A stretch of DNA of 64,000 nt, from the NCBI GenBank assembly GCA_029339195.1, contig JAPTJF010000065.1, positions 124,001 through 188,000 on the forward strand. The letters are read 5' to 3'. Below the pieces are notes generated by a model that saw nothing but the letters and a program-made list of their open reading frames with translations, did no database searches and was not told the origin of the DNA. The DNA comes from Micractinium sp. NFX-FRZ. Its lineage: Eukaryota; Chlorophyta; Trebouxiophyceae; Chlorellales; Chlorellaceae. The position numbers and the translations under genes were made by a program. The number at the start of each line of letters is the position of its first letter. The stretch's first letter is position 1. Positions 1 to 64,000 of this stretch are shown in pieces.

Positions 1-1148
1 GTTCTCCCGCCCGCTCACATTAAGATGCTCCCGCTGCTCTCAGCAGCTCCGCGCTGCTGCGGCCCCAAAGATGAGGACTTTCTGCTTCATGCTGTGCAGG
101 GCACGCAGGTGGGGCATGCCCTGCAGCTGCGCAGGGCAATATGGTGGTCGGCGGGCACTTTGGGTGCACATGTAGGGAGGAAGCCAGTGTGCTGCCAGCG
201 CAGTGCGGTTGGCGGCAGCTGGCCACCTTCTTCCAGGTGGTAGCTACCTATAGGCCTGCTTTGCCTACCACCTACGATTCCATGCGCACGCAAGCAGGCA
301 GGCAGGCAAGCAAAGCTGGCCACATGCCCAGGAGGTAGAGTGAGCTGCGCACAGCTTGTGAGCGGCGCCTGTTGCAAAGGGTATCCCGCCTACCTGCACA
401 GCGTCGGTGGCGGTGATAATACAGATGGCGCTGAGGAGCCATCCAGGCGATATGGCAAGGCCCGGGCAAGGTCATCGGCATTTGCATACGCTTGGGCTGG
501 AGGCAGAGCTGCCGCTGGCATGAAGGGGTATCTGAGGGGTTCGAAGCCGCCCATGGGACGGTGTAGTAGATCCTCCCAATTTGACAGGTGGCATGACCCT
601 CACCGATTTGACAGGTCGAGGATAGAGGTTGACAGTGGTTTCAGAGTCTGGGCTGCTCGAAGCGGATTCGCCTGCTGTGCCAAAGCTCAAATCCCACCGA
701 CAGGGGCACGGCTGGCCAGCGCTCACCAGGACGGGCCTGTCCTGGGCACGTGCGGCACCGTGCGAACTCCACAGGTGAACGGTTGCTGCCGCCCGGCAGC
801 CGGATCAAGTCTTCCCAGCCTCTATGTAGACCTTGTCGGACCACTAAAGGGAGGGCGTCGACGTCGGTGGTATATGCCCCAAAATTTTGCAAGTACCATC
901 CATGGGGCTAAGACAGCGTCAGGCAGCCAGTGGGGGGCACGTGCCTCTTACGGGTTGCCGCCAGCCGGAGGAGCCACGGGCAGGCCTTGCGGGACCGTAC
1001 GCGGGGGGACGTCGGAGGCAGCTGCCCCAAGTACCATGGTTCGCTGGCCAGGAGCCGGTGCCCCAAGCACTGGTCAGCGAACTGGTGCCACTCTGGAGTG
1101 CATCTTACGGCCCTGGAACTCACAGTGCATCGCTCACTCGCCCAAAAA
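1..1148. other. 5' flank with no convincing gene
   Basis: No reading frame here has recognisable coding character. The longest plus-strand open frame (about 340-1,314) runs into the signal-peptide exon of the next gene in a different frame, and is Gly/Arg/Ser-rich without family motifs. Around 815-880 one frame reads YVDLVGPLKGG, which resembles the start of a retroelement integrase core (VDLVGPL), but no DDE residues or zinc-binding motif can be followed. An 11-base element (atttgacaggt) occurs twice between about 578 and 615. The segment probably contains the promoter and 5' UTR of the giant secreted gene. Confidence 0.4.
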
Positions 1149-1332
1149 ATGCCTCTGCGCTGCAGCCTACCTGGTCACATGGGGCCGCCAGCGGCGCCGC
1201 GCCCGGCAGCGACCAAGCTGGTGGGCATACTCCTGGTGCTCGTTGTTGGCTGTGCAGCGCAGATACAATGCCCGGCTGACATGGATCCATGCATCCTTGT
1301 CGGTGCAAACATAACGCTATCCAACACTGCGG
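1149..1332 (+). other. Signal-peptide exon of the giant secreted gene
   Basis: The first exon encodes a short basic/Pro-rich start, a hydrophobic core (KLVGILLVLVVGCAA) and a likely cleavage after Ala. It then enters the mature region with PADMDPCILVGANITLSN and ends in phase 1 at a GTGAG donor. The next exon (about 1,685-1,728) continues in phase with GATLVERGQDLE, and the following one (about 2,163-2,343) with YADVVTIRGTFSLAG. This establishes entry into the secretory pathway for what follows. Confidence 0.75.
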
Positions 1333-4300
1333 GTGAGAAGGCATGCTACTGCCTGGGAGCGCAAGCCCGGTGCAGCTGCGAGCGAGGCGCGGTGTGCGGC
1401 GCAAGGCGCAACGTGCTTTTGCTTGCCTTCGGGGAAGCACAGCTGCTTGTGAGGTGACTGTGCAGCTGCCGATGATGCGCGATTAGGCAGGCAATGGGTG
1501 TGATGACTACCTGCCGGCTTTCCGGGCTTAATCTTTGCCTGTCCTTAGCTAAGGCATTGCTTTATGACAGACGACTGCCCGCGCGTGGCAGCCGGGTACA
1601 TACTGCTTTGCGGCCACTCTGGCATATCACCTGCAGCAGCGCACACCCCGTCACATTACTTTTCTGCGTCTCTTGCTTCCATGCAGCTGCCGGCGCAACC
1701 CTGGTGGAGAGGGGCCAGGACCTTGAGGTGAGAGGCAGCCAGCGTTGTCACCGAGGGCGGGCACGCTCAGCTGTGGGCGGCAAGTGTGCAGAGCAGCGTC
1801 AAACATCTTGTGTGGATGGGGAGGCGACTGAAGCTGGATGAGAGCAGGAGCACCGAAAGCCTGTTAAAACTTCCTCAAGTGCCAATCAAGTGCCCCCAAC
1901 ATGCTCGCCCACCAGCGGCCTGCCGATCCCCTGCCAGCCTGTGCGCCCGCATGCCAGCCCTCTACAATGCATGCCTCTACGCCTGAAGGCTTGCATGTAG
2001 CACACATACTTCCTGCACATGTGCATGCCCACACATTTGTGAAATTGCCCATGCATCTGCCCATCGACACCCCCTCTGCTCCAAAGATCTCAACAGCTAC
2101 CCCCCACTCCCTTCGTCCTCCTTCCCGCCGGCCGGCCTGCTTGTTGCCCACCAACTGTGCAGGTGTACGCTGACGTGGTTACCATTCGCGGCACCTTTTC
2201 CCTGGCCGGCATTGCTGAACAATTCGGCGATTATCTGGCGAGTGTATCCAGTTCTTCTAGCATCATCTCTCGAGCAAACAAGTTGAAGATTGTGGCGCGT
2301 CGCCTGGTGTGTGCCACCACAACCTGCACCATCGACACCTCTGGTGAGTGACCTGCAAGAGGTGCAGCTCGGCAGTGCTTTAGTAAATATCGACGCTAGT
2401 TGGCCCTTAATCTTGGACAGCGTTTTACAATGCATTGCATACACTAGCAGCATAAACACGCCACCGTGTAGGCTGTGTTCAGCATTGCAGCTAGCACCGG
2501 GGCAACCCCCCTCCCGTTCTTCCTTCTTGCTTGCTAACCCTGGTTTATTGCGTTCCAGTCTTGTGCTGCCCCTGTTGCCCCGACACCACTCCCACTTGTC
2601 TCACGGCCCCCTATCCCAAGGCATGCCGCCCCCCGCCCTATGTCTCCCGCAGACCTCTTGGCACGCCGATTTTGCCGCAGCATGGCTCGTGGCTGGGTCC
2701 CGGCCTCTGGCCCCTTCTCCTTACAATGTCTCCCACCACCGGCACTCGCGTCTTGCTCTGCCTCTTCACTGCACCTTCTACCTTTGCCATGCCGCCAGCC
2801 CTCCCTGCCCCCGGCCTGCCCTTCTTGGGCCCATTGTCACCAGCCCAAGCCCACCTTGCAGGCGCAGAACATGCCAGCACTGCTCTCCGCTCTTCCCCCG
2901 GGGCATTGTCAATCTTCGGCCAGAGCCTCCCAACGGTTGAGTTCATTCATACTGTTGACACAGGTGTCCCATGCAACCCTCCCCCACTTCCAGGAGGCAA
3001 TGGTTATGACTGGGGAACCTATCAAGCTCCAAACTTACGGAATGGTGAGACTTGAAATAGACCCCCCCGGGAGGCCTTTGCTTGCGCTTGTCTGCCTTGC
3101 CTTGCTCCCTGTCAGCCCGTTGCATCGATCCAGCCTGCTTTGCTTCCCATACTCCGTCTCACTGCTTGCAACCCTGGCAGCCCCCCGTTGTTCCAGGGGT
3201 CTGTGTCGCTTTTTGTTTGCGAAAATCAGACTGTAACCCCACAAAAGCAAAGCTTGTGAGGGTGTGCTTTGAGCACCCTGCCACCCCCCTGCCCGCTTTA
3301 GCCGTGCCCTCCTCAGTCCCTAGCTGGTGCTCCCTCTTGCAGGCTCGCAGGGTAGGGATGGTGCAGAGGGCGCGCCCATCTTGGTTCACGTGGCCCAGTT
3401 GGACCCCGGCTTCACTTTCAGGGTGAGGCATAGGGGCGCCACACCTCCGCCATTTGGGTGCCAGCCGAGATGCACATCTCCCACCCATGCACGTGGTTGG
3501 AAAACGCCGCAGCCGGACATCCGCGCGGCCGCCAGCCAGCCGCCCAACCAACCTGTCGTGGCAGCCTCCCAACTCCGCATAGGCACATGCAACGCTGATG
3601 AAGCCAGCGTGTGCACATTGCCCACAGGTTACTGACCACTTACCACACCCATGCACGGTGACCATGCGTTGCAGGCGCAGGGAGGTAATGGCGGCGGAGG
3701 CCAGGTGACTGGGGGGGGGGGGGCAGACGTGTTGGTGCCAGAGCTTTAGCTGACCCTGCCTGACCCACCACTGTCGCAGTTTTGCTCCGCATATGCAGTG
3801 GCCCACTACAATGCACCCCCCTCATGCAGATTGGTGCTGACTGTGAACCCATTCTTCTTACCTCTACTTGTATATCGCGAAGTGACGCGCCTGCACGCGG
3901 TTTCAACGGTAAGGGCCGAGTTGCATGATCACACAACGCAGCTCAGCAAGCAGGCCCCTGAGCAACACTGCTTGCATGCACACATCTAAGTCGCATTTGC
4001 CACATTGTAGCTGCTGGGCATGATGTTGACTGAACTCTTGGCCACCTGTGCAGGCATGAATGGCGCCGGGGGAAACGGAGGTCAGGTAGTGGTGCTACAG
4101 ACGGAAAGCTTTACGGACTACGCAATGCAGACGCAAGGCGGAGTTGGAGGCTACCAAACCGAACTTCCGCCTCGTAAGCAACAATGGAAGGTGCCAGCAA
4201 TGTTCATGCGCCGGCATATCAATGCCCCCCAACTTGCCTCCGTTAACATCCCCGTCATGCAGGTGTGAGATTCACTTTTGGGCCAACGATCCTGCCGCCG

Positions 4301-7300
4301 CGGGCAGCCAAGGGCGGGGTGGCCCTCAACGCGATTCCGTTGTTCTCCTCGGCAAGCTGGCTTGACGGCATTGACATTCAGGGCGGTACCGTCGCCAACA
4401 TTACTGTCCCGCCGGGCGACGTGCGGGCGTGCGCAGCTGCCACGTACTCGCACTCCTCGGGAGTAGCTTTCACTTTCCAAAAGTCTGCCGGCACGTGCAT
4501 CATCAAGTCTGTCAAGCCGGCGGCAGAAGCACAGGTGGCGGTCAACACGAGCGCTGGCATCGTCAGTGGCATTGTGCGAAGCAAAGGTGACAGCACAAGC
4601 ACTGCGAAAGCTGAACTCTCACTTGTTGCAAATCTATGCATCACGTAGAGTGCACCCGAGCAAGTGCTTGTAGATCCTCGCAGATCAAAACTTTAATTTG
4701 TGTCAGTGCCTCCTCCTTCCTTGACCTGCACTTGCAGGCGCCCCCACGCTCGCTTTCATTTGGCCTGGATATGACTTTAAGGGTGGAGATCTGAGTGCAC
4801 TCAACCCAGTCTACGCGAGTTCAGTTGAAGCCTGCGCAGGTGCAGTTCAATGCTTGCTGACCAAGCCTCCTGCACTTTGCACATACGCACTAGCCTGGCC
4901 AGATTTGGTGGTGGTGTGTGGGGTGGGGTGGGTGGGTAGTGGGCGGGGTGGGTGGGCGGGGGCAAAGTGTAGAGCCCTGATTGGCTTCTTGCAACACTCC
5001 GGGTGCCTTGGCAAGGAGGCACTCGCACGACATTACAACCCGGCAGCCAGCGAGTCGCAAGCGCGCTTGGCTCGGGTGCTGAGCCCGCTCCCTTACAATC
5101 AAATTACAAATGCAGATCTATGCCGCCTACGTGCACCAAGTGGTGCTAACCCTGGTTGCACCGCATTCACCTACATCAACGCTGGTTTGTGCTACTTGAA
5201 GAGAAGTGACGGTTTCACTGCTCGCTTGGGCAGAGGTATGGTATCAGGCAGGCCGTCGCTAGAGCGGATTTCCAAGGTCGACATACCCGCGCTGGCCCCA
5301 GGTGCGCTGCGGAGTTGAGGACCTGCACGTACTGCAGTACACGCACATGCCCCTTACTGTGAACAGTGGCACCAAGCAAGAGGTGGGGGAGCCAGGTGGG
5401 GGAGCAGTTGTTAATGAGCCCAACAGTTCGGCCAAAGCAGCCCTACTGCCGGGATCTGCTGCTAAGGCCCTCCCCCCCGCCCCTCCCCCCCGCTACCTTA
5501 TTCCCAAGGGAACTAAGCATTTCGCCTGCCCCGCTTCCTTTGCCTCCGACTCCTGTGCCAGACGTGGACACTGCCTCCAGCTGCTACTACGAGATCAACA
5601 TCAACTACGAGGGCGGCGACTTGGATGCCTCCGCCCAGCCATCCGGCGCCATCTCCGGAGGCGAGGCCGGCTGCTGCAGCCTCTGCCACGAGAATCGCAA
5701 CTGCATGGTGCGTCTTAACCCCGTGACAACAGTATCTCACAAAGGCACAATTTGGCTTGTCATGCACATGAACATCCTCACCCCGCCTCACGCACACACA
5801 TCCTCGGCTTCAGCTCTCACCACTAAACAAGCCACTAATCACCAGCCACCAAATGGTCGCCGTATGCTCAATATCACCTGGGCGGACTTTGCCCCGGAGG
5901 GTGAAGCCCCTCGCACTCTTGTTCACCAACCCACCATGCCCCACGTTCACGCACACCATCAACCTGCCCCCCTTATCGAAGCTAGCCGCCCGCCCGTCCC
6001 CCCCCCCCCGCCTGCCACGCAGGCATGGACATTGCTGGCTGGGGACCAGTGTGTGCTCAAGGGACCGACCGGTTGGAATGCACGCCGTAATGCGACTGCC
6101 CTTGCATCGGGCATGATGGTCCGCGAGGCCCCGCAACAAGTTGGCGCCATGGGTGAGGCGGCTGGTGCACAGCCCAGATGTAGATAGCCCCCCCACCCTG
6201 CCTCGCTCACCCACCCACGAAGCCAACTTCAAGCGTGCACCATCTCCAGCAAGCGGGAGTTAAGGGTGGGCCCACTGTTGGGGGTTGTGTCTAAGCACCC
6301 ATCCTCTGCGCGCAGGCTCGTTCCCTTCCTCCTCAGGACAAGCGGTGTCTTCTGCGCTGTTTGGAACGACTAACTTCGACGGAGGGGATCTTGTCGGTGG
6401 TCCAACCGCAGCCGCCACTGCCAAAAACTGTTCCCAGCAGTACGTGCGGCAAAGGATGTAAAGCGCCTGCGGTTGCTGCCGTTGGCTGGTTTGCACTTGC
6501 TGGTGCTGCCTGGGTTGCGCCTGCTGGCAATTTGAAGATTGTGTTCGTCTAACACACTCTGTCCACCTCTACCATGCAAGCAGATGCTATCAACGTGCGG
6601 GTTGTACGTCATGGACATATTCCCCAAGCGCCAAAAATTGCTATCTCAAGAATTCCAATGGGATAATGCGGGCTGACGGGAACTTCGATTCTGGACTTGT
6701 GCAAGAAAGTGAGCCCCGTGCCTTATTCTGCAAACGCTCTTGTGGGATGTGCCTGCAAGGGCGCAGCAAGGACAACAGAGCCCGGGACACTGCACTGTTG
6801 TGCAACATACGACACATTCATGTTGCTTACCTGCTCCGATGCAGCTTTGGCTGGCACAAACTCAGTGGGCGGCACTCCTGGCAGATTCTTCATGGAAATC
6901 ATTGAGGAGGTCAAACGGTGAGGCACTTGCGTTGCTTATGTATGGCCCACCGATTGCTGTCAGGCTCAGCTCTCCACCGATATCCTTGCTCGCGGCAGCA
7001 TAGCTGCATGGGATGAGGATGCACATGTACCAACTTTCCGTCCAGCTCTCCTATCCGCCACGCATCGCCCCGCACTAGCGATGCAAAGCCAGTCATTTGA
7101 CACATAGCTGCTACCCCTGGCCTCCCCTCCCCTCGGCAGCTCCTGGTTCCGCAAGGACACTGCCAAGGCCCTGTTGCAGCTGGAGTTTCTTGTCTCCGTT
7201 GTGCCCACCTGCAGCGGCACTGCGTGCCGCGCCGCAAGACGCCAGATTAACCTCATGCTGGGGCCCCTCCGCTCCGGCCTGAGCCCCTCTATCCCCTCAT

Positions 7301-10300
7301 TTAATAGCAGCACCATCATGCTGGCCTCCACTCCCACAAGCTGCCTGCAAGCCACCCAACCCGGCAGCCCACCATCGGTGACGGTGGCGCTCGTCACCAA
7401 CTGCAGCGATGCAGATATGCCGCGCCAGCTGTTCACATTGGACAGCACTGGCCGCCTGCAGCACGAGCAGAGCCGGCTGCACCTGTACGTAGCAGCCAAT
7501 GGCGCCGTGTTGCTGGGCAACCTCTCCTTGGTGTCCCTGACCAGCTCCAATGCCAGGTGTGCACCATGCTGGTGCTGGCTGGGGCAGGGCAGGCTGCCCC
7601 TCATTCCAGGCCACACCCTTACTAGCTCCCCCTGGAACCGGCCTTTGGCGCATGTGAAGCAGCTCGGGAAGGCCACCCCTGTAACACTGGCTGTTCTGAT
7701 CTTGCCAATTCGATCAGTTTGTGGGACTCAAACCCTCCCTTCCCTCGCCTCCCCTGCAGTCTGTGGCATGTGGACATCACAGGCACCATCCGCCCACGCC
7801 ACCTAGACACCAGTTGCCTAGACTCTGATGGCACTGCGTTGTCGGTCAGGCCAATAGACCAGACAGGCAACAGCACTACCCAATTGTGGACTTTGGTGGA
7901 CCGCACCTTTAGTGAGTTGCAGCATATGCACGTTGGGCAGTTGTGAGAGGGGCATCGGGGTTGTTTGAAAAGGAAGTGCAGGTTGCTGTGCTTGCCGTGC
8001 GAGAGGTAGGCTGGTACCATGCCTAAGCTCTCTCCCTTGCTGACTACTGCATGGTGCTGCATGATGGGGCGTGTGGCCCAACCTTGCTTGCTTCCCAGAC
8101 GCATCTTCCTGCTCCCGCTGCTCTCTTTGTAGATGCTGGCTCATTTCCTGAGGGTCAGATTCTACTTGCAACCAAGGAAAACCCTCCAGGGCGCTGCTTG
8201 GCGCGGTCCGCAGTGCCGGGCGTTGTGGGTGTGTCCATGACATTCTGCCTGTCCCTGCCTTTTGGGGGTGTCCAGCAGTTTGTTTACAATGCCATCTCTA
8301 GCACAATCAGCGCCTCTGATGAGCGCTGCCTCACCACAGATGCAAACCGGCGCATCGCCGGGCATCTGCCATATCTTGCTGCCTGCACGGCGTCAGGCGT
8401 CGGCCAGCAGTGGATTCCGGACACAGAGGGCCGCTTCCACACCACCCACTTCCCCTCGGGCCTGTGCCTCACAGCGGGCACAGACAACAGCACCTTGACT
8501 ACCGGGAGCTGTGCTGCCTCCTTGGCAACAACATGGACCTCAAGTGAGTGGGGTGAGGGGTTAGGGGTAGGGGGCAGCGGGGAGCCCAGAGCAATGCAGG
8601 TGGAGACGAGGTGTTGCGGGGCGGGGTGCCTTCCCGCTTATCGGTGGTGGTGCTCATGGGCGGGAGAGCACAGTAAGGAGAGAAGGGAGGCTGGAGCGAC
8701 ATGATGCGCCCCTATTGAGCCCGCACATGCGACAGCCTCTTTCCATGCCTCATGCCGGTGTCGTGCTTGCCGAGCGACAATGCCTCCATTTGCTTGCTTG
8801 AGAGCAGAGCCTCTATGTGACATCAACATAGTCACGTGGAGCAAGGTCGTCAGTGACGTATGCATCGCAAAGAACGGCTTCACCGGAGGTGGGAACATGC
8901 TAGGATGTACACAACTTTTCAGCCCGTGTGCTCACCATCCAAGGAGCCTCAACATGGAACCCGCAGGCACCCGCTGCTTGCATAACGGCCTGCATGCCTC
9001 CCCACCTTATCAAATTTACTGCTCCAACGCGCCGGCCTCTTGTGCTGCCTTGCAGGCTGCCCATTCACGCGCAGCAATCACCTGGGTGTGTGCACCGATT
9101 TGACACCCCAGGTCAGGTTCCGGAAGACTGCGTATGTCAACAAAATTGAGGCGTACATCACGGCTGATGGCGACGCTGTGGGGGCGCTGCGCCTCTCCTA
9201 CTCCTCCGGCACTGGCAGGGACATTGTGGGGGACGATAGCCTGGTGTTGGGCTCCGGCAATGGGCCTGCCTCTGTACTCGTCTTGGACAGCCCTGTGGTG
9301 CAGCTGCGGTAAGCAAAGCCTTGTGCTTTGGCCGTTGCGCTGCAAGCGGGCTGGATGGGGCTTGGCCTACACGTTGCTAAGCTACGCTTAGTCGTACGTG
9401 CGCAACAACTACCTGCGTGCAGCCCGCATATCCTCCTCTACCATCCTTCTAACCATGATTTCTGACCAATGTCGTGTGTCTGCAGCATGTGGTACAGCAA
9501 GTCCTTGGACGCTGACAACAGAGTCCGCATTGGCCGCCTGTGAGTTGCTGCATGGGTGCGGTATGTTGTGCTGCAAAAGCGCCATGCATGCTGTGTACTT
9601 GGGTGGGCAATAGGCTGGTTTGCTGGCTGGCTTGGGCTGTTCCACTTGAGCTGAAGCTGGCCAGTGCAACACATACTTTGGCTCTGTGTCTTGTGTGGCT
9701 ATCAAACCTGTGGCACCTGTTTGGGTGACACACCATGCATCCTCCCGACCGCTGCAGCTACATCGGGTTGCTAGAGGCTTCCAAAGTGCTGGATGTGGGC
9801 GACAGGGACAAGTACCCCATGTCCTCGCCAGACATGGTGGCCATGTACGATGAGGATGACGTGGCGCCTGCTACAGGCTTGGGCGCCGTCATGGGGGTGT
9901 ACTACACCACCTGGGAGAGGAACGGGCGCCCCGCTGCCCTCAACTCCATCGGCCTGTTGGTGCCCAGCAAGCCCACCAACATGGTGTATACACTAGATTT
10001 GCCACCCATTGACCCAACTAAGTTGGAGTCCCAAGCCATGACGGCCCTGCAGCTGACGGTAGACAACAGCAAGAACAGGCGACAGACCCAGGTGGGTGGC
10101 TCGCTACTGCAGGGGGGGGGGCACATGCAAAATAAGGCACCGGCGTGGCCACTGTGACTGTGACAACTCGCCTTCCTTTTAAAGGACTGATATAGCTACA
10201 TTGACGGCAGCTCAAATCGAGGGGGCACACGCACGCACGCGCATAGTTTTTGCTGCAGGGTTGGGAAACTACACTCAATGCACTCATTGTGCGCTCACTC

Positions 10301-13300
10301 CTATTCTCGCCGATGTCGAGGGTGCCAGCCATCCTCACTCTTTTCACCCAGGACACGCCTATCCCCCCTTCCCCTCCCAGCTGGTCCTCCCTTGGTGCAA
10401 CTTGTGTTGCTCTTCAGCAGCGCCCGTTATAGCCTGCCCCTTCAGCCTGGGCTGCCCAACTTCCGGCCACCTGCACGCATGCCAACCGTGGTTGTGCGCA
10501 TCACATGTGCCCGTTCCCTGCGCCCACTGTAGGTTGTGTGCCCTTCGTGGGAGCAAACTATCACTACCGGCTACAGATTTGAGCGCTCACAGGAAGAGTC
10601 AAAGTGAGTCAATCTGTGAAGCGTTTCTGGCAAGTAGCAGCTTGATGCCAACGTGAGGTGCTGGTCGGCGGGGGGCTGTGGACACCATGAACACCAAAAG
10701 CTTAAGATGTGCTTACAAGTTCCCTCGAGGTGTGGATCTGTGTTTGTGGTGAAGCTTTTCTACCGGTTGACTCAAGGTGCTTGCCGAGAGGGCGAAGCAG
10801 GTGCTCGCTCATCATGGCGTGTGAAGGCCTAAAACGCGGCGGCAGCGATGTAGGCGGACAGTCCAGCGTGCGGCGGCGCAAGGCTAGGAGGGTGCAGCGT
10901 GCTATGCCGATGCACTGTTTCGAGTCTCAACGTGTATTTTTGTTTTTTGTTGCAGCTGCACGTATCAAGGCGCGCAAGCCCTTCCTAAGACAAGGAGTCC
11001 TTGCTTGCCCTGCAGGCTACAAAAATTCGCTTGGGAGACTGGGCAGGACATTGGGATCAAGGCCTGCTTCTCAGCAGGAATTCCGTTCACAAGGTGGGCA
11101 CGAGATCCCCTTTCTCCAGGCGGGGTGCGGGGATGGCAGCAGCATTTGGATGCCTGCTGTCTATTGGACTAAGCCGCCGCTGCTGTGCGCGCCCACGGCA
11201 TGACTGCATGCATCAATGGGAGCCCTCAATGCCCCTCTCCACCCACCCCAATTTTTGCCTTATAGTGTGAAATCAGGGTGGGAGGTCAGCACGAACCTGA
11301 ACTGGGGTTTGTCTGGAAGCAAGGAGTTCTCCAGCACGACCATACAAACGACCGAAGTCACCGATGAGGTACGCATGCTGGCTGCGTGTTGCATGAGGGG
11401 GGTCATAGCAGTGTAACCCAGCCAAAAGGCAGCAGTAGAGAGGGTATTCCGTGTTGGGCTGCTTTTGAAAGGGCGAAGGTGGCAACGTGCCCAGTTCAAT
11501 TGCGCCCGAGGAAGAGAGAGTACCTGGAGGTGACCCTCGTTGTGTTGCTCTAACGGCTCTTCTAAGCCTCCCGCCCTCCATTTTGCAGGTGTCCACAACC
11601 ATTTCAATGCCAAGCCAGGTGCGCTGCTGCCTGGCTGGTCGGGTGGGTTGTTGTGTGCCTGGTCGCCCCACCTTGAACTTACACACTGCAAGGCTAGCTA
11701 TCCCGTTGCAGACTTTCTTCCTAGGCCCAGGCGAGGTGGGCAGATGCACTGGCCTGTACGCCAAGATGGTGACAGATCTAGAGTGTAAGTCTACGGCAGC
11801 ACAACAATTTGCTAGGGGATGCATATGGTGATGTGGTGCATGTGCTACTGTATCAGCTGTGGCTTTGGCTAGGTTTAGCCGCAGCAGCACAAGCCCGCGC
11901 TGACACGGGATGCTGCAGACTTCTCCGCATGCGCCTAACAGGCACTGCACCTGGTCCCACAGCACAAAGCGCAACTTGCCGGCTGGCTTGTGCTGATGAG
12001 AAGTAGTCGTTACTCGCACTGGCATCTCTGTTTCCTAAGCGAAGCACGCCTTTTCACAGCTGTATGCCGCCCCAACACGCTTGTGGGGCCAGCAGCTATG
12101 CCACACCATGGATCCCCCTTCCCCATACCCCCTGCAGACACCAGCACCTTGATCATGAACTTCCCTTCGGAGCCTGGGATGAGCAACACGCCGATCTACA
12201 AGCAATCGTGGTGCGTGCACCTGGTTGGGACTTGAGCTCGCAAGGTGGCCAATGCACAACACCGCTATCATGGCCTACCTAAAACTGTCACGATTTTTCT
12301 TCAACCCTCGCGTCACTCGCCCGCAGGAAGGGGACCTTCAGGAGCGTGAATGTAACGGCAGGCTTCACTGGCTTCAGCAGCACGTTTGCTGTTGGTCAGT
12401 GCGTCAAGGGAGCAGCATGAGAGTGCACTGTGCGCACAGTGCAGCGCTACACCGCATGAGCGCATTAGGGCCTAGGGGTCAGCATGTGCATGCCCCTGTA
12501 CAAGCATGGGCTACTGCTCATGCCCCGGTTTGCTGTCATGCCATTGCCGCAGCACCGCCCTCGCCTCCACCGTTTTCGCCGCCGCCCCCACCGTATGGCC
12601 GCTCCATCGAGGCCGGGAGCTTCATCCGAGACATTGTGGTGATGGCCGGCACGGGGTACCCCGGCATCTGCCCTCGCACGTACACTTGGGTGGGTGACTG
12701 GGGCCCACTGAAAGGATGCAGGTCCTGGTTCTTCAGCATGCTCTGTGCATGTTCGCCTAGGTGGCTTGGGGCCCCCCTCCCGGGAGGGATCAGGAAATGC
12801 ATGGGGCAAAAGAGTGCGTTCCCCTGCGGGCTAACTCACTGTGAACCTGCGTCAAATCCTAACAGGTGGAGCACAACCTCAATGGCCCCGGAGAGCCAGC
12901 TGGACGTCAGCCGCTGTATGCCTGCTACCAAGCAGCAGCCGCTGCCGAATTCTTAAGCTCGCGCTTCATCGCCGACTTAACGGTCACAACCGGGCAGACT
13001 GAGGATGACGCCGTTTGTCCAGCCGGCTTTGCCCGTCTGCCCAGCGATCTGAATGACGGTGCTGGCGGCTGGTTTGTGTTCTTCTGTGCGCTCTACATCC
13101 CCAAACCCTCTGGCTCTATGCTCCAAGATTTCGAGGTGTCTAACATACAAGCCTGCCGCACAGGTTACGCCCTAGCCAGCAACCAGAACATGAACCGCGG
13201 CGTGCCCAACTCCTCCCTTCTCTTCCTGTGCAAGCGGTTGACAGGTGCGGTGGCAGCGGTGGGGGATGGCGGCCAAGATGCAGGGGGCTGGCTGGCAGGT

Positions 13301-16300
13301 AGGTGGGCATGCCAACGGGCGCTTCCATGTGTGAGGTCATTAGGGCAAATGTTGCCCTCCCACGATGCTACCATGCCCGTACCCACAGGCTACTGTATTT
13401 CATTGCTTGACTCGACTTGCAGACTCCAGGATCAGCCCCCCCATACTCGCCTCACCACCCCCGCCTCCCTCCTACATCCGCGCCGTTGACACCTCCAGCT
13501 TCCTGCGAGCCATCACTGTGGTGGCTGGGCCTGGCAGCCCCGCCATGTGCCCACGCACCTTCACTTGGGTAAGCGCGCCGGGGCCCGGCGGTTTGTGTGG
13601 TGCATTGGCGCGCGTGCACCACATGTCGGAGTTTCAGAGCAGCCGCACGGTATTGCCGTCATGCTGCCACATGTGCTTGCTCACTTGATCAGTCAGTTGC
13701 ACCATGCACAACTTCCTCAAATGGCAACAGGGTAAGGAGCCGCCCCCAATGCTCCCTCCTGACAGGTGGAGCACAATCTCAATGGGCCAGGGGAGCCTGC
13801 TGGGCTTCAGCCACTGTACGCCTGCTACCAGGCCGCATCCCCGTCCGATTTCCCAGCATCACGCTTCATCGCTGATTTGACGGTCATTGCCGGGCAGAAC
13901 GAGGACGACGCCGTCTGCCCCCCTGGCTTCACGCTCCTGCCCAGTGACCTGAACGACGGCGCTGGCGGGTGGTTTGTGTTCTTTTGCGCGCGCTACATCC
14001 CACAGCCCTTTGGCTCCATGGTGCAAGACTTTGAAGTGTCTCCGACGCAAACGTGCCGCCCCGGCCACGTGCTGGCCAGCACCCAGAACCTCAACCGTGG
14101 CGTGCCAAATTCCTCCCCGCTCTTCCTGTGCAAGCGGGTGGCCGACTCTGGCATCCAGGCGCCTCGCCCCGCACCACCCTCTCCTCCACCACCACAGCCT
14201 GCAAGACCTTCCCCCCCACCCCCTCAACCGCCCCGCCCTCCGCCTCCGGCGCGACCTTTCTTTGAGGTCGTTCCTGCAGGTGTGGCACCACTCGTCCTTC
14301 TTGTACCGCTGATGCTGTGCACGCACATGGTTGGTGGTGCATTGGATGGGCTGGGGGTACGTTGCAATGGCAGGCAGCCACACTAAAGCCCCATGTCGGC
14401 CTAACCGCTAAACCCTCAACCTCCCCCCCTACAGGAAATGTGTGCGTGTTCTACATGCTGCGTGCAAACCCAATCAACGGCAACCTCACCTCCTACATCC
14501 CTTACGCAAACGCCACCAGCGCCACCGACTGTGCCTGCCAGACGGCTTGCCGCACTGCGTTCCAATGTGACGCCTGGCTGCTGTGCAAGTGAGAGTGGAG
14601 AGGCTAGTCGTGGGCAGGGCAGAAGGATGTCGGCTGCCTGATGGCGTGACGTTGTGCATCACTCCCGTCCTAAAGTTACAGTGATGCAGATGCACTGACC
14701 CCCCCCCGCTCACAGTACCAAGTGCCACGCCCGACCCACCCCCCCCGCACTGCGGCGCCCTCACAGGACTGCCGATCGGCGAAAGGACTGTGCCCGCGCC
14801 TTGCCCTTCAAAGACGCCATCAGGGGGGTCAACTGTATCAAGTAGGTGGTTGGTAGCGGCTGCCTGCAGGGCTGCCAATGCGGCTGCCTGCAGGACTGCC
14901 AACGCGGCTGCCTGCCACGTGTGTCAGTGCACCTGGAACGCAAGTGAGGATGCTGCCTAAATGACACACGTCCGCCCCCGCCTGTGCAGCTTGGCCTCTC
15001 CCTTGCAAAAGACGGTTGCAGCGCCTGTGGTCGAATTCACCAGCAGGTGAGGCCGGGGTGAAGGCCGGGGCCTGCCTTGCCGTGCTGGGCGCACGCAGCA
15101 CCTGGCTGTGTTGAGGCAGGCTGTGTTGACAGCAGGATGCCATGTAGTGTGCCATGGTGCTGCAGTGCTGGTGCAATGCAGCAAGCACGGTGCCAGGTCT
15201 ATGATCCACCCCTGCAGCACGGCCCGCTCATGCACCCATGCACCCCTGCCTGCAGCTTCACCGACCTCAACTCCAAGCAGTTCGACAGGCTGAGCTCAGC
15301 TTATGTGGCTGCTGTGCAATTCGCGATCGCTGGTAATAAACTGTTGGGGTGGTTTGGGAACGTCCCCTTGCCTGCGACCTGCACAAGCGCTGCCAAGTGC
15401 AATAGCTGCAGGTGCCCCGCCTTCCTACGCCAACCCCCGTTGTGCCCATGCAGCCCCAGCCCAAGTCCAGGTGACCAGCGTGGTAGCCATAGCTACAGCT
15501 ACGGCTGGAAGCGCTGTTCGAAAGGCTTCCCTGGTCGCAGGCGTGGCTGTCGGCACGCGGGTCACCTTCTTGGGTGACAGCAAGGATGCAAAGGTGCAGG
15601 TGCGCTCAAGTGGACCTTGCTAAGAGGCGGCGCACTTCCCCCCAGATTTGCAGCAGCCTGCGGCCTGCAGCTGTGCGCGTGTTACTCACTGCAACTTGCA
15701 CGCGGCCGGCAACGGTTGACGACAAGCTGCGCATGCTTGAAGTACGGAGGTGCGACGTTTCAATCCCTGCCGCCCTGCAGGCTCAAGTGCGCCGGTTTGA
15801 AACGACCACCTTGCCTGGCATCACCAACAGCATCAAGCGCCGAATGTGAGGATGTCAAAGGACGCTGGGGCGTGGAAGGCAGCCCCGCCCCTCTGTGTGC
15901 ACACATCATCCCCCTACACGCAAATTGACTTTGCCGATGGCAGTACTGGACGCTGGACGGAGGACCCCCTCCTTGCAGTGCCCTTCACCATCCCCCTACT
16001 TGCGCGCCAACCGCAGGAAGCTGACCAAGGCAGTTCAAGTCGAGAAGACCCGCACCACGCAGACTCTGATTGCCATTGGCAAGCCCAACCAAAAAGGTGA
16101 GGCTGCCACGCTGCCAGCCCTACTGCCCAACATTCTAAGCTGGGCATGCGTGTGTATACATGGCATGGTGTACTACTAGCTGAGCTCCGCAGCAATGCAT
16201 GCCACTGCAACAAACCATGCCAATGCCGACACCCGCGGCCATGGTCCCCCCTGTGTGCAGCCCTGGTGCTCAGCCTCGGCCAGCTGGCCACCTCCTCTGC

Positions 16301-17456
16301 CGGCCTGCCCCGCGCACATGGCGCTGCTGCCGCCGTGGATGGGCAGCTGGACACCTGCATGCAGACCGCCCGTGTGCCTCAGCCTTGGCTGGTTGTCGAC
16401 CTGGGGAAGGAGCAGGTCATTGCCACAGTGATAATCACCAACAGGCAAGCTGTGTAGCAGCACTGCCTTTGGAGGTGGGGGTGACGCGCCTCAACCACTC
16501 GGTGCTGCTGCACTGCCTCCACCGCAGCTAGGGATGCCCGCACATGGGATGCGCTGGCTCGCCTGGCGTCAACTATGCATTGATGGTTAGAGCTCTCGAC
16601 TGCTGCTATGCATGAGTGCAGCTGCCCGGCCCATCGTCAACACCCGCGCTTACCCACTCCACCTGCCCCTCCAGGCCGGCGAGCGACCCATTGGCGGCCA
16701 GCCTGCATCACGTCGAGGTCCGCGCCTGGAACATCACCCCACCCATGGCAAACCCCTCTACCACCACCAGGTCAGCAGCGTGCGACCCTTGGGGGTGCTA
16801 AGTTTTCGCGGGGCCCTGCTGGGCACGTGGTGCTGACTTGCACACTGGACGGATTCTGATGTGCCCCACTCGTGACGCATGTAGCCCTCCTGGCACTCCC
16901 CTCGCCTGCCACTCCCATCCCGACGTGCCCACTGCGCCAGCAACAACATGCCCATGCCCGCATCGCCTCCCACGCCGCCCGCTGCAGTGGCGTGCTGTGC
17001 GGCTTCCGCCAGGTGCCTGTGCCCGGTGGCGCAACTCACGCATTCGAGTGCGGCAGCGCACCTTGGGGCGTGCGGGCGCGTTACGTGTCGGTCCGCATCA
17101 CAGCTGCTGCACCCGAGCACTTGGCGCTGTGCGAAGTCACCGTGATAAGCCCGGGTGCGCTGGCAGCTGGAAGGCAGCAAGCTGTCGTTCAGCAACAGCA
17201 GGTGTCTGTACAGCAGCAGCAGGTCCCTGCGATTCCCTGGTTGCATGCCTCGCTCACTCGTGCCTTAGACATGAGGTTGCAGCAGGCGGTGGGGAGCACT
17301 CATGCAGCTTGCTGAGTTGCACCTTCTCTCACCACTGCCCTCCTGTGCCTCCTCGCCCCTCGAGGCCCGTGTGCAGATGTCAACACGGCCAGGAGCCTGA
17401 ACCCGCTCAAGCGCAGTTTGCTCCAGTCAGCCGGCGGATCCGGAGCAGGCTGTTGA
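1149..17456 (+). CDS. Giant secreted multi-lectin protein with aerolysin/natterin-like domain (many exons)
   Basis: This is a spliced gene for a secreted or surface protein of probably 2,000 or more residues. It starts at ATG 1,149 (or the in-frame ATG 1,179, which gives a tidier signal peptide with core VGILLVLVVGCAA). In order it carries a Gly-rich solenoid-like region, PAN/apple modules, ricin-B-like trefoils, a jacalin-like domain, an aerolysin-type domain, two MABP-like domains, a Cys-rich PAN-like segment, a SEA-like module and a fucolectin-type domain. I checked splice phases by hand from the jacalin/aerolysin junction (about 10,090) through the MABP pair to the SEA-like exon, and again across the fucolectin end; all are compatible with one continuous reading frame. 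The end is uncertain: reading through gives TGA at 17,313, while splicing from a GTGCGC donor near 17,153 to an acceptor near 17,378 gives TGA at 17,454. Function is inferred as glycan binding, possibly with membrane insertion. Joining into one gene is well supported in the 3' half and less certain in the 5' half. Confidence 0.7.
2163..4190 (+). other. Gly-rich, beta-solenoid-like N-terminal region of the giant gene
   Basis: Short exons encode strand-like stretches (KIVARRLVCATTTCTIDTSG; VMTGEPIKLQTYG; APILVHVAQLDPGFTF) alternating with GGNGGGGQ and GAGGNGGQ motifs. The pattern recalls Gly-rich repeat surface proteins of algae and bacteria that fold as right-handed beta-helices. Exon phases in this stretch were only partly reconciled (the exon ending near 3,043 can be read in two frames), so the exact splicing is uncertain. 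No catalytic residues are apparent. Confidence 0.45.
4264..6709 (+). other. Array of about four PAN/apple-type modules in the giant gene
   Basis: Four units share the PAN pattern: an F-x-G-G-D-L-like start, a Cys that opens the module, then a GC-x-A/S-F/W-T-Y segment and a Cys-x-L-K element. Unit 1 is about 4,264-4,590 (GIDIQGGTV, TCIIKS). Unit 2 is about 4,738-5,245 (GYDFKGGDL, GCTAFTYINAGLCYLK). Unit 3 is about 5,563-6,155 (YEGGDLDAS, DQCVLKG). Unit 4 is about 6,316-6,709 (FDGGDLVGG, GCTSWTYSPSAKNCYLK). PAN modules bind proteins or carbohydrates in secreted proteins. Each unit is split over two exons, which suggests expansion by duplication of exon pairs. Confidence 0.65.
7140..8544 (+). 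other. Ricin-B-type beta-trefoil region of the giant gene
   Basis: Several repeats show the trefoil signature of a Q-x-W/F residue pair, a G-x-I/L turn and a Cys-Leu start. Examples are RQLFTLDSTGRLQHEQS, LWHVDITGTIRPRHLDTSCL, TQLWTL, CLTTDANRRIAGHLPYL and GQQWIPDTEGRFHTT. There are enough repeats for one complete trefoil and probably two. In the family, such domains bind galactose, GalNAc or other sugars. The neighbouring PAN and jacalin-like modules support a glycan-recognition role. Confidence 0.6.
8805..10093 (+). other. Jacalin-like segment of the giant gene
   Basis: Exons at about 9,057-9,309, 9,484-9,541 and 9,758-10,090 encode a beta-rich domain. It includes VNKIEAYITADGDAVGALRL followed by a Gly/Asp-rich SSGTGRDIVGDDS turn, resembling jacalin repeats where an I-x-x-I-x-V strand precedes a Y-x-D-G hairpin. 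The last exon ends in LTVDNS, matching the hinge that precedes the pore-type domain in jacalin-aerolysin fusions such as natterins. The assignment rests on pattern and position, not on conserved sugar-binding residues. Confidence 0.5.
10090..12412 (+). other. Aerolysin/natterin (ETX-MTX2) type domain of the giant gene
   Basis: About seven short exons encode this domain. The exon at about 11,018-11,091 carries WETGQDIGIKACFSAGIPF, close to the family's signature of an aromatic-rich strand followed by a-G-I-P-F. The exon at about 11,267-11,367 carries alternating Ser/Thr strands (GSKEFSSTTIQTTE) typical of the insertion hairpin. A later exon (about 11,711) has an LGPGEVGRC turn like the family's P-P-G-t element before the C-terminal strands. 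Exon phases match throughout. Members form beta-barrel oligomers in membranes, but whether this one does cannot be read from sequence. No broken frame is seen. The domain continues in phase into the Pro-rich linker before the MABP modules. Confidence 0.7.
12553..14279 (+). repeat. Tandem duplicated MABP-like beta-prism modules with Pro-rich linkers
   Basis: Two copies lie head to tail: copy 1 is exons 12,553-12,689 and 12,866-13,244; copy 2 is exons 13,423-13,568 and 13,766-14,279. Each copy has three internal repeats of a pattern F-I/L-x-D/A-I/L/F-x-V, then C-P/R-x-G/T, then D-L-N-x-G or N-x-N-x-G, then a Cys/Tyr end (SRFIADLTV, CPAGFARL, DLNDGAGGWFVFFC, LLFLCKR). This is the three-fold repeat expected of the MABP/beta-prism fold. 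The intron falls at the same codon in both copies (after the T-W pair), and each copy is preceded by a P-rich hinge. A third P-rich hinge follows copy 2. The copies are clearly similar at DNA level, so the duplication is fairly recent. Confidence 0.75.
14435..15598 (+). other. Cys-rich PAN-like segment and SEA-like module of the giant gene
   Basis: The exons at 14,435-14,588 and about 14,717-14,842 give a Cys-rich PAN-like unit (DCACQTACRTAFQCDAWLLC, then KDCARALPF). The exons at about 14,990, 15,256 and 15,454 give an acidic/hydrophobic stretch FTDLNSKQFDRLSSAYVAAV followed by VQVTSVVAIATA and VAVGTRVTF. That order of a helix and a V-x-V strand pair resembles SEA-like or related self-processing modules common in algal extracellular proteins. 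Phases agree across these exons. No G-S-V-V-V type cleavage motif was identified. Confidence 0.5.
16258..17153 (+). other. Fucolectin-type (F5/8C-like) C-terminal domain of the giant gene
   Basis: The domain opens with GQLATSSAGLPRAHGAAAAV, followed by DGQLDTCMQT, PWLVVDLGKEQVIATVIITN, HHVEVRAWNI and, at the end, ARYVSVRI and LALCEVTV. These match the order of eel-fucolectin/tachylectin-4 type domains: A-x-D-G-x-x-D-T-C, then W-x-V-D-L-G, a calcium-supporting loop, R-Y-V and L-C-E-V. The expected residues for binding terminal fucose (His and two Arg) were not assigned with confidence. This gives the protein a third kind of lectin fold. Confidence 0.7.
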
Positions 17457-18703
17457 GTCGGCTACCGGGCGACCACAGCAGGCCCGCCGTGGCAGCCGAC
17501 AGATCTGGTGCTCAAAGACCAGATGTGGAGCCCTGTCACCCGTGGCACGCCCAAACGTGTTACAGACGCTGCATCCGCTGATGCAAGAGACTGGGTGCCG
17601 TCGATGCTCTTGGCACCAAGAGGTGCCTCGCCAACCTGTGGGCTGCGTACAGTCTGCGCTGGTGCACACTTGGCACACCACCCTGAGCGTGCCTGCCCAA
17701 GCCGCCCCAATGGCCATTGGTCAACGCTTCACTCAGCAATCAGCTCTTTCACCCTTCTCTCTCCCAAGCCCCTTCGCTACTTGCGGAAACCCACGCAGTG
17801 TGCTAAGACCGTGCACTACGTGCTGTTCTCCATGCTCCTTTGGTTGTGCCCCCTTCAGGCTGTTGCGGACGGGTGCAATGCCCACCCCACTGTCATTTGG
17901 GCAGTCACTTTGAGCCATCTTCTTTGAGCCGAGCCGATCCCTCCCTTATTTTGCCGAAGCCCCTCCGCTTCTTGTGGAAACCCATGCAGTATGCTAAGCC
18001 AGCTGCAGCTGCTCAGCTGAGCGCGCATCATGTGTTGTCCTATCGCGTCAGACTGTTGTCGACAGGTATGTTGCCCACCCCTGTTTCCTGCACTCTGCAC
18101 CTCCATCTCAGGCAGCCTTTTGCCCTTCTTATTCCTCGTGTGAGCTGGATCCTGATTCTCCAACCGCGTTGCTTATGATCCTGGAATGTTGTGATTCCTG
18201 CATTGCCAGAGGACTGCACGACAGGCCGCCAACCAGGCTTTGCATCTAACATAACACATGTCGTCAAAACGCCCGCTGTAATATGTTATAGTTTTTATCC
18301 AATAGATATAATTTAGCTGACCAGAGCACTTGCCCCTGGGCTACAACGCTGGTGTGCTGTGCTCTGGGCAGCTGACTCAGCCTCGGAGGCTACCTGCACC
18401 TCACAAAGCGCTCAGCCCGGGCCCATGCTCAGTCCACGGCGATGCTGCTACACAGCATGTGCAGTCCAGTGCACGACAGTGCGAAAACAATCATGACCAC
18501 TGTGATAGAATGTAAAGGACGAGGCACAGGGGGCAAGGAAAGGGAGTCGGTGCTCAGTTTTTTCGTGTGATCATGAGCGCCGCACGAGCCGCCCGCCACG
18601 TGTGCGCCAGCTGTCGGGAGGTGAGCACTGGAAGGCGTCCCATTGCCCATGGCCATGCTTAAACGAAATTGCACATCCAACATCGCGACCTATAGAGGCT
18701 TGC
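17457..18703. other. Intergenic: 3' UTR of the giant gene and promoter of the SulP gene
   Basis: No credible coding exon was found. TGTAA-type polyadenylation signals occur at 18,287 and 18,511. An AT-rich patch near 18,280-18,315 (with tataattta) stands out from the GC-rich surroundings and may be a core promoter element. The stretch also contains a diverged direct repeat listed separately. Confidence 0.45.
17765..18087. repeat. Diverged direct repeat of about 140 bases, two copies
   Basis: Copy A begins near 17,765 and copy B near 17,956. Both start with a block reading approximately aagccccttcgct-cttg-ggaaaccca-gcagt-tgctaag (six differences in 43 positions by eye). Both also share a second block ending in a tgcccacccc-like string (about 17,855-17,894 and 18,045-18,085), with unrelated sequence between the blocks. 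No coding function is apparent. Confidence 0.55.
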
Positions 18704-19254
18704 ATGTCGGTGCCAAGGGAAAGCGACACTGTAGGCGCACGCGGCGCGCAAACCCCAGCGCCACGACTTGCGGGACAACCTAGCGACACCGTGACGCAAG
18801 TATTGGAAGCTCCCTCCGGACCGGCAGGCCTACTAAGCCGCCTGAGCAGCAGCCTGCGCACTGGCGGCGCTGCTGCCGCCAGCACTGGCACCTCCGGCGG
18901 CGGCCAGCGCAGCCCTCACGATGACCTGGAGCAGCCGCTCCTGGCGGGTAGTGATGCCGATGAAGAGCAGCAGCTGGCAGGCTATAGCCAGGAGCCTAAG
19001 CGCTGGCCGCAGCTGCGGCTCAGCAGCGTAAGCAACCGCCGGCTCAGCCCCTCCCTTCTGTCCCCCACTGCCAGCGAGGGATGGGGGGGCCTGCTGCAGC
19101 CTCCACCGCTGCCCCACCCGCCCCCTGTCCTGCGCCACAGCTCCCAGCGCTCCTCGCTCGGCCAGCCGTTGCTGTCACCACGCGGCACTGGTGGCGGCTT
19201 TGCGAGCCCGTTCACGCAGACCGTGCAGACCGCGACCTCGGCGGCAGCGGCAGC

Positions 19255-19287
<33 letters not shown>

Positions 19288-22200
19288 CTACGCTGCAGCC
19301 CCTTTCCACACTCCGGTGCTAGATTACCATGCAGACGCGGATGCGCTGTTCGATGCGGCAACGGGCGGCCCCAGGCAGCTTGGAGAGCCTGTCTCGGGGC
19401 ACAAGCAGCGGCCAGCAGCGGGCGAGGCGCCAGAGGCTGGGCGATACACACGGGCGGCGGTGACGGGCGCTGTGAACGCTGTGGTGGCGCTCCCCATCAT
19501 GCTCTCGTTTGCTGCCATCATCTTCCGGGTGGGGTGCAGCAGGGTGGCGGTGCATGGGTATGCAGTGAATGTTGACACGGCGCGCTGTGTGCTGGGCTGC
19601 TGGCGCTGCTGGTGGGCGGGGGCGCTGCTGGCCCCCCGCTTTGTGCCCCACCCCTCCCTGTGTTTACTCTCTGCCTACAGCACTGTGTGCACTCTTTCCA
19701 AGCATAACAACTCCTTACACGTGTATTAATGCCCCCTTCCCTCCCCGCTTGCGGCAGGACCCATTCTTCCACCCCCAGCTGGGCAGCCTGGTCAAGCTCG
19801 TCTTCCTGGCCAGCGCCCTGCACCAGGCCGCCTTTGCTGCCTTCAGCACCCTGCCCTTTGCTGTGGGGCAGGTGCAGGATGTGGGCCTTATCTTCCTCTC
19901 AGCCATTGCCAGCTCAGTGGTGGGGCTGTGCAGGCAGGCGGGGGTGGGGGCAGAGGACACGCTGGCCACCGTGCTGGCCATGCTGACGTGCAGCACCGGA
20001 GTGGTGGGCGCTCTCATTGTGTGCACAGGTGGGTGCGAGGGCGGTGCCCTGGGGTGGGGTGGGCCATGTGGTGAGGTGGCTGGTTGGCTGCCAGGCTTGG
20101 CTGGGAGAGGGGCGGGATTACCTGCCACCAGCTGGTGACACCAGGGCACGGCCGTTGCTGCCCAGCAGCCTTCCACTATTTGGCCAACCCATCTGGCAGC
20201 CCTCACACCGCCAACCGCTTGCTGCAGGCGCCCTGAAGCTTGCGGGTGTGGTGCAGTACGTGCCGTTGCCCGTGGTGGGCGGCTACCTCTGCTTCGTGGG
20301 ATACTTCTGCCTGGCGGCAGGTGCGCTCCGGGGCAGGGGTGGTGGTGCCGGGTGGTGAGGAATCAACGCATGACAGGCCGGGTGGCACCGTGTCGTGTGT
20401 GTGCCATGTGCAGAAAGTCGGTGTGTCGCCTTGCTGGTGTCAGCTCAGGGCATCCTTGCAGCCTCACGCACGAAACTGAGCGGGTGGGTGGAGGGAGGTG
20501 GAGTTGCGCCTTTTGTGCCTGCTCACCTCCCTGCCCCTGCACCCACGTCCCTGCACCCGGGCCCGCAGGCGTGAGCCTGGCGTCGGGGGTGGAGGTCGGC
20601 GGGCTGGCCTCCTGGGCACAGCTGGCCAGCGCAGACGCGCTGCTGAAGCTGGCGCCAGCGCTGGCCATGGTACTGCTCATTACTGTGGTACTGCACCGTG
20701 TCAGGTGCGTCGGTCGGCGGAGGGTCGGGGTAGGTCTGTGCCGCACAACTGCATCGTGCCTGCAGTCTTGGATGGCCTGCATTTCATCCCGGGCCCGGCT
20801 GACCCAATCATAGCGTGTGGGAGGGACTGCAGTGTGCTTGCGTGAGATGCAAATTAAAGCGGCATGTGAGGCCGCCAAGCCAGCCAGCCAGCCAGCCAAT
20901 CAGCTGCATGCTTTGCTCTCGCGCCCGCCCAACCTGGCCGCCTTCACCCACCCCGCAGGAGCCCCTTTGCCCTGCCGGCCCTTCTAGTCGCGGCCCCAGC
21001 GCTGTTCTACGCCGTGCTGTGGTCCCAGGGCGTCAGCTTGGAGGAGGCTCGCGAGGCGGGGTGGGTCAGCAAACCGCAGGTGTGCGGGGGGGAGGGCAGC
21101 CTTGCATACCTCACGTGCACACGCACATGCCCGCGTGATGCTGCAACTGCGCTGGCGGTGTATGCTGCGCTGTTCAGCTACCAGGGTACCGCAGGATACC
21201 GTGTCCTACAATTGCCTGCCTGCCCCGCTGCCCACTCGCCCGCCTGCCTGTCCGCCCGCCTGCCTGCTACCTTCCTTCCTACCGCCCCCTGCCTGCCCCG
21301 CTCACGTCCTGCCTTTCCCCACACAGCCCGGTGACGGCGAGTGGCAGTTCTGGCACGCCTGGCAGCTGTACCGCATCCACGACTTCCCGCCCTCAAACAT
21401 CTACTGGAGGGCGATGCTTAAGCAGGTGGGACTGCGAGCAGCTGCAGCGCCAGCTGGCGCGGTGTGCTGCACGCAATCGCTTTCGCCAGCAGGTGCATGC
21501 AGCCTTACATCCCCAGCCCGGCTCGGGGAAACTTTGCCACGTTCCGGCCTGAACTCTTCCTGTCCCGCCCCCTCCCTTGTCCCAACCCGCCCCACCACCC
21601 CTCCTTAGGCTCCCCATCTCCCTACACACTTGCCCACCACCGCAGTGCAGCTGGACGAGCAGCTGGCTCTCTGGTTTGCCTTGCCTGCCTCCCACTCACC
21701 CCTCCCCCTCGCAACCTCCCCCGCACCCCCGCCCCCCCCCACCACACACACACACGCCCACACGCCCCGCAGCTGGGCAAGCTGCTGGCCCTGTACTTTG
21801 TCGTGGCCTTTGGCAGCTCAATGGACATTGCCGCTATACAGGCAGACACGCCGCGCGACCTGGACTACAGCAAGGAGCTGGTGACCGTGGGTGAGCGGCG
21901 GGGGGGGGACGGGGGGTGGATGGGTGATGGTGGATGGATGCGATGCCATTCCAGCGACACACTCAACGAACTATTTCTTCTCGACTGAGACGCCCGCATG
22001 GCGCTCTGCAGGCGTATCCAACCTCCTGACCGCCGTCGCTGGCGTGGGCTTCACAGGTGCGGTGCCAAGGGGAGGCAGGCAGCGACTCCGGCAGTGGTTG
22101 CTCAGCTCTCCCGCTACCCCAAGGCAACCTGGCTGCGCATGCAGCAAGGTAGTCGAGCCATGCGCTGCTCTTACACCGCCACTGCTCCTGCTGTGGTCTC

Positions 22201-25200
22201 AAAGCGTGCAGGCTCCTACATCTTCTCCCAGACCCTGTTCAGCATGAGGATGGGGGTGGACACACCGCTGATGGGGGCCATCATTGCAAGTGGGTGCCGT
22301 GGGGTCCCTGCCTGCCTGCCCGCCTGCCTGCCTGCCTGCCTGCTTGACAGCCTGCCTACCTGCCTGCCTGCCCGCCCGCCTGAACCCTGGGGAGGGTCAT
22401 TCTGCCTGCAAGGCATGCCACCCTCGCACGGGTGCCCCCACGCTGCTGTACACACCCCACTCCCCACCTGCCCTCCCCCACCCGACCTGCCACCTGGCGC
22501 AGCCGCTGAGCTGGCAATCTTCATGGTGCCCTTCAACGTCATGACCTACCTCCCCAGCTTCTACTTTGGTGAGCCGGCAGCCTTGGGAGGCCTGACACAG
22601 TGCCCGGCAAGCGTGCGATGCATGCAGGCGCCTGCACCTATGCATGCGCTGCTGCTCATTGTCGGGATTCATATGTGCTCAGCACTGGCGCCACCTGTCA
22701 TCTGTCATCTGCCCTGCTGGCGCTTGCCATGCAGTGGCAGTAAGCGCAGAGCAGAGGGTCACCCGTCTGCTCTTGCTGTGCTGCAGGTGGCCTGACTGCC
22801 TGGATTGGGCAGGACATCTTGAAGGTCAGTCTCTGGGAAGACTGGGAGGCGCAGCCCCGGGGGGCACGGCTTGCCATGCGATGCACACAAACCTCGCGGC
22901 GCCCTGTCCGCCCTGCCTGCCTTCCACTCTTATACAAAAGCTTCCTGCTGGCCCCTTTGCCGCCCTCGTCCCTCCCCCCCTCAGGACTGGCTGTTCATCT
23001 CCTACAAGCGCGTGTCGGGCGTGGAGTACTGCCTGCTGCTGGCCACCTTTGGCCTGGTCCTCGCCTTTGGCCTGGAGGCGGGCATCGCTGCCGGCATCCT
23101 GCTTGCGGCGCTGCACTTTGCATACTGCTACTCGAAAGTCACCATGAGCGCATTCAACGTGGTGCCCAGCCGCAGCGGCGCAGGTGCGGCAGGGGTGTGT
23201 GCACTGCTGGCCGCTCTGGCTCTCGGACCCTGCTGTCTGCACGCCGGCCCTGGGCTGCTCCTGTGGGAACTGGGGCGGTGTTCACCCTTCCTGAGCAGCC
23301 CGCACCACCCATCCCCGCTCTCTCCCCCTGCCCCCCGCATGCAGTGCGCACTTTTGACCAGCGCACAGTGCTGGACATGTTCAGCGGGCGCATCACCGCC
23401 GTCTCGCTGTCGGGCTACCTCTTCTTTGGCAGGTGGGGCAGGTGGGGTTGCTGGGGTGGGCTGATGTATGTTGCCGTGTGCAAGTCAGTATGTGGCAGCT
23501 GCCTGGCATCATAGCGATGTGTGGATGCGGGGTGACAGTGTGCATGCAAGCGTTGTCAAAGCTTGCGAGTTAGTTGAAGGCAGCAGCTGCAGGTGCTTAT
23601 GTAGTTGAAGCCTCCTGTGCTGCCCACCCCACCCCACCCCACTGCAGCTCTGTGAACGTGGTGGAGCGAGTGGTTGCCATCGCCAGCAGCACGCTGGACA
23701 GCCAGCCCCACCTGGACCCCGAGCAGCAGCCTGCCGCTGGCTGCGCTGGTGCTGCCGAGGGCCATGCCGAGGAGACGCGGCTGGCGGGACGCATGTCCCG
23801 GGCGCTCCCCAGCAGCGCTACGCTGTGTAGGCAGGGCCGTTGTTTTGCTTGCTTGCTTGCTGGCCTGCTGCTTCTGCTTGCTTTGTGGAGCCATGCCTGC
23901 ACCGCGCTGTGGTCTACCAAATCTGAGCTTGGGCAGGATTGCACCTACTTGCCCACACCCGCCCACCCACCCCGCCCCTGTGCAGGACGTATGACAACGT
24001 GGCACAGTTTCTGAACGGCCAGGAGGGTAGGTGGGCGGAAAGCACTGCTGCCTGCCTGCTTGGCTGCTAGCGCGGCGTGCAGTTTGACGAGCACACCTGT
24101 GCCTGTTGAACAGTGCTACCACCACCACTCGTTGCACCACCACTCGTTCAGTGCAAAGCTCAACATCCCAGCTGCTGAACCTTGGACCTCCCTCCCTTCG
24201 TGCCTTTCTCCCTCCAAGCAGGCGCCAGAGACACACAGGTGGCCAACGTGGCGGCAGCGATGGCCGAGTCCCCCCGCTTCCTCATCCTCGACTTTCGGTA
24301 GGCGGGCAGGGGAGGGAGGGTGTGCTGTCATGCTGCTCTGCTGGGCCGTGCTCACAGCGGGCAACGCTGCATCGTGGAACGGGTAGCACGCTCCTAGCGA
24401 CAGTGCAGCGACTGCAGTTCTGGGTCCCCAGCCGCCATTGAGCCACTACTGCTGCCCACCGTTCCCGCCCCGCAGGCGTGTGCAGGGCCTGGACGCCACC
24501 GCCGCGCGCTCCTTTGTCACCCTGCACAACAAGCTGCAGCGCATGGGCATACAGGCAGGCGCTGCGTTTGGGGTTTGGTGTTTTCTGTTGTGTGCTTGGT
24601 GCCCTTGAATGCTGTAAAGTGGCAAGAAGGCGCCAGCGGGTTCTGGCCAGCTCCCCGCCCGCCGCACTGCTAGCCTTCCTGTACCTCAAACCCACTCAAC
24701 GCTGCAGTCGCCCTGCCTTATTGCCCCACCCCTCTCTATCCCTCTACCCTCCCCTGCCCCCTCGCAGCTCATCATCACCCACATCCCCGCCCGCCGCGGC
24801 AACGTGCGGCGCCTGCTGGCTGCCCAGGGCCTCATACTGCGGCAGCCCAGCCCAGTGAGGGAGCTGGGGGAGGAGCCGGGTGAGGCTCACTGCCAGTGAG
24901 CACATGAGCACACGTGGCACATGGCCTCACGCTTGGCAACTGCCTGCCTGCCCTGCATGTGTGTAGCGACGGTGGGAGCGACGGTCCCTCCGCCCGCTAC
25001 TTACAGCCTGTAATCCGCTCTGCTGCGCGTGCTTTTGCTCCCTAACACTGCTGCCGCCGCCATGCCGCTGCTGTTGCTGCCCGCCGGTTGTGTGCAGGCG
25101 CGGGAGGCAGCCCTGCGGGTGCCCAGCATCATTGCTGCTGGGCGCTGTCCCAAGCCGCCCAGCCGCCCAGGGACTGACTGCCTCGAGCCTTTCACAGAGG

Positions 25201-26035
25201 GGCGCATTCCTGCCCTCCCCTGTGCAGTCACCTGTGCGACCAACTTCAACCTGCAAGTTTGTTTGCGATACACTACATATGATTACCCACTTTCATGCCT
25301 CCCCCCCCCGCACTGCAGTCACCTGCCGCATCGACTTCAACCTGCGCTCCGTCTCCAGCCGCCGCCTGCAGCCCGCGCTGCCTGCCGGCGCCAAGCCCTC
25401 CGCCGCCGAGCGCAGCTTCACATACGGTCCGGGCAGCATCGTGGGCGAGCTCGACTTCTTCCTGCAGAGGCCCCGCAGGTGGGGCGCAGAGGCGGGGGAG
25501 GAAGGGGCTTGAGGAAGGTGTGGGCCAAGGCGGGGCGGTGTGGAACTCAGTCAGTCCACACCCTGCTTGGAGGCGCTCTTCAGAGGCTCTCCTCGGAGGT
25601 GGGGCGGGGCGGGATGCAGACGCAGATTGAGTCGGGCTGTATTGTGGGTGAGCTTTGCCGCCCTCCAGCAGCTGCCCTGCGGGTGCCGGGATGCGGTTTG
25701 CCTGGGCAGCGCCTCTGGGTGGTGGAGCGAGAGGGGTGGCAGCACAGGCAGCACTTCCACCCCAGCAAGCCACGCATCCTCTCTTGTGGACCTTTCCGCA
25801 ACCAAGCAACACACTCCCCTGCCATCCCCCCGCCCCCCTCTGACCCCTTCACAGCTTCACGGCGGTGGCAGATGCCGACGGCAGTGCGTGGCGCATCACT
25901 CGGCGCGCCTTTGAGCGCATGGCTGCCTCCGACCCCGCCTCGCTTGTGCTGCTGGAGACCATCATACTGCGGTCGACCAGCCTGAGTGCTGCCCATGCCC
26001 TGGAGGCGCTGGAGCGCAGCAGCGCAGCAGACTGA
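18704..26035 (+). CDS. SulP/SLC26-type anion transporter with STAS and cyclic-nucleotide-binding-like domains
   Basis: A multi-exon gene runs from ATG 18,704 to TGA 26,033. The first roughly 250 residues are a cytosolic, Ser/Pro/Gly-rich region with ten consecutive Gln (CAG run 19,256-19,285). The membrane part follows, with segments such as AAVTGAVNAVVALPIMLSF, LKLAGVVQYVPLPVVGGYL, KLLALYFVVAFGSSMDIAAI, VSNLLTAVAGVGFTGSYIF and GVEYCLLLATFGLVLAFGL. A STAS domain lies near 23,640-24,830 (ILDFRRVQGLDATAARSF, IIITHIP-like strand). The C-terminus (about 25,320-26,035) has a cyclic-nucleotide-binding-like strand set (YGPGSIVGELDFFL, then TAVADADGSAWRI). This order matches the fungal/algal SulP-STAS-cNBD subfamily (YGR125W-like), which acts in vacuolar or other membranes. 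Substrate is not determined; sulfate or another anion is likely. Many small introns separate single helices. Confidence 0.85.
19256..19285 (+). repeat. (CAG)10 coding polyglutamine run
   Basis: Ten perfect CAG codons follow five Ala codons in the cytosolic N-terminus of the SulP gene. Pure codon repetition suggests recent slippage and probable length variation between strains. Confidence 0.9.
22309..22382. repeat. CCTG-type tetranucleotide repeat in a SulP intron
   Basis: Imperfect CCTG/CCCG tetramers fill most of this intron. Similar CCTG arrays occur at about 36,031-36,055 (dynein-tail intron) and 61,354-61,389 (plastid TPR gene intron), so this is a recurrent intronic microsatellite in this genome. 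Confidence 0.85.
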
Positions 26036-26604
26036 GCGGACTGAGCTGGCAGGAGTGAGGCTGGGGTCGAGGAGCAGCAGCAGGGCAGACTGAGGGGCGC
26101 GGCATGCATTGGAGGCGCTGCTGGCTGAGCATTCTCAGCGGGCGGGATGACAGCCATGTGCACGATTTTTATGCCTGGGGATGGCAGAGCGATTGTACAT
26201 GCATTAACTGTTAGGAATACAAGTGCATGCACGACGGCTACAGCAGTTCAGGCAGTGGCGACAGGTGCGGCCAGCTGGCAGCCATGAGTACTTGCACAAG
26301 AGGTTCGTAGGTGCAACAGGTTGGTTAGCATGCCGACCTGTGCCAATTCTCTTCCACGAGACAGCCCCAAACCCAAAGCTCGGTGGTCCCAAGCAGGCTC
26401 GCCAGCTGCTCTCCAGAGCAATGCCAGCAAGGCTGGAGGCCGCCCGGTGCGGCACGGCGGCCGCGCTGACTTGGCAGCCATGCCAGCACCTGCCTCGTCC
26501 CTCTCAGGAGCAATACCTGAACAAGGCAGACACGGGTTTGCCGACACGGCGCTGTTTGGGCCGGCAGGAACGCAAGGCCCCGAAAAACACTAAATTGGCG
26601 CGCC
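26036..26604. other. Intergenic between the SulP gene and the FolD gene
   Basis: The segment holds the SulP 3' UTR and the FolD promoter. An open frame spans part of it on the plus strand but has no recognisable motif and merges with the FolD frame only after the first FolD intron. No clear TGTAA signal was seen just downstream of the SulP stop. Confidence 0.4.
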
Positions 26605-29476
26605 ATGTCGGGCAGGCGGGCCCTTGTTGGGGCCAACAGGCTGTGCACATTCCGCTTGGAAGCTCTGATCCGCGAGTCGCTGTCCGGCTCGGTATGCCAA
26701 GGTGCGACTGCAGGAACGCGAGTGCGGACCCCTGCACTACCCAGAGGCTCTCCCTCCTCTCCTCGCGACCCAAAACTTACTGCATTTGCCATCCTATGCC
26801 CGCAGACCTGCGCAGCTTGGGGTCATGCCAGCAGCTGCGGCGCTGGGCGGCAGCAGCAGCGGCAGCAGGGGCGCTCCCAACAACACACCACCACCCTCAC
26901 AGCCACAACCGCAGCAAAGCACGGGTGTTGGACGGCCGCGCAGTGGCAGCTGCCTGGCAGGAGGAGCTGGCGCGGGATGTGCGGGACGTGTATGCAAAGG
27001 GTGGCCGCCCGCCCGGGCTGGGCGTGGTCCTCGTTGGCTCCCGCCCCGACAGCCTCCTCTACGTGTCACGCAAGCGCGAGGCCTGCGAGCGGGTGAGCAG
27101 CGTAGCTGGGGCAGGGGAGGGAAGAGGGACTGGTGCCTTCTGGATGCGCTGCTGACACGCTGCATGCATAAAGGAAGTGTTTGCTGCTGCCCGCCGCACC
27201 TGCCCGTGGCGCATTAGGCGGTTCGCACTGTGGTCGCCCCTCTCCAGCACTGTGGGACCCCCTCGCCCGTTCTGAACCGTCCACTACCCTCCCTGCACTG
27301 CCTGCCCCTGCGCCAGGTGGGCATGTTCACCGAGGTGCGCCAGCTGTCATCCAGCGTGACTCAGCGCCAGCTGGAGGCCGCTGTGGCCGCGCTGTGCGCC
27401 GACCCGCGCATCGACGGCGTGCTGGTGCAGCTGCCGCTGCCCAGGCACATTGATGAGGAGGCAATCATAGAGAGGTTCGACCCGCAGAAGGACGTGGATG
27501 GGTTCCACCCGCTCAACATGGGTGAGGAGGGGGGTGGTGGGTGGTGCGAGTGGTACGCGGGTGGTGTGGAGGGTGTGAGTTTCACCGTGCTGAGGCACGG
27601 CAGGGCCCATGCTCCTCGGCAATAGTTCTGCTGCCGCTGCTGCTGCTGCTGCCGCTGCTGCTGCTGCTGCCTGACAGCCACAGGGCAGGCTGGTGGGAGA
27701 CTGCTGTACTGTTCCCAGGAAAGCAGCAGGCAGGCTGACTTGCGCCTGCGCTGCCTCTTGCCTGCTCCACCCCCTGCCTGCCGTGCTAAAGGCTGCTCGC
27801 TTCCAGTCACACCCTTTCACCCCGCCCTTGCCGCACTCGTGCCCCTCCTCTCCCACCCTTTGCTTGCCCCCGCAGGCCGCATCCTCATGCGCGGCCGCGC
27901 CGCCCGCTTCATCCCCTGCACCGCGCTGGGCGTCATCGAGCTGCTGCAGCGCAGCGGCGTGGCGGTGCGCGGCAAGTCTGTGGTCGTCATGGGCGACAGC
28001 AACATTGTGGGCATGCCGCTGGCCATGCTGTTCCGTGACGCTGGGGCGGCTACCGTCACGGTGCTGCACAGGACGTCGTACACGGAGCTGTTTGCGGACG
28101 CCACGTCAGCAGAGGTGGGTGCTGTGCGGGGAAGAAGGCGGCGTGGGTGGGTGGGGGAGGCTGAAAACAGAGGGGCAGGGTGCTTGGATTGAGGCGGGGC
28201 AGCAGAGGTGGCAAACGGTGAAGGCACGCAGGCAGGCAGGTGTGGGGTGGCGAAGGCCAGCAGAGGCTTTTGTGGAGTTGGTTGGGCCGCTGGGGTGGGG
28301 ACAATGTGTGTGCTGTGGTGGTGCCCGTGCTGGGCAGAACGGCGTGCAGCTGGCAGCACATGGCATGGCGGTCGGTGCAGTTGCCAGCGATAAACTGCCC
28401 GCCAGCAGCCCTGCCCTGCACATCGCCAAACGCCCTCCTACCACCAACCAAGCTAAGCAAGTGCTGCCGTGCGCCCCGCTCTTCCTCACGACCTGCAGCG
28501 CGCCAACCAGCGGGCGCAGGCGGCGGCCTGCCTGCCGCGCATCCCTGGGCCAGTGGCGGCGCATGCAGCAGGGCTCACAGCCGCTGAGCGAGCGCAGCAG
28601 CAGGCGCCCGAGACGTCCGAGGCAGCAGCAGCAGCAGCAGCGGCGGCGGAGCCTGCCGGGGCGGCAGGGGCAGCAGGAGCGGCACCGGCAGCAGCAGGGG
28701 ACTCTCCCTACCGAGTCGACTACTCCAGCACGCTGCGAGAGGCGTACGCCGAGCAGACCGCAGCGTGCCCAGCGGCTGAAGCCGGGCAGGAGCCTCCTCT
28801 ACAGCCCCAGCAGCAGGCAGCGGGCTCATCAGCCACAGGCGGGCGGCACCCGCCCCACCACCGCACCCACCACCACCCGCATGTGTCCGACCTGCCGGGC
28901 ATCACGCGCACCGGGGACATCCTAGTGGTGGCGGTGGGCTACCCCGAGCTGGTGAAGAGGGACTGGGTGAAGCCTGGGGCGGTGGTGATTGATGTCGGCA
29001 TCAACGTGGTAGACCACGACAGCAGCGGCGGCAGCAGCAGCGGCAGCGGGAAGGAGGGCGGTGCGCTGCCTGGCGCTGCAGGGCAGCAACAGCAGCAGAC
29101 GCAACAGACGCAGCAGCAGCAGCAACAACAGCAGCAGCACGTGGCAGCAGCAGGGGCAGCGGGTGGCAGCGGCAGCCCTGGGCAGCAGCAGCGGCAGCGC
29201 AGCCCGGCGTACGGGGGTGCGCCGCCTGGCGGTGCTGGCGGCGGGGGCGATGAGGAGGGCTGCTGCAGCAATGATGGCTATCCGGAGGATGGCGCGCAGC
29301 TGCAGCACCCCTTCCACGTGGTGGGGGATGTCGACTTCTGTGACGTCGCTGACGTGGCGTCGGCGCTGACGCCGGTGCCAGGTGGCATTGGCCCCATGAC
29401 CATCGCCGCCGTGCTGCACAATACGGTGCAAGCGGCAAGGTACAATCTGGGGCTGGAACGGTACGACCTGCGCTGA
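26605..29476 (+). CDS. folD: Bifunctional methylene-THF dehydrogenase / methenyl-THF cyclohydrolase (FolD type) with large inserts
   Basis: The enzyme interconverts 5,10-methylene-, methenyl- and 10-formyl-tetrahydrofolate. Exon 1 (26,605-about 26,701) gives a basic presequence and joins in phase 1 to the second exon, so an organellar form is likely. Family motifs appear in order: [13 protein letters not shown] with the catalytic Tyr and Lys, [85 protein letters not shown]. Two features are odd. The usual P-C-T-P is PCTA here and the usual G-R-S is GDS. In addition, two low-complexity inserts interrupt the catalytic fold: about 130 residues (28,495-28,890, Ala/Gln/His-rich) and about 95 residues (29,020-29,310, Gln/Gly-rich). 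Both are in frame and the flanking motifs are intact, so the gene is probably functional. TGA at 29,474; a TGTAA signal lies at 29,660. Confidence 0.88.
27626..27671. repeat. CTG-rich trinucleotide repeat in a FolD intron
   Basis: Runs of CTG with a few CCG interruptions lie within the intron after the [11 protein letters not shown] exon. The repeat is non-coding in this gene model, although one open frame crosses it. Confidence 0.8.
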
Positions 29477-29823
29477 ACCCCGTCGCCTGGGCAGCTCCGA
29501 ACTGACTGTCCCTAGCTGTGCCCCCGTTCGTTTCTGCCCAGGCACCGCTTGGCAGGAGTGTTCACGATGCCTGCATGGACGTGCGTGCATTCGTCTTCAT
29601 GCACATATGCCACAAGTCTAGGCGCCCATTGTCATGCGAATGAGACGCATCCCCCCTTCTGTAAATCGTCAGAAACGTGCCGCGCATGAGGACTGGGCTG
29701 GCAAATCGGCGCCTAGTGATGTGGCGTGCACAGCCGGCAGCACCGCCGCCCGCCGCCACCTCCCCCCTAAAGCGCCACCTCCTGCCCCCCACCCTGTGTG
29801 TCTTCCCTCGCGCTGCACACACC

Positions 29824-30537
29824 ATGGCAGACACGGCCCACGGCAACGCCGTGAGCGACGACCCCAGCTCTCACGCACCCGTGGTGGCTTTTCCCGACTT
29901 CCGACTCTTTGACTCGGCGCAGGACATTCTGGACCACAACAAGTGCGTGTGGGACTTGCAGGAGGCGAGTTTCGCGCCTGGTCGGGCCGCGCGCTTTTGC
30001 TCACTCCTTTTGCCGCCCCGCCCTGCAGGCGGATCATCAAGGAAATAAAGGCCAACCACGAGGCCCAAACGCCCGAGGCGCTGGCCCGCAACTGCGTGCT
30101 CATACGCGAGCTGAACACTAACATCTCGGCGGTGAGCGCCGGCGAGCGGGGCGGGCGTGTGGGGCGGCGCACGCTAGCTGTGCACAACTGGTTGCATACC
30201 ATCAGGGAGCGGAGCGGCCAAGGGTGAGATCAGCACGTTGGCTGCTTTCATGCATAAGCTGCAGGCTACCTAGCAAACTGCAGGCTAGCCAGTGAGCTGC
30301 GGCTGTAGTACGCTTGGCCGCCCGCCGCTCACCGCGTGGCAAAATGCCGGCCCCTCCTTGCAGGTCATGCAGGCCTACGGCAGCATTAGTGACAGCTTTG
30401 AGCGCTACATGTCACAGCAGCAGCGGCCGCCGGGCCAGCAGCAGCAGCGGCAGCAGGGCGGTGGCACGATAGGGGACGGGGGCGGCAATGGCAACATGAG
30501 TGAGGCAGCTGCAGCGGTGCCGCAGATGCCCTCTTAA
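29824..30537 (+). CDS. ELF4: ELF4-family circadian clock protein
   Basis: Three exons (29,824-29,942; 30,029-30,131; 30,364-30,537) give a 131-residue protein with phases that sum correctly. The central helical region matches the ELF4 (DUF1313) family: FDSAQDILDHNK, then RIIKEIKANHEAQ, ARNCVLIRELNTNIS, and AYGSISDSFERYM. In Arabidopsis ELF4 joins ELF3 and LUX in the evening complex that represses clock genes. The choice of the GTGCGT donor at 29,943 (rather than a weaker one downstream) restores the family's spacing between the aspartate and the I-K-E-I helix. The C-terminal 45 residues are Gln/Gly-rich and not part of the family core. The short 5' flank (about 350 bases after the FolD stop) must hold both a terminator and the promoter. 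Confidence 0.88.
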
Positions 30538-30918
30538 GCGGAGCATGAGCGCGCTGCCGGCTTGCTGCCTGCCCATTTCCCTGCCCAACGAACGACTCTT
30601 GCCATTGCACCAAACTGCACTGCTAACATGTGACCCTCTGTATGGATGATCCCCCAAAAGAAACCCACGTGCATACCCTGCTCAACCCTTCCCCAGCACA
30701 TGCTGCGTACCCTGCCGTGCCGTGCTCTTTGCTCTTTTCTCCGCACATCCCACCTGTCTGCTTCACTGCCCGGCATCCCTGCTGATCCTCTCTTTCTAAA
30801 AGGCCTGCACCCTGCCCCTGTCGGGCCTCCCTCTGGCAACACCCCGCTGTGATGCACCCCGCCAGCTTTTGTCAGCCTCTACTCTCTTGTGCAGCAATTA
30901 CATGCCTCCCCATGCCTG
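30538..30918. other. Convergent 3' intergenic region between ELF4 and the ACBP-ankyrin gene
   Basis: Short, Cys/Pro-codon-like but without a sustained open frame on either strand. It presumably carries the two facing 3' UTRs. No canonical TGTAA was seen on the plus strand here. Confidence 0.4.
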
Positions 30919-31822
30919 TCACGATGCACCCTGCGCGCTGCCACCTAGTAAGAAGTCCCACCCAGCAGGCGCCACGTCCGCTGGAGTCTCTCCGTCTGCG
31001 CTGCACAGGTCCAGCTGCACGCCGGGGGCTGCTGCCAGCACCTCTGCCGCTGCTTGCTGCTCCGCCAGCGCAGCATAGTGCAGGGCAGACAGCCCATCGT
31101 TGTCTGTTGCATTGACGTCTGCTCCGTGTTGCAGCAGCCTTTGCAGCACAGCCACGTGCCCCCTGTCAGCCGCCCAGTGCAGCGCCGCCTCGCCCTCCCC
31201 GCCCCGCTGGTTCACGTCGCCGCCCGCCTGCAGCGCCGCATCCACCGCCGCTGCATTGCCCTCTCGTGCCGCCTGCAGCAGCGGCGGCGCGGCGTCAGGG
31301 CCCTGCACACGACGAGAATGGTGGGCCAGGCATGCAAGTCAATGCGATTGCAGCAAGAGGGATCACCCCGGTGCAAGCAGTACAGTGCTCTGCAAGGCAG
31401 CCCGCCGCTGGCATCACTGCCAGGTGCACAACAATGCGCGCTCCCCTCCCCCACTTCCCCACCTCGCTGTCCTCTGCTGCCTCCGCCATCCGGCTCTGCA
31501 CCGGGCCGCCTGCACCGCCGCGCTTGGCGCCGCCGCCGCCATCGTCGCTGCCAGGCGCACCCGCCCACCCAGGCACCGCTGTTGTCAAAAGCTCAACATA
31601 CTGCTGCTGCGCCTGGTCGGCGCTCAGCGCTGCACAGTCCTGCCAGGCCTGCCACTTGGCGCGGCCACGGCGGTCAAGGAACCCTGGCTTGGGGGTGTTG
31701 CAGGGCCCGGCAGTTGCCTGCTTATACAGCCCGTAGAAGCGCAGGAGCTGGGAGTCGCTGAGCGCGCCGCTTGCGGAGGCAGCGCCCACATACTGGGTGG
31801 CAGCGTCAAACGCCTCCTCCAT
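30919..31822 (-). CDS. Acyl-CoA-binding protein with ankyrin repeats (ACBD6/ACBP1-2 type)
   Basis: Two exons on the minus strand (31,463-31,822 and 30,919-31,302) encode 247 residues. The N-terminal ACB domain shows FYGLYKQATAG, then a KPGF element, GRAKWQAW and a final YVEL, which are the acyl-CoA-contacting Tyr, Lys and Trp positions of the family. After a Gly/Ala linker come ankyrin repeats: APPLLQAAREGNAAAVDAAL, GEAALHWAADRGHVAVLQRL, and GLSALHYAALAEQ. The protein would bind long-chain acyl-CoA esters and tether to a partner through the ankyrin face. No transmembrane segment was found in the assigned exons, unlike plant ACBP1/2; a Pro/Leu-rich frame upstream (about 31,960-32,025) was not included because it hits a stop. 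Confidence 0.88.
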
Positions 31823-32342
31823 CCCGCCTGCCCGCGGCTCCTGTTGGTGAATGAGTCTTCACAGCTTCAACTTCCTGCAGCAATCTGAGGCAGGTGCGTC
31901 ACGTAGCGGCAACATCCTGGAGGCTTTGAGGGCACAAAGTTGCGGCACTATGGCGGCAGGAGCCGGCGGCAGGAGTGGCGGCGCAGCTAGCGGGGGCGGC
32001 AGGAGCGGGGGCAGTGGCAGTGGCATTGTGGGGCAGGCACTGCTACATCGTTAGGCTTGGTTCCCATACGCCTCTTTCAGGTATGCAGGCCAATTAAGCT
32101 CACCGCTCGAGCAAGTCGGGAAGCGCCCCGAGTGTCTGCAGCGCTCCTGGCTTGCTGTGCAGGTAGCTCTCTACTGTTGTAGATCTGGAGACTATCAAAG
32201 ATGTTTCAGAGCGCTCCCGATTTGTGGCACGGCCTCAGGACATGCGCAGCAGGCGAACTTCATGCATGCTACCGCTCAATCGGCCCTGCAGTCTCCTCCA
32301 CACAGAAAATAGGTGCAGAGTAACCTGCAAATACTCAACACT
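31823..32342. promoter_or_regulatory. Divergent promoter region between the ACBP-ankyrin and DUF615 genes
   Basis: About 520 bases separate the two divergent start codons. The region contains a Gly/Ala-codon-rich patch (31,950-32,050) but no supported exon. It must carry both promoters. Two related strings (agcaagtcgggaagcgc near 32,110 and agagcgctcccgatttg near 32,208) lie within it without obvious meaning. Confidence 0.4.
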
Positions 32343-33559
32343 ATGCTAGTTGCCCGTATCACTTCGCTGAGGGCGCTTGCGAATGGCTTGGCGCTGCAGC
32401 CCGCCCGGGCGGACAGGCGGCGCCTGCTGAGCGCTGTTGGAGTGCAAGCGTTCCACCGAAACAGCACCAGCGAGCCGGCAGCAGGGCGGAGGGGCGGTGT
32501 GCGCCCCAGCAAGACTGCCGCCAAGGAGGAGGGTGAGCACCGCCGCCGTGGGGGGGCCCTGCCCACGGGTTCCAGTGCTTGCAGCATGCTGGCACAACCT
32601 CTGTCTGGCACCAGCGCACAATTTGACTTGTGCTGCTGTCCACCGTGCACCCCGCCATCTGTAGCCTACACCATCTGCCAGCCAACAACGTTGCACCCGC
32701 CTCCCTCCCCGCAGCCAAGCAATTCCAGGAGATGGCGCGGGAGCTTGCGCGGTTGACTGAAAAGCAGCTGGCGCGGCTGGAGCCAATTTTGGGAGAGGAG
32801 GTGGTGACGGCAGTCAGCCTGGCGGCGCGCATCAGCCACCGCAACCAGGGGCGGCAGCGGCAGGAGGGCCTGGTGGCACGGATGCTGCGGGAGACTGCGG
32901 TGGAAGATGGGGAGATGCAGCAGCTGCGGGTGAGTACTCATGTGTCCCCTGCATGAGGGGTGCTGTCAGCTGCATGGCGTATGTGTGGAAAACATGTGAC
33001 CGGGTGCAGGAGGGCCTGGCAGGGCAACTCCGAGCACAATATGCGCTGAGCATTGACATGCTGCCTCCAGGCCACTGCCGCCCCCGTTCTTGGCACCCTC
33101 CGCCTGAGTATTGGCCTCGGCCTCAACTTTCGCTGCCTGCGTCAACTGTCTCTTTCCACGCAGGCGGCCCTCGACGCGGTGCGCACGGGGCAGGGCATCA
33201 TCGCCAATCCTGCCGTGGTGCACACAGTGGAGCTCTGGCTGCACGCCCTGCTTGCTGGCGAGGCGGAGGCCACGACAGAGGTGTTTGGGCTGCTGCAGGC
33301 GCAGGGCACAGACCTGCAGCAGGTGCGGCAGCTGCTGCGGAACGCTCAGCAGACGGAGCCTGCAGCCGTGGCAGCCAGCTCCGATGGGGATGCAGCAGAA
33401 GAGGATGAGCAGGCAGCGGCAAACGGCGGTGGCAGCGGCGGCAGCGGTGCAGCAGAACGGCTGACCTCCAAGGCGCGCTCGGCCCGCAAGCAGCTCCGCA
33501 AGCTGCTGGCACCGATAGCAGAGGCGCAACTAGCCCCAGACGGCGAGGAGGAGGAATGA
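32343..33559 (+). CDS. DUF615 (YjgA/DarP-like) ribosome-associated protein, probably organellar
   Basis: Three exons (32,343-32,532; 32,715-32,929; 33,164-33,559) give 266 residues with consistent phases. The first exon encodes a basic, Leu/Arg-rich presequence (MLVARITSLRALANGLAL) that suggests mitochondrial or plastid import. The next carries the family core: QFQEMARELARLTEKQLARL, EEVVTAVSLAARISH and NQGRQRQEGLVARMLRE, matching the bacterial family's helical body and its R-R-Q-x-x-Y/G-K-L-M-R-like element. In bacteria the protein helps mature the large ribosomal subunit. The C-terminal third contains a Gly/Ala/acidic insert followed by a helical end, ARSARKQLRKLLAPI. An alternative acceptor near 33,071 would add about 31 residues to the third exon. 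Confidence 0.72.
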
Positions 33560-33837
33560 AGGAAGAGCACACGTAGCTGTGCATCCAACCGCCTCTGATT
33601 ACTTCCACAAATTTGTTGGCACTTGACCTGGTGAATGTGAACCATCGACTGCGACTACTGAATGGGTATGCTTGAGAAGGTGCTGGGTGTAAATCTAGCT
33701 CGCCTGGTGGGGAGCCCAAGCATGCTGGCCGCCACTTGCCACGCTGGCGCGGTTGGTCAAACAGGTGTCTGCGTCGAGTATCGGCTCCGCAGCGCCGAGG
33801 CCACTGAATTAGATCCCCGTAGACCTGCCGTGCCCAA

Positions 33838-36800
33838 ATGGAGGCGCAGCTGCGCCTGTGGCTCCGGCCGGTGCGCCTCCCGCCTTGGATGGGCATCGCG
33901 AGCTGCCCTGCTCTGCCTGCGCTTCACGGGCCCCTGCGGCATACTGACTTGCCGCTTCCCACGCCCCTCCGCTGCTGCGCACAGGTGGTGGGTGCCGCCG
34001 TCGAGCCGGCCGCCCTCCCCGACCGCTACGCCCCGCTGCTGGCGCGCTTTAAGAGTGGCGAGTCGCCTGCACTCTTTTGCTTCACCGATGCCGCCAGCGG
34101 GCAGCTGCACGCCGCCTGCAGCATGCCAGTACGCTTTGGCAGGCTGCTCTACCTGCTCCGCGAGCCTGGGGGCGGCGGCACCCATGGCAGCGGGGCCAGC
34201 ACCCATCAACGCAGCGATGCAGCCAAGAATCCTGCAGCCGCAGCACCCGCACTGCTGCCCTCAGTCATAGTGGGCTACCTTGATGGGACACAGCAGCCTT
34301 TGGGTCAGATACAGGAGCTGCTGGTGAGCCTGTTCATGCCGCACCTGCATGCCGCTGCCGCCGGCTGGCCGGAGCAGCTGGCACACGACTGGGCGGGCGG
34401 CGCCCAGGCCTTCTGCTCACAGCTCACAGAGGCGGTGCACGCGCGGCGTGGCAAGACGGTGCTCTTTGTGCCTCTGGAGGATCTGGGGGACCCTAGCAGC
34501 GCTGCACGGCAGCGGGAGCTAGTGCAGCGGCTGGAGATTCAGGTGCTGCGGTGGATGCAGCAGATCCGTGACCTGCTGGACCGCTACGGCAGCCGCGAGA
34601 CGGCAGCCGCCGTGGGTGCTGGCGGCGAAGAGGGGCCGGCGGGGGAGGTGCGCTTCTGGCGCGCACGCACCGCTGACCTGGGAAGCCTGCACGGGCAGCT
34701 GGAGGGTGCGCAGCTGGGGCGGGTGCTGCGGGTGCTGGAGGCCGCCAAGTCGCCGCACCTGCCCGCCTTCCTGGCGCTGCGTGGCAGCATTGCGGCGGAG
34801 GCGGAGCAGGCAGCCAGCAACCTGGTGTTCCTAGAAGCCCTGGAGGCGCCCTGTGCAGTGCTTGCAGCCGCCACACCGCCGCAGCTGGCGGCAGCGCTGG
34901 CGCCAGTGCTAGACGTGCTGCGCATGGTGTGGAGCCTGGCGCCGCATTTCAATACCGCAGACCAGATGACGGGCCTGCTGCGCCAGGTCAGCGATGCTGT
35001 GGTGGCACGCTGCCGTGCCACCCTGGACCTGCGGGCCGCCTTTGAGGGCCGCTCTTTGGCCGCCACGGTGGCAGCACTAGAGGAGTGCTGCGCTGCAGCG
35101 GATGCCTGGCGCCAGCTGTACAGCGAGGCAGCTCGACGAGCCAGCGCGGCCCTGCCAGCGCGCCCCTGGGCGTTTGAGGCCGCTGCCATCTTTGCCCACG
35201 TGGAGGCCTTCTCTCAGCGATGCCGGGACCTCCAGGAGGTGTTTGCGGCGCAGCAGCAGTTTGGGTGTGGGCAGCAGCTGGCAGGGGTGCTAAGCGGTGC
35301 GAAGGCGCCCGAGGTGGCGCGCTCGGCGGGCGAGGTGCAGCAGGCATTTGCGCAGCAGATGAGCAAGTAAGCCAAGGTTTAGAAGCGTGGGAAGTAGGAA
35401 AGCGGATGGTTGCATGGAGCACCTGCACACCCCTTCCTGTACGTGGATAGCGCCATGCTCTCACAGCTGCCGACACCTCGGTGCTAGTGCACCCATCTAG
35501 CATGCCACTGCTCTCATCTCCTTCTTCCCTTGTGCTGCTCGCAGGCTGCAGGCCCTGAGCTATGACGTGCTTGACGTGCGGTGCAGCCAGTGGTACGAGG
35601 ATGTGGCGGCCTTTCGAGCGGCTGTGCGTGACCTGGAGCAGATGCTGGGCAACATCCTGGCCACGGCTGTGGGGCAGGCCGCCAGCCTGGCCGCCCGGCT
35701 GGACATCATCCAGGCCTTTGCACAGATCACCACACGTGATGGGCTGCGGTGAGTTGGAGGTGGCTGGGGGGGTGCTGGAGGCGGGGGCTGTTTCGACAGA
35801 TGGCTGGGGAGGCACAGAAGGGCCCAATGCTCGAGTGCGGGCAACAAGCACGGAAGCTTGCTACCCCTACCCTCTGGTGGGGTGCCCGCTCACCTCCCAG
35901 CCTGCCTGCCTCACTGAGGTGGCACCTGCTTTCCCAGCCTGGCTGCCTCGCTGAATTGATGCTACTCCGACCTTCCTGCCGACCGCCCCCGCCTTGCCTG
36001 GGCCGATCCCTGCCTGCATGCCTGCCTGACCCCTGCCTGCCTGCCTGCCTGCCTACCGCCCTGCAGCAAGGCAGTGGAGATGCGCATGTCTGAGTGGCAC
36101 CAGCAGTTCATGGAGGAGCTGGGGGCGGTGAAGGCAGCGTTTGAGGGCGTCAAGACGGAGATGCCCCCAGGGCCGCCGCTGCCGGCGCACGCTGGGCGCG
36201 TCGCGCTGCTGCGGGGCCTGCTGCGCCGCGTGGAGCGCACGTGGGACCATCTGGCCGCCATGGCTGGCCACCTGCCGGCTGTGCCCAGGGCTGCAGAGTC
36301 AACGGCAGCGTACGAGGCGCTGCACATGGGGCTGCAGCAGTACATCAACACGCTCAACCTGCAGGTTGGGGCGGTTGGGGTGGGGCACATGGGTGGGGGC
36401 ACAAAGAGCAGGGTTTCATGTCTGGCTGCGGCATGTCATGCATGTTCTGAGTTTGAGTCACTTCTTGATCTAAGGACCTCCTCGTGGTATGCCACCCCCT
36501 GCCCTTGCCTGCAGTGGTACGCCGGCGTCCCCACCGACATTGGCACGCACATGAGCAACAACAACCTGCTGCAGCAGGACAAGGCAGCGGGCGGTTTGTT
36601 GCGCGTCAACATGTCCCCCCAGCTGCATGCGGCGATGGAGGAGGCATACCTGTTCTCCCGCCAGCGCATGGGCGTGCCGCCGGCCGTGGGCGACCTGCTA
36701 CAGGAGCGGCAGCGCCTGCGCGCGCTCTGGGTGGGCTCAGTGCAGGTGCGCGTTTGTGACGACATAAAGGTGGCTGGGCGGCCAGGCTTCCAAGCAGTGT

Positions 36801-39800
36801 GGGTGGGGGCAATCACGGCAGTGAAACACACCTGGACCAGCAAGGCTTTGGAGCTTGCAGATCAAGCAGGGGTGTTGAGTTGGTGCCAGCGTTGCCTGTG
36901 TTGCCCCACTGCTGCAGGTGTGCCGCTCCTACAATGCTGTGCTGGGCAGCCTGTCGGCGGAGGACCGGCGGCTGAGCAGGGACCGAATCAGGTGGGCAGG
37001 CACGCGCTGCTGTTGGCCGGCAGGAATGCCGGCTGGCTGGCTGGCCAGCAGGCTGGCTGGCTAGTGGTAGTCTTGGTCTGGCCTCGATGCATCTGTTGCG
37101 CTGCCCGGCTGCGCTGCCGCGTCACAAATGCAGCATGCCCAAGCTTTTTCTCGCCTCTGCTCCCCCACTTGCTCCTTTTGACTGCATCCCCTCTGCTCCA
37201 CGTCCACACCTGCCGCCGCGCCAGGTTCCTGGACCGCCGCGTGCTGCCGGGCGTGAACAAGCTGAGCTGGGGCGCGCCCAAGCACGAGACCGACTTCTAC
37301 CACAAAGACGCGCTGCGCTGCTGCAAGGATGTTGCGGGGGCGGTGGCGGATCTCAAGGCAGCCTCAGCCGCCGTGGCCGCCACGTGTGCGCTGTTCCGGG
37401 AGTCCCTGCTGGTGCGGGTGGAGCGCAAGAGGCTGTACGACCTGCCGGACTGGGAGGCACGCCAGGCGGCGCACCAGGTGGGTGGGCCAGGCACACAGAG
37501 CGTATGGGTGGCTGGTGAGGTGGCGGCTGGCCTGCACCGCCCTGGCAAACCCGCAAGAAGTGCCACCAATCGCCAATTGCTGTACTGAACTGATGCTACC
37601 TTGGCTGGGCTTACATGTTGCTCCTGCCCCCGTGCCCCATCGCCCTTGCAGGCCGCCACGTGTGCCGCCATGGGCGAGGCTTACTCCCACCTGCGCGCCT
37701 CCCTGGTCTCCCTGTACCGCCGCTTCTCGGCGGACAGCGAGGAGGTGCAGCAGGAGTGGCTGGCCTTCTTGCGGCGCTCCGACGCGCAGCTGCTGGATGC
37801 GCTGACCGCCTGTGTGCGGCGCAGCCTGCACGAGGTGGCGCGTGCGCTGCAGGGGGAGCACAAGGGCGCCGACATCTCGCCCGTGCTGGTGCTCAGCGTC
37901 ATCCTGGACACAAACGGCAGGCAAGCAGAGGACAGGGGCAGGGTGTGGGATTCCTGCCTGTTCGTGGCTGCTGTGAAAAGCGGGGCAGCTAAGCATGGGA
38001 TGGCGGCTTGCTGCAGCACCTGGGGAGACATGCGGTCACCACACAGCTAGCAGTCTGCCACCCCCCTCTTAATGTGTGCCCACTCGCACCTGCCTGGCTG
38101 CCCTGTCTGCATGCAGGGTGGAGCTGAAGCCCACGATTCAGCAGCTGTTCGACACAGTGCACAACACCAGCAAGGGGGTGGTGGCGGCGCTGGAGCCGCT
38201 GCCCCGCCTGCTGCCAGAGGTGCTGGCTGGCTGCGCTGCAGCTGGGCCGCTGCCCGCCTGCCTCAGGTGCGTGGCTGGCTGGGGGCCCGCTGGTTCTATT
38301 CTGGTGCTGCAGGCCTCCCCGCTGCCTGCGTGAATTGCGTGTCTGGTCTGTTTGAGGTTGCGCTGCATGCTGTCTGTCATTATATTCACACATCTCTGTT
38401 GCAAATGGGCACTCACCACTGTGCGTGTGCCCATGCCCTGGCGCACCCTGCAGGGAGGCGGAGGCGCCGCACCCGTTTGTGGAGGTGGTGGGCGCCAGCG
38501 AGGATGCGGTGACCAAGCAGATGCAGGCAGTCACACAGGGCATCAGCGGCATTGTGGAGAAGGTGCAGCAGGTGAGAGAGAGACTCAGGATCTTGAACAG
38601 GGTGGGAAGAGCGCGAGCGTGCAGTTACCGGGCGGGGCGATGATATGCTGAGCTGCGCTGCGCTACGCTGTGTCAGCGGTCGTTGTTTCCACTCACGATT
38701 CACCTCTGTGCACCCCACACAAAGGCCTTAAACTTTCTCCTCCCCCTCCCCCCGCAGCTGCTGTCCTTCCACGAGAAGAAGTACATGACGGCGCTGTGGC
38801 AGACGGAGTGCACCGCCTACATGCGGCGCTACGAGCGCGCCAACAAGCCCGTCTCCTCCTTCCTGGCCGACATACAAAAGTACCTGGACCTCAAGGAGGA
38901 GGTGGGGCGGGGGAGGGTGGGCAGGTGGCAGCGCGGTGCCAGCAGGAGGCTGGGAAGGGGCCGGTGGGTGAGCTGGGCTCTGGGCTTGCTGGCGGGCTGG
39001 CAGACAGGGTTTTGCAGGTGGCAGCAAAGGAGCTTTGCATGCTACGCACTCCAGCCCTGTGCACCATCCTTGGAGAAAGAAGGCTTGACAGCTGGTGGGT
39101 CCCCACCTCTCCCCATGCCACCCACCATCACCCCCGTGCATCCCCCCACACCCTCCTGCCCCACCTCACCAGGTTCTCTCCGAGGACAGCGCCTCCAACG
39201 TGCGCTGGCTGCGCCTGGACGCCTCCACCCTGAAGCAGCAGCTGGTCACGCTGTGCGACAACTGGGTCAACGCCTTCCAGGGCCTGCTGTCCACGCTGGC
39301 CTCCCGCCAGCTGGAGGGGCTCACGCAGGAGCTGGAGGGGCACATTGCCGGGCTGACGGGACGCCGGCAGGCCGTGGCTCGCGAGGCGGGCGCGGAGGAG
39401 GGTGGCACAAACGCGGGGCAGGCGGGCGATGGAGAGGGCGAGGGCGGCCAGGGGGAGCAGGCCGATGTCGGCGGTCAAGAGGGCGCAGAGGACCCGGGTG
39501 CTACCCCATCTCAGCAGGCACAGCAGCCGCAGCAGGCGCATGGGCAGCAGGCAGTGCAGGAGTTGGAGGCGCTGCACAGTGCGGCTGAGGGGGCGCGTGA
39601 TGAGCTGGCGGAGCGCATTGCGGCGTGCCAGGAGAAGTACGAGGCGCTGGTGCAGCTGCAGGTGGGTGCGATGTGTGGCTAGCCTGGTCGCAGGCTTCCG
39701 TCCTGGCGGGTGGGGCGAGGCTCACTGCTTGGAGAGTGGGCGAGCCTGCCCGTCTCCCCGCCTGCAGCGTGCACAGCAGGCCTGCTTGCCCGCAAAGCCC

Positions 39801-40038
39801 TGCTGCTGATTGCTTTCACAGTTCTACGTTCCGAACGTAGCTACTCAGCGATGCTGCTGGCGCAACAACTGATACACTAGAGGTTCGTCATTCCCGTGTC
39901 GCCTGTGTCACCCCACCCCTGCAGGTGGGGGTGTCCGACGATGAGCTGGCGGCGGTGGACCGCCTGCCGGCGCTGTGGGCCGATTACACGGCAGCCATGG
40001 ACGCCGTGCCCGCCCGGCTGCGGGAGCTCTGGGCCTGA
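33838..40038 (+). CDS. Dynein heavy-chain tail-only protein (DHC_N1 region without motor)
   Basis: This multi-exon gene starts at ATG 33,838 (exon 33,838-33,870 joined in phase 0 to 33,985). It encodes roughly 1,300 residues that follow the N-terminal stem region of dynein heavy chains. Signs include VVGAAVEPAALPDRY, PSVIVGYLDG, VRFWRARTADLGSLHGQL, PHFNTADQMTGLL, RPWAFEAAAIFAHVEAFSQR, the helical RLDIIQAFAQI region, VNKLSWGAPKHETDFY and, near the end, KYEALVQLQVGVSDDELAAV followed by a W-x-x-Y pattern. That last part is where the stem meets the linker in full-length chains of about 4,500 residues. Here a TGA follows at 40,036, and the next gene begins 150 bases on, on the other strand, so no AAA+ motor can be present. 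The reading frame is open across all exons I joined, so the tail itself does not look decayed. Confidence 0.8.
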
Positions 40039-40084
40039 CCCGCAAGCCTGCAGGGCCTCTCCTCCTTTGCTGCACGTTTTTGGT

Positions 40085-40115
40085 CCTGTAAAGTTGAGCT
40101 TAAGCTTTACAAACT
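40085..40115. terminator. Facing polyadenylation signals (TGTAA on both strands)
   Basis: The string TGTAAAG at 40,087 serves the plus-strand dynein-tail gene. Its complement CTTTACA at 40,105 puts TGTAAAG on the minus strand for the convergent oxidoreductase gene. The two are 11 bases apart, around a perfect palindrome (AGCTTAAGCT, 40,097-40,106). The two stop codons are only 150 bases apart, so the 3' ends must overlap or abut. Confidence 0.55.
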
Positions 40116-40187
40116 CTCTAGAAGCCAAAGCACGTTAACGGGACAGCAGCAAAGTGTGCTGCTCTTTGAATGGCAGCCCTGCTGCCT

Positions 40188-43036
40188 CTAGGTGCTCTGC
40201 TCTGATTTATGGGTGCTGCCGTGCATTGCCGGGCCCCTGGACACCTTGATGAGCACCTTCCCTGCTCCGTGCCCACCCTCAAAGTAGGCATGGGCGTCGC
40301 TGCAGGGAGAGCGGCCGTGGAGGCGCAAACGAGAGGCGTGGGGTGCAAGGGGAACAGCTGCATTACAGGCTGCTCGGCACGCCTTCTTCAGCCGGAGCTG
40401 GATTTGCAGCGTCCCGTCATGTGGGAAGCTGTGTGTCCCTCAGCACTCATGGGTTCCCTCACCTGGCATGCTCCAGGGGGAAGGCTCGGCTGATGCGGGG
40501 CGGGTGGATGGCACGGTGCTCCAGCAGGGATGCCACCTGTGCCAGCTGGCGCCCGTCGGGGCTCAACACCACCACACGCAGGCGGGGGCCCAGCCCTGCC
40601 ATGCCGCGCAGCTTGCTGCGGCGCCATAATGGACTTGGGAACAGCATGCAAATTGAGTGTCGATGTGACTCGCGTGTGTGCAAGTTTGCAGGCAGCATGC
40701 ACCACTCCCGCAGAGCTGCGGCGTGATGCACCAGCTGCACCCACCCACACCTGTGCCCACCCCCAGCAAGTGCTCACATTGTGGCCAGGTCGGTGATGCA
40801 TCCCAGCTTGCCCCGCAGCTCTGACCCCGCCTCCTTGATCCACCTGCGTGCTCAACAGAAACGACGGCGCGCTGGTGAGCTGCAAAAGTTGCAAGCACGC
40901 TTAAGGCGTGCAGCTCTGCAGCAGCCCTGTGGGAGTAAAGCCGTTGGCAACACAGGCTGCGTGTTAAGCTTACGTGTCAGCATTGGTCCACACATGCACC
41001 AGGTAGCCCCCGCGCTTGAGCACGCGCAGGCTGTTGCGTGTGGTGCTGCCTGCAAGGGAGGGGCAGCTGGGGTGAATGCGGCTGCAGAAAGCGGGGCGGA
41101 TGGCTGGCCTCAGGGTCACATTCAGCACATCATCAGGTCGTCAATCACGCTTTGCACCACACATCAAGAAGCCTGCACTGCCCACCACTGCCATCCCCCA
41201 CATGCTGGGCGCACCGCCCACGGCGTCCAGCACGACGTCAAACAGCTGGCTGCCCTTGCTGTATCGCTCCCACAGCGAGGGGTTGTGGTAGTCCTCCGTC
41301 ACGTCAGCACCCAGCTGCCTGCGGCAGTGAGAGGGCAGAGCAGGCAGGAGGCTCACATGTGACGCCGGCGGGGCGCAAGGGCGAGTGAAGGTGGGCGGGC
41401 AGTGCTGCGAGAGAGTGCGATGACAACAATGGCTGGTAAGGCAGAACCCACGCATCCCGGCATGGCCGTACCGCCACGCACTTGCAGTACGCCTCGTTCT
41501 TGGGGCTGCAGGTGGCAGTGACGTGCCACCCCTTGTGCTTGGCCAGCTGCAGGTGTGGGAGAAAAGTGGCAGCAAGCAGGCAAGGCAGGCAGCTGTCGAG
41601 GCATGAGAGGTGGCTGCTAGCAAAGGCAGGCAAGGAGGATCACTTCTGAGGTCAAACAGGGCGGTGCAAGTGGGCTGTGCACTGCCCAGACCTGCGTGGC
41701 TTCCCCAATGAGCACACCTGCACGCCCATGCCGCCCACACCGCCGCTGCCTCCGTGCACCAGGATGCGGCTGCCTGGAGGCAGCGGCAGGTCCTCGATGC
41801 CCTGCACAGATGCTTGACGGAAAAGTAGCGGCAAGGTGAGTGTTGATTGGCATCTCAGCAACACACCGGCAGACTCCCCTTTCGTGGTAGACACCGCAGC
41901 CCTGGCACTGCTGCCTCCTGCAGCTCCTGACCAGCTCTTCCCACCTGCCAGGCTGTCAGCGCCACCAGTGGCACCACTGCCGCCTCCTCAAAGCTCAGGC
42001 CCTCGGGCATCACGGCCAGCTCCTTCTCAGCCACCTGAGGTGGGGAGCAAGAGCAGGGGTAAGTGAGGGTGGCAGGAGGGCAGGGATGAGCTGGGCAACG
42101 GCAGGGGCAGCAATGAGGAGGAGGGCGCATGGGAAGGGGGGAAGCTATGCCAGCAGGCAAGCACGTGTGCAGGACCGCAGCCAGCTCTGCTGAGCACCAC
42201 GGCAGCAGCAGAGCTCACCGAGACAAACTCGGCGTAGCAGCCGTCGGGTACAAAGGGGAAGAAGCAGGAGGAGACGGCAAACACTCGGTCGCCCTGCGCG
42301 CATGGGGGGAGACGTGGGGTGGTGGCTGGACCGAAGGGCACGGCACGTGCAACTTGCAGGCAAAAAGGGTGCAGTACTGCAGTACACTAGTGCAGACGGT
42401 CACTTCCTTGGCGGCCCGAGCAAGTGCACAGGCAGGTGTATTTGACAAGCAGGCGGACAGGCAAGGAGGCACGCAGAAGCAGGGCAGCAGGCTCCCGCCC
42501 AATTGCAAGGCTGGCCTCCCTCAAGCTCGCACCTGTTTGAACTTGGACTCGGGTCCGGCCTGCTCCACAATGCCTGCCACATCAGCGCCCGGCACCTTGG
42601 GCAGGTGTGTGAGCCCAGAAAAGGGGAAGGCCGTCCCTGCTCGGCTTTTGCAGTCGATTGGGTTCACACCCACCGCCACCACGCGTACCAGCACGCACCC
42701 CTGCAGGCAGGCCAAGCAATCCGCGGGGGCCAGGAGCTTCAATGCAGCTCCTGCTGAATCTTAGAACATAGAAGTAAGAGGCTGTCAGCTAGCTGCTGTA
42801 CAGTCAGCAGAGTGTGAGGTGCTCTCACAGGGGGTATGCTGACTCATGCCCGCCAGGCGGTGACAAACGCCGACACACAGGCCGCCGGCGCATGTCTCAC
42901 GCGTCACCTTTTTGGGCTTTGGCTTGCTCCACAGGCACGGGTGCAGCACCTCGGGCCCTCCAAGGCTGTTGAATGCCACAGCTTGCATGAACTCCGGCTG
43001 CCGAGCCTCGGAGACCGGCTGCTTGGTGGCCTGCAT
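40188..43036 (-). CDS. Quinone-oxidoreductase-like medium-chain dehydrogenase/reductase
   Basis: The minus-strand gene starts at ATG 43,036 (MQATKQPVSEARQ) and ends with TAG at 40,188, with about ten exons. The N-terminal GroES-like fold has FMQAVAFNSLGGPEVL, VRVVAVGVNPIDCKSRAG and PKVPGADVAGIVEQAGPES, without the zinc-binding Cys/His set of alcohol dehydrogenases. The Rossmann part has ILVHGGSGGVGGMGVQLAKH and FDVVLDAVGG, giving NADPH binding. The C-terminus ends with AYFEGGHGAGKVLIKV, the usual last strand of the quinone reductase family. It would reduce quinones or reactive enones in the cytosol; no clear transit peptide was seen. An intron inside the GSGGVG-to-AKHKG segment splits the nucleotide-binding motif. 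Confidence 0.87.
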
Positions 43037-43825
43037 GGCGTGTGGGTGGCCTGGGAATGACTGAATGCGTTCCTGCACTAATGCTAGGCCGTTGGACGGA
43101 ATGGATGCAATGCAGCAATGGGCCCGGTCGCAGGCGAGCGAGACTTCTGATCGATGGAAAGCACGGGCATGCAATCACAGAGCCAGGCGTTAACGTTAGC
43201 AAGCCGCCTTTGTACAGAAAGCCTTGCTTGGCGGCAGTGACCGTAGCGGTGACTGCTCGCCTCCCAGGTGCAAGTGGTGCGACTTGTAAGCTCGGCCCAC
43301 ACCATGCACAGAGGAGCACTGTTCAAGAAAGCTGAGCTTGCATGCTAATCGAGTGAGGATCATGTGCTTGGCGGTTTTAACGAGCCTGGGCCATTCATTG
43401 CCTGAGCTAGCCCAAGAATGCACCCCTGCGCACCTGCGGCGTGCAGGGTGCTGCACACAAAATAATGCCCATCCACTGCATTTCGAAACCAACAGTATCG
43501 TTGAAGCACGTGATCTGGGGCGTGTTTCGTTCAAAGAGATTTGGTGTGATTTATCCGCAGGCACTGGAAGGGTGCAGCAGCAGGGCGGCAGGCGTCAGGC
43601 CCGCAACCGACAGCCGGTGCAGGCGTGTGCGGATTCCCCTCCCCCCTCTACCCATATCGCGCATGCATGCCGCCCTTGGACCTGCTGACCCCCTTCCGTG
43701 CTTCACATAGTGTGAGCCTCACACCATTAGGACACCCTAGCCAAACCATTCTCTTGATCCGCTGGCGGCACTGGCAGGTGCCAGCCTTCCTGGCCAGCGG
43801 GGTCTCGTTACGGCCCAGACCCTAC
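43037..43825. promoter_or_regulatory. Divergent promoter region between the oxidoreductase and PEBP genes
   Basis: About 790 bases separate the two start codons. No exon could be supported on either strand. The part next to the PEBP gene (43,620-43,760) is C/T-rich, which may reflect a pyrimidine-rich 5' UTR or initiator. Confidence 0.4.
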
Positions 43826-45979
43826 ATGTTGGCTCGTCGCCTGTCTCACAGTGTTCGTGCGGCCGCAAAGACTGCGTTCCCACCGAGCGGACGGGCTGCA
43901 CAACCCTTCGCCCTTGCCCGTTCGACCCTCGCCTCGGTGCTTTACCCCATCGCCCTCCCCCGCGCTGGGCTGTGCGCATCTGCACTTGCCGCCGAGGGCC
44001 CCTGCAGCATGTGAGCGACAGCAGGGCACCAGCCTGGGCAGCCCGCCGCCGCCCCACAGCGGCGGCGGCGGGCGGCGATGCACTTGCTACATGCACTGCA
44101 TGGTTGGTCTGCCCCTCGATTGCCTCTGCTGCAAGCCCCCTTCCCCTCCCCCGGCTTGCCTGCTCCCTCTCACCTCTGCGAAGGGTGGGCCTGGAGGAGT
44201 CGCGCATCATCCCAGACGTGATTGACCGGGTGGCGGCTGCCTCGGCAGCGCAGCTGGAGGTTGCCTACCACGGCAAGGTGGTGCAGGTGCGTGAGTGCGA
44301 GCTTCACCCAGGAAGTGAGATGTGTGAGCGCAGTCTGGCAACATTTGCAGTGTGTTGATAACAGGTGTTGATAACAGTGGTGTCGGCGTCCATTCCCCCA
44401 CTGGGTGCGGTGGGAGTGTGGCATGTGACGGGCGCTGAGACGAGCTCAAACTCAGTCTGTTAAGTGAAAGGTCATGGGCAGGGGCAGGGTGAGCTCAGGG
44501 CAAGCTCAAAGCAGGCTTGCCTGGCTTGCCTGCACTCCTGCAACTGCAATGGACGCTGACTCTTGAACCGAAAGATGGCCGGGCAGGGCTGGCTGCCAAG
44601 TCACACGAGCCTTCTCGGCTCCCCCGCTCCTCCCTCTGCTGCCGGGGCACCGCCGCTTCCCTCACCACACTCCACACACGCACACACACGCACACACATG
44701 CCCCCACCGCCCTCCCCTGCACCCCACAGTGTGGCGAGCCGATTGCACCCAAGGACGCCTCCTCCACCCCCAAGGCCACCATCAAGGGAGGCTCAGAGGG
44801 GGGCCTGTTCACCCTGATCTGCTCTGACCCCGACCCACCGGGTGGGTGGGCAGGCGGCTGGGCAGGCGTGCGGGTGGCAGCATATGATGCGGCTGTTCAA
44901 CGACGTCAGGGCTGCTGCTGCCTGCAGTACGCACCAATGATCGTGCCTTGTGGCCTGCTTCCCTACCGGTTCAGCCTCCCCATTGGCGCAGTGACACTCA
45001 TACCCCTCTGCTGCTCCAGCTGCCCCGCCCCCTATTGCTCCACCCACCCCCTTGTGCCCCTTCCTTTGCCCCCTTCCATTGCCCCCCGCCTCCCCCGCCA
45101 GACCCCGCCAACCCCAAGATGAAGGAGTGGCTGCACTGGGTGGTCACCAACATCCCGGCAACCGGCGACGCCAGCAAGGGCAACGAGGTACAGGGCAGGG
45201 CGGGGCCGGGCAGGACTGGAGGAAGAGTTGGCTTGGCATGGCATGACATGGCAGCCTGCCCTGAGGGGAGGGTTGTGTGCAAGCGGATGAGGTAGAGAAG
45301 CTCTTCATGCCGCACCCATGGGTGGCAGGAAGGGGATGCGAAGAGCAAGCCTGTGTGTGCGCTCGACAGGCAATGGAACGCTGGCCAGGTCACCATGCCT
45401 AACACCAGCACATGCTTGCACGCAGGTCACGCCCTACCGTGGACCCGCGCCGCCAATAGGCACGCATCGATACGGTACGAGGTTATATGCAGTGCATGCG
45501 GATGGAAACATGGCAAACTGCGTCTGGCAGGTTGCAGCTAGATTGTGCACCCTGCGTCAGTGCATCCATCGCTTGTGCAAAGGAGTGACGCTTCCCCACT
45601 AACTCCACCCCCACCCCCTCTGCCCGCCCCTGCAGTCTTCCTGCTCTTCCAGCAGCCCAACCAGGAGCCTCTGCAGGTGGCCAGGGCCCCTCGGCTGGGT
45701 TGCTCGCTGCCTTGCTCACCATGCGCTGCCTGTTGCTGCGCCGTGAATGCACGACCCACTTGCCACCCTGCCTTCTTGTCCGTGCCACGGCACCCTGCAT
45801 GGGCTTGCCCGCCTCCCTCAAGCCCGCCCCGCGATTTTGCTCCCTTGTTGCTGTGTCGCCACCGCCAGGTGGAGGACCCCTCTGGCGGGGACCCCAGCGG
45901 GCGCGCCAAGTTCAGCACCAAGAAGTTTGCGCAGGCACACAACCTGGGGGACCCTGTGGCGGTCACCTGGTTCAAGTGA
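43826..45979 (+). CDS. Phosphatidylethanolamine-binding protein (FT/TFL1/MFT superfamily) with N-terminal presequence
   Basis: Exon 1 (43,826-44,010) encodes an Arg/Ser/Ala-rich presequence (MLARRLSHSVRAAAKTAF), and joins in phase to exon 2 (44,184-44,286) and exon 3 (from 44,730). The PEBP fold is shown by IIPDVIDRV, then LFTLICSDPDPP, the conserved MKEWLHWVVTNIPAT, TPYRGPAPPIGTHRYVFLLF and the last strand KFSTKKFAQAHNLGDPVAVT. The D-P-D-x-P, H-W and G-P-x-P-P-x-G-x-H-R-Y blocks line the anion/phospholipid pocket and are all intact. In plants this superfamily controls flowering and dormancy by binding 14-3-3 and bZIP partners. An algal form with a presequence more likely acts in an organelle. 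The Y/H residue that separates FT from TFL1 is not informative here. Confidence 0.9.
44671..44699. repeat. CA-dinucleotide-rich repeat in a PEBP intron
   Basis: CACACA runs broken by single G bases lie immediately upstream of the third PEBP exon acceptor. The repeat is intronic. Confidence 0.8.
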
Positions 45980-46486
45980 GGCTGCGTATGCCGCTGAGGA
46001 GTGCTGGGAGTGTGAGAGTGCCTGTCCAGCGCGGCAGCACGCTGTGGCGCTCCATGCTGCACCAGAGCTGTGACCCTGAAACTGGAGCTTGCCCAAAGTC
46101 ATGCCCCAAGAGTGGCTGAGTTCTCAGCATTGCCATCCTGCTGCTGCCTGCCCGCTGCCTATCTGCCTGGCTGCAGTGCGCACAAGTAACGCACAGCGGC
46201 GCTTTTGGAGCTGCACACCTGTACTTGACGAAGCTGGCCATGTGTGCCTGCCAGCTGGGCTGGATTGAGGCCCCTCCCATCCCCATGTACTCGCCCTGTT
46301 GCCTGCCTGTTCCCATTCACAAGCGCGTTGTTAGCGGAAGCGTGTGTCATCGCCTGGTTACACGGTGCACCATATCGCTGATTGAACAAGGCATGCGATA
46401 GCATATACAGAGAGGTATAGCATGTACAGAACGTGTATCTATACAATGTAAAGCCGGCAGACGTTGCCCAGGCTGCACATGTGTGG
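45980..46486. other. Convergent 3' region between the PEBP and TPR genes
   Basis: About 500 bases without a supported exon. A TGTAA signal for the plus-strand gene lies near 46,446, and a TTACA (TGTAA on the minus strand) near 46,356 could serve the facing gene, so the two transcripts would overlap at their 3' ends. Confidence 0.45.
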
Positions 46487-48591
46487 TCACCAGAAGTCGC
46501 CGCGCACGCTGCGGCTGAGGCCCTGCAGCAGCTGCTGCCAGGGGCGCACGCCCCCCACATCACGGAACAGCGACTCTGCTTGCTCCCGCTCCGCCGCGCT
46601 GGCACGGCTGCTCAGCAGCTGCCCCATGCGGTCGCACACCTGATTATACAGCTGCTCCTCCAGCTCCTGTGCCTCTTCGTCTTCCTCGCCGCCATACATG
46701 CAGCTGCGCCCATACACCACCTCTCCGGTGGCCCGCAGCGAGCGGCCCCCCATCACTGCTGCAAACACGTTTTCGCCGCCCCACTTCTCCTTGGCGTCCG
46801 ATTTTTCAAAAGCAAAGGGCAGCAGCTTGGCCGCTGCACGCAGGAAGGCGAGCCAGTCCCAGCCGGCGGGCACCACGCAATGCGCCACCGCCAGCTTGCA
46901 GAACATCTGCGGGAGGGGGGCACGGGGCAGGTGTGTGTGAGAAGATGCCAAAAATCAACATGGGAAGGGAAAGGGAGGGGCAGCAGCGCCGGACAGGGGG
47001 CCAAGAGTCCCGACTTTTCGCGTATGCTGGTATCCTGGCCCCACCCCGAATGCAGCACGGCAGGCGCCCGCCGCTCCGCAATGACAGTGCCAAGCAGGCG
47101 CCCCGCTCCTCCCAGCCACGTCCCAGCCACCTCGCACTCCCCCTGCCCCCCCAAGCTCACCCAGAAGTCCTGTGCCACGCTCTCCCCTGTGGCATCAGGG
47201 TCGTACAGCCCATGCAGGTCCCCCCCTCCCCAGGCATAGTCGTCGTCAACCCTCATGCGGTAGCAGTCCGTCAGCCACTCGTACTGCTTCGCTGGCGGCA
47301 GCCCGCGCGCCCAGGCGTCGGGCGCTGCAGGCCCCGCCATGGGCGCGCCTGCCGCTGCGGCCTGCGCGCCAAAGGCCTACACAGGGGGTGCAAGGTAGGA
47401 GGGCAGGGGATATACGGGGCGTGATGCCACCACACAGGCGCCAGTGCAGGTGTTAACACCTGCGGCGGCCATGCCCAGCATTGCGCCAGGACGGGCATGC
47501 CGGCAATAGGTGAGCTTGGAAGCGAGGCTGCAGCCCTCACTGGCTTCACTGCCCTGCTGGCCTGCCCCCATGCCTGCCGCCCCACCTCGCGTGGCCTGCC
47601 CGGGTTGCGCTGCCTCGCTTTCCGCTCCACGTCCCTGACACGGTCGCTCAGCTCGCGGCTGCCGGGGTTGAGGGCCAGGGACCGCTGAAAGGCAAGCAGC
47701 GCCTGCAGGCCCACAGGGGAGCAGTGGCGGGGGGGTCAGAGACCCAAGAGAGGCCCCAGAAGAAGACTGCCGCCCGGCACGCGCCCCGCCCTGCCCCGCC
47801 CCGCCCCGCCTCTTCTGCGCTGCACAAGGCTGCCTCTCACGAGGCGCTGCCCCGCCCCTCCCCCCCGCTCGCCCCCACCCACCCACCCACCCACCCACCT
47901 CCTCCACCGCCTCCTGCTGCTCCAGGGCACACCCACGCCTGAAGTGCGCCTTCTCCCAGTCGGGCCGCAGCCGCACCGCCTCGTCAGCGTCCTCCAGCGC
48001 CTGAGCTGCCTCCCCCAGCTTCAGCCTGGAGGCGGCGCGGTTGCTGCAGGAGGGCAGGACGGGGGCGGGGGCAGGAGGCGTGTGGTCAAGGCAGGGGGAG
48101 CGAGCCAGGTGGGCGGCTGGATGTGACGGCACAGCACACCCAGCATTGGCCAGCTGGTCTCAGAAGTCAAGGGACAGCATGCGGGATCTGCCCCGCCCCG
48201 CTTGGATCCGCCCCGCCCCGCCTGTGTCGTGGCACCACGGCCGCTGCTCGCAAGAATCTCGGCCGTTTGAACGCACCTGAACAGCGACGCATCGTCAGGT
48301 GCCACCTCCAGTGCCTGCGTGTACGCCTCCACAGCCTCCTGGTACTGTCCCGCCTTGAACAAGGCGTTGCCTGCACCCATTTGCGGAGGCGGGGTGGACG
48401 GGGAGCGGCGGTGGTGCTCAGTCGGGGGCGGCGCGGCGTCAGGACGACCGCCCCAGCTGGGGCGGGGTGGCGCGCAGGGCTCAGCCGGCGGGTGCCGCGC
48501 CGGCCTCGGCATGTGCATCGGCATCAGCAGGATGCGCACCTTGATCCTTCAAACTGCTCGCCAAGGGCTCCTCGCCGCTGCCTCCAGCCAT
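46487..48591 (-). CDS. TPR-domain protein with conserved uncharacterised C-terminal domain
   Basis: The minus-strand gene starts at ATG 48,591 (MAGGSGEEPLASSLKDQ). This start was chosen because its exon joins in phase 1 to GNALFKAGQYQEAVEAYTQA, giving the canonical TPR opening. Two further TPR helices pairs follow: SNRAASRLKLGEAAQALEDA and AHFRRGCALEQQEAVEEA, then LAFQRSLALNPGSREL. This three-TPR clamp resembles those that bind Hsp70/Hsp90 C-termini. After a short linker comes a second domain with YEWLTDCYRMRVDDDYAWGG, LHGLYDPDA, FCKLAVAHCVVPAGWDW, and ENVFAAVMGGRSLR, ending at TGA 46,487. I do not recognise this second domain. It has several Trp and acidic residues and looks conserved. A role as co-chaperone is inferred only from the TPR part. 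Confidence 0.8.
47874..47899. repeat. CCCA tetranucleotide repeat in a TPR-gene intron
   Basis: About six CCCA units lie in an intron immediately next to a TPR exon acceptor on the minus strand. Confidence 0.8.
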
Positions 48592-49050
48592 TCCCCGTGC
48601 GACAGCTCAAACCCGACTTGTTCACGGACAAGTGATCTCGGGCAACCGGACATTCGAAAGATACGTTGGCACACTGCTCGGGGCTAGCCGGTAATGGTCA
48701 GGCCTGCTCCTGCCGCCAAGGCAGCAACGGCGCAGCATGGCTCGGCAGGGGCAGTACCGCAAGCAAAGCTCAGTTCAGTGGTGCACACTACAGTTATGTT
48801 CTGGCTGCGTGTCCCTAAACCTTGACCACGTCTGCATACTTCCATCAAAGGAGTTGGCCTGGCAATGGATACAGCCCTCGCTGCCTGCTGGCACAACCTT
48901 TGCCGGGGCGCCCCATGCTTCCTTCATCTTGCTGCTGCTCAGCTGTGCACTGTTGCAAGGCAGTGAGATGAAACAATGAGCGCAGCGATGGGTGCACAGG
49001 GACGATGTCAAGGGGGTATGGGTACAGGCAGGAGGTAGCAGGGGGGCAAG
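48592..49050. other. Intergenic between VPS9-gene 3' end and TPR-gene 5' end
   Basis: The 460 bases hold the promoter of the minus-strand TPR gene and the 3' UTR of the upstream minus-strand VPS9 gene. No supported exon is seen. Confidence 0.4.
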
Positions 49051-52000
49051 TCACAGCAGGGAGAGGGGCTCCGGTGCGCCGCTTGGCCCCTGCTCGCTGA
49101 AAGCGGCACCATCCGTTCCTTGTGCTGCTGCCACATCAGGATTGGCTGCCGGACCTGCATTGAGCTCTGCACCACTCTCGCCATCTGCTGATCCTGCATC
49201 TGCTGCTGCTGCCGTTGCTGCAAGATCGGCCATCGCCACTGCGCCAGGCACTGCTGCACGGTCGCTGTCACCCGGCTCACCGTCCGCTGTTGCTGCTGCT
49301 GCTGCTGCCGGGGCTGCCACCACTTCCTCGCCCCTGCTGTTGCCCAAAGAGTCCAGCTGAATCAGGTCGATAGCCGCCTCTGCACCGCTGATGCTGTCAA
49401 CAGCCTCATCAGCAGCTGCACTGCTGCCACCCGCCTCGCCTGCCGTTGCACCCAGGTCAAACATGCTGATGCTGTCAAGCTCGTCGCCTGCAGGTTGCGG
49501 CTCTTGCTGCACCGCTGGCGGCGCGCCCGCCGCACCTCCTGCAGCCTGCCCCTCTTCCCACTGCTCCCCAGCGGGCTCGGCATCCAGCAAGCTGCCCCCG
49601 TCTGCAGGCCCCTGTGCACCTGCCACTGCCGCTGCGGGCGCGGCACCCATAGCTGCCCCGACAGCGGAGGTAGCGGGGGCAGCGCCAGAGCCTGCTATGC
49701 TGTGCTGCGCCAAGTCATCAGCAAAGCTCAGTTCCGGCCCTGCTTCACTGCCGACTGCAGGCTGCTGCTGCAAGGCGCCGTTGGGGCACTCGGCGCTGCC
49801 GACTGCCTGGGCTGCTGCTGCTGCTGGCTCACTGCTGCTGCTGCTGCCACTGGCAGCTGCTGCCGCTACTGCAGATGGTTGCTGCTGATGCTGCGGCGGC
49901 GGCGCTGATGCTGCCTGCTCCTGCTGGCCTAACGGTTTGGTGGGTGCTGCAACCTTTGGGCTGCTGCTGCTGCTGCCAAACAGGGTGGTGAAGAAGGGGT
50001 GCGGCCCATGCTTGCTGGGGCTGGCTGCCTTGGGTCCCGCTGCCGAGCCGCCAGCTGGCCCCAGCTGCTGCTCCGCCTCACCCTCACCTACGTTGCCCGC
50101 AGCTGCTGCCCTGCTGCCATCGCGGTCCCGGGGCGGGGTCAGGCTGCGCCCCATCCTGCTGCGGGACGCAATGCGCTGCAGCAGGCCGCCTGGCGACCAC
50201 CGGCCGGAAGGGGAGGCGTCTGCTGAGCCCGCCGCTGCCAGCGTGCCCTGCCCCGAGGGCGCCGCCACCGTCAGCGGCACGCCCTGGGGCCGTGCCCCAC
50301 TGCCTGCTGCCTCCAGCACGCCCGGCGGGATCAGGCTGCCAAACCCATACTGCTCCTGCGCTGCCTTGGTGCGGTGCCCGCGTGCGGCCGCTGATTCTGC
50401 CGTGTCTGGGCTGCCGCTGGCGGCGCCCCCCAGGCCCAGCTGCTGCTGCAGGGTGCGGGACAGCGCCTCGTACCGCAGCAGCAGCTCCTTGTACCCCACC
50501 AGTACCGCCTGCACCTCTGACTGCAAGGCGCGAGGGGGGGCAGGTGCGATACGGGTTGGTTGGTCAGGAGCAGGGTTCATCCAACCTTAAGGCACAGTCA
50601 GGCAGGCGGCATGTTGAGAGAAACAAAAGCGCAATAGGCATGGCCAAGAAAGTACCCAGCGGACCGGGAGGGCGCACTCAGGTGCACGGGGTCCAATCCC
50701 CCGTGGACGCAGCCGCAATCGTTGTCCCGGTAGACAGTGGCAACCCCAGCCAACCAAGCAGCCAGCTGGCAGCCCCCAAGCCCGCCTGCACCGCCCTCAG
50801 CGCTGCCCTCCTTCCCTCCCTCCCTCCCTCCCGCCCTCACCAGCGACAGGTCCTCCGCCTGCGCGTACATGAAGGGGTAGCGCTGCTGCAGCTGCCCCGC
50901 CGCCTCGGCAGCCAGCACATACCGCGTGCCCTCCGCCACCATCTCCTCTATGAGGGCAGCCTCCTCATACCGCTCCTGCCCTGCGGCACACAGAGCTGCC
51001 GCCACTGCTGCTGCAGACGCCGCCTGCTCCTCCGCCTGCTGCTGCCGCTGCTGCTCGTGCTGCTCCTGCTCCTCCGCCTGCTGTTGCTGCTGCTGCTCCT
51101 GCTGCTCTGCTGAACTGGCCAGCTCTGAGGCTGGGTCAAAAGAGAGGCCGCGGGGCGCGAGGCCGCCACCCAGCGGCGCGAGGCCGCCACCCAGCTGCTG
51201 CTGCTCCGCTGCCCCTGCCATGCTCCCTCCCGCTCCCGCCACTGCTGACGTGGCCAAAATCACGGGCGACTCCTCCGCTGGCAGCGGGGTCAGCGAGAGG
51301 CGGCCACTGCCGCTGTCGCCCCTGTCAAACAGCGCTGCCGTGGCATCCGAGGGGGTTGCCGGCATGCTGGCCTGCACCGACCCCAGCCCGCCTGCCTCGC
51401 TCTCTGACGTCGCCGCCGCCGGCGCCCCGCCGTCACCGTCTGCTAGCTGCAGGCCGGCCAATACGTCGGCAGCATCATCCACACCCACAGCCTGCTGCTC
51501 CAGCGATACTGCCGCTGCTGCTGCCCCATTGTCGGCCTCTGCCCCCTCCGATCCCTCTGCTGCCGTCAGCGCTGCCAGCTCAGCGGCCTCTGCCACCTCA
51601 GCAGCCTGCAGCGCCGCCAGGTCAGCATCCTGCTGCATGCGGCGCAGCTCCATGTGGGCCTCGGGGATGCCAGCTGCCGCCAGGTGGCGCAAAAAGGCCT
51701 CCTGGCTCACCGACAGGTGCTCGTAGTTCACAGTGTCCAGGTACATGGCGCCAGACTCCTGCAGGAGGGCGGGGAGGACGGGCAGGAGGAGAGGGTGTTT
51801 GCAGGTTTCAAAACATATGGTGCCGGGATACACGGTGCCGGGACCATGTATGGCGGGGAGCATGGGGGGCTGCAAGAGGGGGTGCCTGGCAGGGCACTCG
51901 TGGGCAGCGGGGTGAGGCGGGTGGCAGCTAGGCGGGGATGCTGGGCATGCGGCGCGGCCCAGCGCGGGCTGCATGCCACGCGTGCAGGCTCTCCCGCAGC

Positions 52001-53886
52001 ATCTGCAAGGCACCCATTACTCCAGCGCCACAAGCTTACCAGGTTGCACAGCATGTAGTCAAACTGGCCGGACAGGCGGGCCCGCATGCGGAACCGCTTG
52101 ACGTACTCGACGTTGCTGGCCAGGCGGGGCAGGCGGGAGCGGATGAGAACAAAGAGGAAGACGGGGAAGAAGGCGTCGGCGCCTGCGGGGTGCCACGTCA
52201 GACAGGAAGCGGCAAGGGGATGAGGGGGTGACGCCAACAGTGCTGGAGGACACCTCGGGAGGTGAAGAATGCAACAGTGGCCGCAATAGGGCACGCTGGC
52301 ACAAGTGCCAGCTGCCTGCACCCCTGCTACCTCACACCTGTGCTGTTCTCCACCCCACCTCGCTCCCCTCTCCCGCCCCCTCACCCGTTACCCCCTTACC
52401 CCCGATGTTGGCCCCGTTTTTGGCCGCCAGCCCCACAATGTTCTCCACCATTGTCTTCACGTTCACCAGGCACAGCAGCTTGTCGCGGGGGGCCTTGTAG
52501 CGGTCCATCTTCAGGAACTCGGCCTGCTTGTGGGAGAGGCAGAGAGAGGGGGAAGAGAGGGGGCAGGGTGAGAAGGCAGGCAGGGAGGAGAGCGGGCACC
52601 GGGTCCAGGCATCGCACACAAACAGCTGCCCGGCCCCAACTCTGTGCAGCCCAACCAATAAGGCACACCCCAGCATCCCAGCCGGCTTTCTTCGCTGCAC
52701 CGACAACAGACCTGGGCCCCAGCTGCCCTATCCCGCAGCACGCAGGTGCACACGCGCGCGCAGCCGCACCTGCGCCATGCCCAGCAGCGTCTCATCCGGC
52801 TGCACGTCCGCCCCCATCAGCGTCGGCAGGTCCACAAACCCAAGCGCCTGCAGCAGCCCAGGGCCAGTGCATGGGGTAGGGTGGGTGCTGGCAAGTCCGT
52901 CCGTCGCTGATTGCTGCGCTGCTGGGTACGCCAAATTCGTGGCCTTGGCATGCGTGAAACTTGACCGCTTGCGTGCCAGCAGGCCACGCCCTGCACCGTA
53001 GGCACCCATAACCAGTCCCGGACACACCCACCAGGCGGCACAGGCTGCCAGCAAGCACTGTCAGCTTCCGACCCCCATTTCACATCCACACCGACGGCAG
53101 GGTGTAGCTCCAGCGGCATCTCCAGGACCAGGGGATCATGCAGGAGGCCAGGTGGAGGCCCCAAATGCCTGGCCTGCTACCCTTGCTGCTTGTGCCTGAC
53201 CCGGCCCAAGTGCCTCAGCTGTCCCATCCCCACAGAGGCCACCCCGCCCCCCACACCTGCATAAGCCGCTGGTACCGCTCGTCCCGCTCCCTGTCCTCGG
53301 CACAGGCCCCAAACGTCTGCCGCCACACCTTGCTCATCACGTACTTCTCAAGGCCCTGCACGGTGCAGCCAGCAGCGTGAACGTTTCATTTTGAATGCAT
53401 GATCAGATTGCATTGGAGACACTCTGTTGCTCGTCCTAGGAGGGGCGGATAGAACTCTCCTGCCGCTTGCCCCTGGCACCCCCACCCACCCACCCACCTC
53501 CACAGCCTGGTCCAGCACCTCGGGCTGGCAGCCCCGCCACACTGGGTGCTGCCGGAACACACCCTCCGACTGCGCCAGGAAGGCCTGCACTGCTGCGCTG
53601 TCTGCCTCAGGGTCGCTCGGCTGCCCTGGCGGCCGCTCCTCAAACTGCCGGATGAAACTGCACGGGGTTGGATGGCCCGGGTATAAGGGCAAGACGGGCA
53701 GGGAAGGAGGCAGGCGGCAGGCAGCAGGTGGCGGCGGCAGCGGCGACGGCGGTTGCAGGCGCACCTCTTGATGCTGCGGACCAAGTCAGCGGCCGCCGGC
53801 TCTTTCATCTTGGCCAGGAAGTCGCCAAACGTGAGCCCCACGGGCCGGGAGGCGTCCTCGCCCTGGGCGGGGTTTGCGGCCTCCAT
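49051..53886 (-). CDS. VPS9-domain protein, Rab5-type guanine nucleotide exchange factor with long disordered tail
   Basis: The minus-strand gene starts at ATG 53,886 and ends at TGA 49,051. The N-terminal half matches plant VPS9a: LTFGDFLAKMKEPAAADLVR, SIKSFI, FRQHPVW, EGLEKYVMSKVWRQTF, then KMDRYKAPRDKLLCLVNV and a GADAFFPVFLFVLIRSR / SNVEYVKRF pair. The last pair carries the Asp and Tyr that contact the Rab switch regions. The encoded protein would load GTP onto Rab5-like GTPases (RABF) on endosomes. From about 51,680 down to 49,051 the protein becomes a very long Ala/Ser/Gln/Gly-rich tail (over 800 residues) with a short helical island (SEVQAVLVGYKELLLRYEAL) near 50,500. In plants the VPS9a tail is much shorter, so the disordered extension is a peculiarity of this gene. 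It lacks a RING, SH2 or ankyrin domain. Confidence 0.88.
50811..50831. repeat. CCCT repeat in a VPS9-gene intron
   Basis: About five TCCC units form a polypyrimidine block on the plus strand, within the intron between the two low-complexity tail exons of the minus-strand gene. Confidence 0.75.
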
Positions 53887-54401
53887 TTGTGGCGACACGC
53901 AGCGATCGCGGCGTCAAAACTATTGATCAAGGAACTTGCGCGTCTCTTCGTGCATACAGATGCTCACGAGGTCCGTCCCAACACAAACTACCCTGCTCCG
54001 CAGGCCGCGTAGGGCCGCGTAGGGCCGGTCAGGGCGTGCAGGTGTGGAAAGGAGGCGATTGAAGCAGCAGAACTAGCGACATGCGCCAAGCGGCATGGCA
54101 GGCGGCATGGCAGGCGCCCAGGGGCGGCGTTGGGTGGCGCCACCCGAGCGCTGGCGAGCAGCAGGCAGAAACCTTGTCGCCGCTATGGCTGCAAATCAGG
54201 GCGCATCATGAAGATGCAGCCTTACAATGTCACCTGGTTCAACGATGATACACAACAACCCCATGTGATCACGCCAGCACAAGCCTCAGCACCCAGAAGA
54301 TGGGCGGTCCATGACGCCACGCCAGCGCATGTGGCGCACCCCAAACGCAACGAGCACCCACGGCACCGTCCCACTGCTGCCGCTGCTGCCGTCGTGCAGC
54401 A
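53887..54401. promoter_or_regulatory. Promoter region of the VPS9 gene and 3' flank of the next minus-strand gene
   Basis: About 510 bases with no supported exon. A tandem string (gccgcgtagg repeated at about 54,003-54,022) and a ggcatggcaggc repeat near 54,090-54,115 are present. The segment must contain the VPS9 promoter. Confidence 0.35.
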
Positions 54402-54574
54402 TCACGCTGACTCGTCCTGGAAGCTTGCGTAGCCTGCCGCCACCATGTCCACCATCTGTTGCAGCACTCCTCTGAGCTCCTCTTTCACCTCTGGCTGCTC
54501 CTCCGCCTCCAGCGCCACCCTGCAGCAGCAGCAGTGGTAGCAGCAGCAGGATGGCAACAAAGCAGTGGCAGTAA

Positions 54575-54611
<37 letters not shown>

Positions 54612-56770
54612 GACAGTGACAGCGGTGTGCGGGGTGCCTGCACCCTTTGCTGGTGCACCAACATGAAAGGCAGTGCTGCATGCTTCCAAGGAGCGGCAAT
54701 GCAGGCTGCAGCCCCAGCCTCGCCCGCCTGCCACCCACCTGCCCAGTTCCCTGAGCGCTGTGCTCAGCATGGGGTGACTCGTGCCCTTTGCCTCCGCCAT
54801 CACCTTTGCGGCAGCCAGCCACTTGGTCTTGAGCACCGCCAATGGCACGTCTGCAAGGGTGGCAGCAAGCACGTGGGGTGGGGCTGCCAGGGGCGGGCGA
54901 AGGCATGCAGCAGCTCCGGCGAAGCCCAGCGCAGGGAGCAGAAGGGCTGCGTTCACGTCGAGAGGGCACCGCAAGCGCTGGCACCCTCGTCAAAACTTGT
55001 GTAGCCTTGGTTCCACCACTCCTCTGTGCAACCCCGATGCATGTATGCCTGCACTCCCGACTGCACGCATGCCTGCCTGCCCCACCTGGCTGCTTGGCGT
55101 TCCGCAGCGCCTTGCGGAGGAGGGCCAGAGCAATGTAAAAGTCGCTCTGGGCTAGCCGCGCCATGATGCTTCGTGCCGAGCCCTGCAAGAGAACATCAGA
55201 GGGCAACAGAGGGTTGTTTAAATGCTAGCGCAGGTTTGGGAGCATCAGGGCACAGAGCAGGCACTAGTGGAGGTCTGGTTCCAGGGGGAAGCATCACAAG
55301 AGCGCTCAGTGCTGACTCACCGCATCGCCTGGCTCCGCTGCACTCTTTGCTTGCTCCAACCTGCAGCACAATGTAGCGGAAAGCAGGGGCCTTCATGTTG
55401 CAACACGACCCTTGCCTTGCTGCACGCTACATCAAGCAACACAGTTCCTCAGCGGCCAAATGCCAGAGCAATCGGCTGAAGCCCCCCCACTTACGCTATG
55501 TTCAGGCTGTGCTGCGTTGCTGCACGGCCGCCCAGCAGCAGCTTCAGCGCGTGATCCAGATCCAGGCCTCCCACTGCAGGCAGCCAGGCAGGCAGGCAAG
55601 CGGACGTAGCAAGGCGAGGGGGGAGACACCTGCTGGTGGTGAGGCTGTCCCAAGTTGTGTCACGCTTGCGTCACACTTCGAGGTGCCTGCCCCAAAGGCA
55701 CCTGCGTTGACCCACCTGCCAGCGAGATGCCCAGTGGGATGCCCTGCAGCAGCACAGGGCTGCAGTCGGGGACTCCGTGCTGGGCTGTAAAGGGGGGGAC
55801 AGGATTGCCAGGGAGCTCAGCAGGCAAGCCATGAGCCGCACCGCCAGCTGACCTGCCTGCCAACCGCTTGCTGCCAGCAGCGTCGAGGCCAGCAGTTCAA
55901 ACACACCGGTGGGACCAGCCAAAGCCTTCACCGGCTCATGTCACCTCATCCGATAGGAACACATCTGGCCCCACAGCTTTGCCCCGCACTTAACCAGCCA
56001 GCAGGCTCACCCAGCACCAGTTCATAAGCCACCTCCGCCTGCAGCAGCGCCGCATCGTACTCCGCCTCCCCCTGCTCAAGAAGCAGGCGCCACATCAGCG
56101 TGTGCAGGAGCGCGGCGCTGGAATCCCCGGGGTGCTCGCGAGACAGCTGCAGCAGGCCTGCAGAGGCAGCAGCCGGTTGGGAGGGCAGCATTGGCTGGGC
56201 TGGTGTGCGTGGGCGAGCCAGCTGGACAGGGCAGCGGGGGCAGGCCAGCCCGGCTGGGCTAGAATTTCAGTTCCCTGCCTGCAGCGTGTTGTTGCTCCTC
56301 ACACACCTTGCTTGACTTTGAACAGGGCGTCATGCCGCTCCCCCTGCTGCAGCAGTGCCTCTGCCTCCGCCGCAGTGCGCTGCACGAGGTTGTGGGCGGC
56401 CTCGTCGCTGCCTGGGCCCCAGTCAATGGCTGCTGCTGCTGCTGCTGCTGCCAAGGGAAGCAGCTTGGGATGGCTGCTGATGCCGCTCATGTGCATTCTG
56501 TACCAAGGGAGAGGCAGAGTAGGCAGGGTCATCAGGGTTTGCCGGCGACAGCCGTGGCGGCGAACCGGCGTGGGTGCGCACCGGCAGGCGGCAAAAGCGT
56601 CAGTGAAGCTTGGGCGTGCAGCCTCACCCGCTCCTGCATTCTTTGCCTATAAGTGAGTACCGCAGGCAGCTGCGGGCCAAAACCAGGTGCCGCCGGGCTG
56701 TCCGCGCTTGGCTTCCTCGGTCCGCAAGCGCGCCGGTGAAGCGTCCGACACAAAGAGGGACGCATGTCAT
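54402..56770 (-). CDS. Unrecognised conserved-looking helical protein with N-terminal presequence
   Basis: I do not recognise this gene. The start at ATG 56,770 (MTCVPLCVGRFTGALADRG) was chosen because its exon (56,628-56,770) joins in phase 2 to the next one, and the encoded Arg/Ser/Leu-rich start resembles a transit peptide. All later junctions that I checked are phase-compatible. The body is helical: DEAAHNLVQRTAAEAEALLQ, LQLSREHPGDSSAALLHTLM, GEAEYDAALLQAEVAYELV, LDLDHALKLLLGGRAATQHS, ARLAQSDFYIALALLRKALR, and EVKEELRGVLQQMVDMVAAG, ending at TGA 54,402. There is a run of eight Ala near the N-terminus. The helix pairs could form TPR-like or similar alpha-solenoid repeats. No catalytic motif is visible, and the protein is about 360 residues. 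Confidence 0.6.
54578..54610. repeat. (CAG)11 trinucleotide repeat in an intron
   Basis: Eleven perfect CAG units on the plus strand lie in the last intron of the minus-strand unrecognised gene. The repeat is therefore non-coding here. Confidence 0.85.
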
Positions 56771-57476
56771 AGTCGATTTGTCGACAGTGCACGTCCTGTT
56801 TAGGGTTAAGGGGCCGCGCCGCCTGTTGCGTAGCCTTAGTACAGGGCGGCGGCGCCAGCGTGACGGCAGCGGAGGTAGCAGAGCGGTACCTGGGCAGATG
56901 CCTCCACTTGCTCAGGAGTAACCACTGGGCATTGTTCTACTTAAATATCACTCGTGGCGGCCTGTATAAGAAACTTGCAAAGATGCAGAGGCAGCCTTCC
57001 GTCTCTGTGGTGGGGACCACAGCCGTAGCGGCGCCGGCTCACACGAGGTGATAAACGTGGTGGCTTGTTTACAGGGCCCCGCCATACACACATGTACGCC
57101 CACAAGCGGCGACCGTTCTACGTGGTGGGACTGATGTGTTTCTGTTATCCACAGGCTGGATGGCCGGCACGGGGGAGACGGACAGTCGAGAGTGGCTGTT
57201 GGCGCTGCCGCTGCCGCCACAGGCTGCGGAGGGCAGTAGAGGTAGGCATGCCATGAACATACATACTGTGTTTTTACCAAGGAAGGGCTGTTGAGTGACT
57301 GTAGAGAGTTACACTAGAAACAATGCCCTTGCAGCCAAGCAAGTCACACTTCCCGCCCTGTGACGGGGCAGGCTGCCCCGCTGGCATGCAGCTTTGACCA
57401 GTCCCGGCGATGCCCGAGGGCGCAGCGATCACCTGTGCAGCCGACATACAGCCACCGGGTGCGCGCCGGCGCAGCC
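56771..57476. promoter_or_regulatory. Divergent promoter region between the unrecognised gene and the ubiquitin-like gene
   Basis: About 700 bases separate the two starts. The lower GC content around 57,100-57,340 compared with the surroundings fits a promoter. A short open frame near 56,860-57,050 has no recognisable motif and was not called. Confidence 0.4.
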
Positions 57477-59051
57477 ATGGCGTCCATCACGAGCCTGTGG
57501 GACGAGCATGACCTCGCGAACCTCAAGGCCGACTACGACCTGGGCGCCGCGCTAGGAGACGCCGCGACCAAGTACAATCCCACTCCAGGTGCGCAAGAAG
57601 AGCAAGGGAGGAGGGGGCAGGCTCCGCAGGGGCGGCAGGACACTCCTGCTGCCAGCGGCAGAGCACCGCCGCCCAAGGCTGGCCAGCCGTCTGCCCCCAA
57701 CTTGCCGCCCTGCCCCTGTGCAGGCAGCGGGCGCACGGGCTTCCTGGCCGTGCCCCCCAACAACTACCCCTTCTACAACGATGATGAAAAGTATATGCCG
57801 GTCATGCAGGCAGACGGGGGGCAGCTCTCAGGTGGGGCGGGCTGGGGCAATGCACGGGCGGGAGAGGGCGGCCCCACCGAATGGCAGGGCTGGGATGCAC
57901 TATCATGCTTGGCGAATGGTGACGGCACTTCCCCCGTCGATGCCTCGCATAAGCCAACGTGCTGTCCCGTCTGGCGGACGCTGCAGAGTGGCGGCCGATG
58001 TACCACCCCACGCCGGAGCAAGCAGAGGCAGACCGGCGGGCGGCGTACGAGCGCGGGGTGCCGCACGGTTATGTGGCCTCAGGAGACAAGTATGCCGGCC
58101 TGCCCACCATCACGCTGCGAGTGGTCAGCGAGCTGGTGAGCGGGGGAACGGGGGAAGGAGCGGGGAGGGCGCTGCGGGGCTGCGGCGTGTGGTGGTGCGG
58201 CTCGTTCTGCTGCCCCCCAGCCCCGTGGGGCTCCCTCGTGCTGAAACCAACACAGTGCTGCACCAGGGAGTATTGGCTGCATGCTGCCGGCCCCCTCCGA
58301 TCCAGCCATCCACACCCTCACACTCTGCTCTGCCTTCATTGCAGCACACGGATGAGGAGTATGGGGCGGAGGTGGGGCCCGATGGGCGGCACCATGGCGG
58401 CCCCTTCACCATCCAGGTCAGCCCCAAGATGAGGGTGGAGGAGCTGCGCATAGTCATCCGGGTGAGTGGAGAGGCAAAGGGGCGCTGAGGAGCAGCAGCA
58501 GGGACAGCAGAGGGCCACGAAACAGCCAGCAGGGGGCCACCCGGGCGCAGCAGGTGCACCCTGAAATGCTGCTGGGTAAGCGAGCAATGTGTGCGCTGCG
58601 TCTCCCACGCCCTCCTTGCAGGACAAGGGCGGCATCATCCCCGCGCTGCAGAAGCTGTCGTACGCGGGCAAGAACATGGAGGATGCGCAACGCACGCTGG
58701 AGCAGTGAGTGGCGGAAGTGGGAATGTCCGGCATCGGTGCGGCGGTGTGCCGACATGCGCTGGCAGGACTGTGCATGCCATCCTGCTTCTCCCCAAGTTT
58801 GATGCCACTGCCTGTGTGCAATGATATATCTTGGGTGTATACGTGCTGCAGGTACGGCATTGCCTACTGGCATGCCAAGTTCCCAGACTGGCCGCTCAAA
58901 ATCCGGCGATGTGAGTAGGGAAGGCGGGGGTGAGGGAGGGGGGTCCCGCCGGACGGAAGTCATGCATTGCAGCATCTCTGCATACCTTTGTGCAAAATTC
59001 TGATTCCTGAAATGCATACTATGCTTCACACTCATCATGCCTGCAGACTGA
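57477..59051 (+). CDS. Small protein with C-terminal ubiquitin-like fold
   Basis: Seven exons (57,477-57,588; 57,724-57,831; 57,954-58,135; 58,345-58,461; 58,622-58,704; 58,852-58,910; 59,047-59,051) sum exactly to a 221-residue protein. The N-terminal part has SLWDEHDLANLKADYDLGAA and TGFLAVPPNNYPFYNDDEKY, and a WRPMYHPTPEQAEADRRAAY helix, which I do not recognise. The C-terminal part reads as a ubiquitin-like domain: FTIQVSPKMRVEELRIVIRD, then GIIPALQKLSYAGKNMEDAQ, and RTLEQYGI. These resemble the ubiquitin order of a V-x-x-L-x-x-x-I helix, G-I-P-P-x-x-Q-x-L-x-x-x-G-K, a D residue, and T-L-x-x-Y-x-I. The end is WHAKFPDWPLKIRRY rather than di-Gly, so it is not a conjugated modifier. It more likely serves as a protein-interaction domain. 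Confidence 0.75.
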
Positions 59052-59221
59052 GTGTCCAAGCGGGTGTGGAGAAGAGGCGGGTCGACAAGCGCCAGCTCAG
59101 CGGCGGCAGCGCCACATAGGATCCTGATAAGAAGTTTCAATGGTGGCAGCCTGCTTGCTCCGAAACCGCACATGTTTAGGTACCCTACCTCCACGCTGTA
59201 ATTGTGCAACGGAGAGCGGAA

Positions 59222-61353
59222 ATGAGCGCACACCTCCTACAACTCGCGGCGTCGCCGCTCGGGCAGCGCAGCCTGGCAATGAGCAGTATGAGCGCTCAGC
59301 AGCGCTTTCCGTCAGCGGCGCGGATGCAGCGCGGGCCGCTTGGCAGGGGTGCAGCGCTGCGTGTGGCCGCTAATAAAGGCTTCGGCAAGGCGGCGCAGCC
59401 CAAGAAGAGGGAAGAGGTGCGTGGGAGAGGCAACTAATTCGCCAAGACGCAGCGCGGCCCTTGGAGAAGTGGGCAGTGCCGCCCCTGTGCCGCTTGCCTG
59501 CCGCCCAGCACGCTGCCGCCACCGCCCTGCCCCGCCGTGGGCCCTGTGTGCTGCAGGACGACGTCGCGGTGCCTGGGCAGCGGGAGAGTGGGGTGAAGAC
59601 AGTGAAGTTCAAGGGCAAGCGCAGCATGCGGGGCGGCCCGCAGTCGCAGGCGGCGCAGCAGTATGCTCGCGACGCGGCAGGCGCGGCTGCACAGCCCGGC
59701 TTCAATGTGCTGCAGCAGGGCGAGGGCGGCGCTGCCAAAGAGGACGACCTTGTGGAGGCCATTGAGTTTGAGCAGCGGCTGAAGCAGCTCAAGGCGGAGT
59801 CGGAGGCGCGCAAGGCGGCGGAGCAGCGGGCAGCAGCGGCGGGCGGCGGTATCCTGGATGCAGGGCGGGCCAAGCCCGAGGAGGACATCTACGCCAACGT
59901 GCAGCCGCTGTCGAAGACGCTGCTGTCGCGAGACGACAGCGAGGCGAACAAGGAGTACGGGGGGACGCAGTTTGGGCCCAGCCAGGTGCGCCTGCTGGGT
60001 GCTGGGGCTTGCTGGGGCAGGGGGCGGGCTGGGCCGCTCGCTGGGTGGGGCCCCACGGAGGTTTGTGCATCCATCAGGAGGCTGGGGGCCAGCTGGGGCA
60101 ATGCTGCTGCCAATGATGCTGTTGCAGCCATCTCTGTTGCTGGCTGCGGTGCCCTGCTGCTGCTCCTGCGCCAACACAGGTGCCAGTTGCCAACAGTGCC
60201 AGCTGTGGCGTTGCTCCGCTCCCCCCTGAGCCACCTGCTCGGCCAAAGCCCATCCACCAAGTGATCATGCTCACACTACATCATGCCTCCCCGCCCCCTC
60301 CCCCACTGGCACATGCAGGCGGGCCTGACGGCAGCGGCAATCCTGCTGGGCGCAGTGTTCCTGCTCACCAGCGGCGGCGGCGACTACGCCCCCGCCCCGC
60401 GCCCCGTGGTCACGCAGCAGCAGGCGGGCGCGCGGGGCACGGTGGGCGACGAGCAGCGTGCTGAGCTGGAGGCAGCGCTGGCAGAGTTCCAGGGGCAGCT
60501 GGCGGCAGACAGCGGCAACCTTGACGCCCTGGAGGGGTCTGCTGTGGTCACAGCGCGGCTGGGCCGGTTTGAGGAGGCTGAGCAGCTGCTGGCCCAGCTG
60601 CTGGCCGCCAAGCCGGGGGATGCGGATGTGCTGCGGGTGCTGGCGGAGAGCCAGGCGGCGCAGGGCAAGTGGGTGCCGGCGGCGGGGAGCTACCGCAAGG
60701 CCTGGGAGGCCAGCGGGCGCAGCAGCCTGGAGATACTGCAGGGGCTGGCAGGTGAGGGTGGGGAGGGGGAGGGCGGGTGAGGGTGAGGGGGCCGTGCAGG
60801 GGGGTGCGGGTTAGGGAGCGTGGGGTGGGGAGGCAAGCAGGGGTGGTGAGGGGGTGGAGGGTGGGAGGTGGGCTGCAACGGACAGTGGTTCTGCAGCTCG
60901 TGTTCCAAGGGAAGCACGCCGGCCAGGTGGCGCAGCACTTTGAGCCTGGTGCCTTGCTGCCGCGCCTGCACATACCAAGCCTGCCCTGCACCCCCTCCTC
61001 CCCCCTCGAGCAGGCGTGCTGGTGGCTGACGGCAAGGAGGCGGCAGCGGTGGAGGTGGTGCAGGCGGCGCGTGCAGAGGGCGGCAGCAGCGGGCTGGGGG
61101 ATGCGGAGCTGCAGCTGCTGGCGGGCAAGACGTATGCGCAGTGGCGGGGGCACGTGCCCGACGCCCTGGCTGTGTACGACGGCCTGATCGAGGTGAGTGG
61201 CGTGAGGCACCCGTGAGGGAGGTGCATGCTGAGGTAGAGCCATGGGCAGCCGGGGAGGTGCATGCTGGGGCTTTCCGAGGGGTGCGCAGACGGGCGGGGA
61301 CAGCAACCAGGCATTGCCTCGATGGGAGGGGCGTGTTGTTGGAGGAGGTGCAG

Positions 61354-61389
<36 letters not shown>

Positions 61390-62107
61390 GTGCTGGATCC
61401 ATCTCGCCGCCGGATCCATGGCGGGTGTCCAACTCCCCCCTTCTCCACCTCATCCCTCCTGCGTTTGCCCCCCACCACCTCTGCCTTGCCTGCAGTCCCG
61501 CCCCGAGGACTTCCGCGCATACCTCGCCAAGGGGCTGCTGCTCAAGGAGCAGGTGGGGGGGAGGGGGGGCAGGGGGGGATGGCGGAGCTTGGGCGGTGCC
61601 TGCTGCACCCGACTTGAAGAGTGCCGGTGTTCTTACCATCCGTGGTTGGTGCGCGTGTACGGCAGGCATAGGCAAGCTTGGGGCCGATGCTGGCGTGCGC
61701 CTGTCAGTGCCTGCTCTGCCTGCTGTGCTGCCCCTGCTCCGCCCTGCTCGACTCTAACGTGCCTTGCCTCTCCCTTGCGCCCGTCCTGTCCGCCGCAGGG
61801 CCGAGAGGGCGACGCCACCCGCTACTTCATTCAAGCGAGGTACTATGCCAAGGCAAGTGGGCCACCTTGCTCTGCCCTGCCACCTGCCCTGCCCTGCCAG
61901 CCTGTGCTACCCTACCCTGCGTGCCTGCTTGAGCTGCCCCTCCATGCCTGCTTGAGCTTCCAGCCAATGCCACGTTTCCGTCTCAGCTGGCACTCTGCCC
62001 AACGAAACCTAACCTGCGTCAAACGTGATGGCTGGCATTGCCATCCCTTTCGTCCCGTGCAGGAGAACAAGGCGCTGGTGGACCAAATCATCGCAGCCAG
62101 GTCATAG
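59222..62107 (+). CDS. Chloroplast-lumen-type TPR protein (At2g37400-like)
   Basis: The gene starts at ATG 59,222 and ends at TAG 62,105. The N-terminal 65 residues (SPLGQRSLAMSSMSAQQRF, RGAALRVAANKGFGKAAQPK) are a Ser/Ala/Arg-rich plastid transit peptide. A charged region with a coiled-coil-like EAIEFEQRLKQLKAESEARK follows. After a single hydrophobic segment (GLTAAAILLGAVFLLTSGGG) come TPR-like helices: GNLDALEGSAVVTARLGRF, LLAAKPGDADVLRVLAESQA, VPAAGSYRKAW, and finally RPEDFRAYLAKGLLLKEQG and DATRYFIQARYYAKE. That last block matches the plant family annotated as chloroplast lumen common family. The single hydrophobic helix would anchor it in the thylakoid or envelope membrane with the TPRs on one face. 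Function in the family is unclear. Confidence 0.78.
61354..61389. repeat. (CCTG)9 tetranucleotide repeat in a TPR-gene intron
   Basis: Nine almost perfect CCTG units lie in the intron before the RPEDFRAYLAKG exon. It is the purest of several CCTG arrays in the window. Confidence 0.85.
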
Positions 62108-63135
62108 CAGCAGTGAGGCACCTCGTGGCTCTCCATGTTCGCTCATGCCAGGGCACCGCACACACAAACGGCGTGCACCCCAGCCAAACCCTCATGTGCA
62201 CCCTCAGCCAACTTCCAGACCAACCCCGTTTTCCTGCATCTGCTGCTCAGATCAAGCACGCTTGTAATGAAGAGGAGGTGGATTACAGAATCTGCGATCT
62301 GATCTGATGCATCATCAGACACAGCCAGAACACGAGAGACAGGCTACAAAGGCTGCACGAAGCTCAGCAGCTTCTTGGCAGTTGGGAAGAATCACTTGAA
62401 AGGGAGCGGGCGTGTGCTCCCCGTGGGAAGCGAATGCAGCAAAGACAGCCCTGTGAACGGCTTCAACAGTGTGCAGGCTGACATGGTCAGTCCAACGCAG
62501 GCGCGCCATTGGCAAGCTTGGCAGGCACACCAAGGTTTGCGGGGGCGAGCAGCGCTGCTCGCTGGCATTCCAAGGGGCTGGCCTTCCACAGGGGCACGCA
62601 CGCTCATGGAGGCTTCTTCTCCCTGTAAGGCCTTCTCCCAAGGGTATTCAAGGTATGTTTGGTGACGATGGCAGCCATCCCGCGGCAGCGCGCTGAGCAC
62701 CAGCAAGCCCCGCCGCTGTGCCGGGCGGCACAGCATGGCGCCAGTGGTTCCACACGCTGCGCTGTGAGGTTAGCAGCCCCCGACTGCTGCCATCTCTCGC
62801 ATTCACCTGCGCTTTACACAGGGGGCACCTCCAGCTGTAAAGGCGCACTGCACTTGTACACTTGCCACGCGCTACCAGATTCGGTCACCGTCGGCCAGTG
62901 GCTCTGGGGCGCCGTCCAGCCGTGCTTTCTGGAATCTGAGGAGCCGAGAGAGGTGCGCTGGGCGCTACAGGGCTGCCACAAAGGCGCCGCCTTGTCGGCC
63001 ACCTGCGCCGGGCGCTCCCGGGCGCCCGCACGCCCCGCGGGCACCCCATCCTGCCTATGGCAGCTTCCATCGCTCCCGTCTCCATGCCCTCCGCCCTGCC
63101 CCGTATCCCTTGCAGCAACCACTTGTCCTCGTGCC
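62108..63135. other. Intergenic with a possible minus-strand zinc-finger-like fragment
   Basis: No complete gene could be built. On the minus strand, about 62,700-62,845, one frame reads LYSWRCPLCKAQVNARDG and then SVWNHWRH. The C-x-x-C and H-x-x-H spacing recalls a zinc finger. The frame upstream on that strand is broken and no start codon or splice structure is convincing. The remaining sequence, including 62,108-62,640, shows nothing recognisable. Confidence 0.3.
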
Positions 63136-64000
63136 ATGACCGAGGCAGCTGCCGAGCCGCCACTGGGGCTGCTGCACCTGCCCGGCGATGTGCTGGGTCA
63201 GATTGCGGCGCTCATGCCTCCCCGGGACAGGGCCAGGCTGGCCTGATGCAGCCGCAGCCTGCGGGATTGCTCACGTCACTTCAGCATGCTGTGGTGGGGC
63301 GAGCTGGACATTGAGCTAGCAGAGGATGAGCAAAGGTATTTTAAGCAGGCGACCAGCGTATCGGCATGGTTGGCAACGCGGCGTCCAGCGGTGCGCAAGC
63401 TGGACGTCTTCAACACAATCACTGCCAAGCAGTACCTCCTCGTCAACACAGCTGTGCGCCTGCCGTCGCCACCACGTGAGCTTCCCCTACTCCATACAGT
63501 GCGCTTGTTCCAATCGATGCAGCAGCAGAAGTCTGCTGTGTGGTCGATTCCTCCGACATGCTGTTCACCCTTGATTCCCATCTGCTCAACCCTGCCTTCC
63601 CGCCCTGGACTCCTTGGCTCCCTGCAGTGCCCACCCTGGTAGCTCTGTCCCTGTCCACGCTGGCCGTCACTAGCGAGCAGCTGGAGAGCATCGTGCGGCA
63701 CACACAGCTGACAAGGCTCCTCCTAGCCGGCCGCGCTAGTTGCGAGCGGCTCACCTCGCTGCACTCACTGCGCGTTCTCACCCTCTGCAACAACCCTCTA
63801 CCAATCCGCGCCCTGCTGCACCCGCTGGGAAGCCTGAGCCAGCTGGAGAGCCTGCGCCTCGCAAGTTGCAGCATCCGTGAGCTGCCAGCCTCCTGGGCAG
63901 CATTGACTCGCCTGACTCACCTGGCCATCCCAGAATGCGAGCTGGCCGCCCTGCCAGCCTCTCTCAGCATGCTCAGCGCCCTGCGGCGGTTCGAGTGCAG
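63136..64000 (+). pseudogene. F-box/LRR protein gene, partial at the window edge, with in-frame stop in the F-box
   Basis: ATG 63,136 opens an F-box (GLLHLPGDVLGQIAALMPPR, DRARLA). It is interrupted by TGA at 63,244, exactly where the family has a hydrophobic or Cys residue before a CSRSLRDC-like end. Directly after the stop the frame resumes the same family pattern (CSRSLRDCSRHFSMLWWGEL). An intron from a GTGAG donor near 63,476 joins in phase 1 to an acceptor at about 63,627. From there, leucine-rich repeats run to the window end (LVALSLSTLAVTS, LTSLHSLRVLTLCNNPL, LSQLESLRLASCSIREL, LTHLAIPECELAALPA). It would be an SCF-type substrate adaptor. The stop could be a nonsense mutation, a sequencing error, or be bypassed by starting at the in-frame ATG 63,286. 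The gene continues beyond 64,000. Confidence 0.7.

Follow-up and report, generated by a model that had tools for sequence, protein, structure and literature searches.

The window analyzed here, a stretch of 64 kb of DNA, carries on its forward strand (1149..17456) what sequence evidence supports well as a single giant gene, predicted to encode a secreted protein. One continuous reading frame joins a leader to PAN, trefoil, MABP, and F-type lectin modules, in an arrangement that is conserved in two paralogs (C751 and C122) of the same genome with dN < dS. The genome assembly (66 Mb, 838 contigs, with the window on contig C65) has 49 matches to the chlorophyll a/b-binding family and therefore belongs to a photosynthetic eukaryote, in agreement with a preliminary description that had called the gene algal. 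The reading favored here, with a confidence approaching but not reaching an even balance, is that the product may be a glycan-reading, membrane-docking, and possibly pore-forming mosaic lectin, secreted by a photosynthetic alga as a defence or attack factor.

Gene Model and Paralogs

Exons were read by eye and checked by script, which gave 45 exons and a CDS of 6597 nt encoding 2198 aa with no internal stops. Splice phase, for which agreement had previously been claimed for parts of the gene only, agrees at all 44 exon junctions, and 41 of the 44 introns, if left in, would disrupt the frame. All acceptors are AG and all donors GT except for one GC (16445), which makes the intron after exon 42 (16445..16674) a GC-AG intron with a non-canonical donor; at the same place, the donor is also GC in C751 and is GT in C122. 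A first model (44 exons, 2225 aa, end at 17315) was replaced by one ending at 17456 after the last donor had been compared with the paralogs: the last intron (17155-17376) was accepted because a G|GTGCG donor occupies the same place in both of them, and 17315 is the alternative end if that intron is left unspliced. Exon 45 (17377..17456), comprising a short C-terminal tail and the stop, is the least certain exon; its tail lacks conservation in sequence, which leaves the precise C-terminus as the weakest point of the gene model.

Exon 1 (1149..1332) supplies the start codon and the signal peptide. The hydropathy peak of the 2198-aa product, in 19-residue windows, lies at aa 19-43, and the windows starting after aa 60 are all ≤1.6, so that the product looks secreted and not membrane-anchored, and the signal peptide proposed earlier is borne out; a similar leader-like stretch is readable at the start of C122. 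In the same windows, the Cys-rich modules farther downstream are not preceded by another hydrophobic leader. The product contains 68 Cys and 18 N-glycosylation sequons.

C751 is colinear with the gene over nearly the whole length, and C122 has fewer modules. In the best colinear chains, 27 of 28 blocks (C751) and 18 of 24 blocks (C122) overlap exons in frame; the C751 chain begins at exon 6, with a further match at exon 3. When exons were searched for under a phase constraint, C751 yielded 31 of 44, of which 17 had identical length, and C122 yielded 11 of 44. Continuous phase, the lack of a second leader, and a module order kept in two paralogs, one with a shorter set, thus argue for one gene, presumably read as a single transcript, and the start and end given earlier hold. 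Estimates by NG86 were 0.33/1.53 for dN/dS against C751 (about 0.21; 1207 codons in 23 of the 31 recovered exons) and 0.49/1.39 against C122 (506 codons in 8 of the 11), the recovered ones among exons 10, 16, 23, 24, 26, 27, 30, and 44 having been left out as uncertain; the ratio is only rough because dS is >1, near saturation, and points to purifying selection. The C751 contig ends, in the first 72 bases of its reverse strand (the high end of the locus), with about 72 consecutive G, most likely an artefact of sequencing or assembly.

The next gene on the same strand (18574-20330) resembles a multi-spanning permease by eye. Pfam at E ≤ 0.01 matched none of four pieces searched separately, namely a 123-aa two-exon piece of this neighbor, two pieces of C751, and one of C122, ricin-region pieces included. 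Rfam gave no match over the 64-kb window.

PAN, Lectin, and MABP Modules

A Pfam scan of the earlier 2225-aa version at curated cut-offs returned PAN_4 (four stretches), PAN_1, Ricin_B_lectin, and F5_F8_type_C_2, so that of the families named in the preliminary description those of the PAN, ricin-B, and F5/F8 type were recovered, while aerolysin, MABP, and Jacalin were without a match. The underlying claim of several lectin or adhesion folds in one protein is confirmed for PAN, trefoil, F-type, and MABP modules. At the N-terminus, exons 2-8 (1687..4173) encode a region whose Gly-richness is plain in the sequence; the solenoid fold previously ascribed to it is a likeness by eye, with no Pfam match. 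Parts of this region are kept in the paralogs (exons 3 and 8 in one paralog search, exons 6 and 8 in another).

Exons 9-15 (4263..6708) encode the four PAN modules of the preliminary description, which belong to the PAN/apple family by PAN_4 (E 2.2e-21; 76.1 bits against a cut-off of 27; four stretches). In C751, PAN-like stretches lie at four places, of which the first is weak (halves at E 0.015 and 2e-5), and no PAN block was found in C122. Genome-wide, PAN_4 occurs at 80 places at E ≤ 0.1, and PAN proteins are thus a large family in this alga. A spacer conserved in both paralogs follows, formed by exon 16 together with roughly a third of exon 17 at its start (6845..7300, end approximate). 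The rest of exon 17 to exon 19 (7300..8543, start approximate) is a ricin-type beta-trefoil lectin region, as had been proposed, and an R-type lectin by Ricin_B_lectin (E 1.2e-11; 45.3 bits against a cut-off of 29; three stretches); judged by length, it probably forms two trefoils. A six-frame search of C122 also gave a Ricin_B match over the cut-off. Compared with the PDB by single-sequence search, the trefoils matched a chain of a type II ribosome-inactivating protein (E 0.0057) and a cytolysin (E 0.12), both too weakly to build on.

The fucolectin-type domain at the C-terminus (exons 42-44, 16261..17154) is present in both paralogs, and in addition to Pfam it matches the profiles of bass FBP32 (3cqo, E 2.7e-17) and eel lectin (1k12, E 9.5e-6) over the domain, which places it among F5/8-type domains. 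In F-type lectins, the fucose-binding His belongs to a His/Arg motif. This His, part of a CTH stretch in FBP32 and the eel lectin AAA, is absent from all three genes, being replaced by Gln in the window and C122 and by Lys in C751; the module is therefore F-type by sequence, with no fucose binding implied, and canonical fucose binding may have been lost. Here, unlike in those lectins, the domain is also the C-terminal module of a mosaic. Two modules precede it, a Cys-rich one earlier called PAN-like (exons 35-36, 14435..14841) and one earlier called SEA-like (exons 37-41, 14990..16096). Both are carried by C751 and were not found in C122. Pfam on the 2225-aa version matched neither, nor did a separate profile search match the second, so that a fifth PAN-like module has no profile behind it and the SEA-like label goes back to resemblance.

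Between the aerolysin-type region and these modules lie two MABP beta-prisms, the first following a Pro-rich linker (exons 31-32, 12553..13244) and the second followed by a PPSPPPP-type linker (exons 33-34, 13423..14279). Their profile matches solved structures, foremost Mpf2Ba1 (E 1.5e-15); Pfam gave no MABP match, either in the scan of the 2225-aa product or in a separate MABP scan. Structure prediction, suggested earlier for each module, was run with AlphaFold2 for the 125-aa piece encoded by exon 34, which makes up most of one prism, and gave a beta-prism fold matching Mpf2Ba1 and the MABP domain of MVB12B (2QP2 and 3TOW are among the matching structures), in a comparison against listed folds that folds outside the list could also fit. 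With most of one module as the query, five genomic places were found, two in the window gene, two in C751, and one in C122, where the single MABP module and a Pro-rich linker are followed by the F-type lectin within about 90 nt. Three DLN-type triads, as in Mpf2Ba1, accompany the sequence similarity and the predicted fold: Asn is present in 15 of 15 repeats of the five modules, with a full DLN in the middle repeat of all five and N-L/M/F-N in the other two. The preliminary description had counted a lack of HMM matches for the aerolysin or MABP regions as evidence against itself; Pfam finds neither, and the two prisms were rescued by the match to solved structures and the predicted fold. Since the fold is described as membrane-binding in Mpf2Ba1 and MVB12B (PMC10344926, in part), membrane binding is proposed, by analogy, for the prisms.

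Jacalin-Like and Aerolysin-Type Regions

Exons 20-23 (8808..10091) are conserved in both paralogs and finish with a G-x-V-x-G ... LNSIG stretch that we take to resemble the C-terminus of jacalin. On this motif the region is tentatively called jacalin-like, as it was in the preliminary description; no Jacalin profile matched in Pfam searches of the product and of the three paralogs, in a profile search, or in a genome search.

The aerolysin-type region (exons 24-30, 10533..12394) had no match up to E 10 when searched as a single sequence (phmmer) against the PDB. A profile of the region from the three paralogs, searched against 177635 PDB sequences with a limit of E 10, matched a single one, the aerolysin-family haemolytic lectin LSLa (E 0.054 with a longer profile and 0.024 with a core profile, over LSLa residues 185-255). 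A control profile of reversed sequences matched light chains of antibodies (E 0.046 and 0.047), and the E-value of LSLa alone therefore means little; that the single match belongs to the very family proposed is suggestive of an aerolysin-type domain. Pfam Aerolysin, ETX_MTX2, and Jacalin were not found by hmmscan of the three spliced paralogs, and whole-genome searches for these families, which proceed exon by exon and whose controls were silent, returned nothing. Pherophorin was likewise not found in the genome, and its control was silent as well.

Alternating polar and non-polar residues are, in the accessible part of PMC3110756, the best kept pattern of the insertion loop in the aerolysin family. 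Exons 25-26 (11016..11368) encode a candidate membrane-insertion hairpin of this kind, with two arms (aa 1283-1294 and 1299-1310) that both exceed the 95th percentile of alternation in their own protein. By permutation the alternation is strong only in C751 (p = 0.0005, against 0.10 in the window and 0.15 in C122). Both the aerolysin-like and the jacalin-like stretch are found in the three genes that carry the MABP modules. Taken together, an aerolysin-type identity of exons 24-30 is plausible but unproven.

Possible Function and Relation to Known Proteins

In the favored reading of a secreted, possibly pore-forming mosaic lectin, the protein would be exported through its signal peptide; its PAN, trefoil, and F-type modules would attach to glycans or proteins, either of a target surface or of the algal wall, the pair of MABP prisms would dock onto a membrane, and the aerolysin-type part would oligomerize and then insert the amphipathic hairpin of exons 25-26. 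The most likely use would be defence against, or attack on, other cells. The preliminary description had offered both an adhesin and a defence factor, and the evidence decides for neither; two prisms of a fold described elsewhere as binding membranes, adjoining an aerolysin-like part, tilt the balance toward membrane action. An extracellular-matrix or mating/aggregation adhesin, in which every module, the aerolysin-like one included, serves only for binding or spacing in the algal wall and none makes a pore, is a serious contender, at a probability of somewhat over a third. The PPSPPPP Pro-rich linkers, the 68 Cys, the four PAN modules and their abundance in the genome, and the weakness of the aerolysin evidence all fit such an adhesin; the MABP prisms (described as membrane-binding in Mpf2Ba1 and MVB12B) fit it less well, as do the position of the aerolysin-family match between lectins and prisms and the composition of C122, where the search for PAN came up empty and which keeps the trefoil, jacalin-like, aerolysin-like, MABP, and F-type parts as an apparent functional core.

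A plain multi-lectin, with exons 20-30 forming some other beta-rich fold that is neither jacalin nor aerolysin, is only slightly less probable than the adhesin. It would account for the lack of significant profile matches and for a reversed control that about equals LSLa by E-value; it sits uneasily with LSLa as the sole PDB match and with the hairpin-like alternation in C751. Much less probable is a set of two or more neighboring genes whose frames join by chance. The gene model is known from genomic sequence alone and spans 16 kb, within which TGTAA, the usual green-algal poly(A) signal, occurs at 3232, 6457, 7680, 11412, 11784, and 12351 (and downstream at 18277 and 18511), but a chance joining has to contend with the 44 in-phase junctions without a stop, the missing second leader, and the same order in C751 and, with internal modules missing, in C122. 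A broader version of the pore-forming reading, possible though on the doubtful side, is a three-gene family of giant secreted pore-forming lectins with a conserved core (trefoil, jacalin-like, aerolysin, MABP prism, F-type), to which PAN, the second MABP, and other modules would be swappable add-ons, and in which a membrane-docking prism of the sort carried by MACPF proteins would be joined to an aerolysin-type pore-former.

Known lectin-aerolysin fusions contain a single lectin domain or two and fall far short of 2198 aa. LSL of Laetiporus, SaroL-1 of a choanoflagellate, and the plant amaranthin-aerolysin proteins place, as here, a lectin before the aerolysin-type part (tentative in the algal protein), and a trefoil lectin is common to LSL, SaroL-1, and the algal protein; LSLa has 315 aa. 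The PAN, MABP, and F-type modules are extra here. Joining a lectin to aerolysin is a well-established theme in eukaryotes, with examples from fungi, plants, fish, and a choanoflagellate (in passages of PMC3110756, PMC5554364, PMC9468336, and PMC8402412). Six green algae lacked amaranthin domains (PMC5554364, same passages). Natterins, which join a jacalin-like or DUF3421 domain to aerolysin, resemble the algal protein in having the jacalin-like part, here recognized by motif, directly before the aerolysin-like one; their scheme in the portion consulted of a natterin review (PMC8402412) lacks the other modules, and that text names the lycophyte Selaginella as the most primitive species and does not mention algae. 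The bacterial MACPF proteins Mpf2Ba1 and Mpf1Aa1 and MVB12B share a beta-prism with three Asn-bearing repeats, by sequence and predicted fold; according to extracts from PMC10344926, the prism elsewhere follows a MACPF domain or is found in ESCRT-I, whereas here two follow an aerolysin-like part, and Pfam found no MACPF in the 2225-aa product. Chlamydomonas combines two different lectin domains, for example LysM with a fucolectin-type domain (PMC6362431, in part). No description of the full module set was found in searches of an open-access library, in keeping with the preliminary description, to which no such protein was known.

If the favored reading is true, the lectin-aerolysin theme would extend to an alga on a much larger scale, paired with a docking prism of the kind described in MACPF proteins and ESCRT-I, and would offer a handle on the protein weapons of microalgae against grazers, microbes, and each other; the three paralogs, differing in their module sets, could be used to test directly which modules select the target. 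Should the aerolysin part fail, the product would still be an unusual multi-lectin wall or surface protein.

Relatives were sought more widely with region 440-1900 of the 2225-aa version and with profiles, of which A1, A3, A4, A5, and A9 were built on paralog exons with borders read by eye. None of 7605 candidates from 5.8 billion proteins matched the region at E ≤ 1e-3, none of the best 7999 candidates matched profile A1 at E ≤ 10, and no relatives were found with A1 and A2 among viral contigs or with A2 among GTDB genomes. Among metagenome proteins, A2 had four matches at E ≤ 0.1, of which P0001 is 58% identical. P0002 and P0004, the latter at E 3.8e-3 only, have repeated DLN motifs, and by eye one of the two carries a hydrophobic anchor-like stretch and the other a lipoprotein-like leader. 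Prisms of the MABP type may be more widespread than Pfam shows.
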